Both the position numbers and the translations under genes were made by a program. From an uncultured Mediterraneibacter sp. (GTDB lineage: Bacteria; Bacillota; Clostridia; Lachnospirales; Lachnospiraceae): a stretch of 64,000 bases of DNA. This document shows positions 1 to 64,000 of the stretch, piece after piece; the first letter of the stretch is position 1, and every line of letters begins with the position of its first letter. The notes below the pieces were generated by a model that saw only the letters and a program-made list of their open reading frames with translations, was not told the DNA's origin and searched no databases. The stretch spans positions 18,309-82,308 of the forward strand of contig CALWFV010000009.1 of NCBI GenBank assembly GCA_944377745.1, read 5' to 3'.

Positions 1-2268
1 AAGAACCGGCACAAAATCAGGCGGAAGAGAAGGGATAATAGAAATGTCTCTGTGGGAAATCTCCCGGCGGCAGGAGTGGTGCTGCTCCTTTGGAGTTTTG
101 CTTCCTGGGCATTTGCGGTGAATTCCGTTATGGCAGAAGAGGCAGAAGGATATGAACCGCCCCGGATCACCTTATCGGAACCGGAATCCGGGTCTGTGTG
201 GTATCAGGAGCCACCGGAGTTAAAGATCATCCATTCGGATCCGGAGACAGTGACCAGATACCTGGTGAAAACGCCTTCAGGAGAAGAAACAGAGGGAGAG
301 CTGTGGATCGAGAGGGAAGAAACAGAGGAGCCGGAAGAGACTGAACCGCCTCAGGAGCCGGAAGGTGCAGAACCCTCCTGGGAACCAGACGGGGTAGAAC
401 CGCTGGAGGAGTCTGGGGAGAGGGGAAGACCTCAGAAGTCGGGAACATCGGAAATACAGGAGGAGACAGAAGAGGAAACAGAGGAGCCGGAGAAGACGAG
501 AGGAAGTGAGGCAGAAAAGGAGACGGGGGATACTGTACCGGTCAAACCGGTGACAGCAGTCATATCCGGGGAAATCTGGGAGGAAGGTGAAAACCGTCTG
601 CTGGTGTGGATGGAGACAGTTGAGGATGGAACGGAAGTGTACCGGGAAGAACGGAAGATCCGGCTGGATGAGAGACCGCCGGGGAAAGTGTCCTTTACCT
701 ATCGAGATTCTGCCGGAGGATATTTCTCATCCTCTGTTAAGATCAGTGTGCATGCGTCGGATGAGGTTTCCGGCGTTCGGGAGATCATATGTACAGCAGG
801 AAACAGGACGAAAAGGCGGCTAGAAGGAGGACAGGGGACACTGGAGATCCCGCCAGGATTTACGGGAAAGGTCACGGCCTGTGCGGTGGATAACTCCGGA
901 AGAGAAGGCCCCAGATCAGAGTCGGACTGGATCTGCTGTGAGGATGAGGCTCCTCTGATCAGTCTGGATATCGGTCAGAAAGAAGGATTATGGCAGGACA
1001 GGGCGGCCACGGTTCGGCTCGAAGTTTGTGAATCGGGAGAAAAGTACGGATTTTCTTCAGGACTTAAAAGCGTAACATATTATGTTGACGGACAGGCAGC
1101 AGGCAGAAAAGAATATCCTGACGGGAGTACAGTCTGTTCAGACAGCCTGAGTTTTAAGGTTGATGAAGCATCACGGAATGGGCAGGGGATCCAGATTATG
1201 GCCCATGCACTGGACAGAGCAGGGAACACTTCTGTCAAGATAGGGAAAGTCTTTATCGATACAGAGATTCCGGCAATAAGTGTAAAGGGGATCGAGGAGG
1301 CTGCGATCACAGGGAAAGATACAGAGATAGAGGTCACTGTTTCCGAAGAAAATATACTCTCAGAAGGAAAAGTGTGTGTGTTCCGCACGGTTCCCGGAGA
1401 GGACAAACAGGAGGTTATAAATATGCCGCTGGAAATCCGGGACGGGGCAGGGCAGGAATTTAAGAAGGCTGTGCTCCTGCAGGAGTCCGGAATGTACGAG
1501 TGTATTGTCACAGCGGCGGATGCAGCAGGACATAAGGCAGAACAGAAGATAACTTTTACAATAGACCGCGAAAGCCCGGTCATAAGATATGTGGATCAGA
1601 TGAACGGCGCAAATATTCGTTTTTTTCAATGGAACTATGGCAGAGAAGAGATGATACAAGATCTTACAGGGTATTCTTACAGCATGTATCTGAACGGAGA
1701 ACCTTATTTTTCAGGCAGCATGGTGACAGAGGAAGGAGAGAAGCTTCTGGAGGTCAGAGCAGAGGACGAGGCCGGAAATGTGTCCTTTGCAAGGGCTGCA
1801 TTTACAGTTGATCACACTCCTCCTGTTATACACTGGGGCGAATTGGAGGATGGAGGGAAATATGATGGCACCGCTGTCCTCGGTTTATGGGTCGATGGAA
1901 CGGGGGAACGGATCAGAACTCTCTATATCAATAAAGAAAGACAGAAGATCAGTGCAGACAGCCGGATCTTTCAGTACGAGATCACGGAGAGCGGGCGATA
2001 TACCGTTGATGTAAAGGCGGATGATCTGGCAGGAAATGAGTCGGCGGAGCAGATATCTTTTGAGGTCCGGGAGCAGAATGGGCTTGCCGGAACAGTTATC
2101 GAACCGGTCAGGAGGATATTCTCCGGGGATGAGGGGGAACTTGAAGAGAAAGATGAGAACCGGGAGAGGAATCATATGCATGTAACAGTTGTACTCTTTG
2201 TTATCGGGGCTGCGGCCGCGCTATGCGCTTTTTATATTTCCTGTAAGCGCAGGAAGGGGATGGCGTAA
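1..2268 (+). CDS. Ig-like domain surface protein, C-terminally membrane anchored (5' end probably outside window)
   Basis: Seen: the reading frame is open from base 1. Its first GTG is at 52, but the upstream in-frame codons encode a Lys/Arg-rich stretch directly before a hydrophobic segment, as in a signal peptide, so the real start probably lies upstream of the window. After a secretion signal (to about residue 45, ending near VMAEE) comes an extremely Glu/Pro-rich low-complexity stretch. Then follow several repeats of the bacterial Ig-like type, recognisable by the recurring end of one domain and start of the next (DRAGN, DEAGN, DLAGN; IDTEIP, IDRESP, VDHTPP). The C terminus is one transmembrane helix (VTVVLFVIGAAAALCAFYI) and a basic tail (CKRRK), with no LPxTG. 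Inferred: a cell-surface protein held by its C-terminal helix; ligand unknown. Confidence 0.75.
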   Translation, partial: KNRHKIRRKRRDNRNVSVGNLPAAGVVLLLWSFASWAFAVNSVMAEEAEGYEPPRITLSEPESGSVWYQEPPELKIIHSDPETVTRYLVKTPSGEETEGELWIEREETEEPEETEPPQEPEGAEPSWEPDGVEPLEESGERGRPQKSGTSEIQEETEEETEEPEKTRGSEAEKETGDTVPVKPVTAVISGEIWEEGENRLLVWMETVEDGTEVYREERKIRLDERPPGKVSFTYRDSAGGYFSSSVKISVHASDEVSGVREIICTAGNRTKRRLEGGQGTLEIPPGFTGKVTACAVDNSGREGPRSESDWICCEDEAPLISLDIGQKEGLWQDRAATVRLEVCESGEKYGFSSGLKSVTYYVDGQAAGRKEYPDGSTVCSDSLSFKVDEASRNGQGIQIMAHALDRAGNTSVKIGKVFIDTEIPAISVKGIEEAAITGKDTEIEVTVSEENILSEGKVCVFRTVPGEDKQEVINMPLEIRDGAGQEFKKAVLLQESGMYECIVTAADAAGHKAEQKITFTIDRESPVIRYVDQMNGANIRFFQWNYGREEMIQDLTGYSYSMYLNGEPYFSGSMVTEEGEKLLEVRAEDEAGNVSFARAAFTVDHTPPVIHWGELEDGGKYDGTAVLGLWVDGTGERIRTLYINKERQKISADSRIFQYEITESGRYTVDVKADDLAGNESAEQISFEVREQNGLAGTVIEPVRRIFSGDEGELEEKDENRERNHMHVTVVLFVIGAAAALCAFYISCKRRKGMA

Positions 2269-2302
2269 AAAGTGGCACAGAAATAAGAACGGACATAAAT
2301 AA

Positions 2303-2387
2303 CCGGGTACTGAGCTTATAGCAGTACCCGGAAAACCCGTATAAAAAGGGAGGATGCCGGGTGACCGATCGGTTCGGTCCCCGGCAT
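2303..2387. other. Two consecutive stem-loops downstream of the surface protein
   Basis: CCGGGTACTG (2303-2312) pairs perfectly with CAGTACCCGG (2322-2331). A second hairpin pairs ATGCCGG (2354-2360) with CCGGCAT (2381-2387), with an inner GACCGA/TCGGTC stem. Neither is followed by a T-run, so they are better described as 3'-UTR structures than as classical terminators. The rest of 2388-2547 shows no gene. Confidence 0.5.
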
Positions 2388-2547
2388 GTATTATGAAAAA
2401 GTTTATTCAAGATAACTTCTTGGCGTCTTATCTGTTTTTCTGTATTTCTTTGATGGTTATAGTATAGGTGAGAGAAATGAAGAAAAAATGATAAGAAAGT
2501 GAAAGAATTTTAAATGATAAATGAACAATTTATGAACGGAACAAAGT

Positions 2548-2578
2548 AAAAGACCGATGGGGGAGCCATCGGTCTTTT
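2548..2578. terminator. Bidirectional terminator-like hairpin
   Basis: AAAAGACCGATGG (2548-2560) and CCATCGGTCTTTT (2566-2578) form a perfect 13-bp stem around a GGGAG loop, with A-run and T-run flanks on both strands. It separates the surface protein from the small gene at 2755. Confidence 0.75.
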
Positions 2579-2754
2579 GAGGGGAGTATAAATAATTAAT
2601 AAGGGGTTGTAGAAAGTAACCTCTCTACAATAGACAGTATAATATACCAAATTGGAAAAAGCAAGCAAAAAATGAAAAAAGTATGCGAAACATGTATAAA
2701 AGACTCCGGGGCAAGAGAAAATATAGGTGTATCAAATAAACAGGAGGGATACTC

Positions 2755-2949
2755 ATGGCAAAGAATTATAACAACATGAACAACAATTCAAACAAAAATG
2801 CAGGAAACAACTCTTATTCATCCTATGCGGATGAGCAGAGCAAAAACAAAAATTCCAACAAGAACAGCTCAAACTCAAATTCCACGAACTCCAGAAACAA
2901 GAACTGTGGAAGAAATATGGATTCTGACGATATGACAGACCGCTATTAA
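2755..2949 (+). CDS. Small Asn/Ser-rich protein, function unknown
   Basis: The protein is 64 residues with a strong ribosome binding site (AGGAGGG) just upstream of the ATG. About 20 residues are Asn and about 12 are Ser, with regularly spaced Lys, and the tail is acidic (DSDDMTDRY). There is no signal peptide, membrane helix or recognisable fold, and it carries a single Cys. It is preceded by an AT-rich stretch and stands alone between terminator-like structures. The composition predicts a disordered, very hydrophilic protein. Small Asn-rich proteins occur in Clostridia, but no role can be assigned and it does not have the SASP motif. The clean start and RBS make it a real gene. Confidence 0.7.
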   Translation: MAKNYNNMNNNSNKNAGNNSYSSYADEQSKNKNSNKNSSNSNSTNSRNKNCGRNMDSDDMTDRY

Positions 2950-3115
2950 AGGCGCGGAAGGAATCAGAAACAAGAATTTTCTGCCCTGATCCGGGAAACA
3001 AGACCGGACCCGGGCAGATGAGAAAGAAACACCGGGGCAGGGGAAAGTTAAACTTTACTCTGCCCTTGATTTATAGTAAGATGGATACAGACAAAAAATG
3101 AGGACGGAAAATTTC

Positions 3116-4264
3116 ATGGAGAAAATGGAATGGATCGCGCCCTGCCACTTTGGACTGGAATCTGTATTAAAAAGAGAGATCCAGGATCTGGGTTATGAAA
3201 TTACTCAGGTTGAAGACGGAAGAGTGACATTCTGTGGGGGGATTGACGCTGCATGCAGGGCGAATATTTTTTTGAGGACAGCGGAGCGGATACTCTTAAA
3301 GGCGGGCAGTTTTAAAGCCTGCACTTTTGATGCACTTTTTGAAAAGACCAAAGCGGTTCCGTGGGAGAACTATATTCCGAACGACGGAAAATTCTGGGTG
3401 ACGAAAGCTTCCTCAGTCAAGAGCAAGCTCTTCAGTCCATCAGATATACAGTCAATCATGAAAAAGGCTATGGTGGAACGGCTGAAATCGTGTTATCATA
3501 TTCAGTGGTTCAAGGAGGATGGTGCGTCATATCCGGTTCGTGTGTTTCTGATGAAGGATGTGGTGACGATTGGGATCGATACTTCCGGGATGTCGCTACA
3601 CAAGAGAGGATACCGTCTGGTTGCCGGCAAGGCGCCTATAGCGGAAAATCTGGCGGCGGCGCTGATCATGCTTACACCCTGGAGAAAGGACAGAATCCTG
3701 GTCGATCCGTTCTGTGGGAGCGGGACATTTCCTATTGAGGCTGCTATGATGGCGGCGAATATCGCTCCGGGGATGAACCGGTCGTTTACAGCTGAAAAGT
3801 GGACAAACCTGATAGACAGAAAATATTGGTATGAAGCGGTCGACGAGGCAAATGATCTTGTGGATGACCAGGTGGAGACAGATATCCAGGGATATGATAT
3901 AGATCCCGATGTGCTCAGGACAGCGCGTCAGAACGCGGAAAATGCAGGTGTTTCTCACCTGATCCATTTTCAGCAGAGGGCAGTAGAGGATTTAAGTCAC
4001 CCGAAAAAGTATGGGTTTATCATAACAAATCCTCCTTATGGTGAGAGAATGGAAGAAAAGGAGCGGCTTCCCCGGCTCTACAGGGAATTCGGTGAGAGTT
4101 TCAGAAGGCTGGACAGCTGGTCCGCATATATGATCACAAGCTATGATGAAGCTGAACGGTATTTCGGCAGAAAGGCTGACAGGAATAGAAAAATATACAA
4201 CGGAATGCTCCGTACATATTTCTATCAGTTTTCGGGTCCCAAACCGCCAAGACAGAAAAAATAG
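3116..4264 (+). CDS. THUMP-domain class I SAM-dependent RNA methyltransferase (RlmL/YpsC-like)
   Basis: Family knowledge: these enzymes make N2-methylguanosine in 23S rRNA using S-adenosylmethionine. Seen: an N-terminal THUMP-type region (about residues 45-155, including GAKAP-like and KSKLFSPSDIQ stretches), then a Rossmann methyltransferase core with motif I DPFCGSGTFPIEAA and the catalytic motif IV NPPYGERM. The C terminus ends in a basic PKPPRQKK tail. An upstream ATG at 3098 exists but has no ribosome binding site; the ATG at 3116 has GAGGACGG in front and gives the usual family N terminus (MEKMEWIAPCHFGLE). It sits 12 nt before the rdgB-like gene and is probably co-transcribed with it. 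The target base is inferred from the family. Confidence 0.88.
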   Translation: MEKMEWIAPCHFGLESVLKREIQDLGYEITQVEDGRVTFCGGIDAACRANIFLRTAERILLKAGSFKACTFDALFEKTKAVPWENYIPNDGKFWVTKASSVKSKLFSPSDIQSIMKKAMVERLKSCYHIQWFKEDGASYPVRVFLMKDVVTIGIDTSGMSLHKRGYRLVAGKAPIAENLAAALIMLTPWRKDRILVDPFCGSGTFPIEAAMMAANIAPGMNRSFTAEKWTNLIDRKYWYEAVDEANDLVDDQVETDIQGYDIDPDVLRTARQNAENAGVSHLIHFQQRAVEDLSHPKKYGFIITNPPYGERMEEKERLPRLYREFGESFRRLDSWSAYMITSYDEAERYFGRKADRNRKIYNGMLRTYFYQFSGPKPPRQKK

Positions 4265-4276
4265 AAGGTACAGAAG

Positions 4277-4891
4277 ATGAAGAGAAGAATTGTGTTTGCC
4301 ACTGGTAATGAAAATAAAATGAAGGAGATCAGGATGATCCTTGCTGATCTGAATATGGAGGTGATCTCCATGAAGGAGGCGGGAGTCGATATTGAGATCG
4401 TGGAGGACGGAATGTCCTTTGAAGAAAATGCGGAGATCAAAGCGAGATCTGTCTCAAGAGTCCTGACGAACGATATCGTGCTCGCTGATGATTCCGGCCT
4501 TGAGATTGATTACCTGGATAAGGCGCCTGGGATCTATTCCGCGCGTTTTGCCGGCGAGGATACGTCTTACGACATAAAAAACCGCATCTTTCTTGATCGT
4601 CTGGAGGGCGTTCCGGATGAGGAGAGGACGGCACGATTTGTCTGTGCCGTCGCGGCGGTATTTCCGGACGGGACAGCGGAAACTGTGAGGGAGACCATTG
4701 AGGGCAGGATTGCCCACGAGATCTCCGGGGATAACGGATTTGGATATGATCCGATATTTTATGTGCCGGAATATGGATGTACAACGGCGGAGATGACGCC
4801 GGAGCAGAAGAACGAACTGAGTCACAGGGGAAAAGCTCTCCGTTCGATGAAAAAGATTCTGGAAAAGAAGTTCAGAGAGGGAAATTTATGA
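4277..4891 (+). CDS. rdgB: XTP/dITP diphosphatase (RdgB/HAM1 family)
   Basis: The protein is 204 residues, normal family length. It hydrolyses non-canonical purine nucleoside triphosphates (dITP, XTP) to monophosphates and keeps them out of DNA. Visible signatures are the N-terminal substrate loop FATGNENKMKEI, the catalytic LADDSGLEI (Asp at about 71-72), APGIYSARFAGE, and the C-terminal DNGFGYDPIFYVPEYG. The C-terminal ELSHRGKALRSM motif is also typical. It follows the methyltransferase closely and overlaps the next gene by 4 nt (ATGA), so translation of the pair is probably coupled. Confidence 0.95.
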   Translation: MKRRIVFATGNENKMKEIRMILADLNMEVISMKEAGVDIEIVEDGMSFEENAEIKARSVSRVLTNDIVLADDSGLEIDYLDKAPGIYSARFAGEDTSYDIKNRIFLDRLEGVPDEERTARFVCAVAAVFPDGTAETVRETIEGRIAHEISGDNGFGYDPIFYVPEYGCTTAEMTPEQKNELSHRGKALRSMKKILEKKFREGNL

Positions 4892-5367
4892 GAGTGTTGA
4901 TCGTCAGTGATACACACGGCAGACACGCAGCGTTTGACCGCGCACTGGAAGAGGCGGGAAAGTTCGACATGTTTATTCATCTGGGGGATATTGAAGGCGG
5001 TGAAGATTATATAGAGGCTGTTGTGGACTGTGAAAAACATATGGTCCGCGGGAACAATGACTTTTTCTCGGATCTGCCCCGGGAAGAAGAATTTTATATC
5101 GGACCTTATAAAGTCTTCATTACGCATGGTCATGCCTATTATGTGTCCCTTGATCCCGAATATATTCTGGAAGAGGGACGAGCAAGGAAGGCTGACCTTA
5201 TTATGTTTGGACATACTCATAAGCCGTATTTCTATCAGGTTGATGATATTACTGTACTGAATCCCGGGAGCCTGTCATTTCCGCGGCAGGAGGGGCGCAG
5301 GGGGAGCTATATGATCCTTGAGTTTGGAGAGGACGGAAAGCTTCAGTTTGAACAGCGGTATCTGTGA
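4888..5367 (+). CDS. YfcE/MJ0936-family metallophosphoesterase
   Basis: The protein is 159 residues. The metal-binding signatures of the calcineurin-like phosphodiesterase fold are present in order: SDTHG near the N terminus, HLGDIEGG, GNNDF, THGH and GHTHKP, followed by the typical NPGSLSFPR. It is probably a cytosolic phosphodiesterase with Mn2+-type metals; the natural substrate of this family is not settled. A longer reading frame begins at 4777, but the ATG at 4888 overlaps the rdgB stop (ATGA), has AGAGAGGG upstream and starts right at the conserved core, so it is chosen. It is the last gene of the housekeeping run before the tRNA operon. Confidence 0.9.
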   Translation: MRVLIVSDTHGRHAAFDRALEEAGKFDMFIHLGDIEGGEDYIEAVVDCEKHMVRGNNDFFSDLPREEEFYIGPYKVFITHGHAYYVSLDPEYILEEGRARKADLIMFGHTHKPYFYQVDDITVLNPGSLSFPRQEGRRGSYMILEFGEDGKLQFEQRYL

Positions 5368-5479
5368 GAGGCAAGTATGCTTAATGTCTGCGAAAAAGGA
5401 TAGAAAATGGTTTTATGGTATTTTCTGAAAAAGAAATGTAAAAAGAGAAAAAAATAAATAAAAAAATTGAAAAATAATG

Positions 5480-5508
5480 TTGACAATCAGGCGAGAGTAT
5501 AATATAAT
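5480..5508 (+). promoter_or_regulatory. Consensus sigma-A promoter of the tRNA operon
   Basis: TTGACA (5480-5485), a 17-nt spacer and TATAAT (5503-5508) match the consensus exactly. It lies about 43 nt before the first tRNA in an AT-rich tract. Confidence 0.88.
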
Positions 5509-5550
5509 AATTTTTGCGCTACGGGTTAGACAGGAACCTGAAGCGGACAC

Positions 5551-5625
5551 CGGGGTGTGGCTCAGCTTGGCTAGAGCGCCTGGTTTGGGACCAGGAGGTC
5601 GCAGGTTCGAATCCTGTCACCCCGA
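5551..5625 (+). tRNA. tRNA-Pro (TGG)
   Basis: The acceptor stem CGGGGTG pairs with CACCCCG. The anticodon loop TTTGGGA gives anticodon TGG, and the T loop is GGTTCGAATCC. It is the first of seven tRNAs. The CCA end is not encoded. Confidence 0.95.
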
Positions 5626-5630
5626 TATGT

Positions 5631-5701
5631 GCGGGTGTAGTTCAATGGTAGAACACCAGCCTTCCAAGCTGGATACGTGAGTTCGATTCTCATCACCCGC
5701 T
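5631..5701 (+). tRNA. tRNA-Gly (TCC)
   Basis: The acceptor stem GCGGGTG pairs with CACCCGC, discriminator T. The anticodon loop CTTCCAA gives TCC. It lies 5 nt after tRNA-Pro. A different Gly isoacceptor (CCC) is at 34499. Confidence 0.95.
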
Positions 5702-5745
5702 TTCTCACAGAAATGTGAGGGCATTGCAATAGGATATTTGCATAA

Positions 5746-5819
5746 GAGTCTGTAGCTCAGCTGGATAGAGCAACGGCCTTCTAAGCCGTAGGTCGTGGGT
5801 TCGAATCCCCCCAGGCTCG
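5746..5819 (+). tRNA. tRNA-Arg (TCT)
   Basis: The acceptor stem GAGTCTG pairs with CAGGCTC (one G-T). The anticodon stem ACGGC/GCCGT encloses CTTCTAA, anticodon TCT. The T stem has one apparent T-C mismatch, GTGGG against CCCCC. Confidence 0.93.
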
Positions 5820-5823
5820 TTAT

Positions 5824-5898
5824 GGTGGGTATGGTGCAGTTGGTTAGCGCGCCAGATTGTGGTTCTGGATATCGTGGGTTCGAGTCCCACTACCCACC
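5824..5898 (+). tRNA. tRNA-His (GTG)
   Basis: The acceptor stem GTGGGTA pairs with TACCCAC, and an extra 5' G at 5824 opposes C73, as expected for tRNA-His. The anticodon loop TTGTGGT gives GTG. Confidence 0.95.
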
Positions 5899-5947
5899 CT
5901 TTTCTTTTATATTTGAACTGGCATGCGGTGTCAGATTAAGTCTTTAA

Positions 5948-6019
5948 TGGGCTATCGCCAAGCGGTAAGGCACAGGACTTTGACTCCTGCATTCGCTGGT
6001 TCGAATCCAGCTAGCCCAG
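5948..6019 (+). tRNA. tRNA-Gln (TTG)
   Basis: The acceptor stem TGGGCTA pairs with TAGCCCA, discriminator G. The anticodon loop CTTTGAC gives TTG. The T arm CTGGTTCGAATCCAG is perfect. Confidence 0.95.
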
Positions 6020-6055
6020 TTTACCTGGGAGAGCCGGGAAGAAATAACTGAATAT

Positions 6056-6128
6056 GGGCGTGTAGCTCAGGTGGTAGAGCACTTGACTTTTAATCAAGTT
6101 GTCCGGGGTTCGAATCCCCGCACGCTCA
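6056..6128 (+). tRNA. tRNA-Lys (TTT)
   Basis: The acceptor stem GGGCGTG pairs with CACGCTC (one G-T). The anticodon loop CTTTTAA gives TTT. The T arm CGGGGTTCGAATCCCCG is perfect. Confidence 0.95.
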
Positions 6129-6210
6129 GTTTTCATAAGATACAATAAGGTATTATAGTTGATCGGATAGGAGAAGAAATTTCTCCTATCCGATTCTTGT
6201 GGAAAGATTT

Positions 6211-6291
6211 GCGGATATGGCGGAATTGGCAGACGCGCCAGATTTAGGATCTGGTGTCTACGACGTGCAGGTTCAAGTCCTGTTATCCGCA
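6211..6291 (+). tRNA. tRNA-Leu (TAG)
   Basis: This is an 81-nt class II tRNA with a long variable arm. The acceptor stem GCGGATA pairs with TATCCGC, and the anticodon loop TTTAGGA gives TAG. It is the last tRNA of the operon. Confidence 0.94.
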
Positions 6292-6301
6292 TTGAACTAA
6301 T

Positions 6302-6344
6302 TCCCGGGGATGTACAAAAGTTGATGTCCCTGGGATTTTTTTTT
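6302..6344 (+). terminator. Terminator of the tRNA operon
   Basis: TCCCGGGGA (6302-6310) pairs with TCCCTGGGA (6327-6335) and is followed directly by a run of nine T. Confidence 0.92.
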
Positions 6345-6523
6345 ATATCGAAAAGAAAACATACAGAAGAAATGTAGTGATGTTAAAAGTCCAGCTAAGA
6401 AATGTCAAGAGGTGATATGAAAAAAGTTAAATTTTTTACAGTAGCGAAAAAAGGGGTAACCTTAACAGACCATTCCGATATATTGGATTGGTCGTGAACT
6501 AAATATTGGGAATGCCGTGTTGG

Positions 6524-7861
6524 TTATGCGGCTTTCCGTATCTTGTCTGGATGCTCTGCGGCAAAGCGCCTGCAGTGCTCTTCCGGGGTGATGACCTCGA
6601 AGGGTTTGTTATCCCGGAGCATGGCAAAGATGATGTTACAGATCTTATGCATGACAGCTCCCATTGCTGCTGGCTTTTTCTTGCTGGAACACTTCCGGGT
6701 GTAGTAGTCGTAAACTACAGGATTCACAGGTATGCCGCTCCCTTTATCAACCTTTACGTTATTGAGCGCGGCCATGTGAAGAACCCGTCTGGCAAGGCTG
6801 GAGCCACGCTTGGACATATGGACTCTATCGCCATTGAGTTTCCCGGACTGTTTGACAGCGGGGTCAAGCCCAAAGTAGGCGTAAAGCTTTTTGGGGGAAG
6901 AAAAAAGTTTAAAATTCCCCAGCTCTGCAATCAGGACGACTGCGCTTAAGAATCCAATCCCGCGCAGGGACTGCAGAAGGCAGATCTGATCGTAGATCAA
7001 GGTATCCTGCAGTTTCTCTACCGTCTCATGGAGCGCTTTCAGGAGTGCATCCAGATGTTTCTGGTATTCCTGGTAAGTATCGATATAAAGACGGATGCGG
7101 ACAGCATTGCTTGGAAGAGCCCTGCCAAAAACAGCGGCATCCTGTGCGGCAGCGATGATGGCATCATACTTACGCAGAGCATAAGCTTCGCCAAAACGTG
7201 CGGTACTGCGGATGATATCCACAATGTCATCTTTGGAAGCGGCAAGCATGTCCTCTGGAAGAGGATAAGAGCTTAACAGCTTTAAGGAAGACTGTATGGT
7301 GACTTTGCTGAAGACCTTAGCATAAGCAGGGAAAGATACTTTCAGTTCCGCAGTGAGCTTGAGAGCAACAGCAGACTGGAGATCCTTGAAATAATAGTAA
7401 TCGCGGACCAGATTTCTCAGATCGACAACGGAATCATCCGGGAGGATGGAAGTCTTGAGAGAAACGTTCAGGCCAACAAGGGCAGCCTTTTTTGAATCGA
7501 ATTTATCATTATGCAGTTTCCTTATGTTGATATTTGTGCTATTCTTAGTGATGATAGGATTAATGACGGAGCAGTCAAACCCCTTATCACGAAGGAAGCA
7601 CAGGAGCGGGATGTGGTAGATCCCGGTAGACTCAAGGAAGCAGCGGCTTTTGAGAGAATACGTCTCTTGTGCTTCTTTTATTTTAGTGACGGCGAGCTCT
7701 CTGGACCGGGGATCAGAATGGATGATCTTAAAGGGCTTCCCAATAAAAGAACCATTGGGGAGAGCGATGGACATCCAGGTAAAATCAGCGCCAACATCAA
7801 GACCGACAGAGAGGTAAGAAGAAACGCTGTCAATCAATGTAAGTAATCTTTTGTAATGCAT
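6524..7861 (-). CDS. IS110-family transposase (DEDD recombinase)
   Basis: The protein is about 445 residues, normal for IS110. The N-terminal DEDD_Tnp_IS110 domain begins VGLDVGADF (first Asp about residue 22), followed by FLESTGIY with the Glu and HNDKFDSKKAAL with the paired Asp. The C-terminal Transposase_20 domain contains SLRGIGFLSAVVLIAELG and MSKRGSSLARRVLHMAA, which carries the serine used for strand exchange. The start at 7861 is chosen over 7909 because GGAAAGGA lies in front of it. The frame is intact and all catalytic residues are present, so the element may be active. Family knowledge: the recombinase is guided by an RNA made from the element end. Confidence 0.93.
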   Translation of the reverse strand: MHYKRLLTLIDSVSSYLSVGLDVGADFTWMSIALPNGSFIGKPFKIIHSDPRSRELAVTKIKEAQETYSLKSRCFLESTGIYHIPLLCFLRDKGFDCSVINPIITKNSTNINIRKLHNDKFDSKKAALVGLNVSLKTSILPDDSVVDLRNLVRDYYYFKDLQSAVALKLTAELKVSFPAYAKVFSKVTIQSSLKLLSSYPLPEDMLAASKDDIVDIIRSTARFGEAYALRKYDAIIAAAQDAAVFGRALPSNAVRIRLYIDTYQEYQKHLDALLKALHETVEKLQDTLIYDQICLLQSLRGIGFLSAVVLIAELGNFKLFSSPKKLYAYFGLDPAVKQSGKLNGDRVHMSKRGSSLARRVLHMAALNNVKVDKGSGIPVNPVVYDYYTRKCSSKKKPAAMGAVMHKICNIIFAMLRDNKPFEVITPEEHCRRFAAEHPDKIRKAA

Positions 7862-7874
7862 GATAAAAATCCTT

Positions 7875-8055
7875 TCCGGCAGGCATCCGTTTCCATAAGG
7901 CGGATACACAACCTAGCGGCTTATACAGGTATAGCCTGAGGCTTCCCAACCAGCCAAACCATAAATCACCACCGAATGGACAGACAGACTTTCTAAGAGG
8001 TTTCTCCGGCGTAAGGCCGGGTCCCAAGGAGGAGTCGTCAATCGCCCTGCCTCAG
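7875..8055 (-). ncRNA. Candidate IS110 bridge RNA region
   Basis: The gene-free stretch upstream of the transposase, on the same strand, is where the IS110 subgroup encodes its target/donor-pairing RNA. On the minus strand a TATAAT box (complement of 8058-8063) precedes a region with several hairpins: CCGGC-cttac-GCCGG inside a GACT/AGTC-closed stem, AGCCT-CA-GGCT, and ATCCG paired with CGGAT near the transposase start. The position and structure fit a bridge RNA; the exact ends and the pairing loops are not determined. Confidence 0.5.
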
Positions 8056-8114
8056 TGATTATACCTCATGATCAGACTTGGTGCATCATGGAAGCCACAG
8101 ACACGGTAAGGAAA

Positions 8115-8199
8115 GAATAACTTCTGATGGAGAGGGAATCCCTCCTTCAGTTATTCATTTAGACTTTGCAACTATTAACCTGTAGTCATTATTGACTAC
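8115..8199 (+). other. Two hairpins between the IS element and the kinase gene
   Basis: GAATAACT (8115-8122) pairs with AGTTATTC (8149-8156) around an inner GGAG-AGGG/CCCTCC stem. GTAGTCA (8182-8188) pairs with TGACTAC (8193-8199) around TTAT. The first may be an IS-end structure or terminator. The second lies 27 nt before the kinase start and could be an operator. Confidence 0.4.
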
Positions 8200-8225
8200 G
8201 CCATTATTATACTAGGAGGAGTACT

Positions 8226-9548
8226 ATGAAATCCCTTGGAATCGACATCGGAACCACGACCATCAGTGCCGCAGTCATTGACCCGGTCACAAATACAGTC
8301 CTTACCACCCGCACCGTACTCAACGACAGCTTTATCTGGACAGACAAGTCCTGGGAAAAGATCCAGGATCCGGGGAAGATCTGCGTGAAGGTTTTTGGTC
8401 TTGCGGACGAGCTTCTGGATGAGTATGAGGAAATCCACAGGATTGGTCTGACAGGGCAGATGCACGGGATCGTGTATGTGGATCGCACGGGTGAGTGCAT
8501 CGGACCTCTGTATACCTGGCAGGATGAACGGGGAGCGATTCCCTGTTTCGATGGGAAAAGTATTTGTGAGATCCTTTCAGATACATATGGGATCCGGATT
8601 TATCCGGGATATGGTCTGGCAACGCATCTGTATAATCAGAAAGCAGGTCTGGTTCCGGAAAGGGCGGTGAAGATCTGTACGATCATGGATTATATCGGTA
8701 TGAAGATGACAGGAAGGAAAGAACCATTCATGCACAGCAGTAATGCGGCGTCGCTTGGCATGTTTGATGTATGCGAGAGAAGCTTTATGCGGGAAATTAT
8801 CCGGGATGAGGGGATTTGGGAGGAACTCCTTCCGGAAACTTCAGATGAATTTGCGTCGCTGGGCAGATACCGGGGGAGAACGGTCAGCCTGGCGATTGGT
8901 GACAATCAGGCTGGATTTCTGGGAGCAGTGGATGATATTGACCATGCAGTTCTTCTGAATATGGGAACAGGCGGACAGGTTTCTGTGTGCTCAGATATAT
9001 TTTTTGAAGGACATGGGATCGAGGCGAGACCATTTCTTCCGGGAAAATACCTGCTTGTGGGTGCATCTCTGTGCGGCGGGAGAGCCTATGCCATGCTGGA
9101 GCGCTTCTTCCGGCTTTATTGTGAAGCTGCCGGGATGAAAGAGGCAGATCACTATGCGGTGATGGAACGCCTGATGGATCAGAGAATGAAAGAAACGGTT
9201 CGGGAAAAGGGGCTCAGGGTGACGACCACTTTTTCGGGAACGAGGGAAGAACCCATGAAGCGGGGGAGAATCGAGGGGATCGATGTGGATAACCTCACTC
9301 CCGGAAATCTGATCTGTGGATTTCTTGACGGGATGGCGGAGGAACTTTACGGGATGTATAAGGGGATGGTGTGCGGCGTAGAACTGTCTGCAGAGACGCT
9401 GATCCTGTCGGGAAACGGATTTCGGAAAAACCGGCACCTCAAGCGGATCGCACAGGAAAGATTCGGGATGAAGGCGGTGCTGTCAAAGTGCTGCGAGGAG
9501 GCAGCCTGTGGGGCGGCCAGAAGTGCCGGGGCAGGAGAAACCGCGTGA
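8226..9548 (+). CDS. FGGY-family carbohydrate kinase (sedoheptulokinase-like)
   Basis: The protein is 440 residues. The N-terminal phosphate-1 motif GIDIGTTTISAAVID, the substrate-loop motif LTGQMHGIVY with LYTWQDERG, the second-domain GDNQAGFLGAV and LLNMGTGGQVSV, and the C-terminal adenosine motif LILSGNGFRKN mark an FGGY sugar kinase (ATP-dependent phosphorylation of a sugar or polyol). The GQMHG...TWQD combination resembles sedoheptulokinases more than xylulokinases, but substrate assignment from sequence is weak. The ribosome binding site GGAGGAG is excellent. It stands alone, with the IS110 element directly upstream, so its original promoter may have been separated from it. Confidence 0.85.
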   Translation: MKSLGIDIGTTTISAAVIDPVTNTVLTTRTVLNDSFIWTDKSWEKIQDPGKICVKVFGLADELLDEYEEIHRIGLTGQMHGIVYVDRTGECIGPLYTWQDERGAIPCFDGKSICEILSDTYGIRIYPGYGLATHLYNQKAGLVPERAVKICTIMDYIGMKMTGRKEPFMHSSNAASLGMFDVCERSFMREIIRDEGIWEELLPETSDEFASLGRYRGRTVSLAIGDNQAGFLGAVDDIDHAVLLNMGTGGQVSVCSDIFFEGHGIEARPFLPGKYLLVGASLCGGRAYAMLERFFRLYCEAAGMKEADHYAVMERLMDQRMKETVREKGLRVTTTFSGTREEPMKRGRIEGIDVDNLTPGNLICGFLDGMAEELYGMYKGMVCGVELSAETLILSGNGFRKNRHLKRIAQERFGMKAVLSKCCEEAACGAARSAGAGETA

Positions 9549-9591
9549 TACGGCGCCGATATTAAGATTTCGTAAAAATTAAATTTTTGAC

Positions 9592-9620
9592 TTGCTCATT
9601 TCATTTGATTGTTTTATACT
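9592..9620 (+). promoter_or_regulatory. Promoter of the HPr-like gene
   Basis: TTGCTC (9592-9597), a 17-nt spacer and TATACT (9615-9620) lie about 70 nt upstream of the gene. Confidence 0.6.
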
Positions 9621-9690
9621 ACGTTAGTGTGAGCCTGGGCGGGGAAGGATACAGACCGGGTTCATAAGGAAGCGGTACAGAGGAGTAAGG

Positions 9691-9960
9691 ATGACTGCTT
9701 TACACGGGAGGATCAGAGAGATGGTTGAGAAAAAAATCAAATTTGTGACGTCAGGTCAGTTGATGAGTTTTTGCAACACATGCCAGAAGATGAAGTCAGA
9801 TATTGATGTAACCGATATGGCAAACAGGAATTTCCGTATTGACGGAAAATCGCTCCTGGGACTGATGTCAATCAAGCTGGGGCTGCCGATGCGCCTTATC
9901 ATCAATGGAGAGGACGAAGAAATGGCACATCAGTATTTTACCAAATATGAGATGGAGTAG
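9691..9960 (+). CDS. HPr-like small protein without the phosphorylatable histidine
   Basis: The protein is 89 residues. The C-terminal half matches the HPr fold: FRIDGKSLLGLMSIKLGLP followed by a strand and GEDEE, as in PTS phosphocarriers. The active-site histidine region is replaced (SGQLMSFCNTCQKM: Cys but no His), so it cannot act as a classical phosphocarrier through His15. A second possible start is the ATG at 9721 with GGAGG in front, which gives the more usual HPr N terminus; the ATG at 9691 has AGGAG at good spacing. It is monocistronic, with its own promoter and terminator. A regulatory or degenerate HPr role is inferred only. Confidence 0.78.
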   Translation: MTALHGRIREMVEKKIKFVTSGQLMSFCNTCQKMKSDIDVTDMANRNFRIDGKSLLGLMSIKLGLPMRLIINGEDEEMAHQYFTKYEME

Positions 9961-9970
9961 TCCAAAAAGA

Positions 9971-10019
9971 GAAAGACCGTTGTATGCCGGCGTTGTGCAT
10001 ACAGCGGTCTTTCTTTTTT
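9971..10019. terminator. Bidirectional terminator
   Basis: GAAAGACCGTTGTATGC (9971-9987) pairs with GCATACAGCGGTCTTTC (9997-10013), followed by TTTTTT, and flanked by A-rich sequence on the left. It serves the HPr-like gene and can also end the convergent kinase transcript. Confidence 0.9.
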
Positions 10020-10079
10020 CATCGGCGACCGTTTACAATCCCGGGATGAGCCTTTGTGCCTTTCCGGTGATTTGTTGAT

Positions 10080-11480
10080 TCAGAGCTGTCCTGCCGGGAT
10101 TTGCAGAGTGAACGTACATCCGCCGCCCTCGGTATCGCTGACGGAGAGGGGGATTTCCTGGACTTTAGCAAGGTCGGATGCGATGGAGAGGCCGAGTCCG
10201 AAATGCTCCTTGTCGCTGCGGGAGCCTTCCGCACGGTAAAAGCGGTCGAAGATCCGTTCTTTCTCCGCACTGCTCAGTCCGGGACCGTGATCTTCTACAC
10301 TGAGAAATATTGTGTTTTCGCTGTTTGCGGCTTTCAGGATGACCTTTCCGGCGTTCGTTCCGGCAGTTGCTGCGTTCGTTGTTTGCGGAGAGGTGAATCC
10401 GGGGACGGCTTCATCTGAGAGATTCTGCTGCGGACTATAAGCTGCCGTGTTGTCCTGCCGCAGGCCATAGGCAGCCGCATTGTCCAGCAGGATGGTCAGG
10501 ATCTGACGGCACAGATCCGGGTCTGCGTATGCGCGGGGGAGAGGTTCCTCCGGCAGCTCCAGGAGAAGGCGCCCGTTTCTCGAGTGGAAAAGAGGCTCGT
10601 AAAGCTCCAGAAGGTTCAGGAGGAGCTCATCGATCTCAAAGCAGGTCTTTTGAATGCTCAGAGTATGGCTGTCTGCGGAGGCGAGCAGGAGCAGACTTTT
10701 GATCAGGGAGCTTCCCCGCTGACATTCCTTCAGGATCGTGCGGATGAGTTTTCCGCTGTGTTCCGGTGACCTTGGAATGGCAGCGGCGCTGGCGCGGATG
10801 ACGGCCAGAGGAGAGCGCAGTTCGTGGGATGCGGCGGCGACAAATTCCTGTTGTCTGGCAAAACTTTCCTCCGCCGGCAGAAGGGCATGCCTTACAAAAC
10901 GTCGGCCGATCAGAAAGAGGAGCAGGATCCCGGCAGCGTCTACCAGGAGATAGAGAAGCCCGGCCATGAGAAGCCCTGTACGGGTTCCGGTCTCATCGAA
11001 AAGGAGGATCAGCTTTTTATATCCGTTTTCCTGCCGGGCGATCAGCACGGAGGCAAGGTAGGAATCATTATGCTCCCCTTTAATACGAAGGAGAGGGCTC
11101 ACCGTCATTTCTGAGGAGACCGGAGCGGCGGAGGTGTTGATCCCTTCCTTACGGGCGGCGGATTCGGCGCGGGAGGTGAGGGTGCTGCGGGAGGTGGGAG
11201 TGCCGTATGCCCCATCGAAGAAAAGGGGATGCCCGTTTTCTTCGATGGAGATGAGCAGATGGTTCTGCAGTTCCAGCCGGGCAAGCTCGGAGTCGGAAAA
11301 GGAAGAATCACTCTGGAGCCTGCTGCTCAGAGTGAACAGATGATTCTGGAAAGCGGCTTCCTGCTGCCGTGAGACGGAGGAGGCATAGAAGCAGAATGCG
11401 AGGACGAGCACCAGAGACAGGATCAGCCCGGTGCTAATAGTATAGACAAAGATCAGTTTTCTTCGAAGCTGTGTGAACAT
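10080..11480 (-). CDS. Membrane sensor histidine kinase
   Basis: The protein is about 466 residues and is the partner of the response regulator read just before it. It has an N-terminal membrane helix (about 9-32), a roughly 130-residue extracytoplasmic sensor, a second helix (about 168-192), the HisKA motif AASHELRSPLAVIRA (His about 219), an N box LTILLDNAAAYG, and the G boxes DHGPGLSSAEKERIFDRFYR and FGLGLSIAS. A loop rich in Ala, Thr, Asn and Gln between the N and G1 boxes is longer than usual. The start at 11480 is used because it lies 4 nt after the regulator's stop with GGAG inside that gene's end. The signal is unknown; the context suggests control of the divergent transport operon. 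Confidence 0.92.
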   Translation of the reverse strand: MFTQLRRKLIFVYTISTGLILSLVLVLAFCFYASSVSRQQEAAFQNHLFTLSSRLQSDSSFSDSELARLELQNHLLISIEENGHPLFFDGAYGTPTSRSTLTSRAESAARKEGINTSAAPVSSEMTVSPLLRIKGEHNDSYLASVLIARQENGYKKLILLFDETGTRTGLLMAGLLYLLVDAAGILLLFLIGRRFVRHALLPAEESFARQQEFVAAASHELRSPLAVIRASAAAIPRSPEHSGKLIRTILKECQRGSSLIKSLLLLASADSHTLSIQKTCFEIDELLLNLLELYEPLFHSRNGRLLLELPEEPLPRAYADPDLCRQILTILLDNAAAYGLRQDNTAAYSPQQNLSDEAVPGFTSPQTTNAATAGTNAGKVILKAANSENTIFLSVEDHGPGLSSAEKERIFDRFYRAEGSRSDKEHFGLGLSIASDLAKVQEIPLSVSDTEGGGCTFTLQIPAGQL

Positions 11481-11484
11481 GTTA

Positions 11485-12174
11485 TCACTCCATTCGGTAT
11501 CCGGTGCCGTGTACAGTTGAGATCTGTACACGGCTTTTCAGATTTCTCAGATGTTTGCGGCAGAAATAGATATAGGTATCCAGGTTGCCGTCCTCCACTG
11601 CGCCGTCCGGTCCCCAGACTCTTGTGAAGATCTGCTCCCGGTTCAGTGTCTTCTCCGGATTTCGGAGGAAAAACTCCATGAGCAGGGCTTCTCTCCTGGA
11701 GAGCTGGACCTGACCGTCAGGTCCGGAAGGCGGTGCAAGGAGCGAGAGAGTACGGGTATCTGCGTTCAGGGCGATATCTTTATAGAAAAGGGCAGCGTCC
11801 GTTTCCCGGTAAGAGCGGGGACGCCTTGTGAGAGCTCGGATCCGTGCCAGAAGCTCTTCTGTGTCATAGGGTTTTACCAGATAGTCGTCCGCCCCGGCGT
11901 CCAGCCCGTCAATCCGGTCGCTGACAGCGTCCAGCGCAGTAGTAAGGATAACGGGAGCAGAGATCGTGTTTTTCCTCAGAGAGCGGAGGATGGAGAGTCC
12001 GTCAATCTCCGGCAGCATTCGGTCCAGAAGGATCAGGTCATAGGAATCCTTCATTGCGCAGTAGAGCGCCTCGGTCCCGGTATGGCAGCAGTCGACGGTA
12101 TAACTGCTTGCGGTAAGCTGCAGGCTCAGCGCCTGGCACAGCTCACGGTCGTCTTCTATAATTAATATATGCAT
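11485..12174 (-). CDS. OmpR-family response regulator
   Basis: The protein is 229 residues. The receiver domain has an acidic pocket (EDD at 7-9), the phospho-acceptor Asp about 51 in LLDRMLPEIDG, the Thr in TTALDA and the Lys in VKPYDTEELLARI. The C-terminal winged-helix domain contains LSRREALLMEFFLRNPEKTLNREQ and ends STVHGTGYRME. It is co-transcribed with the histidine kinase at 10080 and divergent from the solute-binding protein operon. The long palindrome in the shared intergenic region is a likely binding site. Confidence 0.94.
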   Translation of the reverse strand: MHILIIEDDRELCQALSLQLTASSYTVDCCHTGTEALYCAMKDSYDLILLDRMLPEIDGLSILRSLRKNTISAPVILTTALDAVSDRIDGLDAGADDYLVKPYDTEELLARIRALTRRPRSYRETDAALFYKDIALNADTRTLSLLAPPSGPDGQVQLSRREALLMEFFLRNPEKTLNREQIFTRVWGPDGAVEDGNLDTYIYFCRKHLRNLKSRVQISTVHGTGYRME

Positions 12175-12200
12175 AATATATTACCTCCAGCAGAAACAGT

Positions 12201-12274
12201 ATACCAGACAAATCTCAAAGAAATCTTTAAAAATCTGTGTCTGTCTTAAAAGATTTTTTGAGATTTGTCCGGTA
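12201..12274. promoter_or_regulatory. Long interrupted palindrome in the divergent promoter region
   Basis: The left arm runs from ATACC at 12201 through GACAAATCTCAAA to an AAATCTTT block. The right arm (12248-12274) is its reverse complement with one mismatch and one extra base. The 20-nt centre is 12228-12247. TATA-type -10 elements lie at or just outside both arms (TATAGT at 12272 on plus, the mirror on minus). It is probably the operator through which the two-component system controls both transcripts. Confidence 0.65.
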
Positions 12275-12316
12275 TAGTTATAACACAGAAAATGATGAAG
12301 GAGGTTTTGACATAGT

Positions 12317-14548
12317 ATGAAGAAGATAACAGCAATGATCCTGGCGGGAGTGCTCGCCGCGGGAATGGTCTCGGGATGCAGTTCCGGGACGGAAGGAGAG
12401 GGCGGCGCCTCCTCCGGAAAAGGAAGATATGTGGAGGAAGACTTGGAACTTCCTCTCGCTGATACGGAACAGGCGATAAACTTCACAAGATCCGGGGAAG
12501 GAAATCCTCTGCTTTTCGCGAGCGACGGCACCCAGGTCGTCCGGTATGAATACCGGGAGGGAAAATGGGAGAGGACGGAGCTTATATGGACAAGGAGCCT
12601 GGTGACAGGGGATGCAGTTACCTTTGAAGACGCTGAGGAGACGGCAGACGGGATGCAGTATATCATGACGGTGGACAACGATACGATGCAGTGTACTCTT
12701 TTCCGGCAGGCGGCGGATCAGGCGGAAGCCGGCGAGGGAGAGAAAGTAGAACTCTCTTATCTGGAGACGGAAGCGGCGTACGGATATCCGCTCGTGTATG
12801 ACATAGCGGTGGATCCCTCCGGAAATTACTGGCTGATGGATCTGATGCAGGGAATGGTCCTGGCAGTGGATGGAGAGACGGATGAAACGCTTCTGGAGGT
12901 CCCGGCTGAGTTAAGCCTCGTTTCATCCCAATCCCAGAAGATGCTGTTTCAGAGAGAAGACGGAAAGATCGCCTTTGCCACGGGAGAGGGAGAGTACACG
13001 ATCTATGACAGCGCGTCTATGGAAGAGGTGGGAAGCCTGAATACAGACTGTTCTACTGAAAACGGATATGCTCTGGCAGCGGTCGGGGAGGACTGGTATC
13101 AGATCTCTTCGGACGGCATCAGCAGGATGCAGGATGGAAATGATATCGAAGAGATCATCATGGACGGGAACAGCGGTGCTATGGGCTCGCCGCTCAATAC
13201 AGTCAACGGCATGGTTCCGATGGGAGACGGGGAGTTCCTTGCGCTTTATTCGCAGACAGACAGCGGGGCATACAGCCTGGAGCATTATGTATATGACGAG
13301 GATGTGCCTTCTGTCCCGGAACAGACCCTCACCGTGTTCGGACTGACCAAAAGCGATACCGTACAGCAGGCGATCACTCAGTTCCAGAAGGCGAACCCGG
13401 ACGTGCAGGTAGAGTTCAGTTCTCTTGGCAAAGCCGGAAATGAAGTGACAACGGAGGATATCCGGACACTGAACACGGAACTGCTGAGCGGGAACGGCGC
13501 GGACGTTCTTCTGCTGGACGGGCTCCCGGCGGATTCTTACATAGAAAAAGGAATGCTTGAGGACCTGACAAATCTTTACGGCGAAATCGCGGATTCGGCA
13601 GATTATCTGGAAACCATCATGGAGAACACAGTACAGAGCGACGGAAAGATCTACGGGCTGCCGGTAAAGTTCAGTGTGCCCCTCATGTTTGGAAACCAGG
13701 ATACGGAGCATGCCCTTGATAGTCTTGACAGCCTGACCGCGTATCTTGAGAAGAATCCGGATGCGGATATCTTCGGCCCTGCAAAGAGCAGCTATATCCG
13801 TGACATGCTCTTTATCCTCTATCAGGATGAGGTCATGGGAGAGGACGGAAAGATCGATACACAGGCACTGGAAAAACTGCTCCTGACAGTGGAGAAGATT
13901 GCGGAAAACTCCGGAGAAGAGGGGGACGTCTCCTATCTGGCGGAAGACAGTGTGGGACTGGTTTCCCCGTTTGCGGCAAATGAAGACGGGCTGGATGTGA
14001 TGAGCAATGCGGATGCGGTGGGGACCACGGATGTGGGAAGCCTGTCATCCATGATGGTTCCTTATGCGGTGATGAGGCAGGCAGGACTGGAGCCGGAGAC
14101 AGTACGGAACATGTACCATCCTCTGGGGACCGTGGGAATCAACAGTGCCTCCGGACAAAAGGAACTGGCGGAGGAGTTTGTGAAATATCTGTTTTCGGAT
14201 GAGATACAGTCAGCGGCACTGATTGACGGATTTCCGGTCCTTCTGTCCGCACTGGACGGAAAGGTACAGGAGGCGGCTGCGGCTTCCGGGAACTTTGCGG
14301 CTTCGGTAGCGGTGTCGGGAGAGGACGGCATAGATATGGAACTGGTCGCTTCCTATCCGGAGGAAGAAGAAGTGCGCGCGTTTACGGAACTGTGCCGGAC
14401 TCTGGATACACCGATGGAACAGAACCGGATCGTGTGGAACATCTATCAGGAAGAGGCAGACAGTTTTATGGAAGGAAGCGCAGGAGCTGATGAGGCAGCG
14501 AAAAATATCGCACAGAAGGTGGATACTTATCTGGCGGAACAGGAATAA
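12317..14548 (+). CDS. Two-part lipoprotein: propeller-like N-terminal region plus ABC solute-binding domain
   Basis: The protein is 743 residues, far longer than a usual sugar-binding protein (about 400-450). The signal peptide ends in the lipobox VSGC (Cys 21), so it is a surface lipoprotein. Residues about 40-330 show repeated beta blades with a DPSGNYWL / EDGKIAFA / GDGEFLAL pattern, as in beta-propellers. Residues about 335-740 are an extracellular solute-binding domain, family 1 (LTVFGLTKSDTVQQAITQFQKANPDVQVEF, NGADVLLLDGLP, DGKIYGLPVKF). AAGGAGG precedes the ATG at slightly long spacing. It is the first gene of the operon divergent from the two-component system. The ligand is unknown. 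Confidence 0.85.
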   Translation: MKKITAMILAGVLAAGMVSGCSSGTEGEGGASSGKGRYVEEDLELPLADTEQAINFTRSGEGNPLLFASDGTQVVRYEYREGKWERTELIWTRSLVTGDAVTFEDAEETADGMQYIMTVDNDTMQCTLFRQAADQAEAGEGEKVELSYLETEAAYGYPLVYDIAVDPSGNYWLMDLMQGMVLAVDGETDETLLEVPAELSLVSSQSQKMLFQREDGKIAFATGEGEYTIYDSASMEEVGSLNTDCSTENGYALAAVGEDWYQISSDGISRMQDGNDIEEIIMDGNSGAMGSPLNTVNGMVPMGDGEFLALYSQTDSGAYSLEHYVYDEDVPSVPEQTLTVFGLTKSDTVQQAITQFQKANPDVQVEFSSLGKAGNEVTTEDIRTLNTELLSGNGADVLLLDGLPADSYIEKGMLEDLTNLYGEIADSADYLETIMENTVQSDGKIYGLPVKFSVPLMFGNQDTEHALDSLDSLTAYLEKNPDADIFGPAKSSYIRDMLFILYQDEVMGEDGKIDTQALEKLLLTVEKIAENSGEEGDVSYLAEDSVGLVSPFAANEDGLDVMSNADAVGTTDVGSLSSMMVPYAVMRQAGLEPETVRNMYHPLGTVGINSASGQKELAEEFVKYLFSDEIQSAALIDGFPVLLSALDGKVQEAAAASGNFAASVAVSGEDGIDMELVASYPEEEEVRAFTELCRTLDTPMEQNRIVWNIYQEEADSFMEGSAGADEAAKNIAQKVDTYLAEQE

Positions 14549-15467
14549 AAAACAGTGGAAGGGACTTCTGTTCCTGATCCCCAGCCTTCTGGGAACGGGC
14601 GGGTTTGTCTTCCTGCCCTTCCTGGATGTGATCCGTCGCTCTTTTTTCCGGGCGTCGGGAACCGGGTTCGTGGGACTGGCAAACTATGAGGCGGTGCTTG
14701 GAAACGAGGCGTTTTGCATGGCGGTTAAGAATACGGCGAGGTTCCTGTGTATCTGTCTGCCTCTGCTCCTCGGACTGTCCCTTCTGACAGCAGTGCTGGC
14801 CGGGCAGGTACTCAGGGTGAGCGGGCTGCTAAAGAGCGGCTTCCTCATCCCCATGGCAGTCCCGGCAGCGTCAGCGGTGGTGTTCTTCCGGCTCATGTTT
14901 GACAAAAACGGCTGGGTGAACGGGGCACTTCAGGCATTTGGCATGGAAGGACAAGACTGGCTCAATTCAGAAAATGCCTTTGCAGTATTGATAGCATGCT
15001 ATGTATGGAAGAATCTTGGATATGATATGGTACTCTGGATGGCGGGACTCTCTTCCATTCCGAAGGAGCAGTATGAGGCGGCGAGAGTCCAGGGGGCAGG
15101 GGAGCTGCAGTGTTTCCTTTACATTACCCTGCCGCAGCTCAAAGAGACTGCCTTTGTGACGGCGCTCCTGTCCTTTGTCAACGGGTTCCGCGTGTTCCGG
15201 GAGGCCTATCTGATCGCGGGAGATTACCCTCATGAGAGCATCTATATGCTGCAGCACCTGTTCAACAACTGGTTCACAAACCTTGATATTCAGAAAATGA
15301 CGGCGGCCGCTGTCATGCTTGTCATAGTCACGGGAGGCGTATTGCTTGGAAACGATATCTGTACGGAACATTTCAGGAGACGGGAAGAGGGGACAGAGGA
15401 GTCCGGAAAAAGGAGAGAAGCGGGAAGAAAAGCAAAAAGAAAAAGAGCAGAGATCACGAAAGGTTAG
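14490..15467 (+). CDS. ABC transporter permease, MalF-like
   Basis: The protein is 325 residues. Six membrane segments can be followed, starting GLLFLIPSLLGTGGFVFLPF. The cytoplasmic loop carries the EAA motif EQYEAARVQGAGELQCFLYITLP, which docks an ATPase. The only canonical start in frame is the ATG at 14490, overlapping the preceding gene by 59 nt with GGAG close in front. The hydrophobic core starts about residue 24, so a shorter form cannot be excluded. The C terminus is a long basic/acidic tail (about 40 residues), unusual for MalF-type permeases. It pairs with the permease at 15475. Confidence 0.88.
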   Translation: MRQRKISHRRWILIWRNRNKKQWKGLLFLIPSLLGTGGFVFLPFLDVIRRSFFRASGTGFVGLANYEAVLGNEAFCMAVKNTARFLCICLPLLLGLSLLTAVLAGQVLRVSGLLKSGFLIPMAVPAASAVVFFRLMFDKNGWVNGALQAFGMEGQDWLNSENAFAVLIACYVWKNLGYDMVLWMAGLSSIPKEQYEAARVQGAGELQCFLYITLPQLKETAFVTALLSFVNGFRVFREAYLIAGDYPHESIYMLQHLFNNWFTNLDIQKMTAAAVMLVIVTGGVLLGNDICTEHFRRREEGTEESGKRREAGRKAKRKRAEITKG

Positions 15468-15474
15468 GGCGGAG

Positions 15475-16305
15475 ATGCTGGTGAGAACTGTGGTCACGGT
15501 GTTGCTGGTCCTGATGGTATTTCCGCTTTTTGTTCTCGTGACGGACTCATTTCTGGGAAGCCGGGAGATCCTGGAACGGTTCGGACCGGTCCTGGCAGGG
15601 ACGGAAGGGCAGGCGGAGTTTGTGCTGTTCCCGCAGTATCCGACACTGAGAGCCTATGTACAGCTTCTTCTGGACTCCCCGGAATTTTTTACCGCGTTCT
15701 GGAATTCGGTGTTTCAGACCGGAATGATCCTTGCAGGTCAGCTCATTGTGGCGGTCCCGGGAGCCTGGGCCTTCGCCAGATACCGGTTCCCGGGAAGAAG
15801 GGCGATGTGGTTTCTCTATATGCTGCTCATGATCCTTCCCTTTCAGGTCACCATGGTGTCGGGATATTTCGTGCTCAGCGCGGTCCATCTGATGGACACC
15901 CACTGGGCGGTCATCCTTCCGGGAATCTTTTCTACCCTTCCTGTCTTTATACTGAAAAAGACATTTTCCGCGATTCCGCGGGAGATCCTGGAAGCGGCGG
16001 AGGTGGACGGCGCAGGGGAACTGAGGATCTTTCTTCTTATCGGTATCCCTCTCGGAAGATCAGGAATCTTTTCCATAATGATCCTGGGATTTCTGGAATA
16101 CTGGAACGCCATTGAACAGCCGATGACATTTTTAAGGACAGAGTCGCTGATGCCCCTTTCTCTCTATCTGCCGGATATCTCGACGTCGGATGCCGCAGTG
16201 TCGTTCGCGGCGTCCATTGTCATGCTCCTTCCGGCTCTGCTGCTCTTTTTCTTCGGGCAGGAGTATCTGGAGCAGGGGATCGCGGCGTCCGGGATCAAAG
16301 AGTAA
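15475..16305 (+). CDS. ABC transporter permease, MalG-like
   Basis: The protein is 276 residues, normal for this family. It has an N-terminal helix (VVTVLLVLMVFPLFVLV), a periplasmic loop, the region GAWAFARYRFPGRRAMWFLY, and the EAA motif REILEAAEVDGAGELRIF. A longer reading frame from 15346 exists, but ATG 15475 lies 8 nt after the stop of the previous permease and starts directly before the first helix. GTG 15481 with GGAG at better spacing is an alternative. Together with the MalF-like partner it would form an importer channel, but no ATPase gene follows. Its 3' end is duplicated just downstream. Confidence 0.88.
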   Translation: MLVRTVVTVLLVLMVFPLFVLVTDSFLGSREILERFGPVLAGTEGQAEFVLFPQYPTLRAYVQLLLDSPEFFTAFWNSVFQTGMILAGQLIVAVPGAWAFARYRFPGRRAMWFLYMLLMILPFQVTMVSGYFVLSAVHLMDTHWAVILPGIFSTLPVFILKKTFSAIPREILEAAEVDGAGELRIFLLIGIPLGRSGIFSIMILGFLEYWNAIEQPMTFLRTESLMPLSLYLPDISTSDAAVSFAASIVMLLPALLLFFFGQEYLEQGIAASGIKE

Positions 16306-16350
16306 AAACCGGCAGGGAACCGCGGTGTCCGGGATCAAAGAGTAAAAAAA
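16271..16350 (+). repeat. 40-bp tandem duplication at the permease 3' end
   Basis: Bases 16271-16310 and 16311-16350 are near-identical copies. Both contain GTCCGGGATCAAAGAGTAAA, so the last codons and stop of the permease gene are repeated directly downstream as non-coding sequence. Confidence 0.8.
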
Positions 16351-16367
16351 CAGGAGGAAAAAGCAGG

Positions 16368-17879
16368 ATGACCAGAAGAGAATACCGGAAAAAGAAGGCG
16401 GGAAAAGAGAAAAAGTGGTTTCAGAAAAAGACGGCGTTGAAGGTCTTTGGGGGATTCTTTGCGCTGATGGCGGCGTGTACTGTGCTCTCGAGAGCGGCCG
16501 CCTCTGTCCTGGTCGCCCAGGTTGAGGTGGAAAGTCCCACAGGGGGAACAGTCACCAGTACGTTTGAGGGGCAGGGAGAGGTTGTACCGTCTGATGAAAA
16601 ACAGGTCTTCCTCTGGGCAGAGCAGCAGGTGGAGAAAAGCGCGGCTCCGGGGACTGCAGTGAAGAAGGGGGACTGTCTTGTCCAGTTCCGGATGGAATAT
16701 CTGGAGAAGAGCATTGATGAAAAGAACTCTGAGATCGATCAGCTGAAGCTTCAACTGGAGCAGCAGGAGGTGGCGGCCAGGGGAAGCAGCTATGTCTCTT
16801 CCGCGGACAGTGCGGCGAGGACGCTGGATTTGGCAAAAGCTCAGCTTGATGCGGCGTCGGAGAAAGCGGATCAGGCACAGGCTGCATATGACAGCTATGC
16901 AGGAGAAAGTGAGGAAGAAGAAAACGAGGAGGAAAGGCAGGCGCTTGAAGAGGCACTGCAGGCAGCGCAAAACGAGCGGGACGCAGCGGCTCAGGCTGTG
17001 GACGAAGCCCAGAATGCATATGAGGATGCGGCGGCACAGGACGCAGCACAGGAAGCGAATAATGCCAGCGCCATGGAGTCGGCACGCCTTGCCGGGGAAG
17101 AGATCCAGGTCCAGATCGATGATGCTCAGAAGGAACTGGACGTGCTGGAGGAATATCAGGCAGCGGAGGGAAGACTCTGCGCGGAGGAGGACTGCGTGGT
17201 GCTGGAAAACAGTGTGGCTGACGGGAATGTCACCACCGGGGCGGAAGTGATCGTCACGGGAAGCGGAGAATGGCTTTTGCGGGGGAGTCTTGATGAAGAC
17301 AGCCGGAAGAGGATCCGGGAAGGCGGAAAGGCTTCGGTCAGCATGGATTCCGGAGAGAGAGCCCTGGACGTAGAGATCCGCTCTGTGGATACAGGAGAAG
17401 GCAGCGGGAATACAGGAGGAAGTACCAGCGGGAATGCCGGGGGAAACAACGCGGCAGAAAGCGGAGGCTCGGAAAGTGGAAGCTCGAGCAGTGGAAATTC
17501 AGGAAGCAGTGGCAGCGGGACAGGTGGAGGCCCTGCCGGTTCCGCCGGCGTCTGGTATGCACCGGTGCCGGAGGGGACGGAGGTAAGCTATGGGGATACA
17601 TTTACGTGGAAAGTACAGGTCCCGTCAGAACAGAACTACGACTGCAAGATTCCTCTCACGGCGCTCCGGGAGGACAGTCAGGGAAATTACTGTCTGATCG
17701 TGAGCGAGGAATCCTCGGCGCTGGGAACGGTCCAGAAGGCGGAGCGGGTTCCTGTCACTGTGCTGGAGAAGAACAGTGAGGAGGCCGCGGTGGATTCGGT
17801 CCTGGAGAAGACAGACCAGGTGATCGTGGGATCGGAAAAATATGTGGAAGAAGGTGACCAGATACGAATAAAAGGATAA
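16368..17879 (+). CDS. HlyD-like membrane fusion protein
   Basis: The protein is 503 residues. It has a basic N terminus and one membrane helix (about 25-48), a lipoyl-like half (VEKSAAPGTAVKKGDCLVQF, about 84-103), a long coiled coil rich in Ala/Glu/Gln (about 108-265), the second lipoyl/barrel half (CVVLENSVADGNVTTG; WLLRGSLDEDSRKRI), then a Gly/Ser linker (about 345-395) and a C-terminal beta domain. This is the architecture of membrane fusion proteins used by export systems such as MacAB and HlyBD. Its AGGAGG site is good. In an operon with import-type permeases it is unexpected. It is the likely partner of the MacB-like protein that follows. Confidence 0.85.
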   Translation: MTRREYRKKKAGKEKKWFQKKTALKVFGGFFALMAACTVLSRAAASVLVAQVEVESPTGGTVTSTFEGQGEVVPSDEKQVFLWAEQQVEKSAAPGTAVKKGDCLVQFRMEYLEKSIDEKNSEIDQLKLQLEQQEVAARGSSYVSSADSAARTLDLAKAQLDAASEKADQAQAAYDSYAGESEEEENEEERQALEEALQAAQNERDAAAQAVDEAQNAYEDAAAQDAAQEANNASAMESARLAGEEIQVQIDDAQKELDVLEEYQAAEGRLCAEEDCVVLENSVADGNVTTGAEVIVTGSGEWLLRGSLDEDSRKRIREGGKASVSMDSGERALDVEIRSVDTGEGSGNTGGSTSGNAGGNNAAESGGSESGSSSSGNSGSSGSGTGGGPAGSAGVWYAPVPEGTEVSYGDTFTWKVQVPSEQNYDCKIPLTALREDSQGNYCLIVSEESSALGTVQKAERVPVTVLEKNSEEAAVDSVLEKTDQVIVGSEKYVEEGDQIRIKG

Positions 17880-17932
17880 AATATGCGGGAATCGGACTGG
17901 GCGCGGGCATCCTTGCCCTGGCTGCGGCAGCA

Positions 17933-18811
17933 GTGATCTCCTGGCTGATCTGGCTTCACGGGTTTTCAGATTATCTCTCGGTCACTTTTGAAGAGCCCTC
18001 TGCTACATATGAAGGATTCCGGAATTTTCAAGAGAGCAGTGACGCAGAGAAATTTACCTCGGCTGCATTGTGGAATAAGGTGGGAGAAAGAGAACTGATC
18101 CTGGAAAGCACAGAACGGAGGAGCCGGGCGTCGGTCTATGGGATGAGAGGGCAGCTTCAGGCTGTGTTCGGGAATACGCTGGCAGCAGGGCGGTATTTTG
18201 CGGACGGAGAGGAAGCGGTATGCCTTATCGACGAGAAAACTGCGAGGGAACTGTTCGGAAGCCGGGATGTGACAGGGCGTGAAGTTCTTCTTGACGGAGA
18301 AAAAATACAGGTTGTGGGAATCCTGCAGGGGAACCGTGGCGTCTGCGTGATCCCTGCAGGGGAGGATGAAATGTTCTGCGGCGTTACTGTGAGGAAACAG
18401 AAGGCGGAACAGTCCTCGGATACGGCGGTATCACTGATCGGCTCATATATGCAGGGGACGGCGGAACGTATCGCGGACGGTCAGCTTTACTATATCCTTG
18501 CTCTTTTGAAGACGGCGGGGATCCTGACAGCGGCCACGGTCATTCCGGCGGTCCTGCTGATCATGGTGAAGGAGAGAAGGCTGGCAGGAGCGGCAGTCCT
18601 TGCCGCGGGAGTTCTTATCCTCGCGGTCATTACTGTACAGATCCCGGTAGGGAGTGATTACCTTCCTACATACTGGTCGGATTTTGATTTTTTCGGAGAA
18701 CTGCAGGAGGAGAAGGCGGGGCAGATTGAAAGCTTAAAGGCGCACCAGGAGTTCTGGCATGAGGAGGGATTCCTGAGAGTGAAGGCGGTGGACTGGACGG
18801 AAGTGTTTTAG
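17933..18811 (+). CDS. MacB-like periplasmic core domain membrane protein (start unclear)
   Basis: The product is 292 residues from the first canonical codon (GTG 17933), but this cuts into a hydrophobic helix. The same frame is open from 17858 and encodes NKRIKYAGIGLGAGILALAA, a natural basic N terminus plus helix, with no ATG, GTG or TTG. So either a non-standard start (ACG 17864 has AAGGTGA at good spacing) or loss of the start codon is likely. The middle part resembles the MacB periplasmic core (AAGRYFADGEEAVCLID, ELFGSRDVTGREVLLDG, VVGILQGNRG). Two C-terminal helices follow, instead of the three of a full MacB permease. It closely follows the fusion-protein gene. Confidence 0.65.
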   Translation: MISWLIWLHGFSDYLSVTFEEPSATYEGFRNFQESSDAEKFTSAALWNKVGERELILESTERRSRASVYGMRGQLQAVFGNTLAAGRYFADGEEAVCLIDEKTARELFGSRDVTGREVLLDGEKIQVVGILQGNRGVCVIPAGEDEMFCGVTVRKQKAEQSSDTAVSLIGSYMQGTAERIADGQLYYILALLKTAGILTAATVIPAVLLIMVKERRLAGAAVLAAGVLILAVITVQIPVGSDYLPTYWSDFDFFGELQEEKAGQIESLKAHQEFWHEEGFLRVKAVDWTEVF

Positions 18812-18921
18812 AACTGTTTTTACAGGTGATTTGAAACCGCTCTTAAACTTCAGAGAAAGGATGGATATTTAGAAGAAATTCTGTTAGAATGTGAGACAGC
18901 AGAGCAAAACGGGGTGATGGG

Positions 18922-19203
18922 ATGACGATAGAACAGATATTGGAAGAGATTGTCAGGCTTTGTCAGAATCATTCGGCATCAGAGGTAATCCTGTTCGGTT
19001 CAAGGGCAAAGGGAACGTACAGGGAGCGAAGTGATATTGATATTGCCGTTGCAGGAGCCTCTGAGTTTGAAGGTCTGAGGGAGGAAATCGAAAGTCTTCC
19101 CACTCTGTACACGGTTGACCTTGTAAATCTGGACGAATGTAATAATCAGATGCTTTTGGAGGATATTGAAAGGTATGGACGAGAAATTTATAAAGCGATA
19201 TAG
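18922..19203 (+). CDS. MNT-domain nucleotidyltransferase (antitoxin of a HEPN/MNT pair)
   Basis: The protein is 93 residues and shows the complete minimal nucleotidyltransferase signature GSX10DXD (Gly26-Ser27 to Asp38 and Asp40, in LFGSRAKGTYRERSDIDIAV). In characterised HEPN/MNT (type VII) systems, such proteins neutralise the HEPN toxin by transferring AMP to a tyrosine. GGGGTG precedes the ATG. The gene overlaps the following HEPN gene by about 29 nt, as is usual for these pairs. A function in DNA or RNA metabolism outside toxin-antitoxin activity is possible but less likely with this partner. Confidence 0.88.
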   Translation: MTIEQILEEIVRLCQNHSASEVILFGSRAKGTYRERSDIDIAVAGASEFEGLREEIESLPTLYTVDLVNLDECNNQMLLEDIERYGREIYKAI

Positions 19204-19588
19204 ATCTTTCTGCAATTCTCTTGATTCTCTTGCAGAGGCGAAAGAGCGGGATATGAATGATTCCTTTGTCCTGAGTGGAACAAGCGCAAAATTCAGCACA
19301 ACCTTTGATCTTGCGTGGAAAGTGATGAAAGACATACTGGTGCAGCACTATGCCATATCCGGGTTCGTGGCGGGATCGCCCCGGGAGGTACTCCGGGAAG
19401 CGTTCAAGGCGGAGATGATCAGCGGGGATGTGTGGATGGAGATGCTGAAGATCAGAAATCAGCTTGCACACGACTATGATGGAGAGATTGTGAAGAAATA
19501 TTGCGTAAAGATCACGGATGTATATATTGACAAATTCTATGAATTCAGAAAAAGAACGGAGGAAGTGATCCCATCGGTGAAGGGATGA
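19175..19588 (+). CDS. HEPN-domain protein (HI0074-type; toxin partner of MNT)
   Basis: The protein is 137 residues, all helical in appearance. The RNase-type motif RX4HXY is intact: Arg94, His99 and Tyr101 in RNQLAHDYDG. In type VII systems the Arg/His pair is needed for RNA cleavage and the Tyr is the adenylylation site. The start at 19175 (MDEKF) matches the family; a TTG at 19166 is nearer to GGAGG. It overlaps the MNT gene, which indicates coupled expression. The proteins are also annotated as nucleotidyltransferase substrate-binding proteins. Toxic activity is inferred from the motif. Confidence 0.87.
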   Translation: MDEKFIKRYRSFCNSLDSLAEAKERDMNDSFVLSGTSAKFSTTFDLAWKVMKDILVQHYAISGFVAGSPREVLREAFKAEMISGDVWMEMLKIRNQLAHDYDGEIVKKYCVKITDVYIDKFYEFRKRTEEVIPSVKG

Positions 19589-19617
19589 GCCTGTGGTTCG
19601 CCACTATTATAAAAGGA

Positions 19618-19677
19618 AACAGAACAGACTGCTGTCCGCATGAAAATATGACGGAAAGCAGCCTGTTCTGTTTATTT
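19618..19677. terminator. Terminator-like long stem between convergent genes
   Basis: AAACAGAACAG (19618-19628) pairs with CTGTTCTGTTT (19663-19673), extended inward by CTGCT/AGCAG, and is followed by ATTTTG. It ends the HEPN transcript and lies 3' of the convergent MATE gene. Confidence 0.75.
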
Positions 19678-19690
19678 TGTGCGATAAGCC

Positions 19691-19731
19691 CAGCAAGTGG
19701 CTGCCGTGCTTGCACGAGCAGGCATTTGCTG
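19691..19731. repeat. Palindromic repeat, CAGCAAGTG family, copy 1
   Basis: CAGCAAGTGGCTGC pairs with GCAGGCATTTGCTG, with a perfect inner CGTGC-tt-GCACG hairpin. The core resembles 28303-28339. Confidence 0.55.
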
Positions 19732-19777
19732 AGCGCTGTATTGCAGCGGCCAGGGGAAGACCTTCTCCCCTGGCCGA

Positions 19778-21142
19778 TTATCTTTGCCGGGAGAAGGGAG
19801 ACATTTTCCCGCCTTCGTAGTGCTGAAGGAGAAAGAAGGCTACAATGGACGCGCACAGTTCTCCTACAGGAAACGACGCCCAGACTCCGACTGCCCCGAA
19901 AAAGCGGGACAGGATGAAACTTAAGGGAATGGTGATCACAAACTGGCGGAGCAGGGAGATGATCAGGGAATTTCTTCCGTTTCCCAGCGCCTCAAAGGTC
20001 CCGGAGTAGATCACGCCTATGGTGGAGACCAGGAAACCGAGGCAGATGATACGCAGTGCCGTGATCCCCGCGGACATCAGAGCTTCATCCGCGTCAAACA
20101 GCGAGAAGATGGGCCCCGGGATCAGCAGCGAGAGCAGCGTACCGGTCAGCATCAGGGCTGCGGCGCAGACAAGGCTGTACCGGATCGTGGTGCGTACCCG
20201 TTTCTCCTCCCCGGCGCCGTAGTTATATCCGATAATGGGACGCATGCCCTGGACAATTCCGTTGGTGGGCATATAGATGAATGTCTGCAGTTTGAAGTAG
20301 ACGCCCAGGACGGCAACATAAACCTCGGAGAATGTTGCCAGAATACTGTTCAGAATACTGATCAGGACAGAGGGGAGCAGCATCATGATACTGGACGGGA
20401 TCCCCACACTGTAGATCTGCCGGATGATCTTCTTGTCGAACTTCAGATATTTTGGATGGATACGGACCGCATAGGGCTTCCTCAGGTAGACTACGATGTA
20501 GAGGAGGAAGGCGCCAATCTGTCCGATGACCGTGGCAATCGCCGCGCCGGCTACGCCCAGCGCCGGAAATCCTAGAAGTCCGAAGATCAGGATCGGGTCC
20601 AGGATAATATTGATGATACATCCCACGCTAAGGAGGTACATGGTGATCTTCATCTGCCCGATGCCCTGAAAGATTTTTTCAAATGCAATCTGAAGGAGAG
20701 AGCCGAAGGAGACGCAGAGTACGATGTAGGTGTAGTCGCATGCGTCACTTAACACTTTCGGGCTGTCAGTGAACAGCGAAAGAAACGGTTTTGTCACGAA
20801 GATGCCGAGCAGGATGAACAGGATACAGTGGAACACGGTCAGTGCCACACCGATGGTGGCAGAGCGGTCCGCTCCCTCCTGGTCGCCTCTTCCGAGACAG
20901 ATAGAGATGGCGGAACTGATTCCCACACCAATGCCCACTCCCACGGAGACAATGGCATTCTGGAGCGGATAGGCAAGGGAGACCGCGGTCAGCGCGTCTG
21001 TTCCCAGCCGGGAAACATAGATACTGTCAACGATATTGTAGAGTGACTGGATCAGCATGGAGAGCATCATGGGCACGGACATGGAGATCAGCAGGGAAAA
21101 GACCGGACGGGTCTTCATAAATGAATTTTCTCTTTCTTCCAT
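19778..21142 (-). CDS. MATE-family multidrug/sodium antiporter
   Basis: The protein is about 454 residues with 12 predicted membrane segments in two homologous halves. Typical MATE features are the N-terminal PVFSLLISMSVPMMLSMLIQSLYNIVDSIYVSRLG, the mid-protein GQMKITMYLLSVGCIINIILDPILIFG, and PTNGIVQGMRPIIGYNYGAGEEKRV. It exports cationic compounds in exchange for Na+ or H+; the substrate is unknown. The start at 21142 (MEERENS) is preferred to the TTG at 21169. The leader contains a promoter and a terminator-like hairpin, so expression may be controlled by attenuation. Confidence 0.92.
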   Translation of the reverse strand: MEERENSFMKTRPVFSLLISMSVPMMLSMLIQSLYNIVDSIYVSRLGTDALTAVSLAYPLQNAIVSVGVGIGVGISSAISICLGRGDQEGADRSATIGVALTVFHCILFILLGIFVTKPFLSLFTDSPKVLSDACDYTYIVLCVSFGSLLQIAFEKIFQGIGQMKITMYLLSVGCIINIILDPILIFGLLGFPALGVAGAAIATVIGQIGAFLLYIVVYLRKPYAVRIHPKYLKFDKKIIRQIYSVGIPSSIMMLLPSVLISILNSILATFSEVYVAVLGVYFKLQTFIYMPTNGIVQGMRPIIGYNYGAGEEKRVRTTIRYSLVCAAALMLTGTLLSLLIPGPIFSLFDADEALMSAGITALRIICLGFLVSTIGVIYSGTFEALGNGRNSLIISLLRQFVITIPLSFILSRFFGAVGVWASFPVGELCASIVAFFLLQHYEGGKMSPFSRQR

Positions 21143-21171
21143 AATAGATATGATTTCCTTTCCAAACAAAC

Positions 21172-21281
21172 AAAAAAAGCCATATGCCTGTTTGAATTCT
21201 GAAACAGGAAAACCATATGACTTTTGTCTGTTTTATTTATCTGCGGTGATTATGATAGCACAGGGCGGCAGGGAAAGTCAA
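21172..21281 (-). promoter_or_regulatory. MATE promoter and leader with terminator hairpin (possible attenuator)
   Basis: On the minus strand TTGACT (complement of 21276-21281), an 18-nt spacer and TATCAT (21252-21257) form a promoter. The leader then folds AGTCATATG...CCTGTTT with AAACAGG...CATATGGCT (21178-21222), directly followed by TTTTTTT (21172-21178). A short ORF of 33 codons (21216 down to 21115) begins inside the hairpin but has no clear ribosome binding site. Confidence 0.6.
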
Positions 21282-21363
21282 TGAAAAAAGGGAAGGCCAG
21301 CTCTGAAGATGTGATGTGAGGATTTAAGGATTTCGGAATAATTCCAAATATGATAGAATCAGA

Positions 21364-21377
21364 GCAAACGTTTTAGC
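21364..21377. promoter_or_regulatory. LacI-type operator candidate
   Basis: GCAAACGTTTTAGC is an imperfect palindrome centred on CG, the form bound by LacI/CcpA-type proteins, and lies about 52 nt before the LacI-family gene. Autoregulation or catabolite control is likely. Confidence 0.5.
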
Positions 21378-21428
21378 ATACAGGAAAGAAGGACCTCTCA
21401 GCAGCATCGAAGAGGAAGGAAATGTACT

Positions 21429-22466
21429 ATGAGGATCAAATTAAAAGAAATCGCAGAAGAACTGGGGATATCTCCGGCGACAGTTTCACTTGCTGTCAAT
21501 GACCGTCCGGGGATCAGCGAAAAGACAAAGGAAAAGATCTTGGCATATATTTGTTCTAAAGAGAAAAAGGATAGAGAACAGGAATGGAATCCGGCAGGAT
21601 CCGGGGGTGCTGTTGCCATGATCAATTATCTGAAAAACGGTATCATCCTGAACCGGAGCGGGAAAAATCATCCTGTTCTGGAGCAGATCAAAAAAGAGGT
21701 GAGGGCAGGCGGATATGATTTTGTTTATCTTACGTTCAATGAGAAGATAAACAGGATCCAGGATCTGATCCGGGAGTGCAGGAACCGTGATGTGAAAGGA
21801 ATCTATATTATGGCGGCTGAGATGAGCAAAGCAGATATTTATCCTTTCCTGGAGTTGAAGATTCCCATTGTGACCGGGGATAACCTGTTCTATGAAGAAG
21901 GAATTGACAGCTTCCTTATTGACAACCGGGAGGGAATACGCCGGGGTGTGGATTATCTGGTGGATAAAGGGCACAGCCATATCGTATATCTGGCGGAGAA
22001 TATTGATATTTTTAATTTTATTGAGCGCCGCGAGGCCTTTGTCCTGGAGATGGCAAAACGCCAGTGCGGGGATGCGTCAAACCGCATCCGTCATCTCGGG
22101 AATAATGTGGATGAAGTATATGAGGCCATGCGCAGCTACATTGATGAAGGATTAAAAGGGACGACAGCGTTTGTTCTGGAGAGTTCCGTCATCTCCCTGG
22201 GGGTGGGAAAAGCACTGCTGGAGCGGCAGATACGCATCCCCAGAGACATTTCACTGCTAGGGTTCGATGCGCTCCCGCCGGTAAGTCTGCCGGGGATCGA
22301 TCTTACTCTGGTTAAGGGGACACATTCCAAACGGCATCTGGCGGCAATACAACATCTGATGCGCTATATCCGGGATGAAAATGAGGAGATCATGAGAGTA
22401 TATTATAAGACCCGGATGATAGAAGGAAGCAGTGTATTTGACAAAACCAAATATATTTACAGATAA
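21429..22466 (+). CDS. LacI-family transcriptional regulator
   Basis: The protein is 345 residues. The N-terminal helix-turn-helix is canonical (IKLKEIAEELGISPATVSLAVNDRPGISEKTKEKI). It is followed by a periplasmic-binding-protein-like sensor domain with typical elements such as GRIGYIHVV-like VDKGHSHIVYLAE, TTAFVLESSVISLG and RIPRDISLLGFDALP. It presumably controls the beta-glucoside PTS operon immediately downstream and itself through the operator at 21364. A terminator at its 3' end and a new promoter separate it from the PTS gene. The effector is probably a (phospho)glycoside. Confidence 0.93.
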   Translation: MRIKLKEIAEELGISPATVSLAVNDRPGISEKTKEKILAYICSKEKKDREQEWNPAGSGGAVAMINYLKNGIILNRSGKNHPVLEQIKKEVRAGGYDFVYLTFNEKINRIQDLIRECRNRDVKGIYIMAAEMSKADIYPFLELKIPIVTGDNLFYEEGIDSFLIDNREGIRRGVDYLVDKGHSHIVYLAENIDIFNFIERREAFVLEMAKRQCGDASNRIRHLGNNVDEVYEAMRSYIDEGLKGTTAFVLESSVISLGVGKALLERQIRIPRDISLLGFDALPPVSLPGIDLTLVKGTHSKRHLAAIQHLMRYIRDENEEIMRVYYKTRMIEGSSVFDKTKYIYR

Positions 22467-22477
22467 AAAGATTCTGG

Positions 22478-22519
22478 CCGGAGAAGACGTGCAGAGGCGT
22501 TCGTGCTTTTCCGGTTTTT
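22478..22519 (+). terminator. Terminator of the lacI-type gene
   Basis: CCGGAGAAG (22478-22486) pairs with CTTTTCCGG (22506-22514), followed by TTTTTC. Confidence 0.8.
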
Positions 22520-22551
22520 CATTTTTTAAAGAAATTTTAAAAATCCGTTTA

Positions 22552-22656
22552 TTTGCACAAATCAAACGGCTGTTTTTTGCACAAAATGACCGGAATTTCT
22601 CGAAAAGTGAGAAAAAACGGAAGGGGATTGAGGGGAAAATAAAAAAATGCTAATGT
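22552..22656 (+). promoter_or_regulatory. PTS operon promoter with two direct repeats
   Basis: TTTGCACAAA occurs at 22552-22561 and again at 22576-22585, 24 nt apart. A promoter follows: TTGAGG (22628-22633), 17-nt spacer, TAATGT (22651-22656). The repeats lie upstream of the -35, where activators bind. Confidence 0.55.
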
Positions 22657-22718
22657 GTACTCACAGAAAAGAAGCGCGCTTTGAATCTTAAAAAGTTATC
22701 TGCAATGGAGGAAATATT

Positions 22719-24584
22719 ATGGCTAAGAAAGATTATTCACAGTTGTCGAAAGACATTGTGAAATATGTGGGCGGAAGCGATAATGTAAATTCGCTTTTTC
22801 ATTGTGCGACACGACTCAGGTTCAAAGTGAAAGACCACGGGAAAGTTGACAAGCAGAATCTGGAGCAGCTGTCAGGTGTTATTACTGTGATCGACAGCGG
22901 CGGGCAGATTCAGGTCGTGATCGGAAACCATGTGGCGGATGTCTACGAAGCGGTGATCCAGAACACAGACATCAGCCAGGAAAGAGAACAGGAGCAGGAT
23001 CAGAGCTCGGGAAGCGGCAACCCGCTGAATACTTTTATGGAGACGATTTCCGGTATCTTTGCTCCGGTGCTTGGAGCCATGAGCGGAGCCGGTATGCTCA
23101 AGGCGCTTCTTATCCTGTGCACTACCTTTGGATGGCTTACTGCGGATATGGGAACCTATCGTATCCTTTATGCTGCGGCAGACGGAGTGTTCACATTTAT
23201 TCCTGTATTTCTCGCATATACAGCAGCGAAGAAATTTAATGCAAATCAGTTTGTATCCGTGGGAATCGCGGCAGCTCTTTTATATCCGGATCTGACCGCG
23301 GCATATTCTGCAGGGGAAGCACTGACTTTTCTGAAGATTCCGGTGGTACTGGTAAGTTATACGTCTTCTGTGATTCCGATCATCATTTCGGTCTATGTGC
23401 TGTCGAAGCTGGAGAAAGTGCTGAAAAAAGTGGTCCCGGATATATGTAAGACGTTCCTGACGCCTCTGCTGAGCCTGCTTATCATGGTGCCGGCAACTTA
23501 TCTTGTCATTGGCCCCATAGCGGATACAGTCGGGAAACTTCTCGCATCCGGTTATACAGGTCTGGTAGCACTCAATCCGGTGATCGCCGGAGGCCTGCTG
23601 GGACTGATCTGGCCGGCAGCGGTCATGTTCGGCGTGCACTGGGGATTTGTGCCGATCGTCATGAACAATATCGCGGAGTATGGACGTGATACATTGTTTG
23701 TCATTACAGGTCCGAATAACATGGCCCAGGCAGGAGCCACACTCGGTGTCTTTTTGAAGACAAAGAACAAAGAGATCAAAGAGCTTGCAGGTCCGGCTGC
23801 GCTTTCAGCAGTCCTGGCAGGAATCACAGAGCCTGCAATCTATGGTGTGACACTCCGCTTTAAAAGGCCGTTCTTTATCGGCGCTGTATTTTCAGGAATC
23901 GCAGGAGCCATTGTTGCAGCCGCAGGAACAGGAGCTCCAACTCTCCTTGGAACCAGCCTGCTCACTCTTCCGGGATATATCGGCGTGGGATTTGTCGGAT
24001 TCCTGATCGCATGTGCGATCGCTTATTTCGGAGCTGCAGCAGTGACATATTTCTTCGGATATAGTGATGACATGCTTCCGAAAAAGAAAGAAAATGAGAA
24101 AGAGGCCGTGGTAACTACGATAAAAAAGGATGAAGAGATCAAAACACCTGTAAGCGGAAAAGTCATCTCCCTGTCAGAAGTAAAGGACGAAGCGTTTTCA
24201 GGCGGAGTCCTTGGTCAGGGCGCAGCAGTAATTCCGGATAACGGAGAAATCTGCGCGCCGTGTGATGGAACGGTAACTGTGATGTACCCGACCGGACATG
24301 CGGTAGGAATCTTATCTGACGGAGGAGCTGAGATCCTGATCCATATCGGAATGGATACAGTGTCTCTTGAAGGAAAACACTTTGACGTACGTGCTGTGCA
24401 GGGACAGAAGGTAAAGGCCGGAGATGTCCTTGTCGTGGCAGATCTGGATGCGATCAGGGCGGAGGGGCTGGACATCACGACTCCGGTGATCGTTACGAAT
24501 ACAGAAGACTACCTTGAGATCAGACAGGCTGCGCCGGGGAATATTGAACGAGGTGAAACTATTCTGAACTGTATATCAAAGTAA
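22719..24584 (+). CDS. Beta-glucoside-type PTS enzyme II (EIIBCA)
   Basis: The protein is 621 residues with domains in the order B-C-A. EIIB is at about 1-85 with the phosphorylated Cys29 in LFHCATRLRFKV. EIIC is about 105-450, with about ten hydrophobic segments and the signature GITEPAIYGVTLRFKRPF. EIIA(Glc-like) is about 465-621, with the His pair His527 (TGHAVGI) and the catalytic His542 (ILIHIGMDTV). It imports a sugar and phosphorylates it, using HPr-phosphate. The sequence type (BglF/BglP) and the two downstream glycosidases point to a beta-glucoside. No BglG-type antiterminator gene is present; control is by the LacI-type protein. Confidence 0.95.
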   Translation: MAKKDYSQLSKDIVKYVGGSDNVNSLFHCATRLRFKVKDHGKVDKQNLEQLSGVITVIDSGGQIQVVIGNHVADVYEAVIQNTDISQEREQEQDQSSGSGNPLNTFMETISGIFAPVLGAMSGAGMLKALLILCTTFGWLTADMGTYRILYAAADGVFTFIPVFLAYTAAKKFNANQFVSVGIAAALLYPDLTAAYSAGEALTFLKIPVVLVSYTSSVIPIIISVYVLSKLEKVLKKVVPDICKTFLTPLLSLLIMVPATYLVIGPIADTVGKLLASGYTGLVALNPVIAGGLLGLIWPAAVMFGVHWGFVPIVMNNIAEYGRDTLFVITGPNNMAQAGATLGVFLKTKNKEIKELAGPAALSAVLAGITEPAIYGVTLRFKRPFFIGAVFSGIAGAIVAAAGTGAPTLLGTSLLTLPGYIGVGFVGFLIACAIAYFGAAAVTYFFGYSDDMLPKKKENEKEAVVTTIKKDEEIKTPVSGKVISLSEVKDEAFSGGVLGQGAAVIPDNGEICAPCDGTVTVMYPTGHAVGILSDGGAEILIHIGMDTVSLEGKHFDVRAVQGQKVKAGDVLVVADLDAIRAEGLDITTPVIVTNTEDYLEIRQAAPGNIERGETILNCISK

Positions 24585-24600
24585 AAACGGAGGATGACCA

Positions 24601-27304
<2,704 letters not shown>

Positions 27305-27365
27305 GATTTGTCAGGAACGCGGTGACGTGACATGACAAAATGAATGGTCTAATGAAATAAGCGAA

Positions 27366-27411
27366 AACGTGCGGTAGATGAGAGGAAAGCTCATGTACCG
27401 CACGTTGTTTT
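27366..27411. terminator. Operon terminator, possibly bidirectional
   Basis: AACGTGCGGTAGATGAG (27366-27382) pairs with CTCATGTACCGCACGTT (27390-27406), one mismatch, followed by GTTTT. It lies between the convergent GH1 and mntP genes. Confidence 0.88.
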
Positions 27412-27458
27412 ACGAGATAATTCAGGCAAGCGGCTGCCGTCCGCCTCCAGAAGGGAGA

Positions 27459-28019
27459 TCAGAGGATCCCCAGATGCTCCAGCAGGATCTTTAACCCCAG
27501 CAGGATAAGGATCACGCCTCCGGCCAGCTCTGCTTTGGATTTGTACCTTGTTCCAAATACGTTTCCGATCTTTACGCCGATGGCGGACAGGGTGAATGTC
27601 GTGACCCCGATAAAGGATACTGCTGCGAGCAGGTGCACGTTGAGAAAAGCGAAGGTGATCCCCACGGCAAGGGCGTCGATGCTGGTGGCTACTGCGAGAA
27701 GGAACATAGTCTTTATGTCCAGAGATTCATTTTCTTCTTCGCATTCACCGGAACAGGCTTCCTTGATCATATTTGCACCGATGATCCCCAGCAGAATGAA
27801 CGCGATCCAGTGATCGATGGCTGTGATCTTATCCCGGAACTGGACGCCCAGAAAATAGCCGAGTGCAGGCATGAGGGCCTGGAAACCTCCGAACCAGAAC
27901 CCTACGATCAGAGTTTTTTTCACGGTAATCTTCGGCATGGCCAGCCCCTTACAGACAGAGACGGCAAAAGCGTCCATGGACAGTCCCACTGCCAGAATAA
28001 AAAGTTCGATCAATCCCAT
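27459..28019 (-). CDS. mntP: Manganese efflux pump MntP
   Basis: The protein is 186 residues with six membrane segments in two repeats. The conserved charged positions of MntP are visible: [13 protein letters not shown] in helix 1 and [15 protein letters not shown] in the second repeat, each with the membrane Asp. It exports Mn2+. A longer frame from 28115 exists, but ATG 28019 has AAAGGAG in front and begins at the conserved [19 protein letters not shown] core. A cytoplasmic loop rich in Glu and Cys ([15 protein letters not shown]) lies between the halves. The leader contains a yybP-ykoY manganese riboswitch, which confirms the assignment. Confidence 0.95.
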
Positions 28020-28044
28020 TGTTTTTTCTCCTTTGTGATAAAAT

Positions 28045-28193
28045 AAAAAAAGCAGGCGCTTTGCTGCACCTGTCGGATAAAACATGTACAGCAAAACACT
28101 GTACATGAGTCTCATTATTTAAGATAAGCCAGATCCGCCGCGGATCAGTATGTTGACTTACCACGTAAGGAATACGTCAATTACTCCCTCATG
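28045..28193 (-). promoter_or_regulatory. yybP-ykoY manganese riboswitch with terminator
   Basis: Read on the minus strand, P1 pairs CATGAG (complement of 28188-28193) with CTCATG (28104-28109). The conserved parts follow in order: GGGAGTA, GGTAAGTCAACATACTGATCC, then AATGAGACTCATG. Downstream, CAGGTGC pairs with GCGCCTG, followed by TTTTTTT (28045-28051), an intrinsic terminator that serves as expression platform. The motif set matches the Mn2+-sensing yybP-ykoY class, and the regulated gene is mntP. Confidence 0.9.
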
Positions 28194-28197
28194 AACT

Positions 28198-28213
28198 GAT
28201 AACATGTTATCAT
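28198..28213. promoter_or_regulatory. Perfect 16-bp palindrome at the mntP promoter
   Basis: TGATAACATGTTATCA is a perfect inverted repeat. On the minus strand TTGCCT and TAACAT, 17 nt apart, form a weak promoter whose -10 overlaps the palindrome, so it may be a repressor operator. Confidence 0.5.
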
Positions 28214-28268
28214 TAAGGGCAGGAGAAGGCAAGAAAAATCTTCCGTGTATGGGAAAAAATACAGAGAT

Positions 28269-28370
28269 TTCGTTACTGTTCACAGTCCGGTTTCGGACTT
28301 GACAGCAAGTGCTTTTGTGCAAGCACAACGCATTTGCTGGCAAGTCTGAAATGGCTGTGAATAGTAACGA
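28269..28370. repeat. Palindromic intergenic element of about 100 bp
   Basis: TCGTTACTGTTCACAG (28270-28285) pairs with CTGTGAATAGTAACGA (28355-28370), one mismatch. Inside, GACTTG/CAAGTC and CAGCAAGTGC/GCATTTGCTG pair as nested stems. The inner core resembles 19691-19731. It has the form of a REP/MITE-like element. Confidence 0.65.
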
Positions 28371-28388
28371 GGTTTTCCGTTCACACTC

Positions 28389-28416
28389 TTGACATATTTT
28401 GCTGATAAGATATAGG
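28389..28416 (+). promoter_or_regulatory. Promoter of the second two-component system
   Basis: TTGACA (28389-28394), a 16-nt spacer and TATAGG (28411-28416) lie about 40 nt before the response regulator. Confidence 0.65.
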
Positions 28417-28455
28417 GTAAAATCAAAAGTGCGGATACAGAGAGGAGAGAGGCAG

Positions 28456-29133
28456 ATGGAGAATATAAAGATACTTGTGGTAGATGATGAGAGCAGGATG
28501 AGGAAGCTGGTAAAGGACTTTCTCACAAGGGAAGGATATACGGTTCTGGAAGCCGGAGACGGGATGGAAGCAATGGATATTTTTTATGAGGATAAGGATA
28601 TTGCCCTTATCATCCTGGATGTAATGATGCCCAAGATGGACGGCTGGCAGGTCTGCCGGGAGATCAGGGAGTCCTCAAAGGTGCCGATCATCATGCTGAC
28701 CGCGCGGTCGGAGGAACGGGATGAACTGCAGGGATTTGACCTTGGCGTGGACGAGTACATATCCAAGCCCTTCAGCCCGAAGATCCTTGTGGCGAGAGTC
28801 GATGCGCTCCTGAGAAGGACACTCGGAACAGACGGCGGAGATATCCTGAGCGCAGGGGGGATCACGATCGACAAGGCGGCCCATATCGTGAAGATTGACG
28901 GCAAGCCGATCGAATTGAGTTTCAAGGAGTTTGAACTTCTGGCTTATTTCGTGGAGAATCAGGGAATCGCACTGTCCAGGGAGAAGATCCTGAACAATGT
29001 CTGGAACTATGATTATTTCGGCGATGCGAGGACGATCGATACCCATGTGAAGAAACTGAGGAGCAAACTGGGAGACAAGGGCGAATATATCAGGACCATA
29101 TGGGGGATGGGCTATAAATTCGAGGTGGAATAA
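28456..29133 (+). CDS. OmpR/PhoB-family response regulator
   Basis: The protein is 225 residues. The receiver carries the acidic pair Asp10-Asp11, phospho-acceptor Asp55 in IILDVMMPKMDG, Thr in LTARSEE, and Lys in SKPFSPK. The winged helix contains LSFKEFELLAYFVENQGIALSREKIL and ends IRTIWGMGYKFEVE. The start at 28456 (MENIKIL) is chosen because GGAGAGAGG precedes it; the longer frame from 28399 lies over the promoter. It is followed 3 nt later by its sensor kinase. Target genes are not evident from the sequence. Confidence 0.94.
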   Translation: MENIKILVVDDESRMRKLVKDFLTREGYTVLEAGDGMEAMDIFYEDKDIALIILDVMMPKMDGWQVCREIRESSKVPIIMLTARSEERDELQGFDLGVDEYISKPFSPKILVARVDALLRRTLGTDGGDILSAGGITIDKAAHIVKIDGKPIELSFKEFELLAYFVENQGIALSREKILNNVWNYDYFGDARTIDTHVKKLRSKLGDKGEYIRTIWGMGYKFEVE

Positions 29134-29136
29134 CAG

Positions 29137-30636
29137 ATGAAGATGAGATTTTCGCTGAGCCGGCAGATGACTGTGATCTTTGTCGGTCTGCTGGTCTTTA
29201 TACTGGGAGCGGTCTTTATCGTAAATACAGGATTTCTGGGGCAGTATTATCTCTCGCACAAAGTCCAGGACCTTATGGATACCTACGATGCGGTGGACGT
29301 TGTCCTGGCGCAGGGCAGCCTGTCTGAGCAGAGCACGGAGATCCTCTATGAGGCGGAAAAATCAAATATTGATATGGCGATCGTCAACAGCAATGCGGAA
29401 ACTCTTCTTTCCACAGCAAAGGACGGCAGCCAGCTTTTCCTCCAGCTTTTCCGCAATCTGTACGGCAGGAACGACACTCCGAGCACGATCCTGGAACAGA
29501 CGGACGATTATGTCCTCTGCAGGACCGCAAACCCGGACAATTCGATGGATTATATCGAGATGTGGGGGAAGTTTTCTGACGGTTCCTTCTTTATGATGCG
29601 CAGTCCCCTTGAGAGTATCCGGGAGAGTGCTGCGCTGGCGAACCAGTTCCTGATCTATCTGGGCCTTACAGGGATCATACTGGGAGGTATCCTGGTGTGG
29701 CTTTTTGCAAGGAGGATCACGCGCCCGATCATGGAACTGGTGAAGCTGTCCGAGCGCATGGCGAACCTGAATTTTGACGAGAAATATACGAGCGGCGGAA
29801 GCAATGAGATAGGGATACTGGGAGAGAATTTTAATAAAATGTCCCGGCAGCTCGAGCAGACCATATCTGAACTGAAGACGGCAAATAACCAGCTCCAGCA
29901 GGACATCGAGCAGAAAGAAAAGATTGAGAATATGAGGAGCGAGTTCCTTGGAAATGTTTCTCATGAACTGAAGACTCCGATCGCCCTGATCCAGGGATAT
30001 GCGGAAGGGCTGAAGGAAGGAGTCAATGATGATCCGGAGAGCAGGGAATTTTACTGTGATGTTATCATGGACGAGGCGGGAAAGATGAACCGGATGGTCA
30101 AAAACCTGCTTACCCTGAATCAGCTTGAGTTTGGGTCAGATGAAGTAGAATTTGAGCGCTTTGATGTAGTAAGCCTGGTGAAAGGAGTGATCTCCAGCTG
30201 CGAGATTCTGATCCAGCAGGCAGGGGCGGAAGTCGATTTTGTCGCTGACGAGACCGCCTATGCATGGGCGGATGAGTTCAAGACCGAGCAGGTGGTGAGA
30301 AATTACCTGACAAACGCGATCCACCATGTGGAGAATGAAAAACGCATCGAAGTACGGGTTATCAAAGACGGCGACAAGGTTCGGGTGACAGTATTTAACA
30401 GCGGGAAACCGATTCCGGAGGAAGATGTTCCGAAGCTCTGGGATAAATTTTATAAAGTGGATAAGGCACATACACGAGAATACGGCGGCAATGGCATCGG
30501 ATTGTCTATTGTCAAGGCGATCATGGAATCCTTCCACCAGAAATACGGTGTGAAAAATTTTGACAACGGTGTGGAATTCTGGTTCGAGCTAGACGCGGGA
30601 AATTCCGGAAACGGAGAGAACACTTTAACACAGTGA
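29137..30636 (+). CDS. HAMP-containing sensor histidine kinase
   Basis: The protein is 499 residues. Membrane helices at about 12-32 and 169-190 flank an extracytoplasmic sensor of about 135 residues. A HAMP domain (RRITRPIMELVKLSERMANLNF) and a coiled coil lead to HisKA with FLGNVSHELKTPIALIQGYAEG (His276), followed by the N box NYLTNAIHHV and the ATP lid and G boxes (DKFYKVDKAHTREYGGNGIGLSI). The Asp-rich D-box is less clear (NSGKPIPEED). It is paired with the regulator upstream. The signal is unknown; phosphate, envelope stress and peptide antibiotics are all possible. Confidence 0.93.
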   Translation: MKMRFSLSRQMTVIFVGLLVFILGAVFIVNTGFLGQYYLSHKVQDLMDTYDAVDVVLAQGSLSEQSTEILYEAEKSNIDMAIVNSNAETLLSTAKDGSQLFLQLFRNLYGRNDTPSTILEQTDDYVLCRTANPDNSMDYIEMWGKFSDGSFFMMRSPLESIRESAALANQFLIYLGLTGIILGGILVWLFARRITRPIMELVKLSERMANLNFDEKYTSGGSNEIGILGENFNKMSRQLEQTISELKTANNQLQQDIEQKEKIENMRSEFLGNVSHELKTPIALIQGYAEGLKEGVNDDPESREFYCDVIMDEAGKMNRMVKNLLTLNQLEFGSDEVEFERFDVVSLVKGVISSCEILIQQAGAEVDFVADETAYAWADEFKTEQVVRNYLTNAIHHVENEKRIEVRVIKDGDKVRVTVFNSGKPIPEEDVPKLWDKFYKVDKAHTREYGGNGIGLSIVKAIMESFHQKYGVKNFDNGVEFWFELDAGNSGNGENTLTQ

Positions 30637-30669
30637 TTCGGAGATACGCTGCTTTGGGAAAATATTTTC

Positions 30670-30698
30670 TTTACATTGGAGCAAAAATGAGGTAAAAT
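30670..30698 (+). promoter_or_regulatory. Promoter upstream of the AGCS symporter
   Basis: TTTACA (30670-30675), 17-nt spacer, TAAAAT (30693-30698). Confidence 0.65.
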
Positions 30699-30729
30699 GC
30701 TAGTGTTGCATTAATAACTGAATATCTGA

Positions 30730-30781
30730 GGCATACGGCATGCCAGCTGGTGACAGTGGGGGCCGTATGCCTTATCTGTTA
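30730..30781 (+). other. Leader hairpin of the AGCS symporter gene
   Basis: GGCATACGGC (30730-30739) pairs with GCCGTATGCC (30772-30781). A small CCGGC/GCCGG hairpin follows. It does not show the glycine-riboswitch core, and no T-run follows, so its function is open. Confidence 0.45.
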
Positions 30782-30830
30782 TCCGGCGGGAAATGCCGGA
30801 AGGTTATCGGAATGGTGAGGAGGAAAACCA

Positions 30831-32243
30831 ATGTACGAGAAAATTTACAGCTTTGTCCAGTCCGTGGACAATCTGGTGTGGGGCTGGGCGATGATCCTGC
30901 TTCTGCTGGGAACCCATCTTTTTTTGACTATCCGGACAGGATTTATCCAGAGAAAGACGATCACGAAGGGAATCCCGCTTTCCGTGTCAAAGGAAGATGG
31001 CGCGGACGGTGAGGTAAGCCAGTTCGGTGCGCTTACAACTGCTCTGGCATCAACCATCGGAACGGGAAATATCATCGGTGTGGGAACAGCAATTGCCCTG
31101 GGAGGACCGGGAGCTGTGCTCTGGTGCTGGCTGACCGGCGTGTTCGGCATCGCAACGAAGTATTCTGAGTCGCTGATCGCCGTGAAATACCGGGTGAAGA
31201 CAGAGGACGGACGTATGCAGGGTGGCGCCATGTATGCTCTGGAGCGCGGTCTGAACATGAAATGGCTTGGAATGATCTTTGCAGTGTTTGCAGGATTTGC
31301 GTCGTTTGGAATCGGATGTGCCACACAGGTCAACGCGATCGCGGAGGTGTGCAATACAAATCTGGGAGTCCCGGCGTGGATCGTCGGAGTTGTCATTGCC
31401 ATCCTGACTGCATTTGTTATCTTTGGAGGAATCAAGTCGATCGCAAGTGTCTGTGAAAAACTTGTCCCATTTATGGCGGCTTTCTATGTGCTGGGATGTA
31501 TTATCATTCTCTTTATGAACCGGGACTTTGTTATTCCGGCGATCACTACGATCTGCCAGCTTGCATTTGCAAGTCCGAAGACAGTTGTCGGCGGTCTGGT
31601 AGGCGGCGGTCTTAGAGCGGCAATCCAGTACGGAGTCGCAAGGGGGCTGTTCTCCAATGAATCCGGTATGGGGTCGGCTCCGATCGCGGCAGCGGCTGCA
31701 AAGACGAAAAATCCGGTGCGCCAGGCTCTGGTGTCATCGACAGGAACTTTCTGGGATACTGTTGTGGTCTGTCTTATGACAGGGCTTGTTCTTGTATCTA
31801 CAATGATGAAAAATCCGGAGATCGGAGCGGCTCAGATCACAGACGGAGGCAAGCTGACAACTCTGGCTTTCTCACAGATTCCGTATTTCGGACCTTTTAT
31901 CCTTGTAGTCGGGATCATTACCTTTGCTTATTCCACGATCCTTGGCTGGGCTTATTACGGTGAGCGCTGTGTTGAATACTTTTCCGGAAAGATCGGACTT
32001 ATCCCGTACAGAGTATTATATATTGTTGTTGCTCTGATCGCGCCGGTCCTTGCGCTGGATCTTGTATGGCTGATCGCGGACGTGCTGAACGCGCTGATGG
32101 CGATACCAAACCTGATCGCGGTACTTCTGCTTTCACCGGTGATCGTGAAAGAGACAAAGAAATATATCAATAACCTTGACGCAGTGGACGATACACCGGT
32201 CCCGGTGATCAAAACCGGCGTAGGACACAAAAAGGAAAAATAA
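30831..32243 (+). CDS. Alanine/glycine:cation symporter (AGCS family)
   Basis: The protein is 470 residues with about eleven membrane segments. The family signature is complete near the N terminus: QFGALTTALASTIGTGNIIG, GGPGAVLWCW and FGIATKYSES. Further conserved pieces are VARGLFSNESGMGSAPIAAAAA and YGERCVEYF. It imports alanine, glycine or related amino acids with Na+ or H+. The start has GTGAGGAGG in front. It lies in its own transcription unit behind a promoter with a leader hairpin, and hisH follows 49 nt later. Confidence 0.93.
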   Translation: MYEKIYSFVQSVDNLVWGWAMILLLLGTHLFLTIRTGFIQRKTITKGIPLSVSKEDGADGEVSQFGALTTALASTIGTGNIIGVGTAIALGGPGAVLWCWLTGVFGIATKYSESLIAVKYRVKTEDGRMQGGAMYALERGLNMKWLGMIFAVFAGFASFGIGCATQVNAIAEVCNTNLGVPAWIVGVVIAILTAFVIFGGIKSIASVCEKLVPFMAAFYVLGCIIILFMNRDFVIPAITTICQLAFASPKTVVGGLVGGGLRAAIQYGVARGLFSNESGMGSAPIAAAAAKTKNPVRQALVSSTGTFWDTVVVCLMTGLVLVSTMMKNPEIGAAQITDGGKLTTLAFSQIPYFGPFILVVGIITFAYSTILGWAYYGERCVEYFSGKIGLIPYRVLYIVVALIAPVLALDLVWLIADVLNALMAIPNLIAVLLLSPVIVKETKKYINNLDAVDDTPVPVIKTGVGHKKEK

Positions 32244-32292
32244 AAAGACAGGCTTCGGGGAAGTCCTTCGGAGGTTGGAAAGGAGTCGGAAT

Positions 32293-32898
32293 ATGATAGC
32301 GATCATAGATTATGACGCGGGAAATATTAAAAGCGTGGAAAAGGCACTGGATTTTCTGGGACAGGATGTGGTGATCACAGGAGAACCGGAGAAGATCCTG
32401 AAGGCGGATAAGGTGATCCTTCCCGGCGTCGGAGCTTTTGGAGACGCGATGGCTAATCTCAGGCGGACAGGACTGGACGAAGTGATCCGTCAGGCTGCTG
32501 GCAGAGGCACCCCTTTTCTGGGAATCTGTCTAGGACTGCAGCTTTTGTTTGAGAGAAGCGATGAGGCTCCTGGTGTGGAAGGGCTTGGAATCCTGAAAGG
32601 AGAGATTCTGCGTATCCCTGAGAAAGAGGGACTGAAAATTCCGCACATGGGCTGGAATTCCCTTCATCTGGAAAACAACGGCAGACTTTTCCGGGGGATA
32701 GAAGAAGGAGCATATGTCTATTTTGTGCATTCTTATTACCTGAAGGCGGCGGAGGAAAGTATTGTAAAGGCCTCTACGGAATACAGCGTACATATCCATG
32801 CATCCGTTGAGAAAGACAATGTATTTGCATGCCAGTTCCATCCGGAAAAGAGCAGTGATGTGGGAATCTCCATATTGAAAAATTTTGTGGAGCTGTAG
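32293..32898 (+). CDS. hisH: Imidazole glycerol phosphate synthase, glutaminase subunit HisH
   Basis: The protein is 201 residues. It is a class I glutamine amidotransferase supplying ammonia to HisF in histidine synthesis. The nucleophile Cys79 lies in [13 protein letters not shown], and the His/Glu of the triad in [20 protein letters not shown] and PHMGWN are also typical of HisH. The ATG at 32293 is preferred to that at 32275 because AAGGAG precedes it by 7 nt. It is 23 nt ahead of hisF. The other histidine genes are not in the window. Confidence 0.95.
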
Positions 32899-32921
32899 GA
32901 TCAGGACAGGAGGAGAAGTTT

Positions 32922-33683
32922 ATGTTTACAAAGAGGATCATCCCCTGTCTGGATGTGAATGCCGGACGGGTGGTAAAAGGAGTAAATTTTGTTGATCTGA
33001 AAGATGCAGGGGATCCTGTCGAGATTGCAAAGGCCTATGACAGGGCAGGGGCAGATGAACTGGTCTTTCTTGATATTACGGCGTCTTCCGATGCGCGTGC
33101 CACAGTCGTGGACATGGTGCGGAAAGTGGCGGAGTGCGTGTTCATTCCTTTCACAGTGGGAGGAGGAATCCGAACTGTGGATGATTTCAGGGCAATCCTA
33201 CGGGAAGGAGCGGATAAGATTTCCATCAATTCATCTGCCATCAATACGCCGAATCTGATCAGCGAGGCGGCGGAGAAGTTCGGGAGCCAGTGTGTTGTTG
33301 TCGCTATTGACGCCAAGAAGAGGGCGGATGGTTCCGGATGGAATATCTATAAAAACGGCGGACGGATCGATGTGGGGATCGACGCCGTCGAGTGGGCGAA
33401 GAAGGTGGAATCCCTCGGCGCCGGTGAGATTCTTCTCACCAGCATGGACTGCGACGGGACAAAGGCAGGCTATGATCTGGAACTGACCAGCGCTGTTGCA
33501 GAGAGCGTTTCCATTCCTGTCATTGCTTCCGGCGGTGCTGGAAAGCTGGAACACTTTAAGGAAGCTCTGACTGTAGGAAAGGCTGATGCAGCCCTGGCGG
33601 CATCACTGTTCCACTATAAAGAACTGGAGATCCGCGAGGTGAAAGAGTATCTGCGGAGTGAGGGTGTGTCGGTGAGATTGTGA
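32922..33683 (+). CDS. hisF: Imidazole glycerol phosphate synthase, cyclase subunit HisF
   Basis: The protein is 253 residues and a (beta/alpha)8 barrel. The catalytic Asp11 is in [16 protein letters not shown], and the second catalytic Asp (about 131) in VVVAIDAKK. Phosphate-binding loops are [10 protein letters not shown] and [11 protein letters not shown]. It converts PRFAR and ammonia from HisH to imidazole glycerol phosphate and AICAR. AGGAGG precedes the start. It forms a two-gene unit with hisH. Confidence 0.96.
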
Positions 33684-33694
33684 TTTTTTTAACG

Positions 33695-33727
33695 GGTGCC
33701 GTGTACTTTTGACAAAGTACCTGGCAC
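33695..33727. repeat. GGTGCCGTGTAC palindromic repeat, copy 1
   Basis: GGTGCCGTGTACTTT and its imperfect complement CAAAGTACCTGGCAC form a hairpin around TGA. It is the most diverged of four copies in the window. Confidence 0.75.
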
Positions 33728-33776
33728 TTTGTGCGAGAGGATTCAGAATATTCTGATAAATGTAAAGGAGAGGACA

Positions 33777-34445
33777 ATGGCAGGACTAAACGGAGACTGG
33801 TACGAGGCTTTAAAAGGGGAATTTTCAAAGCCATATTATAAGAAGCTGTTTGAGACGGTGAATCATGAGTACAAGACAAGGCTTATTTTTCCGCCGGCTC
33901 AGGATATTTTCAATGCGTTTCATCTGACGCCTTTAAAAGATGTGAAGGTAGTGATCCTGGGGCAGGACCCGTATCACAATAACGGACAGGCACATGGACT
34001 GTGCTTTTCAGTCAAGAAGGGCGTGGAAATCCCTCCGTCACTTGTGAATATCTATCAGGAACTGCATGATGATCTGGGATGTACTATCCCGAATCACGGC
34101 TGTCTGACAAAGTGGGCTGAGCAGGGCGTGCTCATGCTGAACACAGTGCTGACGGTACGGGCTCACCAGGCAAATTCTCACAGGGGGATTGGCTGGGAAG
34201 AGTTTACGGACGCCGCGATCACCGTGCTCAACACACAGGACAGGCCGATCGTGTTTATCCTGTGGGGAGCACCGGCTCAGAGGAAGAAGGCAATGCTGAA
34301 CAATCCGAAGCATCTGATTCTGACAGCGCCCCATCCGAGCCCGCTGTCGGCGTTCCGGGGGTTCTTTGGAAGCCGGCCATTCAGCCAGACAAATGCGTTT
34401 CTGGAGAAGAACGGGATCGAGCCGATCGACTGGCAGATCGACTAA
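33777..34445 (+). CDS. ung: Uracil-DNA glycosylase
   Basis: The protein is 222 residues, normal length for family 1. The catalytic motif VILGQDPYHNNGQAHGLCFSV contains the water-activating Asp64, and the leucine loop with the catalytic His is APHPSPLSAFRG. It removes uracil from DNA in base excision repair. The start at 33777 follows GGAGAGG and begins MAGLNGDWYEALKGEF, as in homologs; the longer frame from 33696 runs through the palindromic repeat and is unlikely. Confidence 0.96.
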   Translation: MAGLNGDWYEALKGEFSKPYYKKLFETVNHEYKTRLIFPPAQDIFNAFHLTPLKDVKVVILGQDPYHNNGQAHGLCFSVKKGVEIPPSLVNIYQELHDDLGCTIPNHGCLTKWAEQGVLMLNTVLTVRAHQANSHRGIGWEEFTDAAITVLNTQDRPIVFILWGAPAQRKKAMLNNPKHLILTAPHPSPLSAFRGFFGSRPFSQTNAFLEKNGIEPIDWQID

Positions 34446-34453
34446 AAAAATTC

Positions 34454-34482
34454 TTGCAATTTAAACTGAATGGCGGTATAAT
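34454..34482 (+). promoter_or_regulatory. Promoter of tRNA-Gly (CCC)
   Basis: TTGCAA (34454-34459), 17-nt spacer, TATAAT (34477-34482), 16 nt before the tRNA. Confidence 0.85.
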
Positions 34483-34498
34483 ATCAACCGTAGCAGTT

Positions 34499-34569
34499 GC
34501 AGATGTAGTTCATTGGTAGAACTCCAGCTTCCCAAGCTGGCGAGGCGGGTTCGATTCCCGTCATCTGCT
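34499..34569 (+). tRNA. tRNA-Gly (CCC)
   Basis: The acceptor stem GCAGATG pairs with CATCTGC. The anticodon loop CTTCCCAA region gives CCC, and the T arm GCGGGTTCGATTCCCGT is complete. It is a single-gene unit with its own promoter and terminator. Confidence 0.95.
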
Positions 34570-34574
34570 TTTAG

Positions 34575-34602
34575 AAAATCTCGTATAGACGGGATTTTTT
34601 TT
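34575..34602 (+). terminator. Terminator of tRNA-Gly
   Basis: AAAATCTCG pairs with CGGGATTTT (one T-G) and runs into a T-tract. Confidence 0.85.
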
Positions 34603-34773
34603 ATGCAACAATCCTGGCAAACGGATTGATATCTTTCTGATTATAAAAATGGCAAATCTGACAGACTCCTTTTGCTAAAATCTGAAATATTAAGAAAATC
34701 TTCATAAAAATTCCAGTAAAAAATTTGAAATATTCTCTTAAAGTAAGAGTATCTTATGGAAAGGGAGGAGAAC

Positions 34774-35499
34774 GTGAAAACAATAATTACAGTAAGCAAT
34801 CTGTACAAACTTTACCGTGTCGGGGATTCCTGCGTCCGCGCCCTTGACGGAGTGAGTTTTGAGATACGGGAAGGTGAATTCTGCGCCATTGTCGGCACTT
34901 CGGGATCCGGGAAATCGACGCTCCTCAATATGCTGGCCGGACTGGAGAAACCGACCAAGGGCGAGATCATCATAAACGGCTGCCATATTGAAAAGCTGAA
35001 GGAGGATGAACTGGTGCGCTTCCGAAGAGAAAATGTGGGATTTATTTTTCAGTCTTTTCATCTTATCGGGACAATGAACGCAGTGGAAAATGTGGCGCTT
35101 CCGCTGAACTTCCGTGGAGAGGCGAGAAAGGTGAGGAAAGCGAAGGCGGAACGGATGCTGGACCTGGTGAATCTTTCGAAACATAAAAAGCATATGCCGA
35201 ACCAGATGTCCGGCGGACAGCAGCAGAGAGTAGGTGTGGCGCGCGCACTGGTGACAGATCCGAAGATCATTTTTGCGGACGAACCCACGGGAAATCTGGA
35301 TTCGCATACTTCGGAGGAAGTCATGGGGCTGATGCAGAAAGTAGTCAGAGAACAAGGCAGAACGCTTGTGATGGTGACCCATGATGATCATCTGGCGGAA
35401 TATGCGGACAGGGTATTCCATATTATTGACGGAAAGATCGTGAAAATTGAAGAAAATCTGAGAAGAGAGAGGGAGGACATAAAGGATGAAACTGATTAA
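34774..35499 (+). CDS. MacB-type ABC transporter ATP-binding protein
   Basis: The protein is 241 residues. Walker A GTSGSGKST, Q-loop IFQSFHLIGTMNAVENVALPL, signature MSGGQQQRVGVARAL, Walker B IIFADEPTGNLD and H-loop VMVTHDDHLAEYADRVF are intact. The Q-loop and D-loop wording (EPTGNLDSHTSEEV) is typical of the MacB/LolD branch that powers mechanotransmission rather than import. The start is taken as GTG 34774 because AGGGAGGAG lies in front; the ATG at 34756 would place that ribosome binding site inside the gene. It overlaps the next gene by 14 nt and works with the permease at 37170. Confidence 0.93.
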   Translation: MKTIITVSNLYKLYRVGDSCVRALDGVSFEIREGEFCAIVGTSGSGKSTLLNMLAGLEKPTKGEIIINGCHIEKLKEDELVRFRRENVGFIFQSFHLIGTMNAVENVALPLNFRGEARKVRKAKAERMLDLVNLSKHKKHMPNQMSGGQQQRVGVARALVTDPKIIFADEPTGNLDSHTSEEVMGLMQKVVREQGRTLVMVTHDDHLAEYADRVFHIIDGKIVKIEENLRREREDIKDETD

Positions 35500-37213
35500 A
35501 AAATCAGGTGCAGCGGTGCTCTGCATCTGTATGGTAATGACGCTCGCGATGACCCTGCCGGGGAGAGTAAGAGCGGAGGAAACTGCCGGTCAGCCACAGG
35601 CAGAAAGCGGACAGGATACGGCTTCGGGCGGATCGGATCAGCCTGCGGCAGATTCGGGAAATGGAAATGCGGACCAGGGAAACGGAGGGGCTGCTAACAC
35701 GCTGGCTCAGATTCTTCTGAGTGTGGGTGACGGACAGGAAACCCCGGTATTTAAAGCGGGAGAAGAGACTTCTCTTTCCATCAATATTATGAACAAAGGG
35801 AATCAGGACGCACAGAATGTCCAGATCTCACCGGTTGTAGAAAATGTAAATGACTGGCCTTTCGACATGTCCAGGCTGAATTATGACAAAAGTGTCGGGA
35901 CGGTCAAGGCGGGAGAGCAGCTTTCTGCAGTATGGGGAAATGACGACGGAGGAAAACTTGTCGTACGGGAAGATGTGACAGGACAGTCGTATAAGCTTGT
36001 TTTCCGGATTACATACGATGATGGACAGAAGGCTTATGAGACAACAAAATATGTCTTTGTAAAGACAGAAGCAGCGCCGCAGAAAGGGAATGAGCAGAAT
36101 AATGACCAGGGAGATTCCAGTAACGAATCCGGTCAGGAAAATCAGTCGGGATCCGGCGGAGGAGATGAGAACGGTGGAGAAGCAGCAGGCGGTACAGATG
36201 CAGGCGGCTGGGATGCCGGAATGGAAGCGGGAGGAGTATACAACAGCGATCCGATCGTGTCAGGCGGTTCCGGAAGTACTACGGACGGCTCCGTGCCCCG
36301 GGTCATCGTAACGGGGTTTGATACGAACCCCAAGGATGTAAAGGCCGGAAGTGACTTTAAGCTGACGGTCCATCTGAAAAATACATCAAAGAAAACAGCG
36401 GTATCCAACATGCTGTTTGATTTTCAGGCGCCTGCATCCGGCACAGACGCAGCTGCGGAAGCGCCGGCATTCCTGCCGACATCCGGTTCCAGTTCGGTTT
36501 ATCTTGACAAGATCGCAGCGGATGGGACAAAGGACATTTCCATTGAGCTAAACGCCAGGGCAGATCTTGTACAGAAACCGTACAGTATTGAGATGAGCAT
36601 GAAATACGAAGACAAGAGTGCAACCCAGTTTGAAGGAAGTTCCAGTCTTGCGATCCCCATCAAACAGGAGCCGAGATTTGAGTTCAGTGAGATCCAGGTG
36701 GCTCCGGATACGGTTTCGGTGGGAGAAGAAGCGAACATCACGTCAAATCTCTATAATCTGGGAAGAGTGAAACTTTATAATGTTAAAGTAAAGTTTGAAG
36801 GTGACGCGATCGAGGGTCAGGAACAGTTCATCGGTAATCTGGACTCCGGAGCAACGGGGATGATCGACGGGATCGTTACGGCTGTGGCGGAAGCATATGA
36901 TGAGTCTAACTGTAAACTGATCATGACCTACGAGGATGATGCCGGAAATGTCTCTACAGTGGAGCAGCCATTTACGATGACGGTGATACCGGCGGCTGAC
37001 ATGACAGATATGACGATGACGGACATCCCGGAGGAGCAGTCGGGTCCGTCTATCCCCGTGATCCTTCTGGTGATCGTAATTGTCATTGCGGTAGCCGCGA
37101 TTATCACAGTTGTTGTTATCAGGAGAAGAAAAAAGAAATTGATCGCAGCGGAAGAGGAGGAATTGATGGATGAGGTGGATCGACTTACTGAGGATGAGCA
37201 TCAGCAGCCTTAG
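35486..37213 (+). CDS. Exported CARDB/COG1361-like protein, membrane anchored
   Basis: The protein is 575 residues. It has a signal peptide (about 1-30, cleavage near VRAEE), low-complexity Gly/Ser/Asn/Gln/Asp stretches (about 30-70 and 195-250), then beta-rich repeats of the CARDB/S-layer-like type (FKAGEETSLSINIMNKGNQDAQNV; VKAGSDFKLTVHLKNTSKKTAV; VSVGEEANITSNLYNLGRV). It ends with one membrane helix and a cytoplasmic basic and acidic tail. It lies between the ATPase and permease genes and overlaps both (14 nt and 44 nt), so it is a component of this ABC system. It perhaps takes the place of a MacA-type fusion protein. Confidence 0.85.
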   Translation: MKLIKKSGAAVLCICMVMTLAMTLPGRVRAEETAGQPQAESGQDTASGGSDQPAADSGNGNADQGNGGAANTLAQILLSVGDGQETPVFKAGEETSLSINIMNKGNQDAQNVQISPVVENVNDWPFDMSRLNYDKSVGTVKAGEQLSAVWGNDDGGKLVVREDVTGQSYKLVFRITYDDGQKAYETTKYVFVKTEAAPQKGNEQNNDQGDSSNESGQENQSGSGGGDENGGEAAGGTDAGGWDAGMEAGGVYNSDPIVSGGSGSTTDGSVPRVIVTGFDTNPKDVKAGSDFKLTVHLKNTSKKTAVSNMLFDFQAPASGTDAAAEAPAFLPTSGSSSVYLDKIAADGTKDISIELNARADLVQKPYSIEMSMKYEDKSATQFEGSSSLAIPIKQEPRFEFSEIQVAPDTVSVGEEANITSNLYNLGRVKLYNVKVKFEGDAIEGQEQFIGNLDSGATGMIDGIVTAVAEAYDESNCKLIMTYEDDAGNVSTVEQPFTMTVIPAADMTDMTMTDIPEEQSGPSIPVILLVIVIVIAVAAIITVVVIRRRKKKLIAAEEEELMDEVDRLTEDEHQQP

Positions 37214-38591
37214 AAGACGCAAGCTCAGGACTTTTCTGACTGTTCTGGGAGTGGTGATCGGAACCGCCTCCATTGTCGTGATGATATCTCTGGGGCTGGG
37301 GCTGCAGCAGTCCATGTATGAGGAAGTGGAGCAGAGCGGCGGAACGACTAGCCTTACCGTGACAGGGAAAATGGGCGACGGCATGTATACGAGTTACAGC
37401 TATGGCATGGACGGAACCTCAGAAGAACCCTCGCAGAAATATGTGACAGACGATCTGATCGAAGAACTCAGGGGACTGGAACATGTGAAAAGCGCCAATC
37501 CAGTGCTCAATGTGAGCGCGCTGGCGCTCAAAGGCAGATATATCGGTTATCTGGATCTTTATGGAATGACGCCGGAAGAACTTAAGCTCCGTAATATTGA
37601 GCTGGAGCCGGGCGGGAGACTGCCGGATCCGGACAGTGCGGAACTGGAACTGGTGGTTGGAAACGGGGTCATCACAAATTTTTATGAGGAATCTACGGGA
37701 AGGGGATACTGGGAGACCGGCGAGCTGCCCGACATTGATTTTAAAACGGATCAGCTTTTTCTCATTCTTGACCAGGACGCATATTATTCCAGTCAGAATT
37801 CCCCTTCGGTCGGCCTGGAAGAGAATACAGGCGGGGAGACCGGGACTGTCACACAGACAAAGGCACCGAAGAAACACGTCGTACATGCCTGCGGAGTAGT
37901 GGCGGGAGGAGTGGACTCATATAATTCAAATTCCTATTCTGTATTCTGTGACATTAATGTCCTGAAATCGACTCTTCAGAAAGAATTCCGTGGACGTGCG
38001 ATTCCGGGACAGCCAACTACAAAAAGTGGAAAACCGTACCGACAGTTCGTATATTCATCTGCCAGTGTTCAGGCAGATGATATGGATCATGTGGAAGAAC
38101 TGGCGGATACGATCCGCTCTATGGGATATGATGTCTCCACAAATATTGAGTATATCAACAGCATGAAAAAGCAGTTTGCCATGGTTCAGGGAGTACTTGG
38201 AGGCATTGGAGCTGTTTCGCTGTTCGTGGCGGCGATCGGTATCACAAATACGATGATGATGTCTATTTATGAAAGGACAAAAGAGATTGGCGTTATGAAG
38301 GTGATCGGGTGCAGTCTGAAGAACATACGGCAGATGTTTCTCCTGGAAGCCGCGTTTATCGGTTTTATGGGAGGCGTTGTGGGAAATATCCTGAGTTTTA
38401 TCATGTCTGCGGCAGTCAACTTTGTTGTGTCAGGAGAAAGTATGGGGGTGAGCGGGAAGCTTTCTTATATCCCTCCCTGGCTGGCGCTTGCAGCGCTGGG
38501 GTTCGCGGTTCTTGTGGGAATGGCTGCGGGATATTTCCCGGCGCTCAGGGCGATGCGGCTGAGCCCACTGGCTGCCATCAGAAACGAATAG
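37170..38591 (+). CDS. MacB-type ABC transporter permease
   Basis: The protein is 473 residues. The N-terminal helix is preceded by SISSLRRRKLRTFLTVLGVVIG, a hallmark of this family. The MacB periplasmic core domain spans about 50-330. The FtsX-like part holds three helices, with GAVSLFVAAIGITNTMMMSIYERTKEIGVMKVIGC in the first. It ends with the typical ALRAMRLSPLAAIRNE. No import function is expected; the family moves substrates or force across the envelope (peptides, lipoproteins, antibiotics). The ATG at 37170 lies inside the upstream gene with GAGGAATTG in front, indicating coupling. Confidence 0.92.
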   Translation: MRWIDLLRMSISSLRRRKLRTFLTVLGVVIGTASIVVMISLGLGLQQSMYEEVEQSGGTTSLTVTGKMGDGMYTSYSYGMDGTSEEPSQKYVTDDLIEELRGLEHVKSANPVLNVSALALKGRYIGYLDLYGMTPEELKLRNIELEPGGRLPDPDSAELELVVGNGVITNFYEESTGRGYWETGELPDIDFKTDQLFLILDQDAYYSSQNSPSVGLEENTGGETGTVTQTKAPKKHVVHACGVVAGGVDSYNSNSYSVFCDINVLKSTLQKEFRGRAIPGQPTTKSGKPYRQFVYSSASVQADDMDHVEELADTIRSMGYDVSTNIEYINSMKKQFAMVQGVLGGIGAVSLFVAAIGITNTMMMSIYERTKEIGVMKVIGCSLKNIRQMFLLEAAFIGFMGGVVGNILSFIMSAAVNFVVSGESMGVSGKLSYIPPWLALAALGFAVLVGMAAGYFPALRAMRLSPLAAIRNE

Positions 38592-38639
38592 AAAATTTCT
38601 GACAAGGGAAAATTGTACAGTAAATAAAATACGCAACGG

Positions 38640-38687
38640 ATACCGGGCTGTACAGGGGCGGAGAGTCCTCTGGCACCCGGTATTTTT
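38640..38687 (+). terminator. Terminator of the MacB-type operon
   Basis: ATACCGGG (38640-38647) pairs with CCCGGTAT (38676-38683), followed by TTTT. Confidence 0.85.
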
Positions 38688-38781
38688 GTGCGATACGCCC
38701 AACCGGGGTCCTGGATACTGCATACAATTTCGGGATGTGATTTTAGGTGAGTTATGAAATGAAACATTTTCCAAAATATAC

Positions 38782-38824
38782 TTGACTTACATAAAGACAT
38801 AGTGTACTATCTAACTATAGCACT
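38782..38824 (+). promoter_or_regulatory. Promoter and operator of the GntR/ABC operon
   Basis: TTGACT (38782-38787), 17-nt spacer, TACTAT (38805-38810). The -10 lies inside an imperfect inverted repeat GTGTACTAT...ATAGCAC, the type of site used by YtrA-subfamily repressors, so autoregulation is likely. Confidence 0.7.
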
Positions 38825-38901
38825 GATACAGATGGTGACGTAAATGATAAAGATACGCGGAGCACCGGGAGGGTGTTCATATAATGTAATGGAGGGATGA
38901 C

Positions 38902-39264
38902 ATGGAATACAGCGCGGGAACTCCGATCTATCTGCAGGTGATCCGGGAACTGCAGAAGAAGATGATCAAGGGCGAGTTAAAACCCGGAGACAAGATGCCC
39001 TCAAGCCGTGAACTGGCGGTCCTGTATAAGGTGAATCAGAACACGGCGGCAAGGATCTACCGGGAGATGGAAAGTGAAGGATACTGTTATACGAAACGGG
39101 GCATCGGGACATTCGTCTCGGAGGAGGAAAATATGTTTGAGAACCTGAAAAAAGAGATGGCCGAGGAACTTTTGAAAAATTTTATGCATGAGATGAAAGA
39201 CCTGGGATTTCAGAAAGGCGATATTCTCTGCCAGGTGGCGGATTATAAGGAGGAGCAGGAATGA
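38902..39264 (+). CDS. GntR-family regulator, YtrA subfamily
   Basis: The protein is 120 residues. The winged helix-turn-helix is complete (IYLQVIRELQKKMIKGELKPGDKMPSSRELAVLYKVNQNTAARIYREMESEGYCYTKRGIGTFVSE in parts). It is followed by only about 45 helical residues, as in the short YtrA group that controls ABC operons. The start follows GGAGGG. It overlaps the ATPase gene by 4 nt (ATGA). It probably represses its own operon through the operator at 38802-38824 and is relieved by a cell-envelope signal. Confidence 0.92.
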   Translation: MEYSAGTPIYLQVIRELQKKMIKGELKPGDKMPSSRELAVLYKVNQNTAARIYREMESEGYCYTKRGIGTFVSEEENMFENLKKEMAEELLKNFMHEMKDLGFQKGDILCQVADYKEEQE

Positions 39265-39947
39265 TACTGGAGTGTAAAGATCTGACAAAAACATTTGTGG
39301 GAAAAAGAGCGGTTTCCAATGTAAATCTGAGCATGGAAAAGGGCAGGATATATGGACTGCTGGGAGAAAACGGAAGCGGGAAGACAACATGGATGAAAAT
39401 GACAGCGGGACTTACGAAACCGTCGTCAGGAGAGATCCTGTACAAAGACCATCCGCTCTGCTACAGAGACAAGGCGGAGATTGCCTATATGTCTACGGAA
39501 CCTTTTTACTATGATTATATGAAGGTAGAGGATGTAGGGCAGTATTATCAGGACTTCTTCGAGGATTTTGACCGGGAGAAATTCAACGGGCTTGTAGAAA
39601 AAGCCGGGCTGGAAAACAGGATGAAAGTGAGAAATCTTTCCAGTGGAATGGGCGCAAAACTCAAGATCGTGGCAACGATGTCACGGAAGGCGGTCCTCTG
39701 CCTGCTGGATGAGCCGTTGAACGGGATTGATTATAAAGCGAGAGAAGAAATCATTTCTCTTATCCTGAGCGAGGCAGGAGAAGACAATACGATTGTGATA
39801 TCCACCCATTTGCTGGAAGAGGTGGAGAGTTTTATTGATGAAGCGATATTTATCAAATCGGGAGAAGTCCTGAAAGTGGCGGATCTTGAAAGAGAGAGGA
39901 TCACGAGCGGGCGATCCCTCACGGATATTTATATGGACGTTATGTAA
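39261..39947 (+). CDS. ABC transporter ATP-binding protein
   Basis: The protein is 228 residues. Walker A GENGSGKTT, a signature region LSSGMGAKLKIVATMS, Walker B VLCLLDEPLNGIDYKAREEI and H-loop VISTHLLEEVESF are present. The signature is LSSGM rather than LSGGQ, as often in the YtrB/BcrA-like group. It is coupled to the regulator by ATGA overlap and followed by the permease 13 nt later. Export or envelope-stress function is inferred from the operon type. Confidence 0.92.
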   Translation: MILECKDLTKTFVGKRAVSNVNLSMEKGRIYGLLGENGSGKTTWMKMTAGLTKPSSGEILYKDHPLCYRDKAEIAYMSTEPFYYDYMKVEDVGQYYQDFFEDFDREKFNGLVEKAGLENRMKVRNLSSGMGAKLKIVATMSRKAVLCLLDEPLNGIDYKAREEIISLILSEAGEDNTIVISTHLLEEVESFIDEAIFIKSGEVLKVADLERERITSGRSLTDIYMDVM

Positions 39948-39960
39948 GGAGGAGAGTAAA

Positions 39961-40731
39961 ATGGGAAAACTGATAAAATATGAATGGAAGAAACAAAGGA
40001 CGTCAAGGATGGTGATGCTGGTCGGACTGGCGGTCTGCCTGCTGGCATTTATATGGGGACTGATCTTTGAAAGCGACAGCGTTGCGACATGTTCTCTCGG
40101 TCTGATGCTATGCGGATCATTTCTCCTGCTCCTTTATACGGGAGTGGAGAGTATCCTGGTGCTCAACCGTGATCTGAAGACAAAGCAGAGCTATATGTTG
40201 TGGATGGTGCCAAAGTCCATATGGGAAATTTTCGGGGCAAAGTTCCTGGCTGCGATCTTACAGATGCTGTTTGTGTTTGCGTTGTTTTTTGGCGCGGGAT
40301 GCATCTCTCTGATATCTGCGCTTTATGCTTCGGGAGGGATCCGGCAGATCGCGGAGGCGTGTACGAGGATATTTGAATTTCTTGTCACCGGAACGACAGA
40401 TTATAATAAGGGGGCAATCTTCCTGAATCTGATCTGGTTCGCCTTCAGTTTTTTTGTCGCGTGGACAGAGGTCATCATGATCGGTTTTCTGGCAGTGGTA
40501 CTGTCCAGGACTTTGCTGATCCGGTCGAGGTTTGCAGGATTCTTTGCGGTCATTCTTTTCTTTGTTATCAACTGGATCGCAGAGCGGGGAAGCTATCTTG
40601 TGACACAGATTCCCGGTCTTGAGGTGTCTCCGATCGGCATGAATGTCTGGGAAATCTTCTATTATCTGATCTTCTGTGTGGTTGTTTTTGCGGTGACATG
40701 TGTTCTGGCTGACCGTAAGCTGAGTGTGTAG
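39961..40731 (+). CDS. ABC transporter permease of the GntR-controlled operon
   Basis: The protein is 256 residues with six hydrophobic segments and an amphipathic start GKLIKYEWKKQRTSRM, as in ABC-2-type export permeases. The start at 39961 follows AAGGAGGAG; a longer frame from 39886 overlaps the ATPase gene and is rejected. No soluble domain is visible. It forms the exporter with the ATPase at 39261. The substrate is not evident. Confidence 0.85.
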   Translation: MGKLIKYEWKKQRTSRMVMLVGLAVCLLAFIWGLIFESDSVATCSLGLMLCGSFLLLLYTGVESILVLNRDLKTKQSYMLWMVPKSIWEIFGAKFLAAILQMLFVFALFFGAGCISLISALYASGGIRQIAEACTRIFEFLVTGTTDYNKGAIFLNLIWFAFSFFVAWTEVIMIGFLAVVLSRTLLIRSRFAGFFAVILFFVINWIAERGSYLVTQIPGLEVSPIGMNVWEIFYYLIFCVVVFAVTCVLADRKLSV

Positions 40732-40741
40732 GAGGCGGCAT

Positions 40742-41212
40742 ATGAAAAAAGGGATAGTCTTGCTGGCGTGTTTGGTGATATTGTTGTCGGGCTGCAGTTC
40801 GGAGAAGGCTGAAGAAACCGGGGCGGTGAGCCGTTCTGATGTAGAGACCATAATGATCGATGGCAGAGAGTACAGCGTGATCAGTACGGAAGAGGAACTT
40901 CGTTCCATAGGCAGGACGCTTCCTCTTTCAGGAAACTATGTGCTGGGAAATGACATCACACTGACGAAGGAGTGGACTCCTCTGGGGAGTGAAGATGACC
41001 CTTTTACCGGCAGATTTGAGGGGGACGGATATGTGATCCGTGATCTGAAGGTAAACGGGGAAGACGCTGATCAGGGGTTTTTCCGGGCAAGTGACGGAGC
41101 AGCCATCCATGAACTGGTCCTGGAAGATACGGAGATATCTTCAGTGAACTTTTTCCCGATCGTGGGAAATGCGGTGGATACGGAGATAGAGGGGGGGCAG
41201 GTGGATCAGTGA
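40742..41212 (+). CDS. GLUG-motif lipoprotein
   Basis: The protein is 156 residues. The signal peptide ends with the lipobox LLSGC (Cys18). The mature part contains GLUG-type repeats (YVLGNDITLTKEWTPLG, FTGRFEGDGYVIRDLKVNG, GFFRASDGAAIHELVLEDTEI), known from surface proteins and M26 peptidases. It is the last gene of the GntR-ABC operon, with AGGAGG 11 nt after the permease. It may be exported or protected by the transporter, which is an inference from position. Confidence 0.8.
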   Translation: MKKGIVLLACLVILLSGCSSEKAEETGAVSRSDVETIMIDGREYSVISTEEELRSIGRTLPLSGNYVLGNDITLTKEWTPLGSEDDPFTGRFEGDGYVIRDLKVNGEDADQGFFRASDGAAIHELVLEDTEISSVNFFPIVGNAVDTEIEGGQVDQ

Positions 41213-42099
41213 TCCATAAGGATCACTGCCATATCTTCCGGCAGTGGTGCTTTAAACTCCATTGTTTTCCCGGTAATGGGGTGGCGGAAACTTAACCGGT
41301 GAGAATGGAGCGCCTGGCGGGAGATGAACTCCATGTCGGGATTGTAGAGGTAATCTCCGATGAGGGGATGACCGATATGTTTCATATGAACACGGATCTG
41401 ATGGGTGCGGCCGGTCTCAAGAATGAGTGAGACGAGGCTGTGCCCGTTTTTTTCGTTGATGACCCGGTAATGAGTAACCGCGTCTTCTCCGTGTTCGTGA
41501 TCGATCTTCCGCTCGATCAGAGAAGTCCCGGCCCTTCCGATCGGCGCGTTGATCGTACCCTGGGAAGGTGTGACCTGACCGCGAACAATGGCAAGATATT
41601 CCCTTGTGACCTCATGGCGGACCGCCATCTGGGACAGGATACTGGAGCTGACCAGATGCTTGGCGATCACAGTCAGACCGGAGGTGTCCCGGTCGAGACG
41701 GTTTGTACACCGAAAGATGAAAGGTTTGTTTTGCCTTGTATAATAATACATCAGAGCATTTGCAAGGGAATTGCGGTAATTGTTGAGGGATGGATGGATA
41801 GGCATCCCCGCAGGCTTGTTGATGACGATGAGATCATCGTCCTCGTACACAATATCAAGAGGAAGTTCCACAGGGGGAATATTTGGGGAAGATTGGTTCT
41901 CCTGAATGTGTATGGTGAGAGTATCGCCCTCTGTGAGAAGTGTTTTCATATATGACCAGGTTCCGTTGATCAGGATGCTCTCAGGCATTTTTTTGAGCTG
42001 TGTCAGATTCTGATAAGAGTAGCCGTGGCGGCGGAGAAATTGTTCTACGCGGAGACTGTTTTCAGTATTTTTAATGGTGTAGGTGATGATACGGTTCAT
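41206..42099 (-). CDS. RluA/RluD-family pseudouridine synthase
   Basis: The protein is 297 residues. The N-terminal S4-like RNA-binding part (VEQFLRRHGYSYQNLTQLKK) is followed by the synthase domain with VINKPAGMPIHPS and the catalytic Asp in RCTNRLDRDTSGLTVIAKH. RTHQIRVHMKHIGHPLIGDYLY is also typical. It isomerises uridine in ribosomal or transfer RNA; the target is not assignable. The first codon at 42099 is used with AAAGG in front. It converges with the lipoprotein gene and overlaps it by 7 nt. Confidence 0.93.
   Translation of the reverse strand: MNRIITYTIKNTENSLRVEQFLRRHGYSYQNLTQLKKMPESILINGTWSYMKTLLTEGDTLTIHIQENQSSPNIPPVELPLDIVYEDDDLIVINKPAGMPIHPSLNNYRNSLANALMYYYTRQNKPFIFRCTNRLDRDTSGLTVIAKHLVSSSILSQMAVRHEVTREYLAIVRGQVTPSQGTINAPIGRAGTSLIERKIDHEHGEDAVTHYRVINEKNGHSLVSLILETGRTHQIRVHMKHIGHPLIGDYLYNPDMEFISRQALHSHRLSFRHPITGKTMEFKAPLPEDMAVILMDH
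41207..41228. terminator. Short perfect palindrome at the convergent gene ends
   Basis: CAGTGATCC (41207-41215) and GGATCACTG (41220-41228) pair perfectly around ATAA. Both stop codons of the convergent, 7-nt-overlapping genes lie in or beside it. There is no T-run, so termination is uncertain. Confidence 0.5.
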
Positions 42100-42126
42100 G
42101 GAAAGCCTTTCTGTCGGAATATTCTG

Positions 42127-42190
42127 GATAAATTTTTAACAGGTGCCGTGTACTTTGTACAAAGTACACGGCACCTGTTAAAAATTTATC
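42127..42190. repeat. GGTGCCGTGTAC repeat, copy 2: perfect 64-bp palindrome
   Basis: Bases 42127-42158 are exactly complementary to 42159-42190, with no spacer and no mismatch. The core is GGTGCCGTGTACTTTGT, flanked by GATAAATTTTTAACA. A partial further half-copy follows at about 42192-42219 (CCAAAGTACACGCCAC). Confidence 0.9.
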
Positions 42191-42339
42191 AAACGCCGTT
42201 CCAAAGTACACGCCACTTATAATATCACATTATCTTGAAATAGTGACACGTTTCTGAAAATTTTATCATGTCTCTTCAGACCGGTTATTTCCTATAATAA
42301 CCACAACAAAGATAAAACAGTGAAAAGGAGGAAGGTTTT

Positions 42340-43686
42340 ATGAAGAAGAAAAGAGTACTTGCTTTTGTACTTGCGGCAGCGATGGTCGGAGGACTGGTGA
42401 CGGGCTGCGGAAGCTCAAATGACTCAAAGGAAGGAGGTTCGTCCGGCGGCGGAAGTACGTCCTCGGGAAAAGTCTATTATCTGAACTTCAAGCCGGAGCA
42501 GGCGGATCAGTGGGTGGAACTTGCTGAGCAGTATACGGATGAAACAGGGGTACAGGTTGATGTGCAGACAGCAGCTTCCGGTACATATGAGTCGCAGCTT
42601 AAATCGGAGATGGCGAAAGATGAGGCTCCTACGCTGTTCCAGGTAAACGGGCCGGTTGGACTTGCCACATGGAAGGATTACTGTTATGACCTGTCAGACA
42701 GTGCAGTGTACAAAGACGTATCAAGCGATGACTATGTCCTCAAAGACGGAGATCGGGTGCTCGGCCTTGCATATGTGATCGAGACCTATGGACTGATCTA
42801 TAACAAGGCGATCCTGAACGACTATTTCAGTGCGGACTGGTCCACAGTGAAGTCTATTGATGATCTGAATAATTTCGAAGCTCTTAAAACAGTGGCAGAA
42901 GAAATACAGGCACACAAAGACGATCTGGGAGTAGAGGGGGCGTTTACATCCGCGGGCATGGATTCGTCCTCAGACTGGAGATTTAAGACTCATCTTGCGA
43001 ATCTGCCAATCTACTATGAGTATAAAGACAGAGGAATCACATCAACGGATGCGATCGAGGGTACATACCTTGATAACTATAAACAGATCTGGGATCTGTA
43101 CATCAACAATGCGACATGTGAGCCGTCCATGATCTCCTCCAAGACAGGAGATGACGCCTCATCGGAATTTGCTCTGGGAGAGGCTGTGTTCTATCAGAAC
43201 GGTACATGGGCGTACAACGATATCAAGGACAATGAAGTGGCAGATGAAGATCTCGGAATGCTCCCAATCTATATCGGCGTTGACGGAGAAGAAAATCAGG
43301 GGCTCTGCACAGGCTCCGAGAACTACTGGTGCGTAAATAAGAATGCTTCAGAGGAGGATATTCAGGCGACACTTGATTTTATGCAGTGGGTGGTTGAAAG
43401 CGACGAGGGCCGCGACATGCTGGCAAATCAGATGGGATTCGTGACTCCGTTTACCACATTCGCTGATTATCTCCCGGCTAATCCGCTGGTACTGGCAAAC
43501 GATGAGTATGACAAAGCTGGAAAGACTCCTGTAAGCTGGAACTTTACGACAATGCCGTCCGAAAACTGGAAAAATAATCTGGGAAGCGCTCTTCTTGAGT
43601 ACGCACAGGGAACAGGCGACTGGAACGGCGTTGTGACGGCATTCGTAGATGGCTGGAAAACAGAGTATGCAGCTGCAAACAAGTGA
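42340..43686 (+). CDS. Sugar ABC transporter solute-binding lipoprotein
   Basis: The protein is 448 residues. The signal peptide ends with the lipobox VTGC (Cys23), followed by a Ser/Gly linker. The mature part is an extracellular solute-binding protein family 1 fold (KPEQADQWVELAEQYTDETGVQVDV, APTLFQVNGPVGL, VIETYGLIYNKAIL, FALGEAVFYQNGTWAY). It captures a sugar for the two permeases that follow. AAGGAGG is present and a TATAAT box lies at about 42293. A hairpin directly after the gene may lower permease expression relative to it. Confidence 0.93.
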   Translation: MKKKRVLAFVLAAAMVGGLVTGCGSSNDSKEGGSSGGGSTSSGKVYYLNFKPEQADQWVELAEQYTDETGVQVDVQTAASGTYESQLKSEMAKDEAPTLFQVNGPVGLATWKDYCYDLSDSAVYKDVSSDDYVLKDGDRVLGLAYVIETYGLIYNKAILNDYFSADWSTVKSIDDLNNFEALKTVAEEIQAHKDDLGVEGAFTSAGMDSSSDWRFKTHLANLPIYYEYKDRGITSTDAIEGTYLDNYKQIWDLYINNATCEPSMISSKTGDDASSEFALGEAVFYQNGTWAYNDIKDNEVADEDLGMLPIYIGVDGEENQGLCTGSENYWCVNKNASEEDIQATLDFMQWVVESDEGRDMLANQMGFVTPFTTFADYLPANPLVLANDEYDKAGKTPVSWNFTTMPSENWKNNLGSALLEYAQGTGDWNGVVTAFVDGWKTEYAAANK

Positions 43687-43731
43687 TCTAAAAGGAAATT
43701 TTAAGATTTCCTCCTAAAAGAAACAAGAAAA

Positions 43732-43760
43732 GGGCTCCGGCAGTTTATGGCGGAGCTCTT
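43732..43760 (+). other. Intercistronic hairpin between binding protein and permease
   Basis: GGGCTCCG (43732-43739) pairs with CGGAGCTC (43751-43758), followed by TT. A smaller GGAAAT/ATTTCC hairpin is at 43694-43710. Position and strength fit a partial terminator or mRNA-stability element that sets the protein ratio. Confidence 0.6.
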
Positions 43761-43780
43761 TGCAGGAAGGAGAGGAAAAA

Positions 43781-44623
43781 ATGCAGAAAGCAATAAAAAA
43801 ATATTTCCCGATATTTGTACTTCCCACAATGATCGCATTCGCAATCGGATTTCTGGCTCCGTTTCTCCTCGGAATCTATCTTTCGTTTTGTGATTTCACG
43901 ACAGTAACGGATGCAGAATTTATCGGGATCGGAAATTATCTGAAAATACTGGGGGATGCGGAGTTTATCCATTCGCTGTGGTATACTGCTCTGTTTACGA
44001 TCGTTACGGTGATCCTCATCAATGTGCTTGCTTTTGCGGTGGCGTTGCTCCTGACAAAAGGGATCCGCGGGACAAACGTGTTCCGTACTGTATTTTTCAT
44101 GCCGAACCTGATCGGAGGCATCGTGCTGGGCTATGTGTGGCAGCTTCTTCTCAACGGCGTACTCGCACATTTTGAGAGAACTCTGACCTATTCGGAATGG
44201 TTTGGATTCTGGGGACTTGTCATCCTGATGCTCTGGCAGCAGATCGGATATATGATGATCATCTACATTTCCGGTATTCAGAATATACCGGGCGATCTCA
44301 TTGAAGCGGCAAAGATTGACGGGGCAAGACCGTCTCAGATCCTGCGGCATGTTACGATTCCCATGGTCATGCCATCCATCACGATCTGTACATTTCTTAC
44401 TCTGACCAACGGTTTCAAACTGTTTGACCAGAACCTTGCGCTGACTAACGGCGCTCCGTCAAAGATGTCGGAACTGCTGGCGCTGAATATCTATAATACA
44501 TTCTACGGAAGAGCAGGATGGGAAGGCGTCGGACAGGCAAAGGCCGTTATATTCTTTATCATAGTCGGAGTGATCGCGTTGATTCAGAACAAGCTTACGA
44601 CATCTAAGGAGGTGCAGCAGTAA
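43781..44623 (+). CDS. Sugar ABC transporter permease, MalF-like
   Basis: The protein is 280 residues with six membrane segments. The EAA loop is GDLIEAAKIDGARPSQILRHVTIPMVMP, and TNGFKLFDQNLALTNGAP is typical of this branch. The ATG at 43781 is preferred because GGAAGGAGAGG lies in front. It overlaps the next gene by one base (TAATG). Together with 44623 it makes the channel for the binding protein at 42340. An ATPase is not encoded here; Gram-positive importers of this type often share one ATPase such as MsmX. Confidence 0.93.
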   Translation: MQKAIKKYFPIFVLPTMIAFAIGFLAPFLLGIYLSFCDFTTVTDAEFIGIGNYLKILGDAEFIHSLWYTALFTIVTVILINVLAFAVALLLTKGIRGTNVFRTVFFMPNLIGGIVLGYVWQLLLNGVLAHFERTLTYSEWFGFWGLVILMLWQQIGYMMIIYISGIQNIPGDLIEAAKIDGARPSQILRHVTIPMVMPSITICTFLTLTNGFKLFDQNLALTNGAPSKMSELLALNIYNTFYGRAGWEGVGQAKAVIFFIIVGVIALIQNKLTTSKEVQQ

Positions 44624-45462
44624 TGGGAGCAAGAAAAGCAAAACACGGCTGGCCGCTGACAATATTTTTTACGATCGTGAGCCTTCTGTATATATATCCG
44701 ATCATGCTGGTGTTCATTAATTCGTTTAAAAAGAAAGCATATATCAGCAAATATCCGTTTAAGATCCCGACAGGGAACATGTTTGTTGGACTGGAAAACT
44801 ATATCCGAGGCATAGAGCAGACCGGTCTGGTCGAAGCTTTCGGATGGAGCATTTTCATCACTGTACTCTCTGTGGCTGCGATTATCCTCTGTTGCTCCAT
44901 GTGCGCGTGGTATATCAGCCGTGTACACACAAAAGTGACGAAAGCAATATATATCTTATGCCTGTTTGCTATGATCGTACCTTTCCAGATGGAGATGTAC
45001 ACGCTGTCAAAGATCGCAAACATGCTCCGTATGGGGAATCCCTGGGGGATCATTATCATCTATCTGGGATTCGGAGCAGGGCTTTCGGTCTTTATGTTCA
45101 CCGGGTTCATGAAATCTATTCCGCTGGAGATCGAGGAAGCGGCGATGATAGACGGATGTACGCCGCTCCAGACATTCTTCCGGGTGGTCATGCCTATCGC
45201 AAAGCCGACCTGCATTACAGTGGTGATCCTGCAGGCAATGTGGATCTGGAACGATTATCTTCTGCCATCCCTGGTGCTGGATCAGAGAAAATATAAGACG
45301 ATCCCCATGGCGGTTCAGTATTTAAAAGGCGGATACGGCTCCGTTGATATGGGTGCCATGATGGGAACCCTGGTTTTGGCCATTGTGCCGATCATCATTT
45401 TCTATCTGTTCTGCCAGAGATATATCATTGAAGGCGTAGTGGCAGGAGCTGTCAAAGGATAG
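44623..45462 (+). CDS. Sugar ABC transporter permease, MalG-like
   Basis: The protein is 279 residues and six membrane segments are visible, with the EAA loop LEIEEAAMIDGCTPLQTFFRVVMPIAKP and the C-terminal FCQRYIIEGVVAGAVKG typical of MalG/LacG proteins. Start and stop of the two permease genes overlap (TAATG), so they are coupled. It ends the importer operon and is followed by a strong hairpin. Confidence 0.94.
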   Translation: MGARKAKHGWPLTIFFTIVSLLYIYPIMLVFINSFKKKAYISKYPFKIPTGNMFVGLENYIRGIEQTGLVEAFGWSIFITVLSVAAIILCCSMCAWYISRVHTKVTKAIYILCLFAMIVPFQMEMYTLSKIANMLRMGNPWGIIIIYLGFGAGLSVFMFTGFMKSIPLEIEEAAMIDGCTPLQTFFRVVMPIAKPTCITVVILQAMWIWNDYLLPSLVLDQRKYKTIPMAVQYLKGGYGSVDMGAMMGTLVLAIVPIIIFYLFCQRYIIEGVVAGAVKG

Positions 45463-45541
45463 GACAGAAAAGGGGAGAAGCCGGCGCACTGTGCTGCATC
45501 GGGGTGCGGCGCCCGCTTCCTCAGCTTTTTGGAAAATGATA

Positions 45542-45589
45542 AAGCCGGGTCAGACACTCGTCCAGTGGGACTTCTGTCTGACCCGGCTT
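45542..45589. terminator. Hairpin between convergent importer and DUF89 genes
   Basis: AAGCCGGGTCAGAC (45542-45555) pairs perfectly with GTCTGACCCGGCTT (45576-45589). Confidence 0.8.
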
Positions 45590-45590
45590 C

Positions 45591-46472
45591 TCAGTTCATC
45601 CGGAAGATGCGGTCTTCCCGCGCAAATACCGGAGCGAATTGTTTCAGTCCGAATCTCTGGACAAACAGTTCACATTTGCACAGGAAAAAATAATAAGGGT
45701 TCAGTCCTTCCCCGTACAGGCTTTCAAAGTTTCCCTGCCCTTTTGCGATGATCATATCCGCATCAAGGAGGAGACGGCGGGCGTCAGAACTCAGATTTTT
45801 CAGGACCGTGCCCGGTGCCGAACTCCCGTTTCCGATACAGGGAACGAGAGCAGTCAGCCCGGTTGCCTCGGCGTCCTCCATGGTTGCATCGTTGAGCACA
45901 TCGGAGCCCCTTACCATGGCAGTGATCTGCAGTCGCGGAAATTCCTTTTTCAGATGCCTGATGAAAAGCTTATCCAGAACAATTTCACCGCAGTTGTCTG
46001 TGAGATAGACAAGTGTTTCCGCACGCTTAAGGTCTAAACGGAATTCCCTGAATTCATCCTCCGGCACCTGTTCAAGGGAAGCTTTTTCAAGCAGAGAGGC
46101 AAGTACCTCTTTGTTTACATTTTCTACCGCAGAGAAATCAATATAATTGCCGGCGCAGACATATCTGATGCATTCCATTAACGGATCGCTGGCGCTTTCG
46201 ATTTTCTGTTCAATCTCGTCCTCCATACTGAGAAGAAGTCCGTTATATAGTTTTTTTTGTTCGGAAAAGTCTTCTGCCAAGCCCCAGAACTCCTGGTACA
46301 GGCGATCGGTCTTTTCTGCAAGGGAGGGAGCTGATTCGGACTGAGCGTTCTGATACAGAAGCCCGAGAAGCTGATGCATGTAGTCGGACTTCCTTGCTTC
46401 ATCGGGATACGGCCGGATCAGTTTTTCCTGTTTTGCAAGAAGGCAGGAAATACACATGGAACCTGCGCGCAT
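45591..46472 (-). CDS. DUF89 / ARMT1-like damage-control phosphatase
   Basis: The protein is 293 residues. It matches the DUF89 family: an N-terminal helical part with CISCLLAKQ (a CxxC), then the Rossmann-like part with YLTDNCGEIVLDKLFIRHL, VRGSDVLNDATMEDAEATGL and DADMIIAKGQGNFESLYG. The Asp-Asn pair in TDNCGE is the metal site known for this family, which hydrolyses damaged phospho-metabolites. AAGGAG precedes the ATG. The unusually long upstream region on this strand (46473-46620) may be a structured leader. Confidence 0.88.
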   Translation of the reverse strand: MRAGSMCISCLLAKQEKLIRPYPDEARKSDYMHQLLGLLYQNAQSESAPSLAEKTDRLYQEFWGLAEDFSEQKKLYNGLLLSMEDEIEQKIESASDPLMECIRYVCAGNYIDFSAVENVNKEVLASLLEKASLEQVPEDEFREFRLDLKRAETLVYLTDNCGEIVLDKLFIRHLKKEFPRLQITAMVRGSDVLNDATMEDAEATGLTALVPCIGNGSSAPGTVLKNLSSDARRLLLDADMIIAKGQGNFESLYGEGLNPYYFFLCKCELFVQRFGLKQFAPVFAREDRIFRMN

Positions 46473-46779
46473 AAAATATCACACTCCTTTGTCTTAAATA
46501 GATGCTGGGATCAAAAATGTTCATAGCGGGGCGGGCCCACGGCCTTTCACCCGCTTATGAGCAAGACATGCAGGTACAGCCCTTTTGCCCCTGGCAGCTT
46601 AAATATAATTCATTATATCAAGTAAAACATTTTTTTTAAAGTCAGATGCGGACTATGCCTATTAAAGAATGCGCGTGTGGATTTATCTGTGCCGGTATAT
46701 TATAATGTAGAGGATGATGGCGGACAGGGGGAGAAAATTTTCTGACCGGAATCCGGCAGAGTGAGAAAGGAATGAGAAC
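46473..46779 (-). other. Intergenic region with a structured element, possibly a leader or small RNA
   Basis: On the minus strand a TATAAT-type box (complement of about 46611-46617) precedes about 130 nt before the DUF89 start. That stretch contains a stem CATAAGCGGG with CCCGCTATG (46530-46559), an inner GGC/GCC pair, and a smaller TGCCAGG/CCTGCA stem. No known riboswitch could be matched by eye. The rest, 46621-46779, is AT-rich and should hold the promoter for the YesN-type gene; a clear -35/-10 pair was not found. Confidence 0.4.
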
Positions 46780-48324
46780 ATGCTGACAATTTTGATCGTG
46801 GATGACGAAAAACTGGAGAGAAACGGGATCAAATTTCTCCTGAAACGGGAGAAAGAAGAGTTTCGGATCCTGGAGGCGTCAAATGGAAAGGACGCTCTCG
46901 GTGTGCTTATGAAAGAGAATGTAGATATCCTGTTTTCGGATGTAAAGATGCCGTATATAAACGGGCTGGAGCTTTCAAAACAGGCAAGGGAACTCTGTCC
47001 TGATCTTGAGATCGTTATTTTCAGCGGTTATAATGATTTTTCCTATGCAAAAGAAGCTCTTCGGTATGGAGTGGTGGACTATGTACTCAAGCCGGTGGAT
47101 CCGGAAGAGTTTCACAGAACACTGGAACGTGTCATGGGACATATAAGCGACAGAAAAGAAGAGACAGAGAAACAGAACCGTCAGGAAGATTACCTGAGAA
47201 AATATTTCTTTATCAATTACCTTTACAGCGGGAACAAAGAGAGCCTGGGACATCTTGAAAAGCTTTTCAGCGGAGGAAGGAAAGAACTGGACCGCTGTAC
47301 AAGGATGATACTTGCGTCTGCTTCAAATGGTTTTTTTGAGACAGAGGAAGAACATTTTACCGACAGTCTGAAAGAACAGTTTCACAGGGACCTCGGATAC
47401 ATAAATCTGAATTCAAATGAGTCACTGTTTTTGTTTACAGAGAAATATACAGATTACAGGGAGCTTGCAAGGCAACTGTATGAATTCTTTCGGAAACAGT
47501 ACGACTGCGAATGCTATTTCGCGGTCAGCGGGCCGATCAGCGAGATTACAGAGATGCCGGAGGAGTTCAGAAAACTGGAACTGCTGCTTGGAGAGCAGTT
47601 TTATCAGCCGGGTCAGCATGTGCTTGTAAGCGGCGAAGAGGCGGAGGAACCGGAAGACAGGACCGGAGAAGCGGAACTGATCGATCAGATCAGCCGGGAG
47701 ATCCGTTCCCGGGATGTGATCCGCCTGGGACAGGACTTCGGAAAACTGGAGAAGAAGTACAGGGGAAACAGACAATTTTCGGAGATGTATGTTAAATTTG
47801 TCTTTTCCAGCATCCTGAAGGAAGTATATGAACAGATTTCACCAGGGGATGAAAAAGTGCTGTCTAAAAAGGTGGATCGTCTGTATCGGTGCAGAAAGAT
47901 ACAGGATGTAGTTGATATCGTGTCTAAAGCAATCTCTGAGTTTGAGAAAAGTATGGAGGAACAGAAAGACGGACTGCGCGGGGAAATTGCAAAAGTGAAG
48001 TCCTATATCCAGCATCATTACAGTGAGAACAATATCGGAGCAGAGGACCTGGCGAGGATGGTATATCTCTCTCCCGGGTATTTGAGCACAGTGTTCAAAG
48101 AGGAGACCGGAATGACGCTGAACCGCTATATCCGGGAAGTACGGATGAACAAGGCAAGAGATCTGCTTGGGGGGACGAACATGAAGATCACACAGATTGC
48201 AAAGGAAGTGGGTTTTTCAAACAGCTCCTATTTCTGCAGGAGTTTCAGGGAATATTTCGGATGTTCTCCGGAGTCGTGCCGGAAAGGAAAGGTGACAGAT
48301 GAAGAAGCTTCTTCAGTCGTTTAA
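46780..48324 (+). CDS. YesN-type AraC response regulator
   Basis: The protein is 514 residues. The N-terminal receiver has the Asp pair 8-9, phospho-acceptor Asp54 (ILFSDVKMPYINGLEL) and VLKPVDPEEF. A long helical middle part (about 130-400) leads to the C-terminal AraC DNA-binding domain with two helix-turn-helix units (NNIGAEDLARMVYLSPGYLSTVFKEETGM; MKITQIAKEVGFSNSSYFCRSFREYFGCSP). It overlaps the sensor gene by 26 nt. In Bacillota such pairs control carbohydrate uptake operons, so the importer at 42340 or other operons nearby are plausible targets. Confidence 0.95.
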   Translation: MLTILIVDDEKLERNGIKFLLKREKEEFRILEASNGKDALGVLMKENVDILFSDVKMPYINGLELSKQARELCPDLEIVIFSGYNDFSYAKEALRYGVVDYVLKPVDPEEFHRTLERVMGHISDRKEETEKQNRQEDYLRKYFFINYLYSGNKESLGHLEKLFSGGRKELDRCTRMILASASNGFFETEEEHFTDSLKEQFHRDLGYINLNSNESLFLFTEKYTDYRELARQLYEFFRKQYDCECYFAVSGPISEITEMPEEFRKLELLLGEQFYQPGQHVLVSGEEAEEPEDRTGEAELIDQISREIRSRDVIRLGQDFGKLEKKYRGNRQFSEMYVKFVFSSILKEVYEQISPGDEKVLSKKVDRLYRCRKIQDVVDIVSKAISEFEKSMEEQKDGLRGEIAKVKSYIQHHYSENNIGAEDLARMVYLSPGYLSTVFKEETGMTLNRYIREVRMNKARDLLGGTNMKITQIAKEVGFSNSSYFCRSFREYFGCSPESCRKGKVTDEEASSVV

Positions 48325-50002
48325 AAATCTGAAATTCAGATATAAACTTACACTGCTTGTTCTGGCAGCGGGACTGCTTCCGGTAGGTATCATTGTTGTA
48401 TATATGCAGAGCGGCATGATGGATCTCCTTCATAAAAATGAGGTGGACAATCTGGAAAAATCTCTCCAGCAGTCAGTAAAAGCCATTGAAAATCAGGGGC
48501 AGATTTACGAGAATCTGGTGGACTATCTGTCCTATTCCCAGGATCTGAGAGAGATTCTTACAATGGAACCGCAGTCGGATTATGACACATACAAAGAATA
48601 TGTGGATGTGGCAGATCCTCTTCTCCAGATGCCGCAGCTCTATCACAGAGAGATCCGTGAGATCACTCTTTATGCGGAGACCATCGAGGTGCCTCACGGC
48701 AACACACTGATGCCTCTGGACCGGGCAAAGGAGCAGGAATGGTATGCGCAGCTTGACGGCGGTTCTCTTATGCAGTGGACTGTTACGCGGGGCGCGGATC
48801 AGGAGATCACCGCTTCCAGGAAATTTTATAATGGCGATGATATTACGGCGGTGCTCTCCATGAGTCTGGACTATAAATCGGTGCTGGAACCCTTTACCAA
48901 CATCCTGCTGGACAATACAGGCGGGATCATCCTGGATGCCGACGGCACCGTGGTTTACTCCGGTTATTCCATGGACGAAGAGTACAGACCGGCAAAGTCA
49001 GAGTCTCTGGAATATATTCAGAAGAATTATACTTGTTCCATACAGGAGATGGAAGGTACAGGATGGACATTCTGCATGTACAGACCGACGGAAATCATAA
49101 CACGGTCTGCCTTTGCGCTTCTGATCAGGAATATCCCTCTGGTGGGCGTGTGCATTGTGCTGCTGGTGCTTCTGGGGTACATATTTTCGAGGAGGACGGT
49201 GTCTTGCCTGGAACGGCTGACAGAGAATATGAACCAGATCCATCTGGGGTTCCGGAAAGTTACGGTCAGCAGCAACTCCAACGATGAGGTGGGGGTGCTT
49301 ATCCGTTCCTTCCGACGGATGATGGAACAGATGAACCATCTGATCTCAGAAGTATACGAGGCGAAGATCCGCCTTCAGAACTCGGAGATGAAGGCACTTC
49401 AGGCACAGATCAACCCGCATTTCCTGTATAATTCTCTGTCGATCATCAACTGGAAGGCACTGGAGGCGGGGGAGGATGAGATCAGTAAAGTGACGCTGGC
49501 GCTTTCCACTTATTATCGGACCAGCCTGAATAAGGGTGAGACGATGACTACTGTAGAGAATGAATTGAACAATATCCGGGCATATCTGAAGATCCAGCTT
49601 GTCATGCATGATAATAGTTTTTCTGTGATTGAAAAAGTTTCTTTAGATAATGATGCGTTGCAGATACGTATTCCAAAACTGATCCTTCAGCCTTTTGTGG
49701 AGAATGCCATCGACCATGGGCTGGATCTGTCTGAGAAAGAGGAAAAACGGCTTACGATAGGGATAAGAGAAGAGGCGGATGCGCTTATATTTGAGATCAG
49801 CGACAACGGCGCCGGGATGGAGCAGGAGAAGGCGCAGGAAATCCTGACCTATCAGTCTCCGGGGTATGGCGTGCGAAATGTATGTGATCGTATCAGAGTT
49901 CTCTACGGCGAAGCCGGCAGTGTCTCTGTGGAGAGCGCAGAGGGAAAAGGAACAAAGGTCACGATCCGGATTCCGAAGAGAGCAGAAAAGAGGATGGAAT
50001 GA
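48299..50002 (+). CDS. YesM-type sensor histidine kinase
   Basis: The protein is 567 residues. Membrane helices at about 17-38 and 268-292 enclose a Cache-like extracytoplasmic sensor. A HAMP region (RRTVSCLERLTENMNQI) is followed by the His_kinase domain with LQAQINPHFLYNSLSIINW (His374) and an HATPase part with FVENAIDHGLD and DNGAGM. The start lies inside the yesN-type gene with AAAGGTGA in front. It overlaps the next gene by 4 nt (ATGA), so the binding protein that follows is made together with the sensor. Confidence 0.95.
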   Translation: MKKLLQSFKNLKFRYKLTLLVLAAGLLPVGIIVVYMQSGMMDLLHKNEVDNLEKSLQQSVKAIENQGQIYENLVDYLSYSQDLREILTMEPQSDYDTYKEYVDVADPLLQMPQLYHREIREITLYAETIEVPHGNTLMPLDRAKEQEWYAQLDGGSLMQWTVTRGADQEITASRKFYNGDDITAVLSMSLDYKSVLEPFTNILLDNTGGIILDADGTVVYSGYSMDEEYRPAKSESLEYIQKNYTCSIQEMEGTGWTFCMYRPTEIITRSAFALLIRNIPLVGVCIVLLVLLGYIFSRRTVSCLERLTENMNQIHLGFRKVTVSSNSNDEVGVLIRSFRRMMEQMNHLISEVYEAKIRLQNSEMKALQAQINPHFLYNSLSIINWKALEAGEDEISKVTLALSTYYRTSLNKGETMTTVENELNNIRAYLKIQLVMHDNSFSVIEKVSLDNDALQIRIPKLILQPFVENAIDHGLDLSEKEEKRLTIGIREEADALIFEISDNGAGMEQEKAQEILTYQSPGYGVRNVCDRIRVLYGEAGSVSVESAEGKGTKVTIRIPKRAEKRME

Positions 50003-51696
50003 GCAAGAATAAATATTTTCCCGCGGCACTGCTGATAATTGCGGTCCTGTTGATCGCAGGACTGTTTGTTTACAGCAGTGGACAGAATAAGGATAAAGAA
50101 AAGAAGGAAACAGAGACAGCTGTGGCTGATCAGGCTGAAGTGGAAAGCATGTGGGAGGAGGCAGCACACACGCCTCTGGGAAAATATCCGGAGACGGTGG
50201 AATACACCCTGGGAAAGATCGCAGGGAGCAATAATTCTAACCTCCCGGTGGGGGATACCTATGAAGACAATGCCTACACAAGATATCTGAGGGAAGTGCT
50301 CAATATCCAGAATATGGATATTTTTGAACTGGAGACAGACGGCTCTTACGAGGAGGCGCTTCAGGTAGCTATCGCGGACAGAGAAATCCCGGATGTGCTT
50401 GTGGTGAACGGATGGGATAATCTGGAACGTCTTGTGGAAAACGGTCTTGTGGAGGATCTGACTCAGGTATATGAGGAGTGCACAACAGATACGATCAAAG
50501 AGATGTATGAAAGCTATGGAGATGATCTGCTGGATTCGGCCACATTTGACGGAAAGCTCTACGCATTTCCTAATACAGCTATTGATGATGGGGAGATGCT
50601 GCTCTGGCTTCGGACTGACTGGATCGAAAAACTGGGGCTGGAAGAGCCGCAGTCCATGGAAGAGGCGATGGAGATCATCAGAGAATTTGTTGAGAGGGAT
50701 GTGTCAGGCAGCGGACAGACTGTAGGTCTGGCGTGCAGCACGGAGGTGATCGCCGGTTCCAGCGACACCTATGGTGTGGACGGCATATTTACCAGGTTCG
50801 GTTCTGCTCCGGAAAAGTGGATCCTGGATGACAGCGGGCAGGTTGTATACGGTTCGCTGACTTCCGGGACGAAGGAAGCACTGAGATATCTGAACGGGCT
50901 TTATGAAGAGGGAATACTGGATTCCAGGTTTCTGCTGAGAAAACCGGAAAATATCGATGAGCTGATCGAAGAAGGTCTCTGCGGGGCCGTGTTCGGACGC
51001 TGGTGGGCGCCCAACAATCCTCTCAGCATCTCTTACAGCACCGATCATACCATAGAATGGAAACCCTATCTTTTTGAGGAAGATATCGATGACCGTCCCC
51101 AGACGTTTGAGTCCTATGACGACAGGATGTACGTGGTGGTGAGAAAAGGCTATGAACACCCGGAAATTGTGGGAAAATATGTGAGCGCCATTTTTGATTA
51201 TGCGCGGTATGAAGACGACCTGTATGCCAATGAAGTCAACGAATATTTCTCGATCAATGTGGATCCTACTGCGCGCCCTATGAATATCAACGTGGATTAT
51301 ATAGATGCCCTTTACCGTTGCGGGGAAAATCTTCAGAAGGCGCTGAACGGAGAAATCAGTGTGACGGAACTTTCCGGACTTGAAAAATCCTATTATAATA
51401 CTTGCAGATCCTATCTGAACGGTAACCTGACCACTGCTAACGGATGGGCTGCGTATGCATCACGCATTCAGGCTGTTGAGGTCCTGAAGGCAGCGGATGC
51501 GCGGAAGATCCCGACTGTTTCCATGGGAAATGCGGATGGAGAGATCCCTCAGAACCTGCAGGATCTGGAGCGGGAGACATTTCTGCAGATCATTGCGGGA
51601 GAGAAACCTCTGGATTACTTTGATACTTTTGTGGTAAAATGGTACGAAAATGGCGGCAAGGAGCTGACAGAATCAATAGAGAGGAATATACGATAA
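49999..51696 (+). CDS. Membrane-tethered LipO-type solute-binding protein
   Basis: The protein is 565 residues. The N terminus is a membrane helix (YFPAALLIIAVLLIAGLFVY) with no lipobox Cys (VYSSGQN where GCSSG would be expected), so it is probably an uncleaved anchor. The rest is a large family 1 solute-binding fold of the LipO/YtcQ type (NLPVGDTYEDNAYTRYLREVLNI, DRTPDVL-like REIPDVLVVNGWDNLERLVENGLVEDL, FDGKLYAFPN). It is joined to the sensor gene by ATGA and to tex by a TAATG overlap, and no permease genes follow. A role as ligand receptor for the sensor is inferred. Confidence 0.87.
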   Translation: MSKNKYFPAALLIIAVLLIAGLFVYSSGQNKDKEKKETETAVADQAEVESMWEEAAHTPLGKYPETVEYTLGKIAGSNNSNLPVGDTYEDNAYTRYLREVLNIQNMDIFELETDGSYEEALQVAIADREIPDVLVVNGWDNLERLVENGLVEDLTQVYEECTTDTIKEMYESYGDDLLDSATFDGKLYAFPNTAIDDGEMLLWLRTDWIEKLGLEEPQSMEEAMEIIREFVERDVSGSGQTVGLACSTEVIAGSSDTYGVDGIFTRFGSAPEKWILDDSGQVVYGSLTSGTKEALRYLNGLYEEGILDSRFLLRKPENIDELIEEGLCGAVFGRWWAPNNPLSISYSTDHTIEWKPYLFEEDIDDRPQTFESYDDRMYVVVRKGYEHPEIVGKYVSAIFDYARYEDDLYANEVNEYFSINVDPTARPMNINVDYIDALYRCGENLQKALNGEISVTELSGLEKSYYNTCRSYLNGNLTTANGWAAYASRIQAVEVLKAADARKIPTVSMGNADGEIPQNLQDLERETFLQIIAGEKPLDYFDTFVVKWYENGGKELTESIERNIR

Positions 51697-53846
51697 TGGA
51701 TATTAATCAGAGACTGACAGAAGAACTGGGAGTAAAGCGCTGGCAGACTGATGCTGCGGTCAAGCTTATTGATGAAGGAAATACGATCCCCTTTATTTCA
51801 CGATACAGAAAGGAAATTACCGGCTCACTTAATGATGAGCAGCTCAGGAAGCTTTACGAGCGTCTTGTCTACCTTCGAAACCTGGAGGAAAAGAAGGAGC
51901 AGGTGATTACCAGTATTGAAGAGCAGGGCAAGATGACGGAGGAACTGAAACGGCAGATCCTCGCAGCGGAAACTCAGGTGGCGGTGGATGATCTTTACCG
52001 TCCCTACCGCCCGAAAAGACGGACCCGCGCCACGATCGCGAAGGAGAAAGGTCTGGAGCCTCTTGCAGCTCTGATCACTCTTCAGAAGATCGGGGAACCT
52101 CTGGAGACTGCGGCAAAAGAGTATATTTCGGAGGAAAAAGGTGTGGCGACGGCGGAGGATGCCATTGCCGGGGCAAAGGATATCATTGCAGAAGCCATTT
52201 CTGACAATGCGGACTATCGAAGCTGGATCCGGCGGACGACCATGAAAAAGGGAAAAGTGACTTCCACTGCAAAAGACCCGGAAGCGGAGTCCGTTTACGA
52301 GATGTATTATGAATTCGAAGAGCCAGCCGCAAAACTGGCGGGACACCGGATACTTGCTCTGAACCGGGGGGAGAAAGAAAAGTTCCTGACTGTGAAAGTG
52401 GAAGCGCCGGAGGATGACATTCTCGCTTATCTGGAGAGAAAAGTGATCCGCTCGGATAATCCGTATACCACACCGGTTTTGAAAGAGACAGTGGAGGACA
52501 GCTATCATCGTCTTATCGCTCCGGCCATTGAGCGTGAGATCAGGAACGAACTGACGGAGAAGGCGGAAGACGGGGCCATAGAAGTCTTCGGGAAAAACCT
52601 GCATCAGCTTCTCATGCAGCCGCCTATCACAGGACATGTGGTACTGGGATGGGACCCGGCGTTCCGTACAGGCTGCAAACTGGCTGTGGTGGATCCCACC
52701 GGAAAGGTGATCGGGACTACCGTGATCTATCCCACGGCTCCGACAACGCCCCAGAAGATCAAGGCTAGCAAAGACCTGTTGAAAAAGATCATCCCGAAAT
52801 ACCATATCAGCCTGATCTCTCTCGGAAACGGCACGGCTTCCAGAGAGTCCGAGCAGTTTATCGTGGAACTTCTGAAAGAGATACCGGAGAAAGTCCAGTA
52901 TGTCATTGTAAACGAAGCCGGGGCTTCGGTCTACTCTGCCAGCAAGCTTGCCAGCGAGGAATTTCCGAAGTTCGACGTGGGACAGAGAAGCGCTGCATCC
53001 ATCGCAAGAAGGCTTCAGGATCCTCTGGCGGAGCTGGTAAAGATCGATCCCAAGTCCATCGGCGTAGGGCAGTATCAGCATGATATGAACCAGAAAAAGC
53101 TGGGAGAGTCCTTAAATGGTGTGGTGGAGGACTGCGTGAACAAAGTGGGAGTTGATCTGAATACGGCGTCTGCGCCGCTTCTGTCCTATATTTCCGGGAT
53201 CAGCAGCACGATCGCGAAGAATATCGTGGCGTACCGGGAGGAGAACGGACGCTTTGCGGACCGCAGGGAACTTCTGAAAGTACCGAAGCTGGGGCCGAAG
53301 GCATTCGAACAGTGCGCCGGGTTCATGCGGATCCAGGGAGGGGACAATCCGCTCGATTCCACGGGGGTCCATCCGGAATCCTATGAAGCTGCACAGAAGC
53401 TGTTAAAGAAACAGGGATTTACTCCTGAAGACGTGGCGGAACACCGTCTGTCCGGACTTTCCCTTACGATAAAGGATTATAAGAAAATGGCGGAAGAGCT
53501 GGGAATCGGTGAGATTACCCTGCGGGATATTGTAAAAGAGCTGGAAAAACCGGCCCGGGATCCCCGCGATGAGATGCCCAAGCCGATCCTGCGCACGGAT
53601 GTGCTGGAGATGAAAGACCTGAAAGAGGGAATGGTGCTCAAGGGGACGGTGAGAAATGTCATTGATTTCGGTGCGTTTGTGGATATCGGAGTCCATCAGG
53701 ACGGACTTGTGCATATTTCCCAGATTACAGATAAATATATCAAACATCCGCTGGAAGCAGTGAGCGTGGGAGATATTGTAGATGTGAAGGTAATGAGTGT
53801 GGATCTGAAGAAAAAGAGGATACAGCTCACTATGAGAGGAATATAA
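51696..53846 (+). CDS. tex: Tex-family S1 RNA-binding protein
   Basis: The protein is 716 residues, normal for Tex. The order is an N-terminal helix-rich Tex domain (NQRLTEELGVKRWQTDAAVKL, GNTIPFISRYRKE), a YqgF-like RNase H fold (GWDPAFRTGCKLAVVDPTGKV), helix-hairpin-helix motifs (NTASAPLLSYISGISSTIAKNIV; FADRRELLKVPKLG) and a C-terminal S1 domain (GMVLKGTVRNVIDFGAFVDIGVHQDGLVHIS). It is thought to act in transcription and RNA handling. Start 51696 overlaps the preceding stop (TAATG), so it is co-transcribed with the YesN/M/binding-protein genes, although it has no obvious link with sugar sensing. Confidence 0.96.
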   Translation: MDINQRLTEELGVKRWQTDAAVKLIDEGNTIPFISRYRKEITGSLNDEQLRKLYERLVYLRNLEEKKEQVITSIEEQGKMTEELKRQILAAETQVAVDDLYRPYRPKRRTRATIAKEKGLEPLAALITLQKIGEPLETAAKEYISEEKGVATAEDAIAGAKDIIAEAISDNADYRSWIRRTTMKKGKVTSTAKDPEAESVYEMYYEFEEPAAKLAGHRILALNRGEKEKFLTVKVEAPEDDILAYLERKVIRSDNPYTTPVLKETVEDSYHRLIAPAIEREIRNELTEKAEDGAIEVFGKNLHQLLMQPPITGHVVLGWDPAFRTGCKLAVVDPTGKVIGTTVIYPTAPTTPQKIKASKDLLKKIIPKYHISLISLGNGTASRESEQFIVELLKEIPEKVQYVIVNEAGASVYSASKLASEEFPKFDVGQRSAASIARRLQDPLAELVKIDPKSIGVGQYQHDMNQKKLGESLNGVVEDCVNKVGVDLNTASAPLLSYISGISSTIAKNIVAYREENGRFADRRELLKVPKLGPKAFEQCAGFMRIQGGDNPLDSTGVHPESYEAAQKLLKKQGFTPEDVAEHRLSGLSLTIKDYKKMAEELGIGEITLRDIVKELEKPARDPRDEMPKPILRTDVLEMKDLKEGMVLKGTVRNVIDFGAFVDIGVHQDGLVHISQITDKYIKHPLEAVSVGDIVDVKVMSVDLKKKRIQLTMRGI

Positions 53847-53849
53847 TAT

Positions 53850-53895
53850 TTCAAAAGGGTCAGGCCCATGTGCAAAGGGACCTGACCCTTTTGAA
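53850..53895. terminator. Terminator after tex
   Basis: TTCAAAAGGGTCAGG (53850-53864) pairs perfectly with CCTGACCCTTTTGAA (53881-53895). Confidence 0.88.
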
Positions 53896-53922
53896 TGAAA
53901 TGGTCTGATGATTTTATTAAAT

Positions 53923-53956
53923 GGTGCCGTGTACTTTTTCACAGGTACACGGCACC
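53923..53956. repeat. GGTGCCGTGTAC palindromic repeat, copy 3
   Basis: GGTGCCGTGTAC (53923-53934) pairs with GTACACGGCACC (53945-53956). It lies between the convergent tex and bioY genes. Confidence 0.85.
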
Positions 53957-53971
53957 GATGAGGAAAAATTG

Positions 53972-54538
53972 TCAGACTTTTCCGATTCTTGCCTTCAATT
54001 TCGGCCCAACGACTGCCGCAAAGATGATCTTGACGGCATCCCCGGGTAGATAGGGGATCACGCCGGCGGTCAGTGCAGCAGCGGGCGTGAGATGCAGCTG
54101 CCAGGCTAGCCATAGGGTGCCAAATGCATAGCAGACGGCAAGACCGGATACCATCCCGGCAATGTCGGCCGGCCTTCTTTCCGGAAAACGTTCCATCAGA
54201 AATCCCTGGATCAGCGCCAAAAAAAGGAAACCGATCAGGTATCCGCCGGTGGGACCGGCAAGTTTTCCCAGGCCGCCGCCGAACCCGGAAAATACAGGAA
54301 GCCCGGTGGTACCCAGACAGAGATAGAGCAGAACGCTGACAGTGCCGGATTTCATTCCCAGCAGATAGACAGTGATATAGACGGCAAAATTTGTGAGGGA
54401 CAGAGGAACCGGACTGATGGGAACCGGTATGGAAAACGGACCAAGGATACAAAGGACTGCGGTCATAAGTCCGGTCAGTGTGAGGGTTCGTGTTCTGCTC
54501 TGTGCGGGGGATCCGGTTATAGTGGTTTTATCTGACAT
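53972..54538 (-). CDS. bioY: Biotin transporter S component BioY
   Basis: The protein is 188 residues with six membrane segments. The conserved parts are LTGLMTAVLCILGPFSIPVP, ISPVPLSLTNFAVYITVYLLG, and FSGFGGGLGKLAGPTGGYLIGF, the biotin-site loop. It is the substrate-binding subunit of an ECF importer; the energising EcfAAT module is not in the window. AGAAAGGAG precedes the start. Its promoter carries a BirA-type operator, so it is expected to be repressed by biotin. Confidence 0.95.
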   Translation of the reverse strand: MSDKTTITGSPAQSRTRTLTLTGLMTAVLCILGPFSIPVPISPVPLSLTNFAVYITVYLLGMKSGTVSVLLYLCLGTTGLPVFSGFGGGLGKLAGPTGGYLIGFLFLALIQGFLMERFPERRPADIAGMVSGLAVCYAFGTLWLAWQLHLTPAAALTAGVIPYLPGDAVKIIFAAVVGPKLKARIGKV

Positions 54539-54599
54539 TGTGGAATCTCCTTTCTGGTCTCAAAGCTGCTTTTATGGCTTGTCCGGATAATCTGTCAAC

Positions 54600-54652
54600 A
54601 GTATACAATGCGACATATCGATTGTCAACTTAAATGTAAGTCTGGTTTACAA
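54600..54652 (-). promoter_or_regulatory. bioY promoter with BirA-type operator
   Basis: On the minus strand TTGACA (complement of 54623-54628), 17-nt spacer and TATACT (complement of 54600-54605). The -35 lies inside the inverted repeat TTGTCAACT-N13-GGTTTACAA (54622-54652), which matches the form of BirA operators in Bacillota. Confidence 0.8.
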
Positions 54653-54755
54653 TTGAATGGTTTATTCATTTTTCATAAAAAAGTTATAAATACGTTTCCT
54701 GTGCCGTGTTATAATATCACCACGACAAAATGCAATTATTTCAGGGAGATCAGAA

Positions 54756-55592
54756 ATGTTTGGATATGTAACCATATGTGAGCCGGAACTGAAGGTAAAG
54801 GATCTGAAAAAATACAGGGCATATTACTGCGGATTGTGCCGCATTCTTAAGGAGGACTACGGTTTTATGGGGCAGATGACGCTGACCTACGATATGACAT
54901 TTGCTGGCATCCTTCTGTCGTCACTCTACGAAAGTCAGACAGAGACGAGAATGCACCGGTGCAAAGTACATCCGGTGAAAAAGCAGTTCATGCTCACGAA
55001 TGAGATCACATCCTATGCGGCGGCGATGAATGTACTTCTTGCCTATTATCATATGGAAGACGACTGGAACGATGAGCATAAGGTGAGCAGCCTTATGACC
55101 AAGAGTCTGATTTATCGAAAGGCGGAACGGATCAGTGAACAGTATCCTAGACAGAGTGGGGGGATAAGGAAGTGGCTCCGGGAGCTTGACGAATGTGAAA
55201 AGGAGGGGAGTACAGATATTGATCGCACTGCGGGATGTTTCGGGCATCTCATGGAGGAACTGTTTGTGTACAGGGAGGATATCTGGGAGAAAAACCTGCG
55301 TCGGATGGGGTTCTTTCTGGGGAAATTTATCTATCTTATGGACGCTTATGAAGATCTTCCGGAAGATATTGAGAAGGGCAGATATAATCCGTTAAAACAG
55401 CTTTATGAACAGGAAGATTATGAAGAAAGAATGCAGCAGATCCTCTGTATGATGATTGCGGAGAGCACGGCGGAGTTCGAACGTCTGCCCTGCCTTGTTG
55501 ATGTGGACATTTTGCGAAATATATTGTATGATGGTGTCTGGAGTCGATATAATAAGATACAGTTGAAGAAAAGTGAGGAACGAGGGAAATGA
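54756..55592 (+). CDS. DUF5685 protein with isoprenoid-synthase-like Asp motifs
   Basis: The protein is 278 residues, largely helical, recognised as DUF5685 (function unknown). Seen: a Cys cluster (Cys8, CGLC at 26-29, Cys69); a DDWNDE motif at residues 102-107; and [17 protein letters not shown] at 196-212. The spacing and wording of the last two resemble the DDxxDE and DxxED...GRxYxP motifs by which squalene/phytoene synthases bind diphosphate through Mg2+. Similar fold and activity are inferred, not shown. It is followed by a DnaJ-like gene (4-nt overlap) and a membrane protein, an arrangement that suggests one functional unit. The start follows GGGAGAT. Confidence 0.8.
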
Positions 55593-56260
55593 CAAAGAAC
55601 CCATATGATGTGCTCGGCGTATCACCGAACGCGTCTGATGATGAGATAAAGAGGGCGTACCGCGATCTGACGCGGAAGTATCATCCGGATGCCAATGTGA
55701 ACAATCCCCTGGCTGATCTGGCGGAGGAAAAGTTCAAGGAGGTACAGGAAGCGTACGATACGATCATGCATGAAAGGGCTGCCGGCGGCAGCTCAGGAGG
55801 ATATTCCTCCGGCAGTTCGACAACTTCAGGAAACTATTCTTATGGGGGAGCTTCTTACGGGGGAGGTTATTCGAATGCTCAGATGGATCCGAGACTGCAG
55901 GCAGCAGCCAACTATATCAACAGCCGGCGTTACCGGGAAGCGCTGAACACTCTGGATCAGGTACCGGAACGTTCGGCTTTGTGGTATTACTTAAGCGGCT
56001 GCGCCAATGCGGGAATCGGGAACAACATTCTGGCCCGGGATCACGCGGCACAGGCTGTGAATATGGAACCAAACAATATGCAGTACAGACAGCTTCTGAA
56101 TCAGTTGGATTTCAGCAGCAGAAGATATCAGAGCAGTCCCTATGGCGGGGGCTACGGTCCGGGCGGTTCTTCCTGCGGAACCGGAAACATGTGCTGTGAT
56201 CTTATGATTGCTGATCAGTTGTGTGAGTGTATGGGAGGAGATCTGTGTTCATGCATATAA
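55589..56260 (+). CDS. DnaJ-domain protein with Gly/Tyr linker and Cys-rich tail
   Basis: The protein is 223 residues. The J domain (1-65) has the HPD motif at 32-34 ([11 protein letters not shown]), needed to stimulate Hsp70. A Gly/Ser/Tyr-rich linker (about 67-100) leads to a TPR-like helical part ([28 protein letters not shown]...). The end is Cys-rich (Cys at 198, 204-205, 214, 216, 221 and 223, e.g. [11 protein letters not shown]), which suggests metal binding. It is joined by ATGA overlap to the DUF5685 gene and overlaps the following membrane-protein gene. A J-protein recruiting DnaK to the DUF5685 protein is an inference. Confidence 0.9.
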
Positions 56261-56784
56261 AGGCGAAGACGATGGCATTCGGCGGCCTGCTCCTCGCGCT
56301 GGCTGTCGTGTGCATGGCTCTCGGGAGTATCATCGAGACCAGTACATTATTTCTTCTCGCAGCGGCCTCTTTTTTTGTCGGGATCGTGATCCGCGAGTTC
56401 GGACTGAGAGTTGGCGCTGCTTTTTATATTGCGGCGGTTTTGCTCGGAGGTATCACAGCCCCGAATAAATTTTATGTGCTTACTTTTGCAGCGATGGGGT
56501 TATATATCTGGGGAATCGAAGCAGTGTTCCGCTGGCTGGAAAAGCATCCGCTGATCGGAAACAGAAGGACTGTATTCTGGATTTCGAAATATGTGGTTTT
56601 TAATGTTATGTATATCCCGATCGTACTTATCTTCAGGGATATGCTGTTTTCACGGTCCATATCCGGAATGCTGGTGGCCGGAGCGATCATCGGCGGTCAG
56701 GCTGCACTCTTTATTTACGACCGGGCATATGAATATGTTCAGGTGCATGTGTGGGGCAGGATACGGGGAAGAGTGCTGTCATAA
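56251..56784 (+). CDS. Multispanning membrane protein, unknown
   Basis: The protein is 177 residues with five or six hydrophobic segments (e.g. [71 protein letters not shown]). The pattern and size are similar to small ECF S components or DUF2232-type proteins, but no diagnostic motif was found. The ATG at 56251 is chosen because GGGAGGAG lies 10 nt ahead; a GTG at 56227 is an alternative. It overlaps the DnaJ-like gene and ends the three-gene module. Confidence 0.75.
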
Positions 56785-56800
56785 GTGTGTAAGAATAAAT

Positions 56801-56840
56801 AAGGTGCCGTGTACTTTGTCGGAAGTACACGGCACCTTTT
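56801..56840. repeat. GGTGCCGTGTAC palindromic repeat, copy 4
   Basis: AAGGTGCCGTGTACTT (56801-56816) pairs with AAGTACACGGCACCTT (56823-56838) and is followed by TT, so it also serves as a terminator for the membrane-protein gene. Confidence 0.88.
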
Positions 56841-57163
56841 CGTAATGTTTCGAAATTCGCACAAAAGGAAAGAGCCACATTGCTGCGGCTCAAAGGGGGA
56901 AAAAGTTTATGAAAAAGTGTTCTTCTTAAGAACAATTATAGTATAGAAAAAAGTTGTGTAAAAAGTGTGATCAAGTTTTGAATGGATTATGAACAAAACG
57001 GTAAAAAACTGTGAAAGGCGCTGCTTTTCCTCTTTCCATAAAGCAATAAAAGCAAACTCCTAGAAAATATATGCAATGTACCGCTGTCAGACCAGGTGTT
57101 AGAATAACTGCATGAGCTCATGGAATCCAATAAAATTTCAAAAGAAAAGAGGAAAAATGAAAA
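56841..57163 (+). other. Gene-free region upstream of the GPH symporter
   Basis: It contains a GAGCC/GGCTC hairpin (56871-56890), a short TTCTTAAGAA palindrome and long AT-rich stretches. No clear sigma-A promoter was found, which fits activation by the AraC-type regulator encoded at the end of this operon. Confidence 0.4.
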
Positions 57164-58636
57164 ATGGGTAATATGAAGTACAACCGCGCAAAAATCTGGC
57201 AGATTGCCCTGTTTGCGCTCAATATGATGTCCACAAATATGTATCTGTTCCTGATGTCATATGTATCTTATTATGCGACCGGACTTTTGGGAATGGCGAC
57301 AGTATTCGTATCTACTCTGGCAACTGCAATGAGGATATTTGATGGGATCACTGATCCGATCATAGGCTGGATGATGGATCATGTAAAAGGAAGATTCGGG
57401 AAATTCCGTCCGTTCCTTGTTATTGGAAATGCAGTGTTGATCCTGTCTATGATTCTGATGTATAAGACCACACATCTTGTTCCGGAAGTAATCCGTATCC
57501 CGTATTTTGTTCTGATCTATGCACTTTACATACTCGGATATACAATCCAGGGTACTGTTACAACAGCCGCTCAGACTCTTCTGACCAATGATCCGAAGCA
57601 GAGACCCCTGTATGGTGGATTTACGGGAGTGTACATGGTGTTCCTTCAGACAGGATTTTCCTATCTGATCGCGAATTATCTGGTACCGAAGTACGGCGAT
57701 ATGGGATACGGTTTTTTCAGTGAACTGATCGTATGGGTTATCATTATCGCTCTGATTATGATGGTGTGCGCCTTTATCGCCATTGCTCCGAAGGACAAGG
57801 CGGAGTATTATGATCAACTGACATCTCCGGAAGAAGAAAAAGCTACATTCAAAGATTATTGGGAAGTGCTGAAACATAACCGTGCGCTTCAGATGCTGAT
57901 CATATCGGAGTCAACTGATAAACTGGCAATGACGATCGCGTCAAATTCTATCGTAGGCGTTATGCTTTTCGGCATTATTATTGGAAACTACGAAGTTATG
58001 GGAAATCTTTCCGTGATCACGACAATCCCCAATCTGATCCTCCTGTTCCTTGGCATTATTGTGGCAAGAAAAGGCGGTCAGAAAAAGACATATGTACTGA
58101 GTACATGGGGATGTGTTATCATGCAGGTGTGCATGACACTGCTGTTTGTTTTCGGTGATCCGACAAAGATCAATCTGAAATCCCTCAGTTTTATGAATAT
58201 CGCATTTGTCGTCCTTTATCTGGCAGTCAACGGAATCCGTAATATCGGAAGCAATATGATGATCCCCATGATGGCGGACTGTACAGACTATGAACTTTAC
58301 CGCAGCGGGCGATATGTGCCGGGAATGGTCGCTACAGTATACTCCTTTGTGGACAAGCTGATATCATCCTTTGCAACAACAATCGTGGGAGTATTTGTTG
58401 CGGCGATCGGGTATGCGAGTACAACACCTCAGATTGGAGATGAGCTGACAACCGGTATCTTTATTGTAACAATGTTCCTTTACAATGGAATGCCTATCCT
58501 TGGATGGGTGGCGTCCATCATTGCGATGAAATTCTATCCTCTGGATGGAGCGAAGATGCAGGAGATCGAGGATCATATCGTGAAAGTAAGAGAGAAAAAT
58601 GCAGCATTAAATGCAGCGGGCGGAGAACAGAAATGA
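57164..58636 (+). CDS. GPH-family sodium/proton:sugar symporter
   Basis: The protein is 490 residues with 12 membrane segments. It is of the MelB/GPH type: MRIFDGITDPIIGWMMDHVKGRFGKFRPFLVIGN near the start, with the Asp pairs used for cation and sugar binding, and MMADCTDYELYRSGRYVPGMVATVYSFVDKL later on. It imports a glycoside for the enzyme encoded next. AGAGG lies 11 nt before the ATG. The gene overlaps the following glycosidase gene by 4 nt (ATGA). Confidence 0.92.
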   Translation: MGNMKYNRAKIWQIALFALNMMSTNMYLFLMSYVSYYATGLLGMATVFVSTLATAMRIFDGITDPIIGWMMDHVKGRFGKFRPFLVIGNAVLILSMILMYKTTHLVPEVIRIPYFVLIYALYILGYTIQGTVTTAAQTLLTNDPKQRPLYGGFTGVYMVFLQTGFSYLIANYLVPKYGDMGYGFFSELIVWVIIIALIMMVCAFIAIAPKDKAEYYDQLTSPEEEKATFKDYWEVLKHNRALQMLIISESTDKLAMTIASNSIVGVMLFGIIIGNYEVMGNLSVITTIPNLILLFLGIIVARKGGQKKTYVLSTWGCVIMQVCMTLLFVFGDPTKINLKSLSFMNIAFVVLYLAVNGIRNIGSNMMIPMMADCTDYELYRSGRYVPGMVATVYSFVDKLISSFATTIVGVFVAAIGYASTTPQIGDELTTGIFIVTMFLYNGMPILGWVASIIAMKFYPLDGAKMQEIEDHIVKVREKNAALNAAGGEQK

Positions 58637-61335
58637 GAGAAGAAAACAGGCATGTAATGCCCCTTTGGGGACCGTATTCAAAAAAATATATGGGTATATC
58701 ACGCATTATGGAAGAAAGCCTCATTGCCGGAAGCAGATTTGATCTGGTCGTATATCCGACCTATGCAAACAGCGCGGTACCGGTGCCGAACGTAACGGTT
58801 CCATCGGATTACCATCCATGGAAATGTGATACGGAAGGAAAATTTTTCCGATACCGGTATGAACTGCAGTGGAAAGATCAACTATATGCGGATGTGGATC
58901 TCTTTGAAGTAGATGAAGAAACATGGGGAATCCGCGTGGATTATCATAATAATACAAACAAGATCCAGAACTGTCTTTTGAATCTTTTCGCGGCGGTCGA
59001 ATATCCTCAATGCATGACATGTAAACCGGAACTCCCTGAAAAACGGGAGTTCTGGAAGGCTCTGGACTATCAGGAGTTCAGTTTTTCGGTTCCCCGGCCC
59101 TGGGAGAGTCTGTACTTTGACGGGATGAGGAAGGGGGAGCAGTTCCGACCGGATTTTACCGAAGGGATGGCTCTGGCAGAGACTTTTTATGCCATGATGT
59201 ACCGGAATCAGGGGACAAAGATGTTTGGTGGAAATGCCGGGGACAGACTGATATATGACAGAACATTGAATGATAGTTATCAGAATGCAGTGCTGACGAT
59301 ACGATACTCCACGTATCAGACAGACGAGGACGTGATATTTGACAGTAATTACGGACAGATTTGCTTTAAAGCGTGCAAGACTGCGGAAACAGTGACTGTG
59401 CCCCTGTCCTGCCTTGAAAAAGGAAAATTCCGTTTGGAAATGGTATCCAGAGGGACAGAAGAAAACGGGGTAATGTTTGACTGTCTGTGTATTACTGAAG
59501 CAGCAGATCAGGAAAAGATCCGGTTTAAAATGCACAAGAGAAATGTGATCCCGACCATTACTTATGAAGGCGAAAAGGTGAAATATGAATACCATTATGG
59601 TGAGAAGCCCATGTTCCTCGGGATACTGAACAAAAGGGTAAGGAGCAGAAAACTCTATTCAGGGTGTCTGGAAGATGCTCTGATCACCAGGCTTACAAAT
59701 CCGGACGAGACATATGATAACCTTACAAGGAGCTTCTCAGGGGCGTTTATGGAGAAACATTCTGACGAAGGGTTTTATCATACGAATGTAGTGGAGGCGA
59801 TTTTTTTGCCGGGGCAGAGTACGGCCGTCCAGTATGCCTATGTGAGTGCAAAAGACATGACACTGACAAAAAAAGAACTGGAAGATGTATGGAAGATAAA
59901 GTCAGGAACGGCAGAGGACGTCAGCCTGAATCCGGAGGGAAAAGAATATGAATTTTCTGCGAGGATGATGAAAACGGCGCTGTTTTCGAATGTAGTATAT
60001 CCCATATACAGACACGGGGATAATATCGTCCATTATACGCCGGGAAAACGATGGGACAGTCTGTATACCTGGGATTCCGGTTTTATCGGGCTGGGGCTTC
60101 TGGAATACTCAAAGAAGAGAGCAGAATACGTTCTTGATACATATCTGTCCGAAGAGGACAACCATGATTTTGCTTTCCTGGCTCACGGTTCACTGGTGCC
60201 TACACAGTTTTATCTCTGGAATGAAATGATGATGCGGTCATCTGCCGGGGAACGGGAGAAACTGAAAAAATATTATCCCATGTTGCAGCGTTATTATCGT
60301 TTTATGGCGGGAAAGTCAGAAGGATCTACAATGGCGCGGCTGAAAAGCGGTATGCTGACTGTCTATGATTATTTTTATAACGCAGGAGGCATGGACGATT
60401 ATCCACCCCAGGTGGCAATGCATCAGCGTCATCTTTCAGACAGGATGGCACCGGTGTGCAGCAGTGCACACTTTATCCGAATCGCAAAGATTATACGCAG
60501 TATCGCGCTTTATTATGGGTATGACGAAGATGTGAAGGAATATGAGGAGGATATCCACAGAGTGTCAGAAGCGCTCCTAAAAAATGCCTGGGATGAAGAA
60601 AGCGGATATTTTGGTTATGTTCTCCATGATCCTGAAGGTATGGAAACAGAAATATTCCGTACTCCGTCAGGTGAAAATTATAACCGGGGTGTGGACGGCG
60701 TGACGCCGTTGATCACTGGAGTATGCAGTGAAAAGCAGGAGGAAAGGATGCTGGCTCATCTTAAATCCGAAAAGGAACTGTGGACGAATGTGGGAATCTC
60801 CAGTGTAGACCAGAGTGTATCCTATTACCGGGACAACGGCTACTGGAATGGTGCTGTCTGGTTCCCTTATCAGTATCTTATCTGGAAATCAATGCTGGAT
60901 ATCGGGGATACAGAGTTTGCCTGCAAAATCGCGCAGACTGCGCTGTCAGCATGGAAACAGGAGACAGATTTCAGCTATAATACATTTGAAATGATACAGA
61001 TCGAGACAGGGAGAGGTGGATGGTTCCACCAGTTCAGCGGACTTTCCGCACCAATCTCTGTCTGGTACCATGCGTATTATAAACAGGGAACAGTGACGGC
61101 TGGATTCGATACATGGATCGAAAGCGTACAATATGATCAAGATCATACCGAGGCGCGTATAGAATATGAGATCAGGCAGCGCAGAGATAACTGTATTCTT
61201 GTTGTGATGGACTCTGCTTTTGAATATAATATAGAAATAAACGGAAAACCCGCCAAGTGGACAGAACATGTAAAGGGTGCTTTTGAAATCCGGCTCGCGC
61301 CGGAAAAGGGAGAGGTTGTAGTCAGGAGAAAATGA
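58633..61335 (+). CDS. Six-hairpin (alpha/alpha)6 glycosidase
   Basis: The protein is 900 residues with no signal peptide, so it is cytosolic. The first half is beta-rich (substrate and domain scaffold). The C-terminal half is an (alpha/alpha)6 barrel related to trehalase/GH63/MGH1-like enzymes: TPGKRWDSLYTWDSGFIGLGLLEY, MDDYPPQVAMHQ, TPLITGVCSEKQEERMLAHL and RDNGYWNGAVWFPYQYLIW. The Trp-Asp and Gly-Tyr-Trp-Asn-Gly stretches line the active site in the family. The start at 58633 overlaps the symporter stop (ATGA); an ORF from 58504 lies within the symporter gene and is rejected. The substrate is unknown and is presumably what the symporter imports. Confidence 0.87.
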   Translation: MREENRHVMPLWGPYSKKYMGISRIMEESLIAGSRFDLVVYPTYANSAVPVPNVTVPSDYHPWKCDTEGKFFRYRYELQWKDQLYADVDLFEVDEETWGIRVDYHNNTNKIQNCLLNLFAAVEYPQCMTCKPELPEKREFWKALDYQEFSFSVPRPWESLYFDGMRKGEQFRPDFTEGMALAETFYAMMYRNQGTKMFGGNAGDRLIYDRTLNDSYQNAVLTIRYSTYQTDEDVIFDSNYGQICFKACKTAETVTVPLSCLEKGKFRLEMVSRGTEENGVMFDCLCITEAADQEKIRFKMHKRNVIPTITYEGEKVKYEYHYGEKPMFLGILNKRVRSRKLYSGCLEDALITRLTNPDETYDNLTRSFSGAFMEKHSDEGFYHTNVVEAIFLPGQSTAVQYAYVSAKDMTLTKKELEDVWKIKSGTAEDVSLNPEGKEYEFSARMMKTALFSNVVYPIYRHGDNIVHYTPGKRWDSLYTWDSGFIGLGLLEYSKKRAEYVLDTYLSEEDNHDFAFLAHGSLVPTQFYLWNEMMMRSSAGEREKLKKYYPMLQRYYRFMAGKSEGSTMARLKSGMLTVYDYFYNAGGMDDYPPQVAMHQRHLSDRMAPVCSSAHFIRIAKIIRSIALYYGYDEDVKEYEEDIHRVSEALLKNAWDEESGYFGYVLHDPEGMETEIFRTPSGENYNRGVDGVTPLITGVCSEKQEERMLAHLKSEKELWTNVGISSVDQSVSYYRDNGYWNGAVWFPYQYLIWKSMLDIGDTEFACKIAQTALSAWKQETDFSYNTFEMIQIETGRGGWFHQFSGLSAPISVWYHAYYKQGTVTAGFDTWIESVQYDQDHTEARIEYEIRQRRDNCILVVMDSAFEYNIEINGKPAKWTEHVKGAFEIRLAPEKGEVVVRRK

Positions 61336-62210
61336 ACAGCTGTTATGACGAATATACCGGTTTTCAGCCTATGTTGAGTTCAAGTATGGAGATTCATCTG
61401 TACAGGAATAAAGATTTGGGGCCTCAGGAGGAACATTTCCATGATTTTTATGAGATGTTCTTTCTGGTTGAAGGTAAAGTGACTTTTTTGATCGATGAAA
61501 AAGAGTATGCGATGAACAGGGAAGACGTTTTGCTTTTGCCTCCCGGTATCTTCCACAGGGAGATACCGGGAACGGGGTATTATGAGCGGGTTCTGCTCCG
61601 GCTGAATCCTTGGTATCTGAACCGGCTTTCAACACGGAAGACCAATCTGGCAAGCTGCTTCGTGTTTTCGGAGGAAAGAGGGTATCTTCTGAAGGCGGAA
61701 CCTTTGGAACGGGATCGCATTCGCTCGGTGCTGTATGTAATCCTGAGAGAGACAAAAGGAAGCGATTTTGGAAAAGATATCCTGATTGAGTCGGAACTGA
61801 AGCGGCTGCTTATCCTCCTGAACCGGTGTCGATCCCTGAATATCCCGGCAGAGAAAGCTGACTCGCAGGAGGGAGGGAAAAATCTACAGGAGATTCTGAG
61901 ATATATCAATCAGCACTATACAGAAAATATCACTCTGGATCAGCTTTGCGAGAAGTTTTATATCAGTAAATTTTATCTTTCCAGAAGTTTTGAGCGGCTG
62001 ACAGGACAGAGTATTTATCAGTACATTCTTGAAAAGAGGATGATTATGGCGCGTCAGTTACTTCTGTTCGGTGAGAGACCTACAGAAATTTACACGCTTT
62101 GCGGTTTTACGAATTACAGCAATTTTTATCGGGCATTTAAGAAGTATTATGGAATGTCACCCAGCTGTTTTTTGAAAAATATCACCAGTATGGAGCAGAT
62201 GACATGGTAA
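61332..62210 (+). CDS. AraC-family regulator with cupin sensor
   Basis: The protein is 292 residues. An N-terminal cupin-like ligand domain (EEHFHDFYEMFFLVEGKVTFLIDEKEYAMNREDVLLLPPGIFH in parts) is followed by the C-terminal AraC domain with two helix-turn-helix units (NITLDQLCEKFYISKFYLSRSFERLTG; TEIYTLCGFTNYSNFYRAFKKYYG). It overlaps the glycosidase gene by 4 nt (ATGA). It probably activates the symporter-glycosidase operon from the region upstream of 57164, which lacks a good -35. Confidence 0.94.
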   Translation: MNSCYDEYTGFQPMLSSSMEIHLYRNKDLGPQEEHFHDFYEMFFLVEGKVTFLIDEKEYAMNREDVLLLPPGIFHREIPGTGYYERVLLRLNPWYLNRLSTRKTNLASCFVFSEERGYLLKAEPLERDRIRSVLYVILRETKGSDFGKDILIESELKRLLILLNRCRSLNIPAEKADSQEGGKNLQEILRYINQHYTENITLDQLCEKFYISKFYLSRSFERLTGQSIYQYILEKRMIMARQLLLFGERPTEIYTLCGFTNYSNFYRAFKKYYGMSPSCFLKNITSMEQMTW

Positions 62211-62355
62211 AAAGAGTGCTGTAATCAATAATGCAAAGTGCTTTAAAAAGAGCGTAATACACGGATTGAAGCACATTTGGATGTATTTGGAACCTGGTTT
62301 TACGACAACAAATAGATAAAATATAAATTTTAGATGAACTTTATAAAAGGAAAAG

Positions 62356-62402
62356 GTCTGATAAAGTGCTGAAGCGCGTGGCAAATTATCAGACTTTATT
62401 TT
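62356..62402 (+). terminator. Terminator of the symporter-glycosidase operon
   Basis: GTCTGATAA (62356-62364) pairs with TTATCAGAC (62386-62394), followed by TTTATTTTATTT. The 62211-62355 stretch shows no gene. Confidence 0.82.
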
Positions 62403-62505
62403 ATTTGCAGAGTGTTATAAACCAGGTGACGAGAAAAGTTGCTATACTAATGATATCTTCATTTTCGGGCTTTAAAGGTCTTTCAGGTTGTGGACGTGTT
62501 TTCTC

Positions 62506-62534
62506 TTGCTAAAACAAAATTGTCAGTATATAAT
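62506..62534 (+). promoter_or_regulatory. Promoter upstream of the small AT-rich ORF
   Basis: TTGCTA (62506-62511), 17-nt spacer, TATAAT (62529-62534), 65 nt before the ATG. Confidence 0.65.
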
Positions 62535-62598
62535 GTCAATAACAGGATAGAAGTCAGAAAAAAGAGGGTTATTTCTAAAAAGATGGGGGTAAAGGCAT

Positions 62599-62754
62599 AT
62601 GGGAAAAATAATTCGTTGGATACAAGCTGTTATTGCAGGTAATCATACATATGCACCAATGGCAGGAGTAGATATTAAAAAAAGTGCAGATAAATTGTTT
62701 GAAAAAGAGAACGATAAAGAAGATAAAAAATCTGAAAAGCCCTCTGAAAAGTAA
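62599..62754 (+). CDS. Small orphan peptide of 51 residues
   Basis: Seen: an ATG-started ORF with GGGGGT about 10 nt upstream and a good promoter. The peptide has an amphipathic, aromatic N-terminal half (MGKIIRWIQAVIAGNHTY, then APMAGVDIKKSADKLF) and a purely charged tail of Lys, Glu, Asp and Ser (EKENDKEDKKSEKPSEK). It has no Cys and no signal cleavage site. Codons are AT-rich (ATA, ATT, GCA, AAA), unlike the neighbouring genes, which suggests transfer or recent origin. The layout resembles precursor peptides such as AgrD-like ones, but no processing gene is nearby. Function unknown. Confidence 0.5.
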   Translation: MGKIIRWIQAVIAGNHTYAPMAGVDIKKSADKLFEKENDKEDKKSEKPSEK

Positions 62755-62827
62755 TTTTTCACATCAATACGAGGTGTGTTGAACCTTGGAAATTCAATAT
62801 TTCGCTGAAGAATTTCATAAAAAGCTA

Positions 62828-62856
62828 TTGAAATCCTGTGTATAACGAGTTATATT
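62828..62856 (+). promoter_or_regulatory. Promoter of the FMN riboswitch-ribU unit
   Basis: TTGAAA (62828-62833), 17-nt spacer, TATATT (62851-62856), about 23 nt ahead of the aptamer. Confidence 0.7.
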
Positions 62857-62878
62857 AGTATACGGAAAAAGTAATAAA

Positions 62879-63080
62879 TCTTCGGGGTCGGGTGCAATTC
62901 CCAACCGGCGGTATAGTCCGCGACCCGCTGATCAAGCGGCTGAACCGGTGACTCATAAGAGAGAATTCCGGTACCGACAGTAAAGTCTGGATGAGAGAAG
63001 AAATTCGCTTTTTATTGAAGAGAATTCAATAATGAATGTCATGAACACATATCGCCCCGAGCCAGTGGTTCGGGGTTTTT
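62879..63080 (+). promoter_or_regulatory. FMN riboswitch (RFN element) with terminator
   Basis: The aptamer (62879-63002) shows the full RFN set: ATCTTCGGGG, CAATTCCCAACCGGCGGTAT, GACCCGC, CCGGT with ATTCCGGT, ACCGACAGTAAAGTCTGGAT and GAGAGAAGA. Downstream, CCCCGA (63055-63060) pairs with TCGGGG (63070-63075), followed by TTTTT, an intrinsic terminator used when FMN is bound. It controls the riboflavin importer that follows. Confidence 0.95.
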
Positions 63081-63224
63081 CTATGTTCGAAGTGGCGGGA
63101 TTTCCTGGAAGATTTCCTTTTTTCAGTTTATTGCCTGCGTATTAACCGCAGAGCTTATCAGCATTTCTGCTCCATGGATTTTCTGGTCCGGAGAGCGGAG
63201 GAAAAGAAAAAGGAGAGATGGAAA

Positions 63225-63851
63225 ATGAGTACAGAAACAAAAACAGCAGTTCATTCGGAGCCGAGACTGGGCGTAAAGGCCCTCGTAAAAATAGGAATGC
63301 TCGCCGCAGTGGCGATCATCCTGATGCTTTTCGAGATTCCCCTTCCGTTTGCACCGTCATTCTATGAGATCGACTTCAGTGAGGTCCCGGTTCTTGTCGG
63401 ATGCTTCGCTATGGGACCTTTTGCAGGGGCTCTGATTGAATTTGTGAAGATTCTTCTGAATTTTGTGGTAACAGGGACAGACACTGCCGGCGTCGGTGAG
63501 ATCGCCAACTTTATCATCGGGTGTTCACTTTGTGTTCCGGCCGGTCTGATCTACCGCCGCAACAGAACGAGAACGAACGCGCTGATCGGTATGGTGGTCG
63601 GCACAGTGACCATGACAGTGATCGGATGTTTTATCAATGCATTTGTACTCCTTCCGACCTATGCTGTGGCGTTCGGCATGCCGATCGATGCACTGGTGAG
63701 TATGGGAACAGCGGTGAACTCACATATTACAAATCTGTTCACATTTGTGATGTTTGCTGTTGCGCCGTTCAATCTTCTCAAAGGAGCACTTGTTTCAGTT
63801 ATAGTATTTCTGATCTATAAGAAGATCAGTCCGGTATTCAGAATGCACTGA
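63225..63851 (+). CDS. ribU: Riboflavin transporter S component RibU
   Basis: The protein is 208 residues with about six membrane segments. The family motif IPLPFAPSFYEIDFSEVPVL is clear, and GALIEFVKILLN and GEIANFIIGCSL follow. It is the riboflavin-binding subunit of an ECF importer and is regulated by the FMN riboswitch directly upstream, which supports the assignment. The start at 63225 is used (AAGGAGAGATGG in front); the longer frame from 63174 has no good ribosome binding site. The shared ECF energising module is elsewhere. Confidence 0.95.
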   Translation: MSTETKTAVHSEPRLGVKALVKIGMLAAVAIILMLFEIPLPFAPSFYEIDFSEVPVLVGCFAMGPFAGALIEFVKILLNFVVTGTDTAGVGEIANFIIGCSLCVPAGLIYRRNRTRTNALIGMVVGTVTMTVIGCFINAFVLLPTYAVAFGMPIDALVSMGTAVNSHITNLFTFVMFAVAPFNLLKGALVSVIVFLIYKKISPVFRMH

Positions 63852-63890
63852 TTTACCCGAAAAAAAGCAGATAATACGGAAAAATTATGC

Positions 63891-63924
63891 AAAAAGCAGG
63901 TTCTTAAGTGAATCTGCTTTTTAC
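63891..63924 (+). terminator. Terminator of ribU
   Basis: AAAAGCAGGTTC pairs with GAATCTGCTTTT, with TTAAGT as loop. It ends at the suspected intron boundary. Confidence 0.8.
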
Positions 63925-63926
63925 TT

Positions 63927-64000
63927 GTTCGCCCGCCATGGGCGGGCTCTAACGGGTGAAAGTCCCGAGTGCGCGTAGGCAACGACGAAGCACATAGCGG
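63927..64000 (+). mobile_element. Probable 5' end of a group II intron (cut by window edge)
   Basis: Directly after the ribU terminator the sequence becomes an RNA-like block: a GCCCGCC/GGCGGGC hairpin (63931-63947), then CTCTAACGGGTGAAAGTCCC and GAGTGCGCGTAGGCAACGACG, phrases typical of domain I of bacterial group II introns. Insertion just behind a terminator hairpin is the known habit of class C introns. The 5' border is a guess (GTTCG rather than GTGCG), and the reverse transcriptase would lie beyond the window. Confidence 0.6.

Follow-up and report, generated by a model that had tools for sequence, protein, structure and literature searches.

Five adjacent genes in the window (the whole 64,000-nucleotide stretch of DNA analysed here) belong to a set that recurs in many relatives, usually beside a sensor-regulator pair, and the set therefore looks like a real transport system. 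Our preferred reading, held with moderate confidence, is a single dedicated ABC import system of Clostridia in which a CUT1-like importer is joined to a MacA/MacB-derived outer scaffold and has its own regulator. A propeller-type lipoprotein would capture the substrate outside the cell and a MalF/MalG-like pair would carry it inward across the membrane, with a MalK/MsmX-type ATPase, encoded elsewhere or, for a handful of relatives, within the operon itself, as the putative motor. The membrane-fusion-type protein (MFP) and the MacB-like protein (G5) would complete the complex as an extracytoplasmic scaffold derived from MacA/MacB that has no ATPase of its own and that probably docks the lipoprotein or leads the substrate across the cell wall towards the importer. 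The divergently encoded kinase and regulator would activate themselves and the operon via a paired operator between the promoters.

Layout, predicted control and conservation of the locus

The features of the locus, in window coordinates, are as follows.

10080..11531, minus strand: sensor histidine kinase, HisKA and HATPase_c matches
11485..12174, minus strand: OmpR-family response regulator
12198..12203, minus strand: -10-like box TATACT, read from the sequence, putatively of the regulator-kinase operon
12210..12230, plus strand: operator half, tandem 11-bp repeat AAATCTCAAAGAAATCTTTAA
12246..12266, minus strand: second operator half, inverted, spaced 15 nt from the other half and differing from the pattern at 3 positions
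12273..12278, plus strand: -10-like box TATAGT, read from the sequence, putatively of the five-gene operon
12317..14548, plus strand: gene 1 (SBP), lipoprotein with an N-terminal propeller-like part and a solute-binding domain
14490..15467, plus strand: gene 2, MalF-like permease, EAA loop YEAARVQGAGELQCFLYITLPQ
15475..16305, plus strand: gene 3, MalG-like permease, EAA loop LEAAEVDGAGELRIFLLIGIPLG
16368..17879, plus strand: gene 4 (MFP), membrane-fusion-type protein, HlyD/MacA-like
17876..18811, plus strand: gene 5 (G5), MacB periplasmic-core-domain protein with 3 TM helices, YLPTYWSDFDFF motif after TM3

The preliminary description had placed these five genes in this order beside a divergent two-component system and without an ATP-binding protein. 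Coordinates and order proved correct, the HisKA, HATPase_c and OmpR-family assignments show that the kinase and regulator are real, the BPD_transp_1 family (Pfam) was matched twice in the window in agreement with two MalF- and MalG-like permeases, and an ABC ATPase is absent beside the five-gene set. No HAMP domain was matched in the kinase, whose true start is probably slightly inside the open reading frame. The gene 2 frame overlaps gene 1 and its true start may be later; the start of gene 3 was taken as the ATG at 15475, the longest frame opening at 15346. The codon at the orthologous G5 start is ATA (17876); the GTG at 17933 probably lies downstream of the true start of G5.

Between the divergent promoters of the regulator-kinase and five-gene operons lies a conserved paired operator, one half of which overlaps the -35 region of the five-gene operon. 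Conservation was assessed with a PWM test on held-out sites, which is the cleaner test because the degenerate operator pattern was written after those sites had been seen. The exact site occurs once in the window's own genome, which makes the regulon directly testable. Among the 63 loci whose upstream flank is 5.5 kb or longer, 48 have both kinase and regulator within 7 kb, and the regulator lies on the opposite strand in 42; one of the two was found in 4 loci and neither in 11, in a search seeded with the window proteins that can miss distant ones. The proposed tie of the five genes to the two-component system is supported by these results. Pairwise distances of kinase and SBP correlate across 49 loci (r 0.90), which shared ancestry alone could explain, and mirror-tree correlations in the 49 loci are all high (0.74-0.94, SBP-MFP highest) and inseparable from shared ancestry.

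Conservation of the neighbourhood was scored in a MalF-anchored set, the best 80 of 575 relatives, and in 38 hand-picked G5-anchored regions (34 plus 4 from separate searches), from which short weak matches (probably ordinary MacB proteins), the window's own genome, G010 and G025 were left out. Of the 71 MalF-anchored loci whose downstream flank is 3.8 kb or longer, 70 have MFP and G5 within the module. MalF, MalG, MFP and G5 are all present in 36 of the 38 G5-anchored regions, or in 32 of 34 once 4 repeats of MalF-anchored loci are excluded; L015 duplicates L066, and L074 and L080 have near-identical DNA in common. About five candidates were scored per genome, so that prevalence is a lower bound. 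The MFP-G5 pair precedes MalF-MalG in L063, L071, L074, L077, L080, L091, L198 and L199 with unchanged content, and it lies with an importer permease gene in every G5-anchored region except L191, which is cut by the contig start. It had been suggested that the grouping would be accidental if the neighbourhood were not conserved or if the last two genes always sat with a separate full MacB system. The five-gene set is kept, which supports the genes as one unit, and MacB-type exporter genes were found near the module in only 6 of the best 80 of 575 relatives (L032, L053, L054, L081, L083, L085), upstream of both module and kinase, with a MacB-type ATPase visible in four (L032, L053 as a cut piece, L083, L085).

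Many Clostridia carry the module; Blautia, Hungatella and Coprococcus appear among the record titles. A plasmid search gave one match, the unannotated Subdoligranulum variabile record OY725868.1, and one IMG/VR contig (L098) carries the module. An anti-phage system was rejected, none of the five proteins being matched in PADLOC at E 0.001, as was a phage origin, G5 having no match in phages.

Importer-type genes and the candidate ATPase

Gene 1 had been described as a propeller-plus-binding-domain lipoprotein. The binding domain was confirmed: the window SBP matches SBP_bac_8/SBP_bac_1 (Pfam), and SBP_bac_1 was matched by 43 of 43 members of SBP set A8. A propeller in the N-terminal part is moderately supported. 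The structure model has 25 strands at residues 35-342, and the gene 1 profile matches propellers of designed and WD40 type, many of these matches having no individual stretch that passes; Pfam propeller families each matched only one SBP-family member, and the 50 Foldseek matches listed for the SBP are binding proteins. The top matches are sugar or oligosaccharide binders (CbpC, Lmo0181, RafE), and the SBP family favours an oligosaccharide-like ligand. A survey of neighbouring genes gave no clear clue to the substrate: 66 operon-flanking proteins, chosen from 181 of 150-800 aa, matched 120 families, of which 25 were listed, the commonest in 3 proteins. The listed families include no glycosidase, which is unusual for a sugar importer.

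The relaxed EAA pattern was found in 102 of 123 MalF rows and 108 of 122 MalG rows, and the strict pattern in only 91 and 74, respectively; the pooled rows include repeats and correspond to 117 distinct MalF and 116 distinct MalG sequences. MalF omega is 0.03-0.12.

The ATPase of the module is probably of the MalK/MsmX type. Six loci of the MalF-anchored set (the best 80 of 575 relatives) carry such a gene, as ABC frames of 370-389 aa adjoining MalG or G5, and the three of these that were scanned against Pfam all have TOBE_2, two of them also OB_MalK. The window's own genome encodes a stand-alone MsmX-type ATPase (63% to the L074 ATPase over residues 9-242), with no permease gene found in its examined flanks. 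It carries all four multitask residues (D77, R104, E110, K154), at the positions given in PMC7658222. Among the six operon-linked ATPases all four residues are present only in L071 and L077, while L074, L080, L091 and L084 have two each, as does L132, an unrelated-looking ATPase of the own genome; the residues are therefore not diagnostic of the module. At least one more CUT1-type ATPase (L130) is encoded in that genome, for which ATPase-like matches total 109. The earlier suggestion that an ATPase is borrowed from elsewhere is supported, an ATPase encoded outside the operon being the likely motor and the stand-alone MsmX-type protein a candidate for it.

The export-type half and alternative readings

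Gene 4 had been called a membrane fusion protein. In its family HlyD_3 was matched in 19 and Biotin_lipoyl_2 in 17 of 35 members; the window copy itself gave no HlyD-type Pfam match and scores 38.9 bits against NCBIfam RND_mfp, below the cutoff of 94.9.

The window G5 is a MacB_PCD protein (50.4 bits, Pfam cutoff 27), a family matched by 31 of 54 G5 proteins. MacB_PCD, the AlphaFold2 model (TM1, outside domain at about 33-201, TM2, TM3) and fold matches place the periplasmic core domain between TM1 and TM2; the fold matches are the YknZ and MacB extracytoplasmic domains, YknZ 5f9q being the best, and Foldseek matches BceAB only weakly, with E values of 1.2e-3 or worse. G5 is under purifying selection (omega 0.19-0.29). 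Hydropathy predicts 3 helices in the window G5, in agreement with the model, and the earlier statement that one helix is lacking is correct for the window's clade: by hydropathy no helix follows the WSDF motif in the window, L018, L012 and L013. Across the 60 G5 proteins in which this motif was located (out of 77 scanned), 48 have at least one helix after it and 12 have none. An FtsX domain was found in 0 of 54 G5 orthologues and the coupling-helix motif, which in MacB-family permeases belongs between TM2 and TM3 and was defined by our own pattern, in 0 of 113 G5 rows (108 distinct sequences); of the ordinary MacB-type permeases encoded in these loci, 4 of 4 match that pattern. Because G5 lacks both, the export-type half is probably an unpowered scaffold, and an export half with a hidden MacB ATPase was rejected. 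The view of the last two genes as an exporter half is not supported, and for what had been termed a hybrid importer/exporter the better description is an importer that carries a scaffold of exporter origin. In L096 no G5 was detectable after the MFP, so that G5 may be dispensable.

Four other readings were weighed. The five proteins could form a sensory complex that binds an extracellular signal and passes it to the adjacent kinase, with transport minor or absent. The frequent presence of both kinase and regulator, the regulator's usual opposite orientation, the single exact operator site and the kinase-SBP correlation, which shared ancestry can equally give, all fit such a complex, and we nevertheless consider it unlikely: neither kinase nor regulator was matched nearby in 11 of the 63 loci and just one of them in 4, most permeases keep their EAA loops, a pure sensor would not need the MalK-type ATPase linked to the operon at some loci, and the kinase seems from its sequence to carry its own extracytoplasmic segment. 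Peptide-resistance modules typically have an ABC system under the control of an OmpR-type two-component system. The same kind of control here would suit a system in which the import half predominates and which takes up or removes peptides or other antimicrobial compounds, MFP and G5 keeping the compound off the membrane; a comparable role is suggested for YknXYZ in the MacB review (PMC5985334). Neighbours point the same way, namely a C39-peptidase ABC exporter that abuts the module as the next frame upstream in L065 and L086, hinting at a peptide substrate, in L062 and L068 a small ABC ATPase accompanied by frames for membrane proteins, and the MacB-type exporter genes upstream in 6 of 80 loci. 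Such neighbours, however, occur in just 10 of the 80 MalF-anchored loci (best 80 of 575), the top SBP matches are sugar or oligosaccharide binders and all three operon-linked ATPases scanned have MalK-type C-terminal domains, which makes an antimicrobial role improbable.

We give very little credence to the idea that MFP and G5 constitute an independent exporter, which would use a MacB-type ATPase from elsewhere and have only the operon in common with the importer genes. G5 does have the MacB extracytoplasmic fold and an MFP-like neighbour, but the FtsX domain was found in 0 of 54 and the coupling motif in 0 of 113 G5 proteins, the window G5 has no fourth helix and the pair stays with an importer permease in all G5 regions but the truncated L191. 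Accidental grouping of unrelated genes was rejected and we regard it as next to impossible, given content that is conserved across families and orders and survives changes of gene order; nothing was found in its favour. The dedicated import system remains our preferred reading.

Relation to known systems

ABC importers and ABC exporters are generally regarded as distinct lineages, each with accessory parts of its own. If an importer does work with ATPase-stripped MacA/MacB-like parts, the adaptor assembly can serve import or sensing in cells that have no outer membrane. We tentatively raise the possibility of a new importer class, a CUT1-type ABC importer resting on an extracytoplasmic assembly of MacA/MacB origin whose ATPase was lost, in which an envelope-spanning export adaptor would be turned inward for large substrates under a dedicated two-component system. 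Our searches of the open-access literature found no paper presenting the module, which looks like a real transport system still needing description; genes of this set that elsewhere bear the label 'efflux adaptor' or 'ABC permease' may be misnamed.

BceRS-BceAB modules sense and detoxify peptides by means of a BceB-type permease and a BceA ATPase beside an OmpR-type two-component system. The window likewise has an OmpR-type system adjoining an ABC system with a MacB-superfamily-like protein, but that ABC system is importer-type with an SBP and has no FtsX domain and no adjacent ATPase. With YknWXYZ/MacAB (type VII ABC, MacB family) the module shares an MFP-type partner and a MacB-like core domain between TM1 and TM2; G5 differs in having no adjacent ATPase partner, FtsX domain or coupling-helix motif, in its WSDF-type motif after TM3 and in its three helices, compared with four in MacB-family permeases according to PMC5985334. 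No cognate MacB-type ATPase is adjacent in the window, and in relatives exporter genes lie upstream of the kinase in the 6 of 80 loci (best 80 of 575) named above. For the SBP half, the sugar-binding protein CbpC of Clostridium thermocellum (7x0o) ranks first by both sequence and fold; in the profile of the window SBP, the second half alone is matched. CUT1 (MalFGK-type) importers served by a multitask MsmX-type ATPase resemble the module in the SBP_bac_1/8 lipoprotein, the two EAA-loop BPD_transp_1 permeases and, at some module loci and not in the window operon, a MalK-type ATPase. In contrast to CUT1 importers, module MalF proteins lack the GGP loop pattern (0 of 37, against 2 of 6 other MalF-like frames) and have a QHLFNNW-type loop in 25 of 37, and the module adds a propeller-like SBP domain, constant MFP and G5 partners and OmpR-type regulation.

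A conserved five-gene module

The window carries five adjacent genes in the order given by the preliminary description, with a divergent regulator and kinase beside them. They encode a binding-protein lipoprotein (SBP), MalF- and MalG-like permeases, a membrane-fusion-type protein (MFP) and, as the fifth gene (G5), a MacB core-domain protein. The region is laid out as follows:

8226-9960, upstream of the kinase gene: sugar kinase ORF, which we take to be FGGY-like, and HPr-like protein (PTS-HPr domain match)
12174-10080, divergent from the five-gene operon: response regulator and kinase
12317-18811: SBP, MalF, MalG, MFP and G5, in that order
18922-19588, directly downstream of the operon: nucleotidyltransferase and NTase-substrate-binding pair

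The downstream pair is presumably MNT/HEPN-like and possibly a toxin-antitoxin; PADLOC lists its first gene as PDC-S09. EAA loops are present in both window permeases, the window's MalF shares 100% protein identity with its counterpart in a record titled Candidatus Mediterraneibacter norfolkensis (locus L018), and the MFP was recognised chiefly via relatives of the window protein. In the predicted model of the SBP lipoprotein (pLDDT 86.1), 25 strands lie within residues 35-342, ahead of a solute-binding fold. By profile, the first of these two parts matches propellers and the second matches CbpC. Yet all 50 Foldseek hits listed for the model were binding proteins or fusions of these, CbpC at the top, and the Pfam propeller families each matched just one of 43 SBP family members; the first part is thus likely, though not proven, to be a propeller. 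In genome G007 the SBP gene (locus L012, 6772-8816) is split across two frames, possibly through a frameshift or an assembly error, and a tandem pair of SBP genes lies within the module of L037, L075, L198 and L199.

An alignment of MalF gave at least 575 relatives, of which the best 80 were taken as loci. Within this set, MFP and G5 were kept in 70 of the 71 loci with at least 3.8 kb downstream, so that the proposed gene-neighbourhood comparison upheld the grouping, and the exact order SBP-MalF-MalG-MFP-G5 occurred in 44/80. G5 was not detectable in the exception, L096. A search anchored on G5 recovered MalF, MalG, MFP and G5 together in 36 of 38 hand-chosen regions, or 32/34 without the four that repeat MalF-anchored loci; of the incomplete two, MalF was not called in L175, and L191 is truncated where its contig begins. 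MFP-G5 lies ahead of MalF-MalG in eight loci (L063, L071, L074, L077, L080, L091, L198 and L199), five of them followed by an ATPase, and the content of the module is therefore kept though its order is not. G5 matches of at least 50 bits were found in 34/393 genomes of the order, a count that includes the window's own genome and two others used for building the profile, and three weaker matches that were fetched (genomes G129, G180 and G050) were modules too. Matches above 200 bits occurred in 4/393 genomes of the class and 2/398 of the phylum, own genome included in both. An IMG/VR viral-collection contig (L098), probably host DNA, holds the whole module and its two-component system, and a Subdoligranulum variabile record labelled plasmid (L203) has a MalF 52% identical. 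Searches of open-access literature listed no title or opening of an abstract that names such a module, nor do passages of a listed paper on R. gnavus mention it.

Candidate ATPases and substrates

A 370-389 aa ABC frame directly follows MalG or G5 in six loci (L071, L074, L077, L080, L084 and L091), L074 and L080 sharing near-identical DNA and both being counted. The three of these ATPases that were scanned all have ABC_tran and TOBE_2, and two have OB_MalK; these domains place them with MalK/MsmX rather than with MacB. Closest to the L074 ATPase in the own genome is an MsmX-type ATPase, with 63% identity across residues 9-242. Its gene is cut by a contig end, with an apparent piece of its other end at the end of another contig, and by eye no permease gene was found in either flank fetched around it. 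Four residues of multitask ATPases are reported in PMC7658222 (D77, R104, E110 and K154). All four are present in the own-genome MsmX-type ATPase and in the operon-linked ATPases of L071 and L077, and the remaining four loci have two each. Two control ATPases of the own genome, one beside sugar genes (L130) and another at L132, have one and two of these, respectively. We take the sugar gene neighbour of L130 to encode a glycosidase.

The types of SBP and ATPase suggest oligosaccharides as candidate substrates. There were no glycosidases among the families listed for proteins flanking the operon, and C39-peptidase ABC exporter frames lie beside the module in two loci, so peptides may also be considered:

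L065, 386-2608: C39-peptidase ABC exporter frame, ending 9 bp before the MalF open frame
L086, 5537-7735: C39-peptidase ABC exporter frame, ending 11 bp before the SBP open frame

A candidate operator and the two-component system

The intergenic stretch that separates the divergent promoters contains an 11-bp tandem repeat and, 15 nt away, its inverted copy. Together they form a candidate operator, adjoined on both sides by -10-like boxes. A matrix trained on nine close loci was tested on 30 held-out intergenic regions: 17 of them had a forward site at p<=0.02, and 16 had both sites at p<=0.05. In 10/30 the top-scoring forward and reverse matches were exactly 15 nt apart, the window spacing, although some of these ten have a weak match on one of the strands and some held-out loci are mutually close. 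A looser pattern, chosen post hoc, fits 26/30 regions versus 1.4 in shuffles. The exact site occurs once in the own genome; six further matches carry three mismatches each, one being the module's own second half, and a reversed control pattern gave one match. Of 63 loci, 48 have both kinase and regulator near the module, 4 have one of them and 11 have neither; the two-component system is thus usual but not obligatory.

G5 and the MacB family

At its beginning (17876-17935) G5 lacks an ATG start, with ATA, common to L018 and G007, where genome G010 has ATG. Compared with G007, its opening 19 codons, which precede the following GTG, carry 13.2 synonymous changes over 17.2 sites and 7.8 nonsynonymous changes over 39.8 sites; compared with G010, the figures are 10.7 over 16.3 and 12.3 over 40.7, respectively. 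From these counts the codons look translated.

The protein has a MacB periplasmic core domain, and its predicted model (pLDDT 88.7) matches extracytoplasmic domains of YknZ, MacB and LolE. Its earlier assignment as an exporter part was not sustained: FtsX matched 0/54 G5 proteins, and a coupling-helix pattern of our own writing was found in 0/113 G5 rows (108 distinct) and in 4/4 ordinary MacB-type permeases of the same loci. A W[SAT]D[FYW] motif, predicted to lie outside the membrane after TM3, occurs in 89 of the 113 rows (85/108 distinct). A helix follows it in 48 of 60 G5 proteins and is absent in the window clade, in agreement with the description of this protein as one helix short. According to a MacB review (PMC5985334), the family has four helices, with TM1 and TM2 flanking the core domain and TM2 and TM3 flanking a coupling helix. 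Given the absence of FtsX matches and of the coupling-helix pattern, together with the shortfall in MacB features, we infer that G5 would act as an unpowered scaffold; compared with the MacB family, the window protein shares only the core domain among the three features given by that review.
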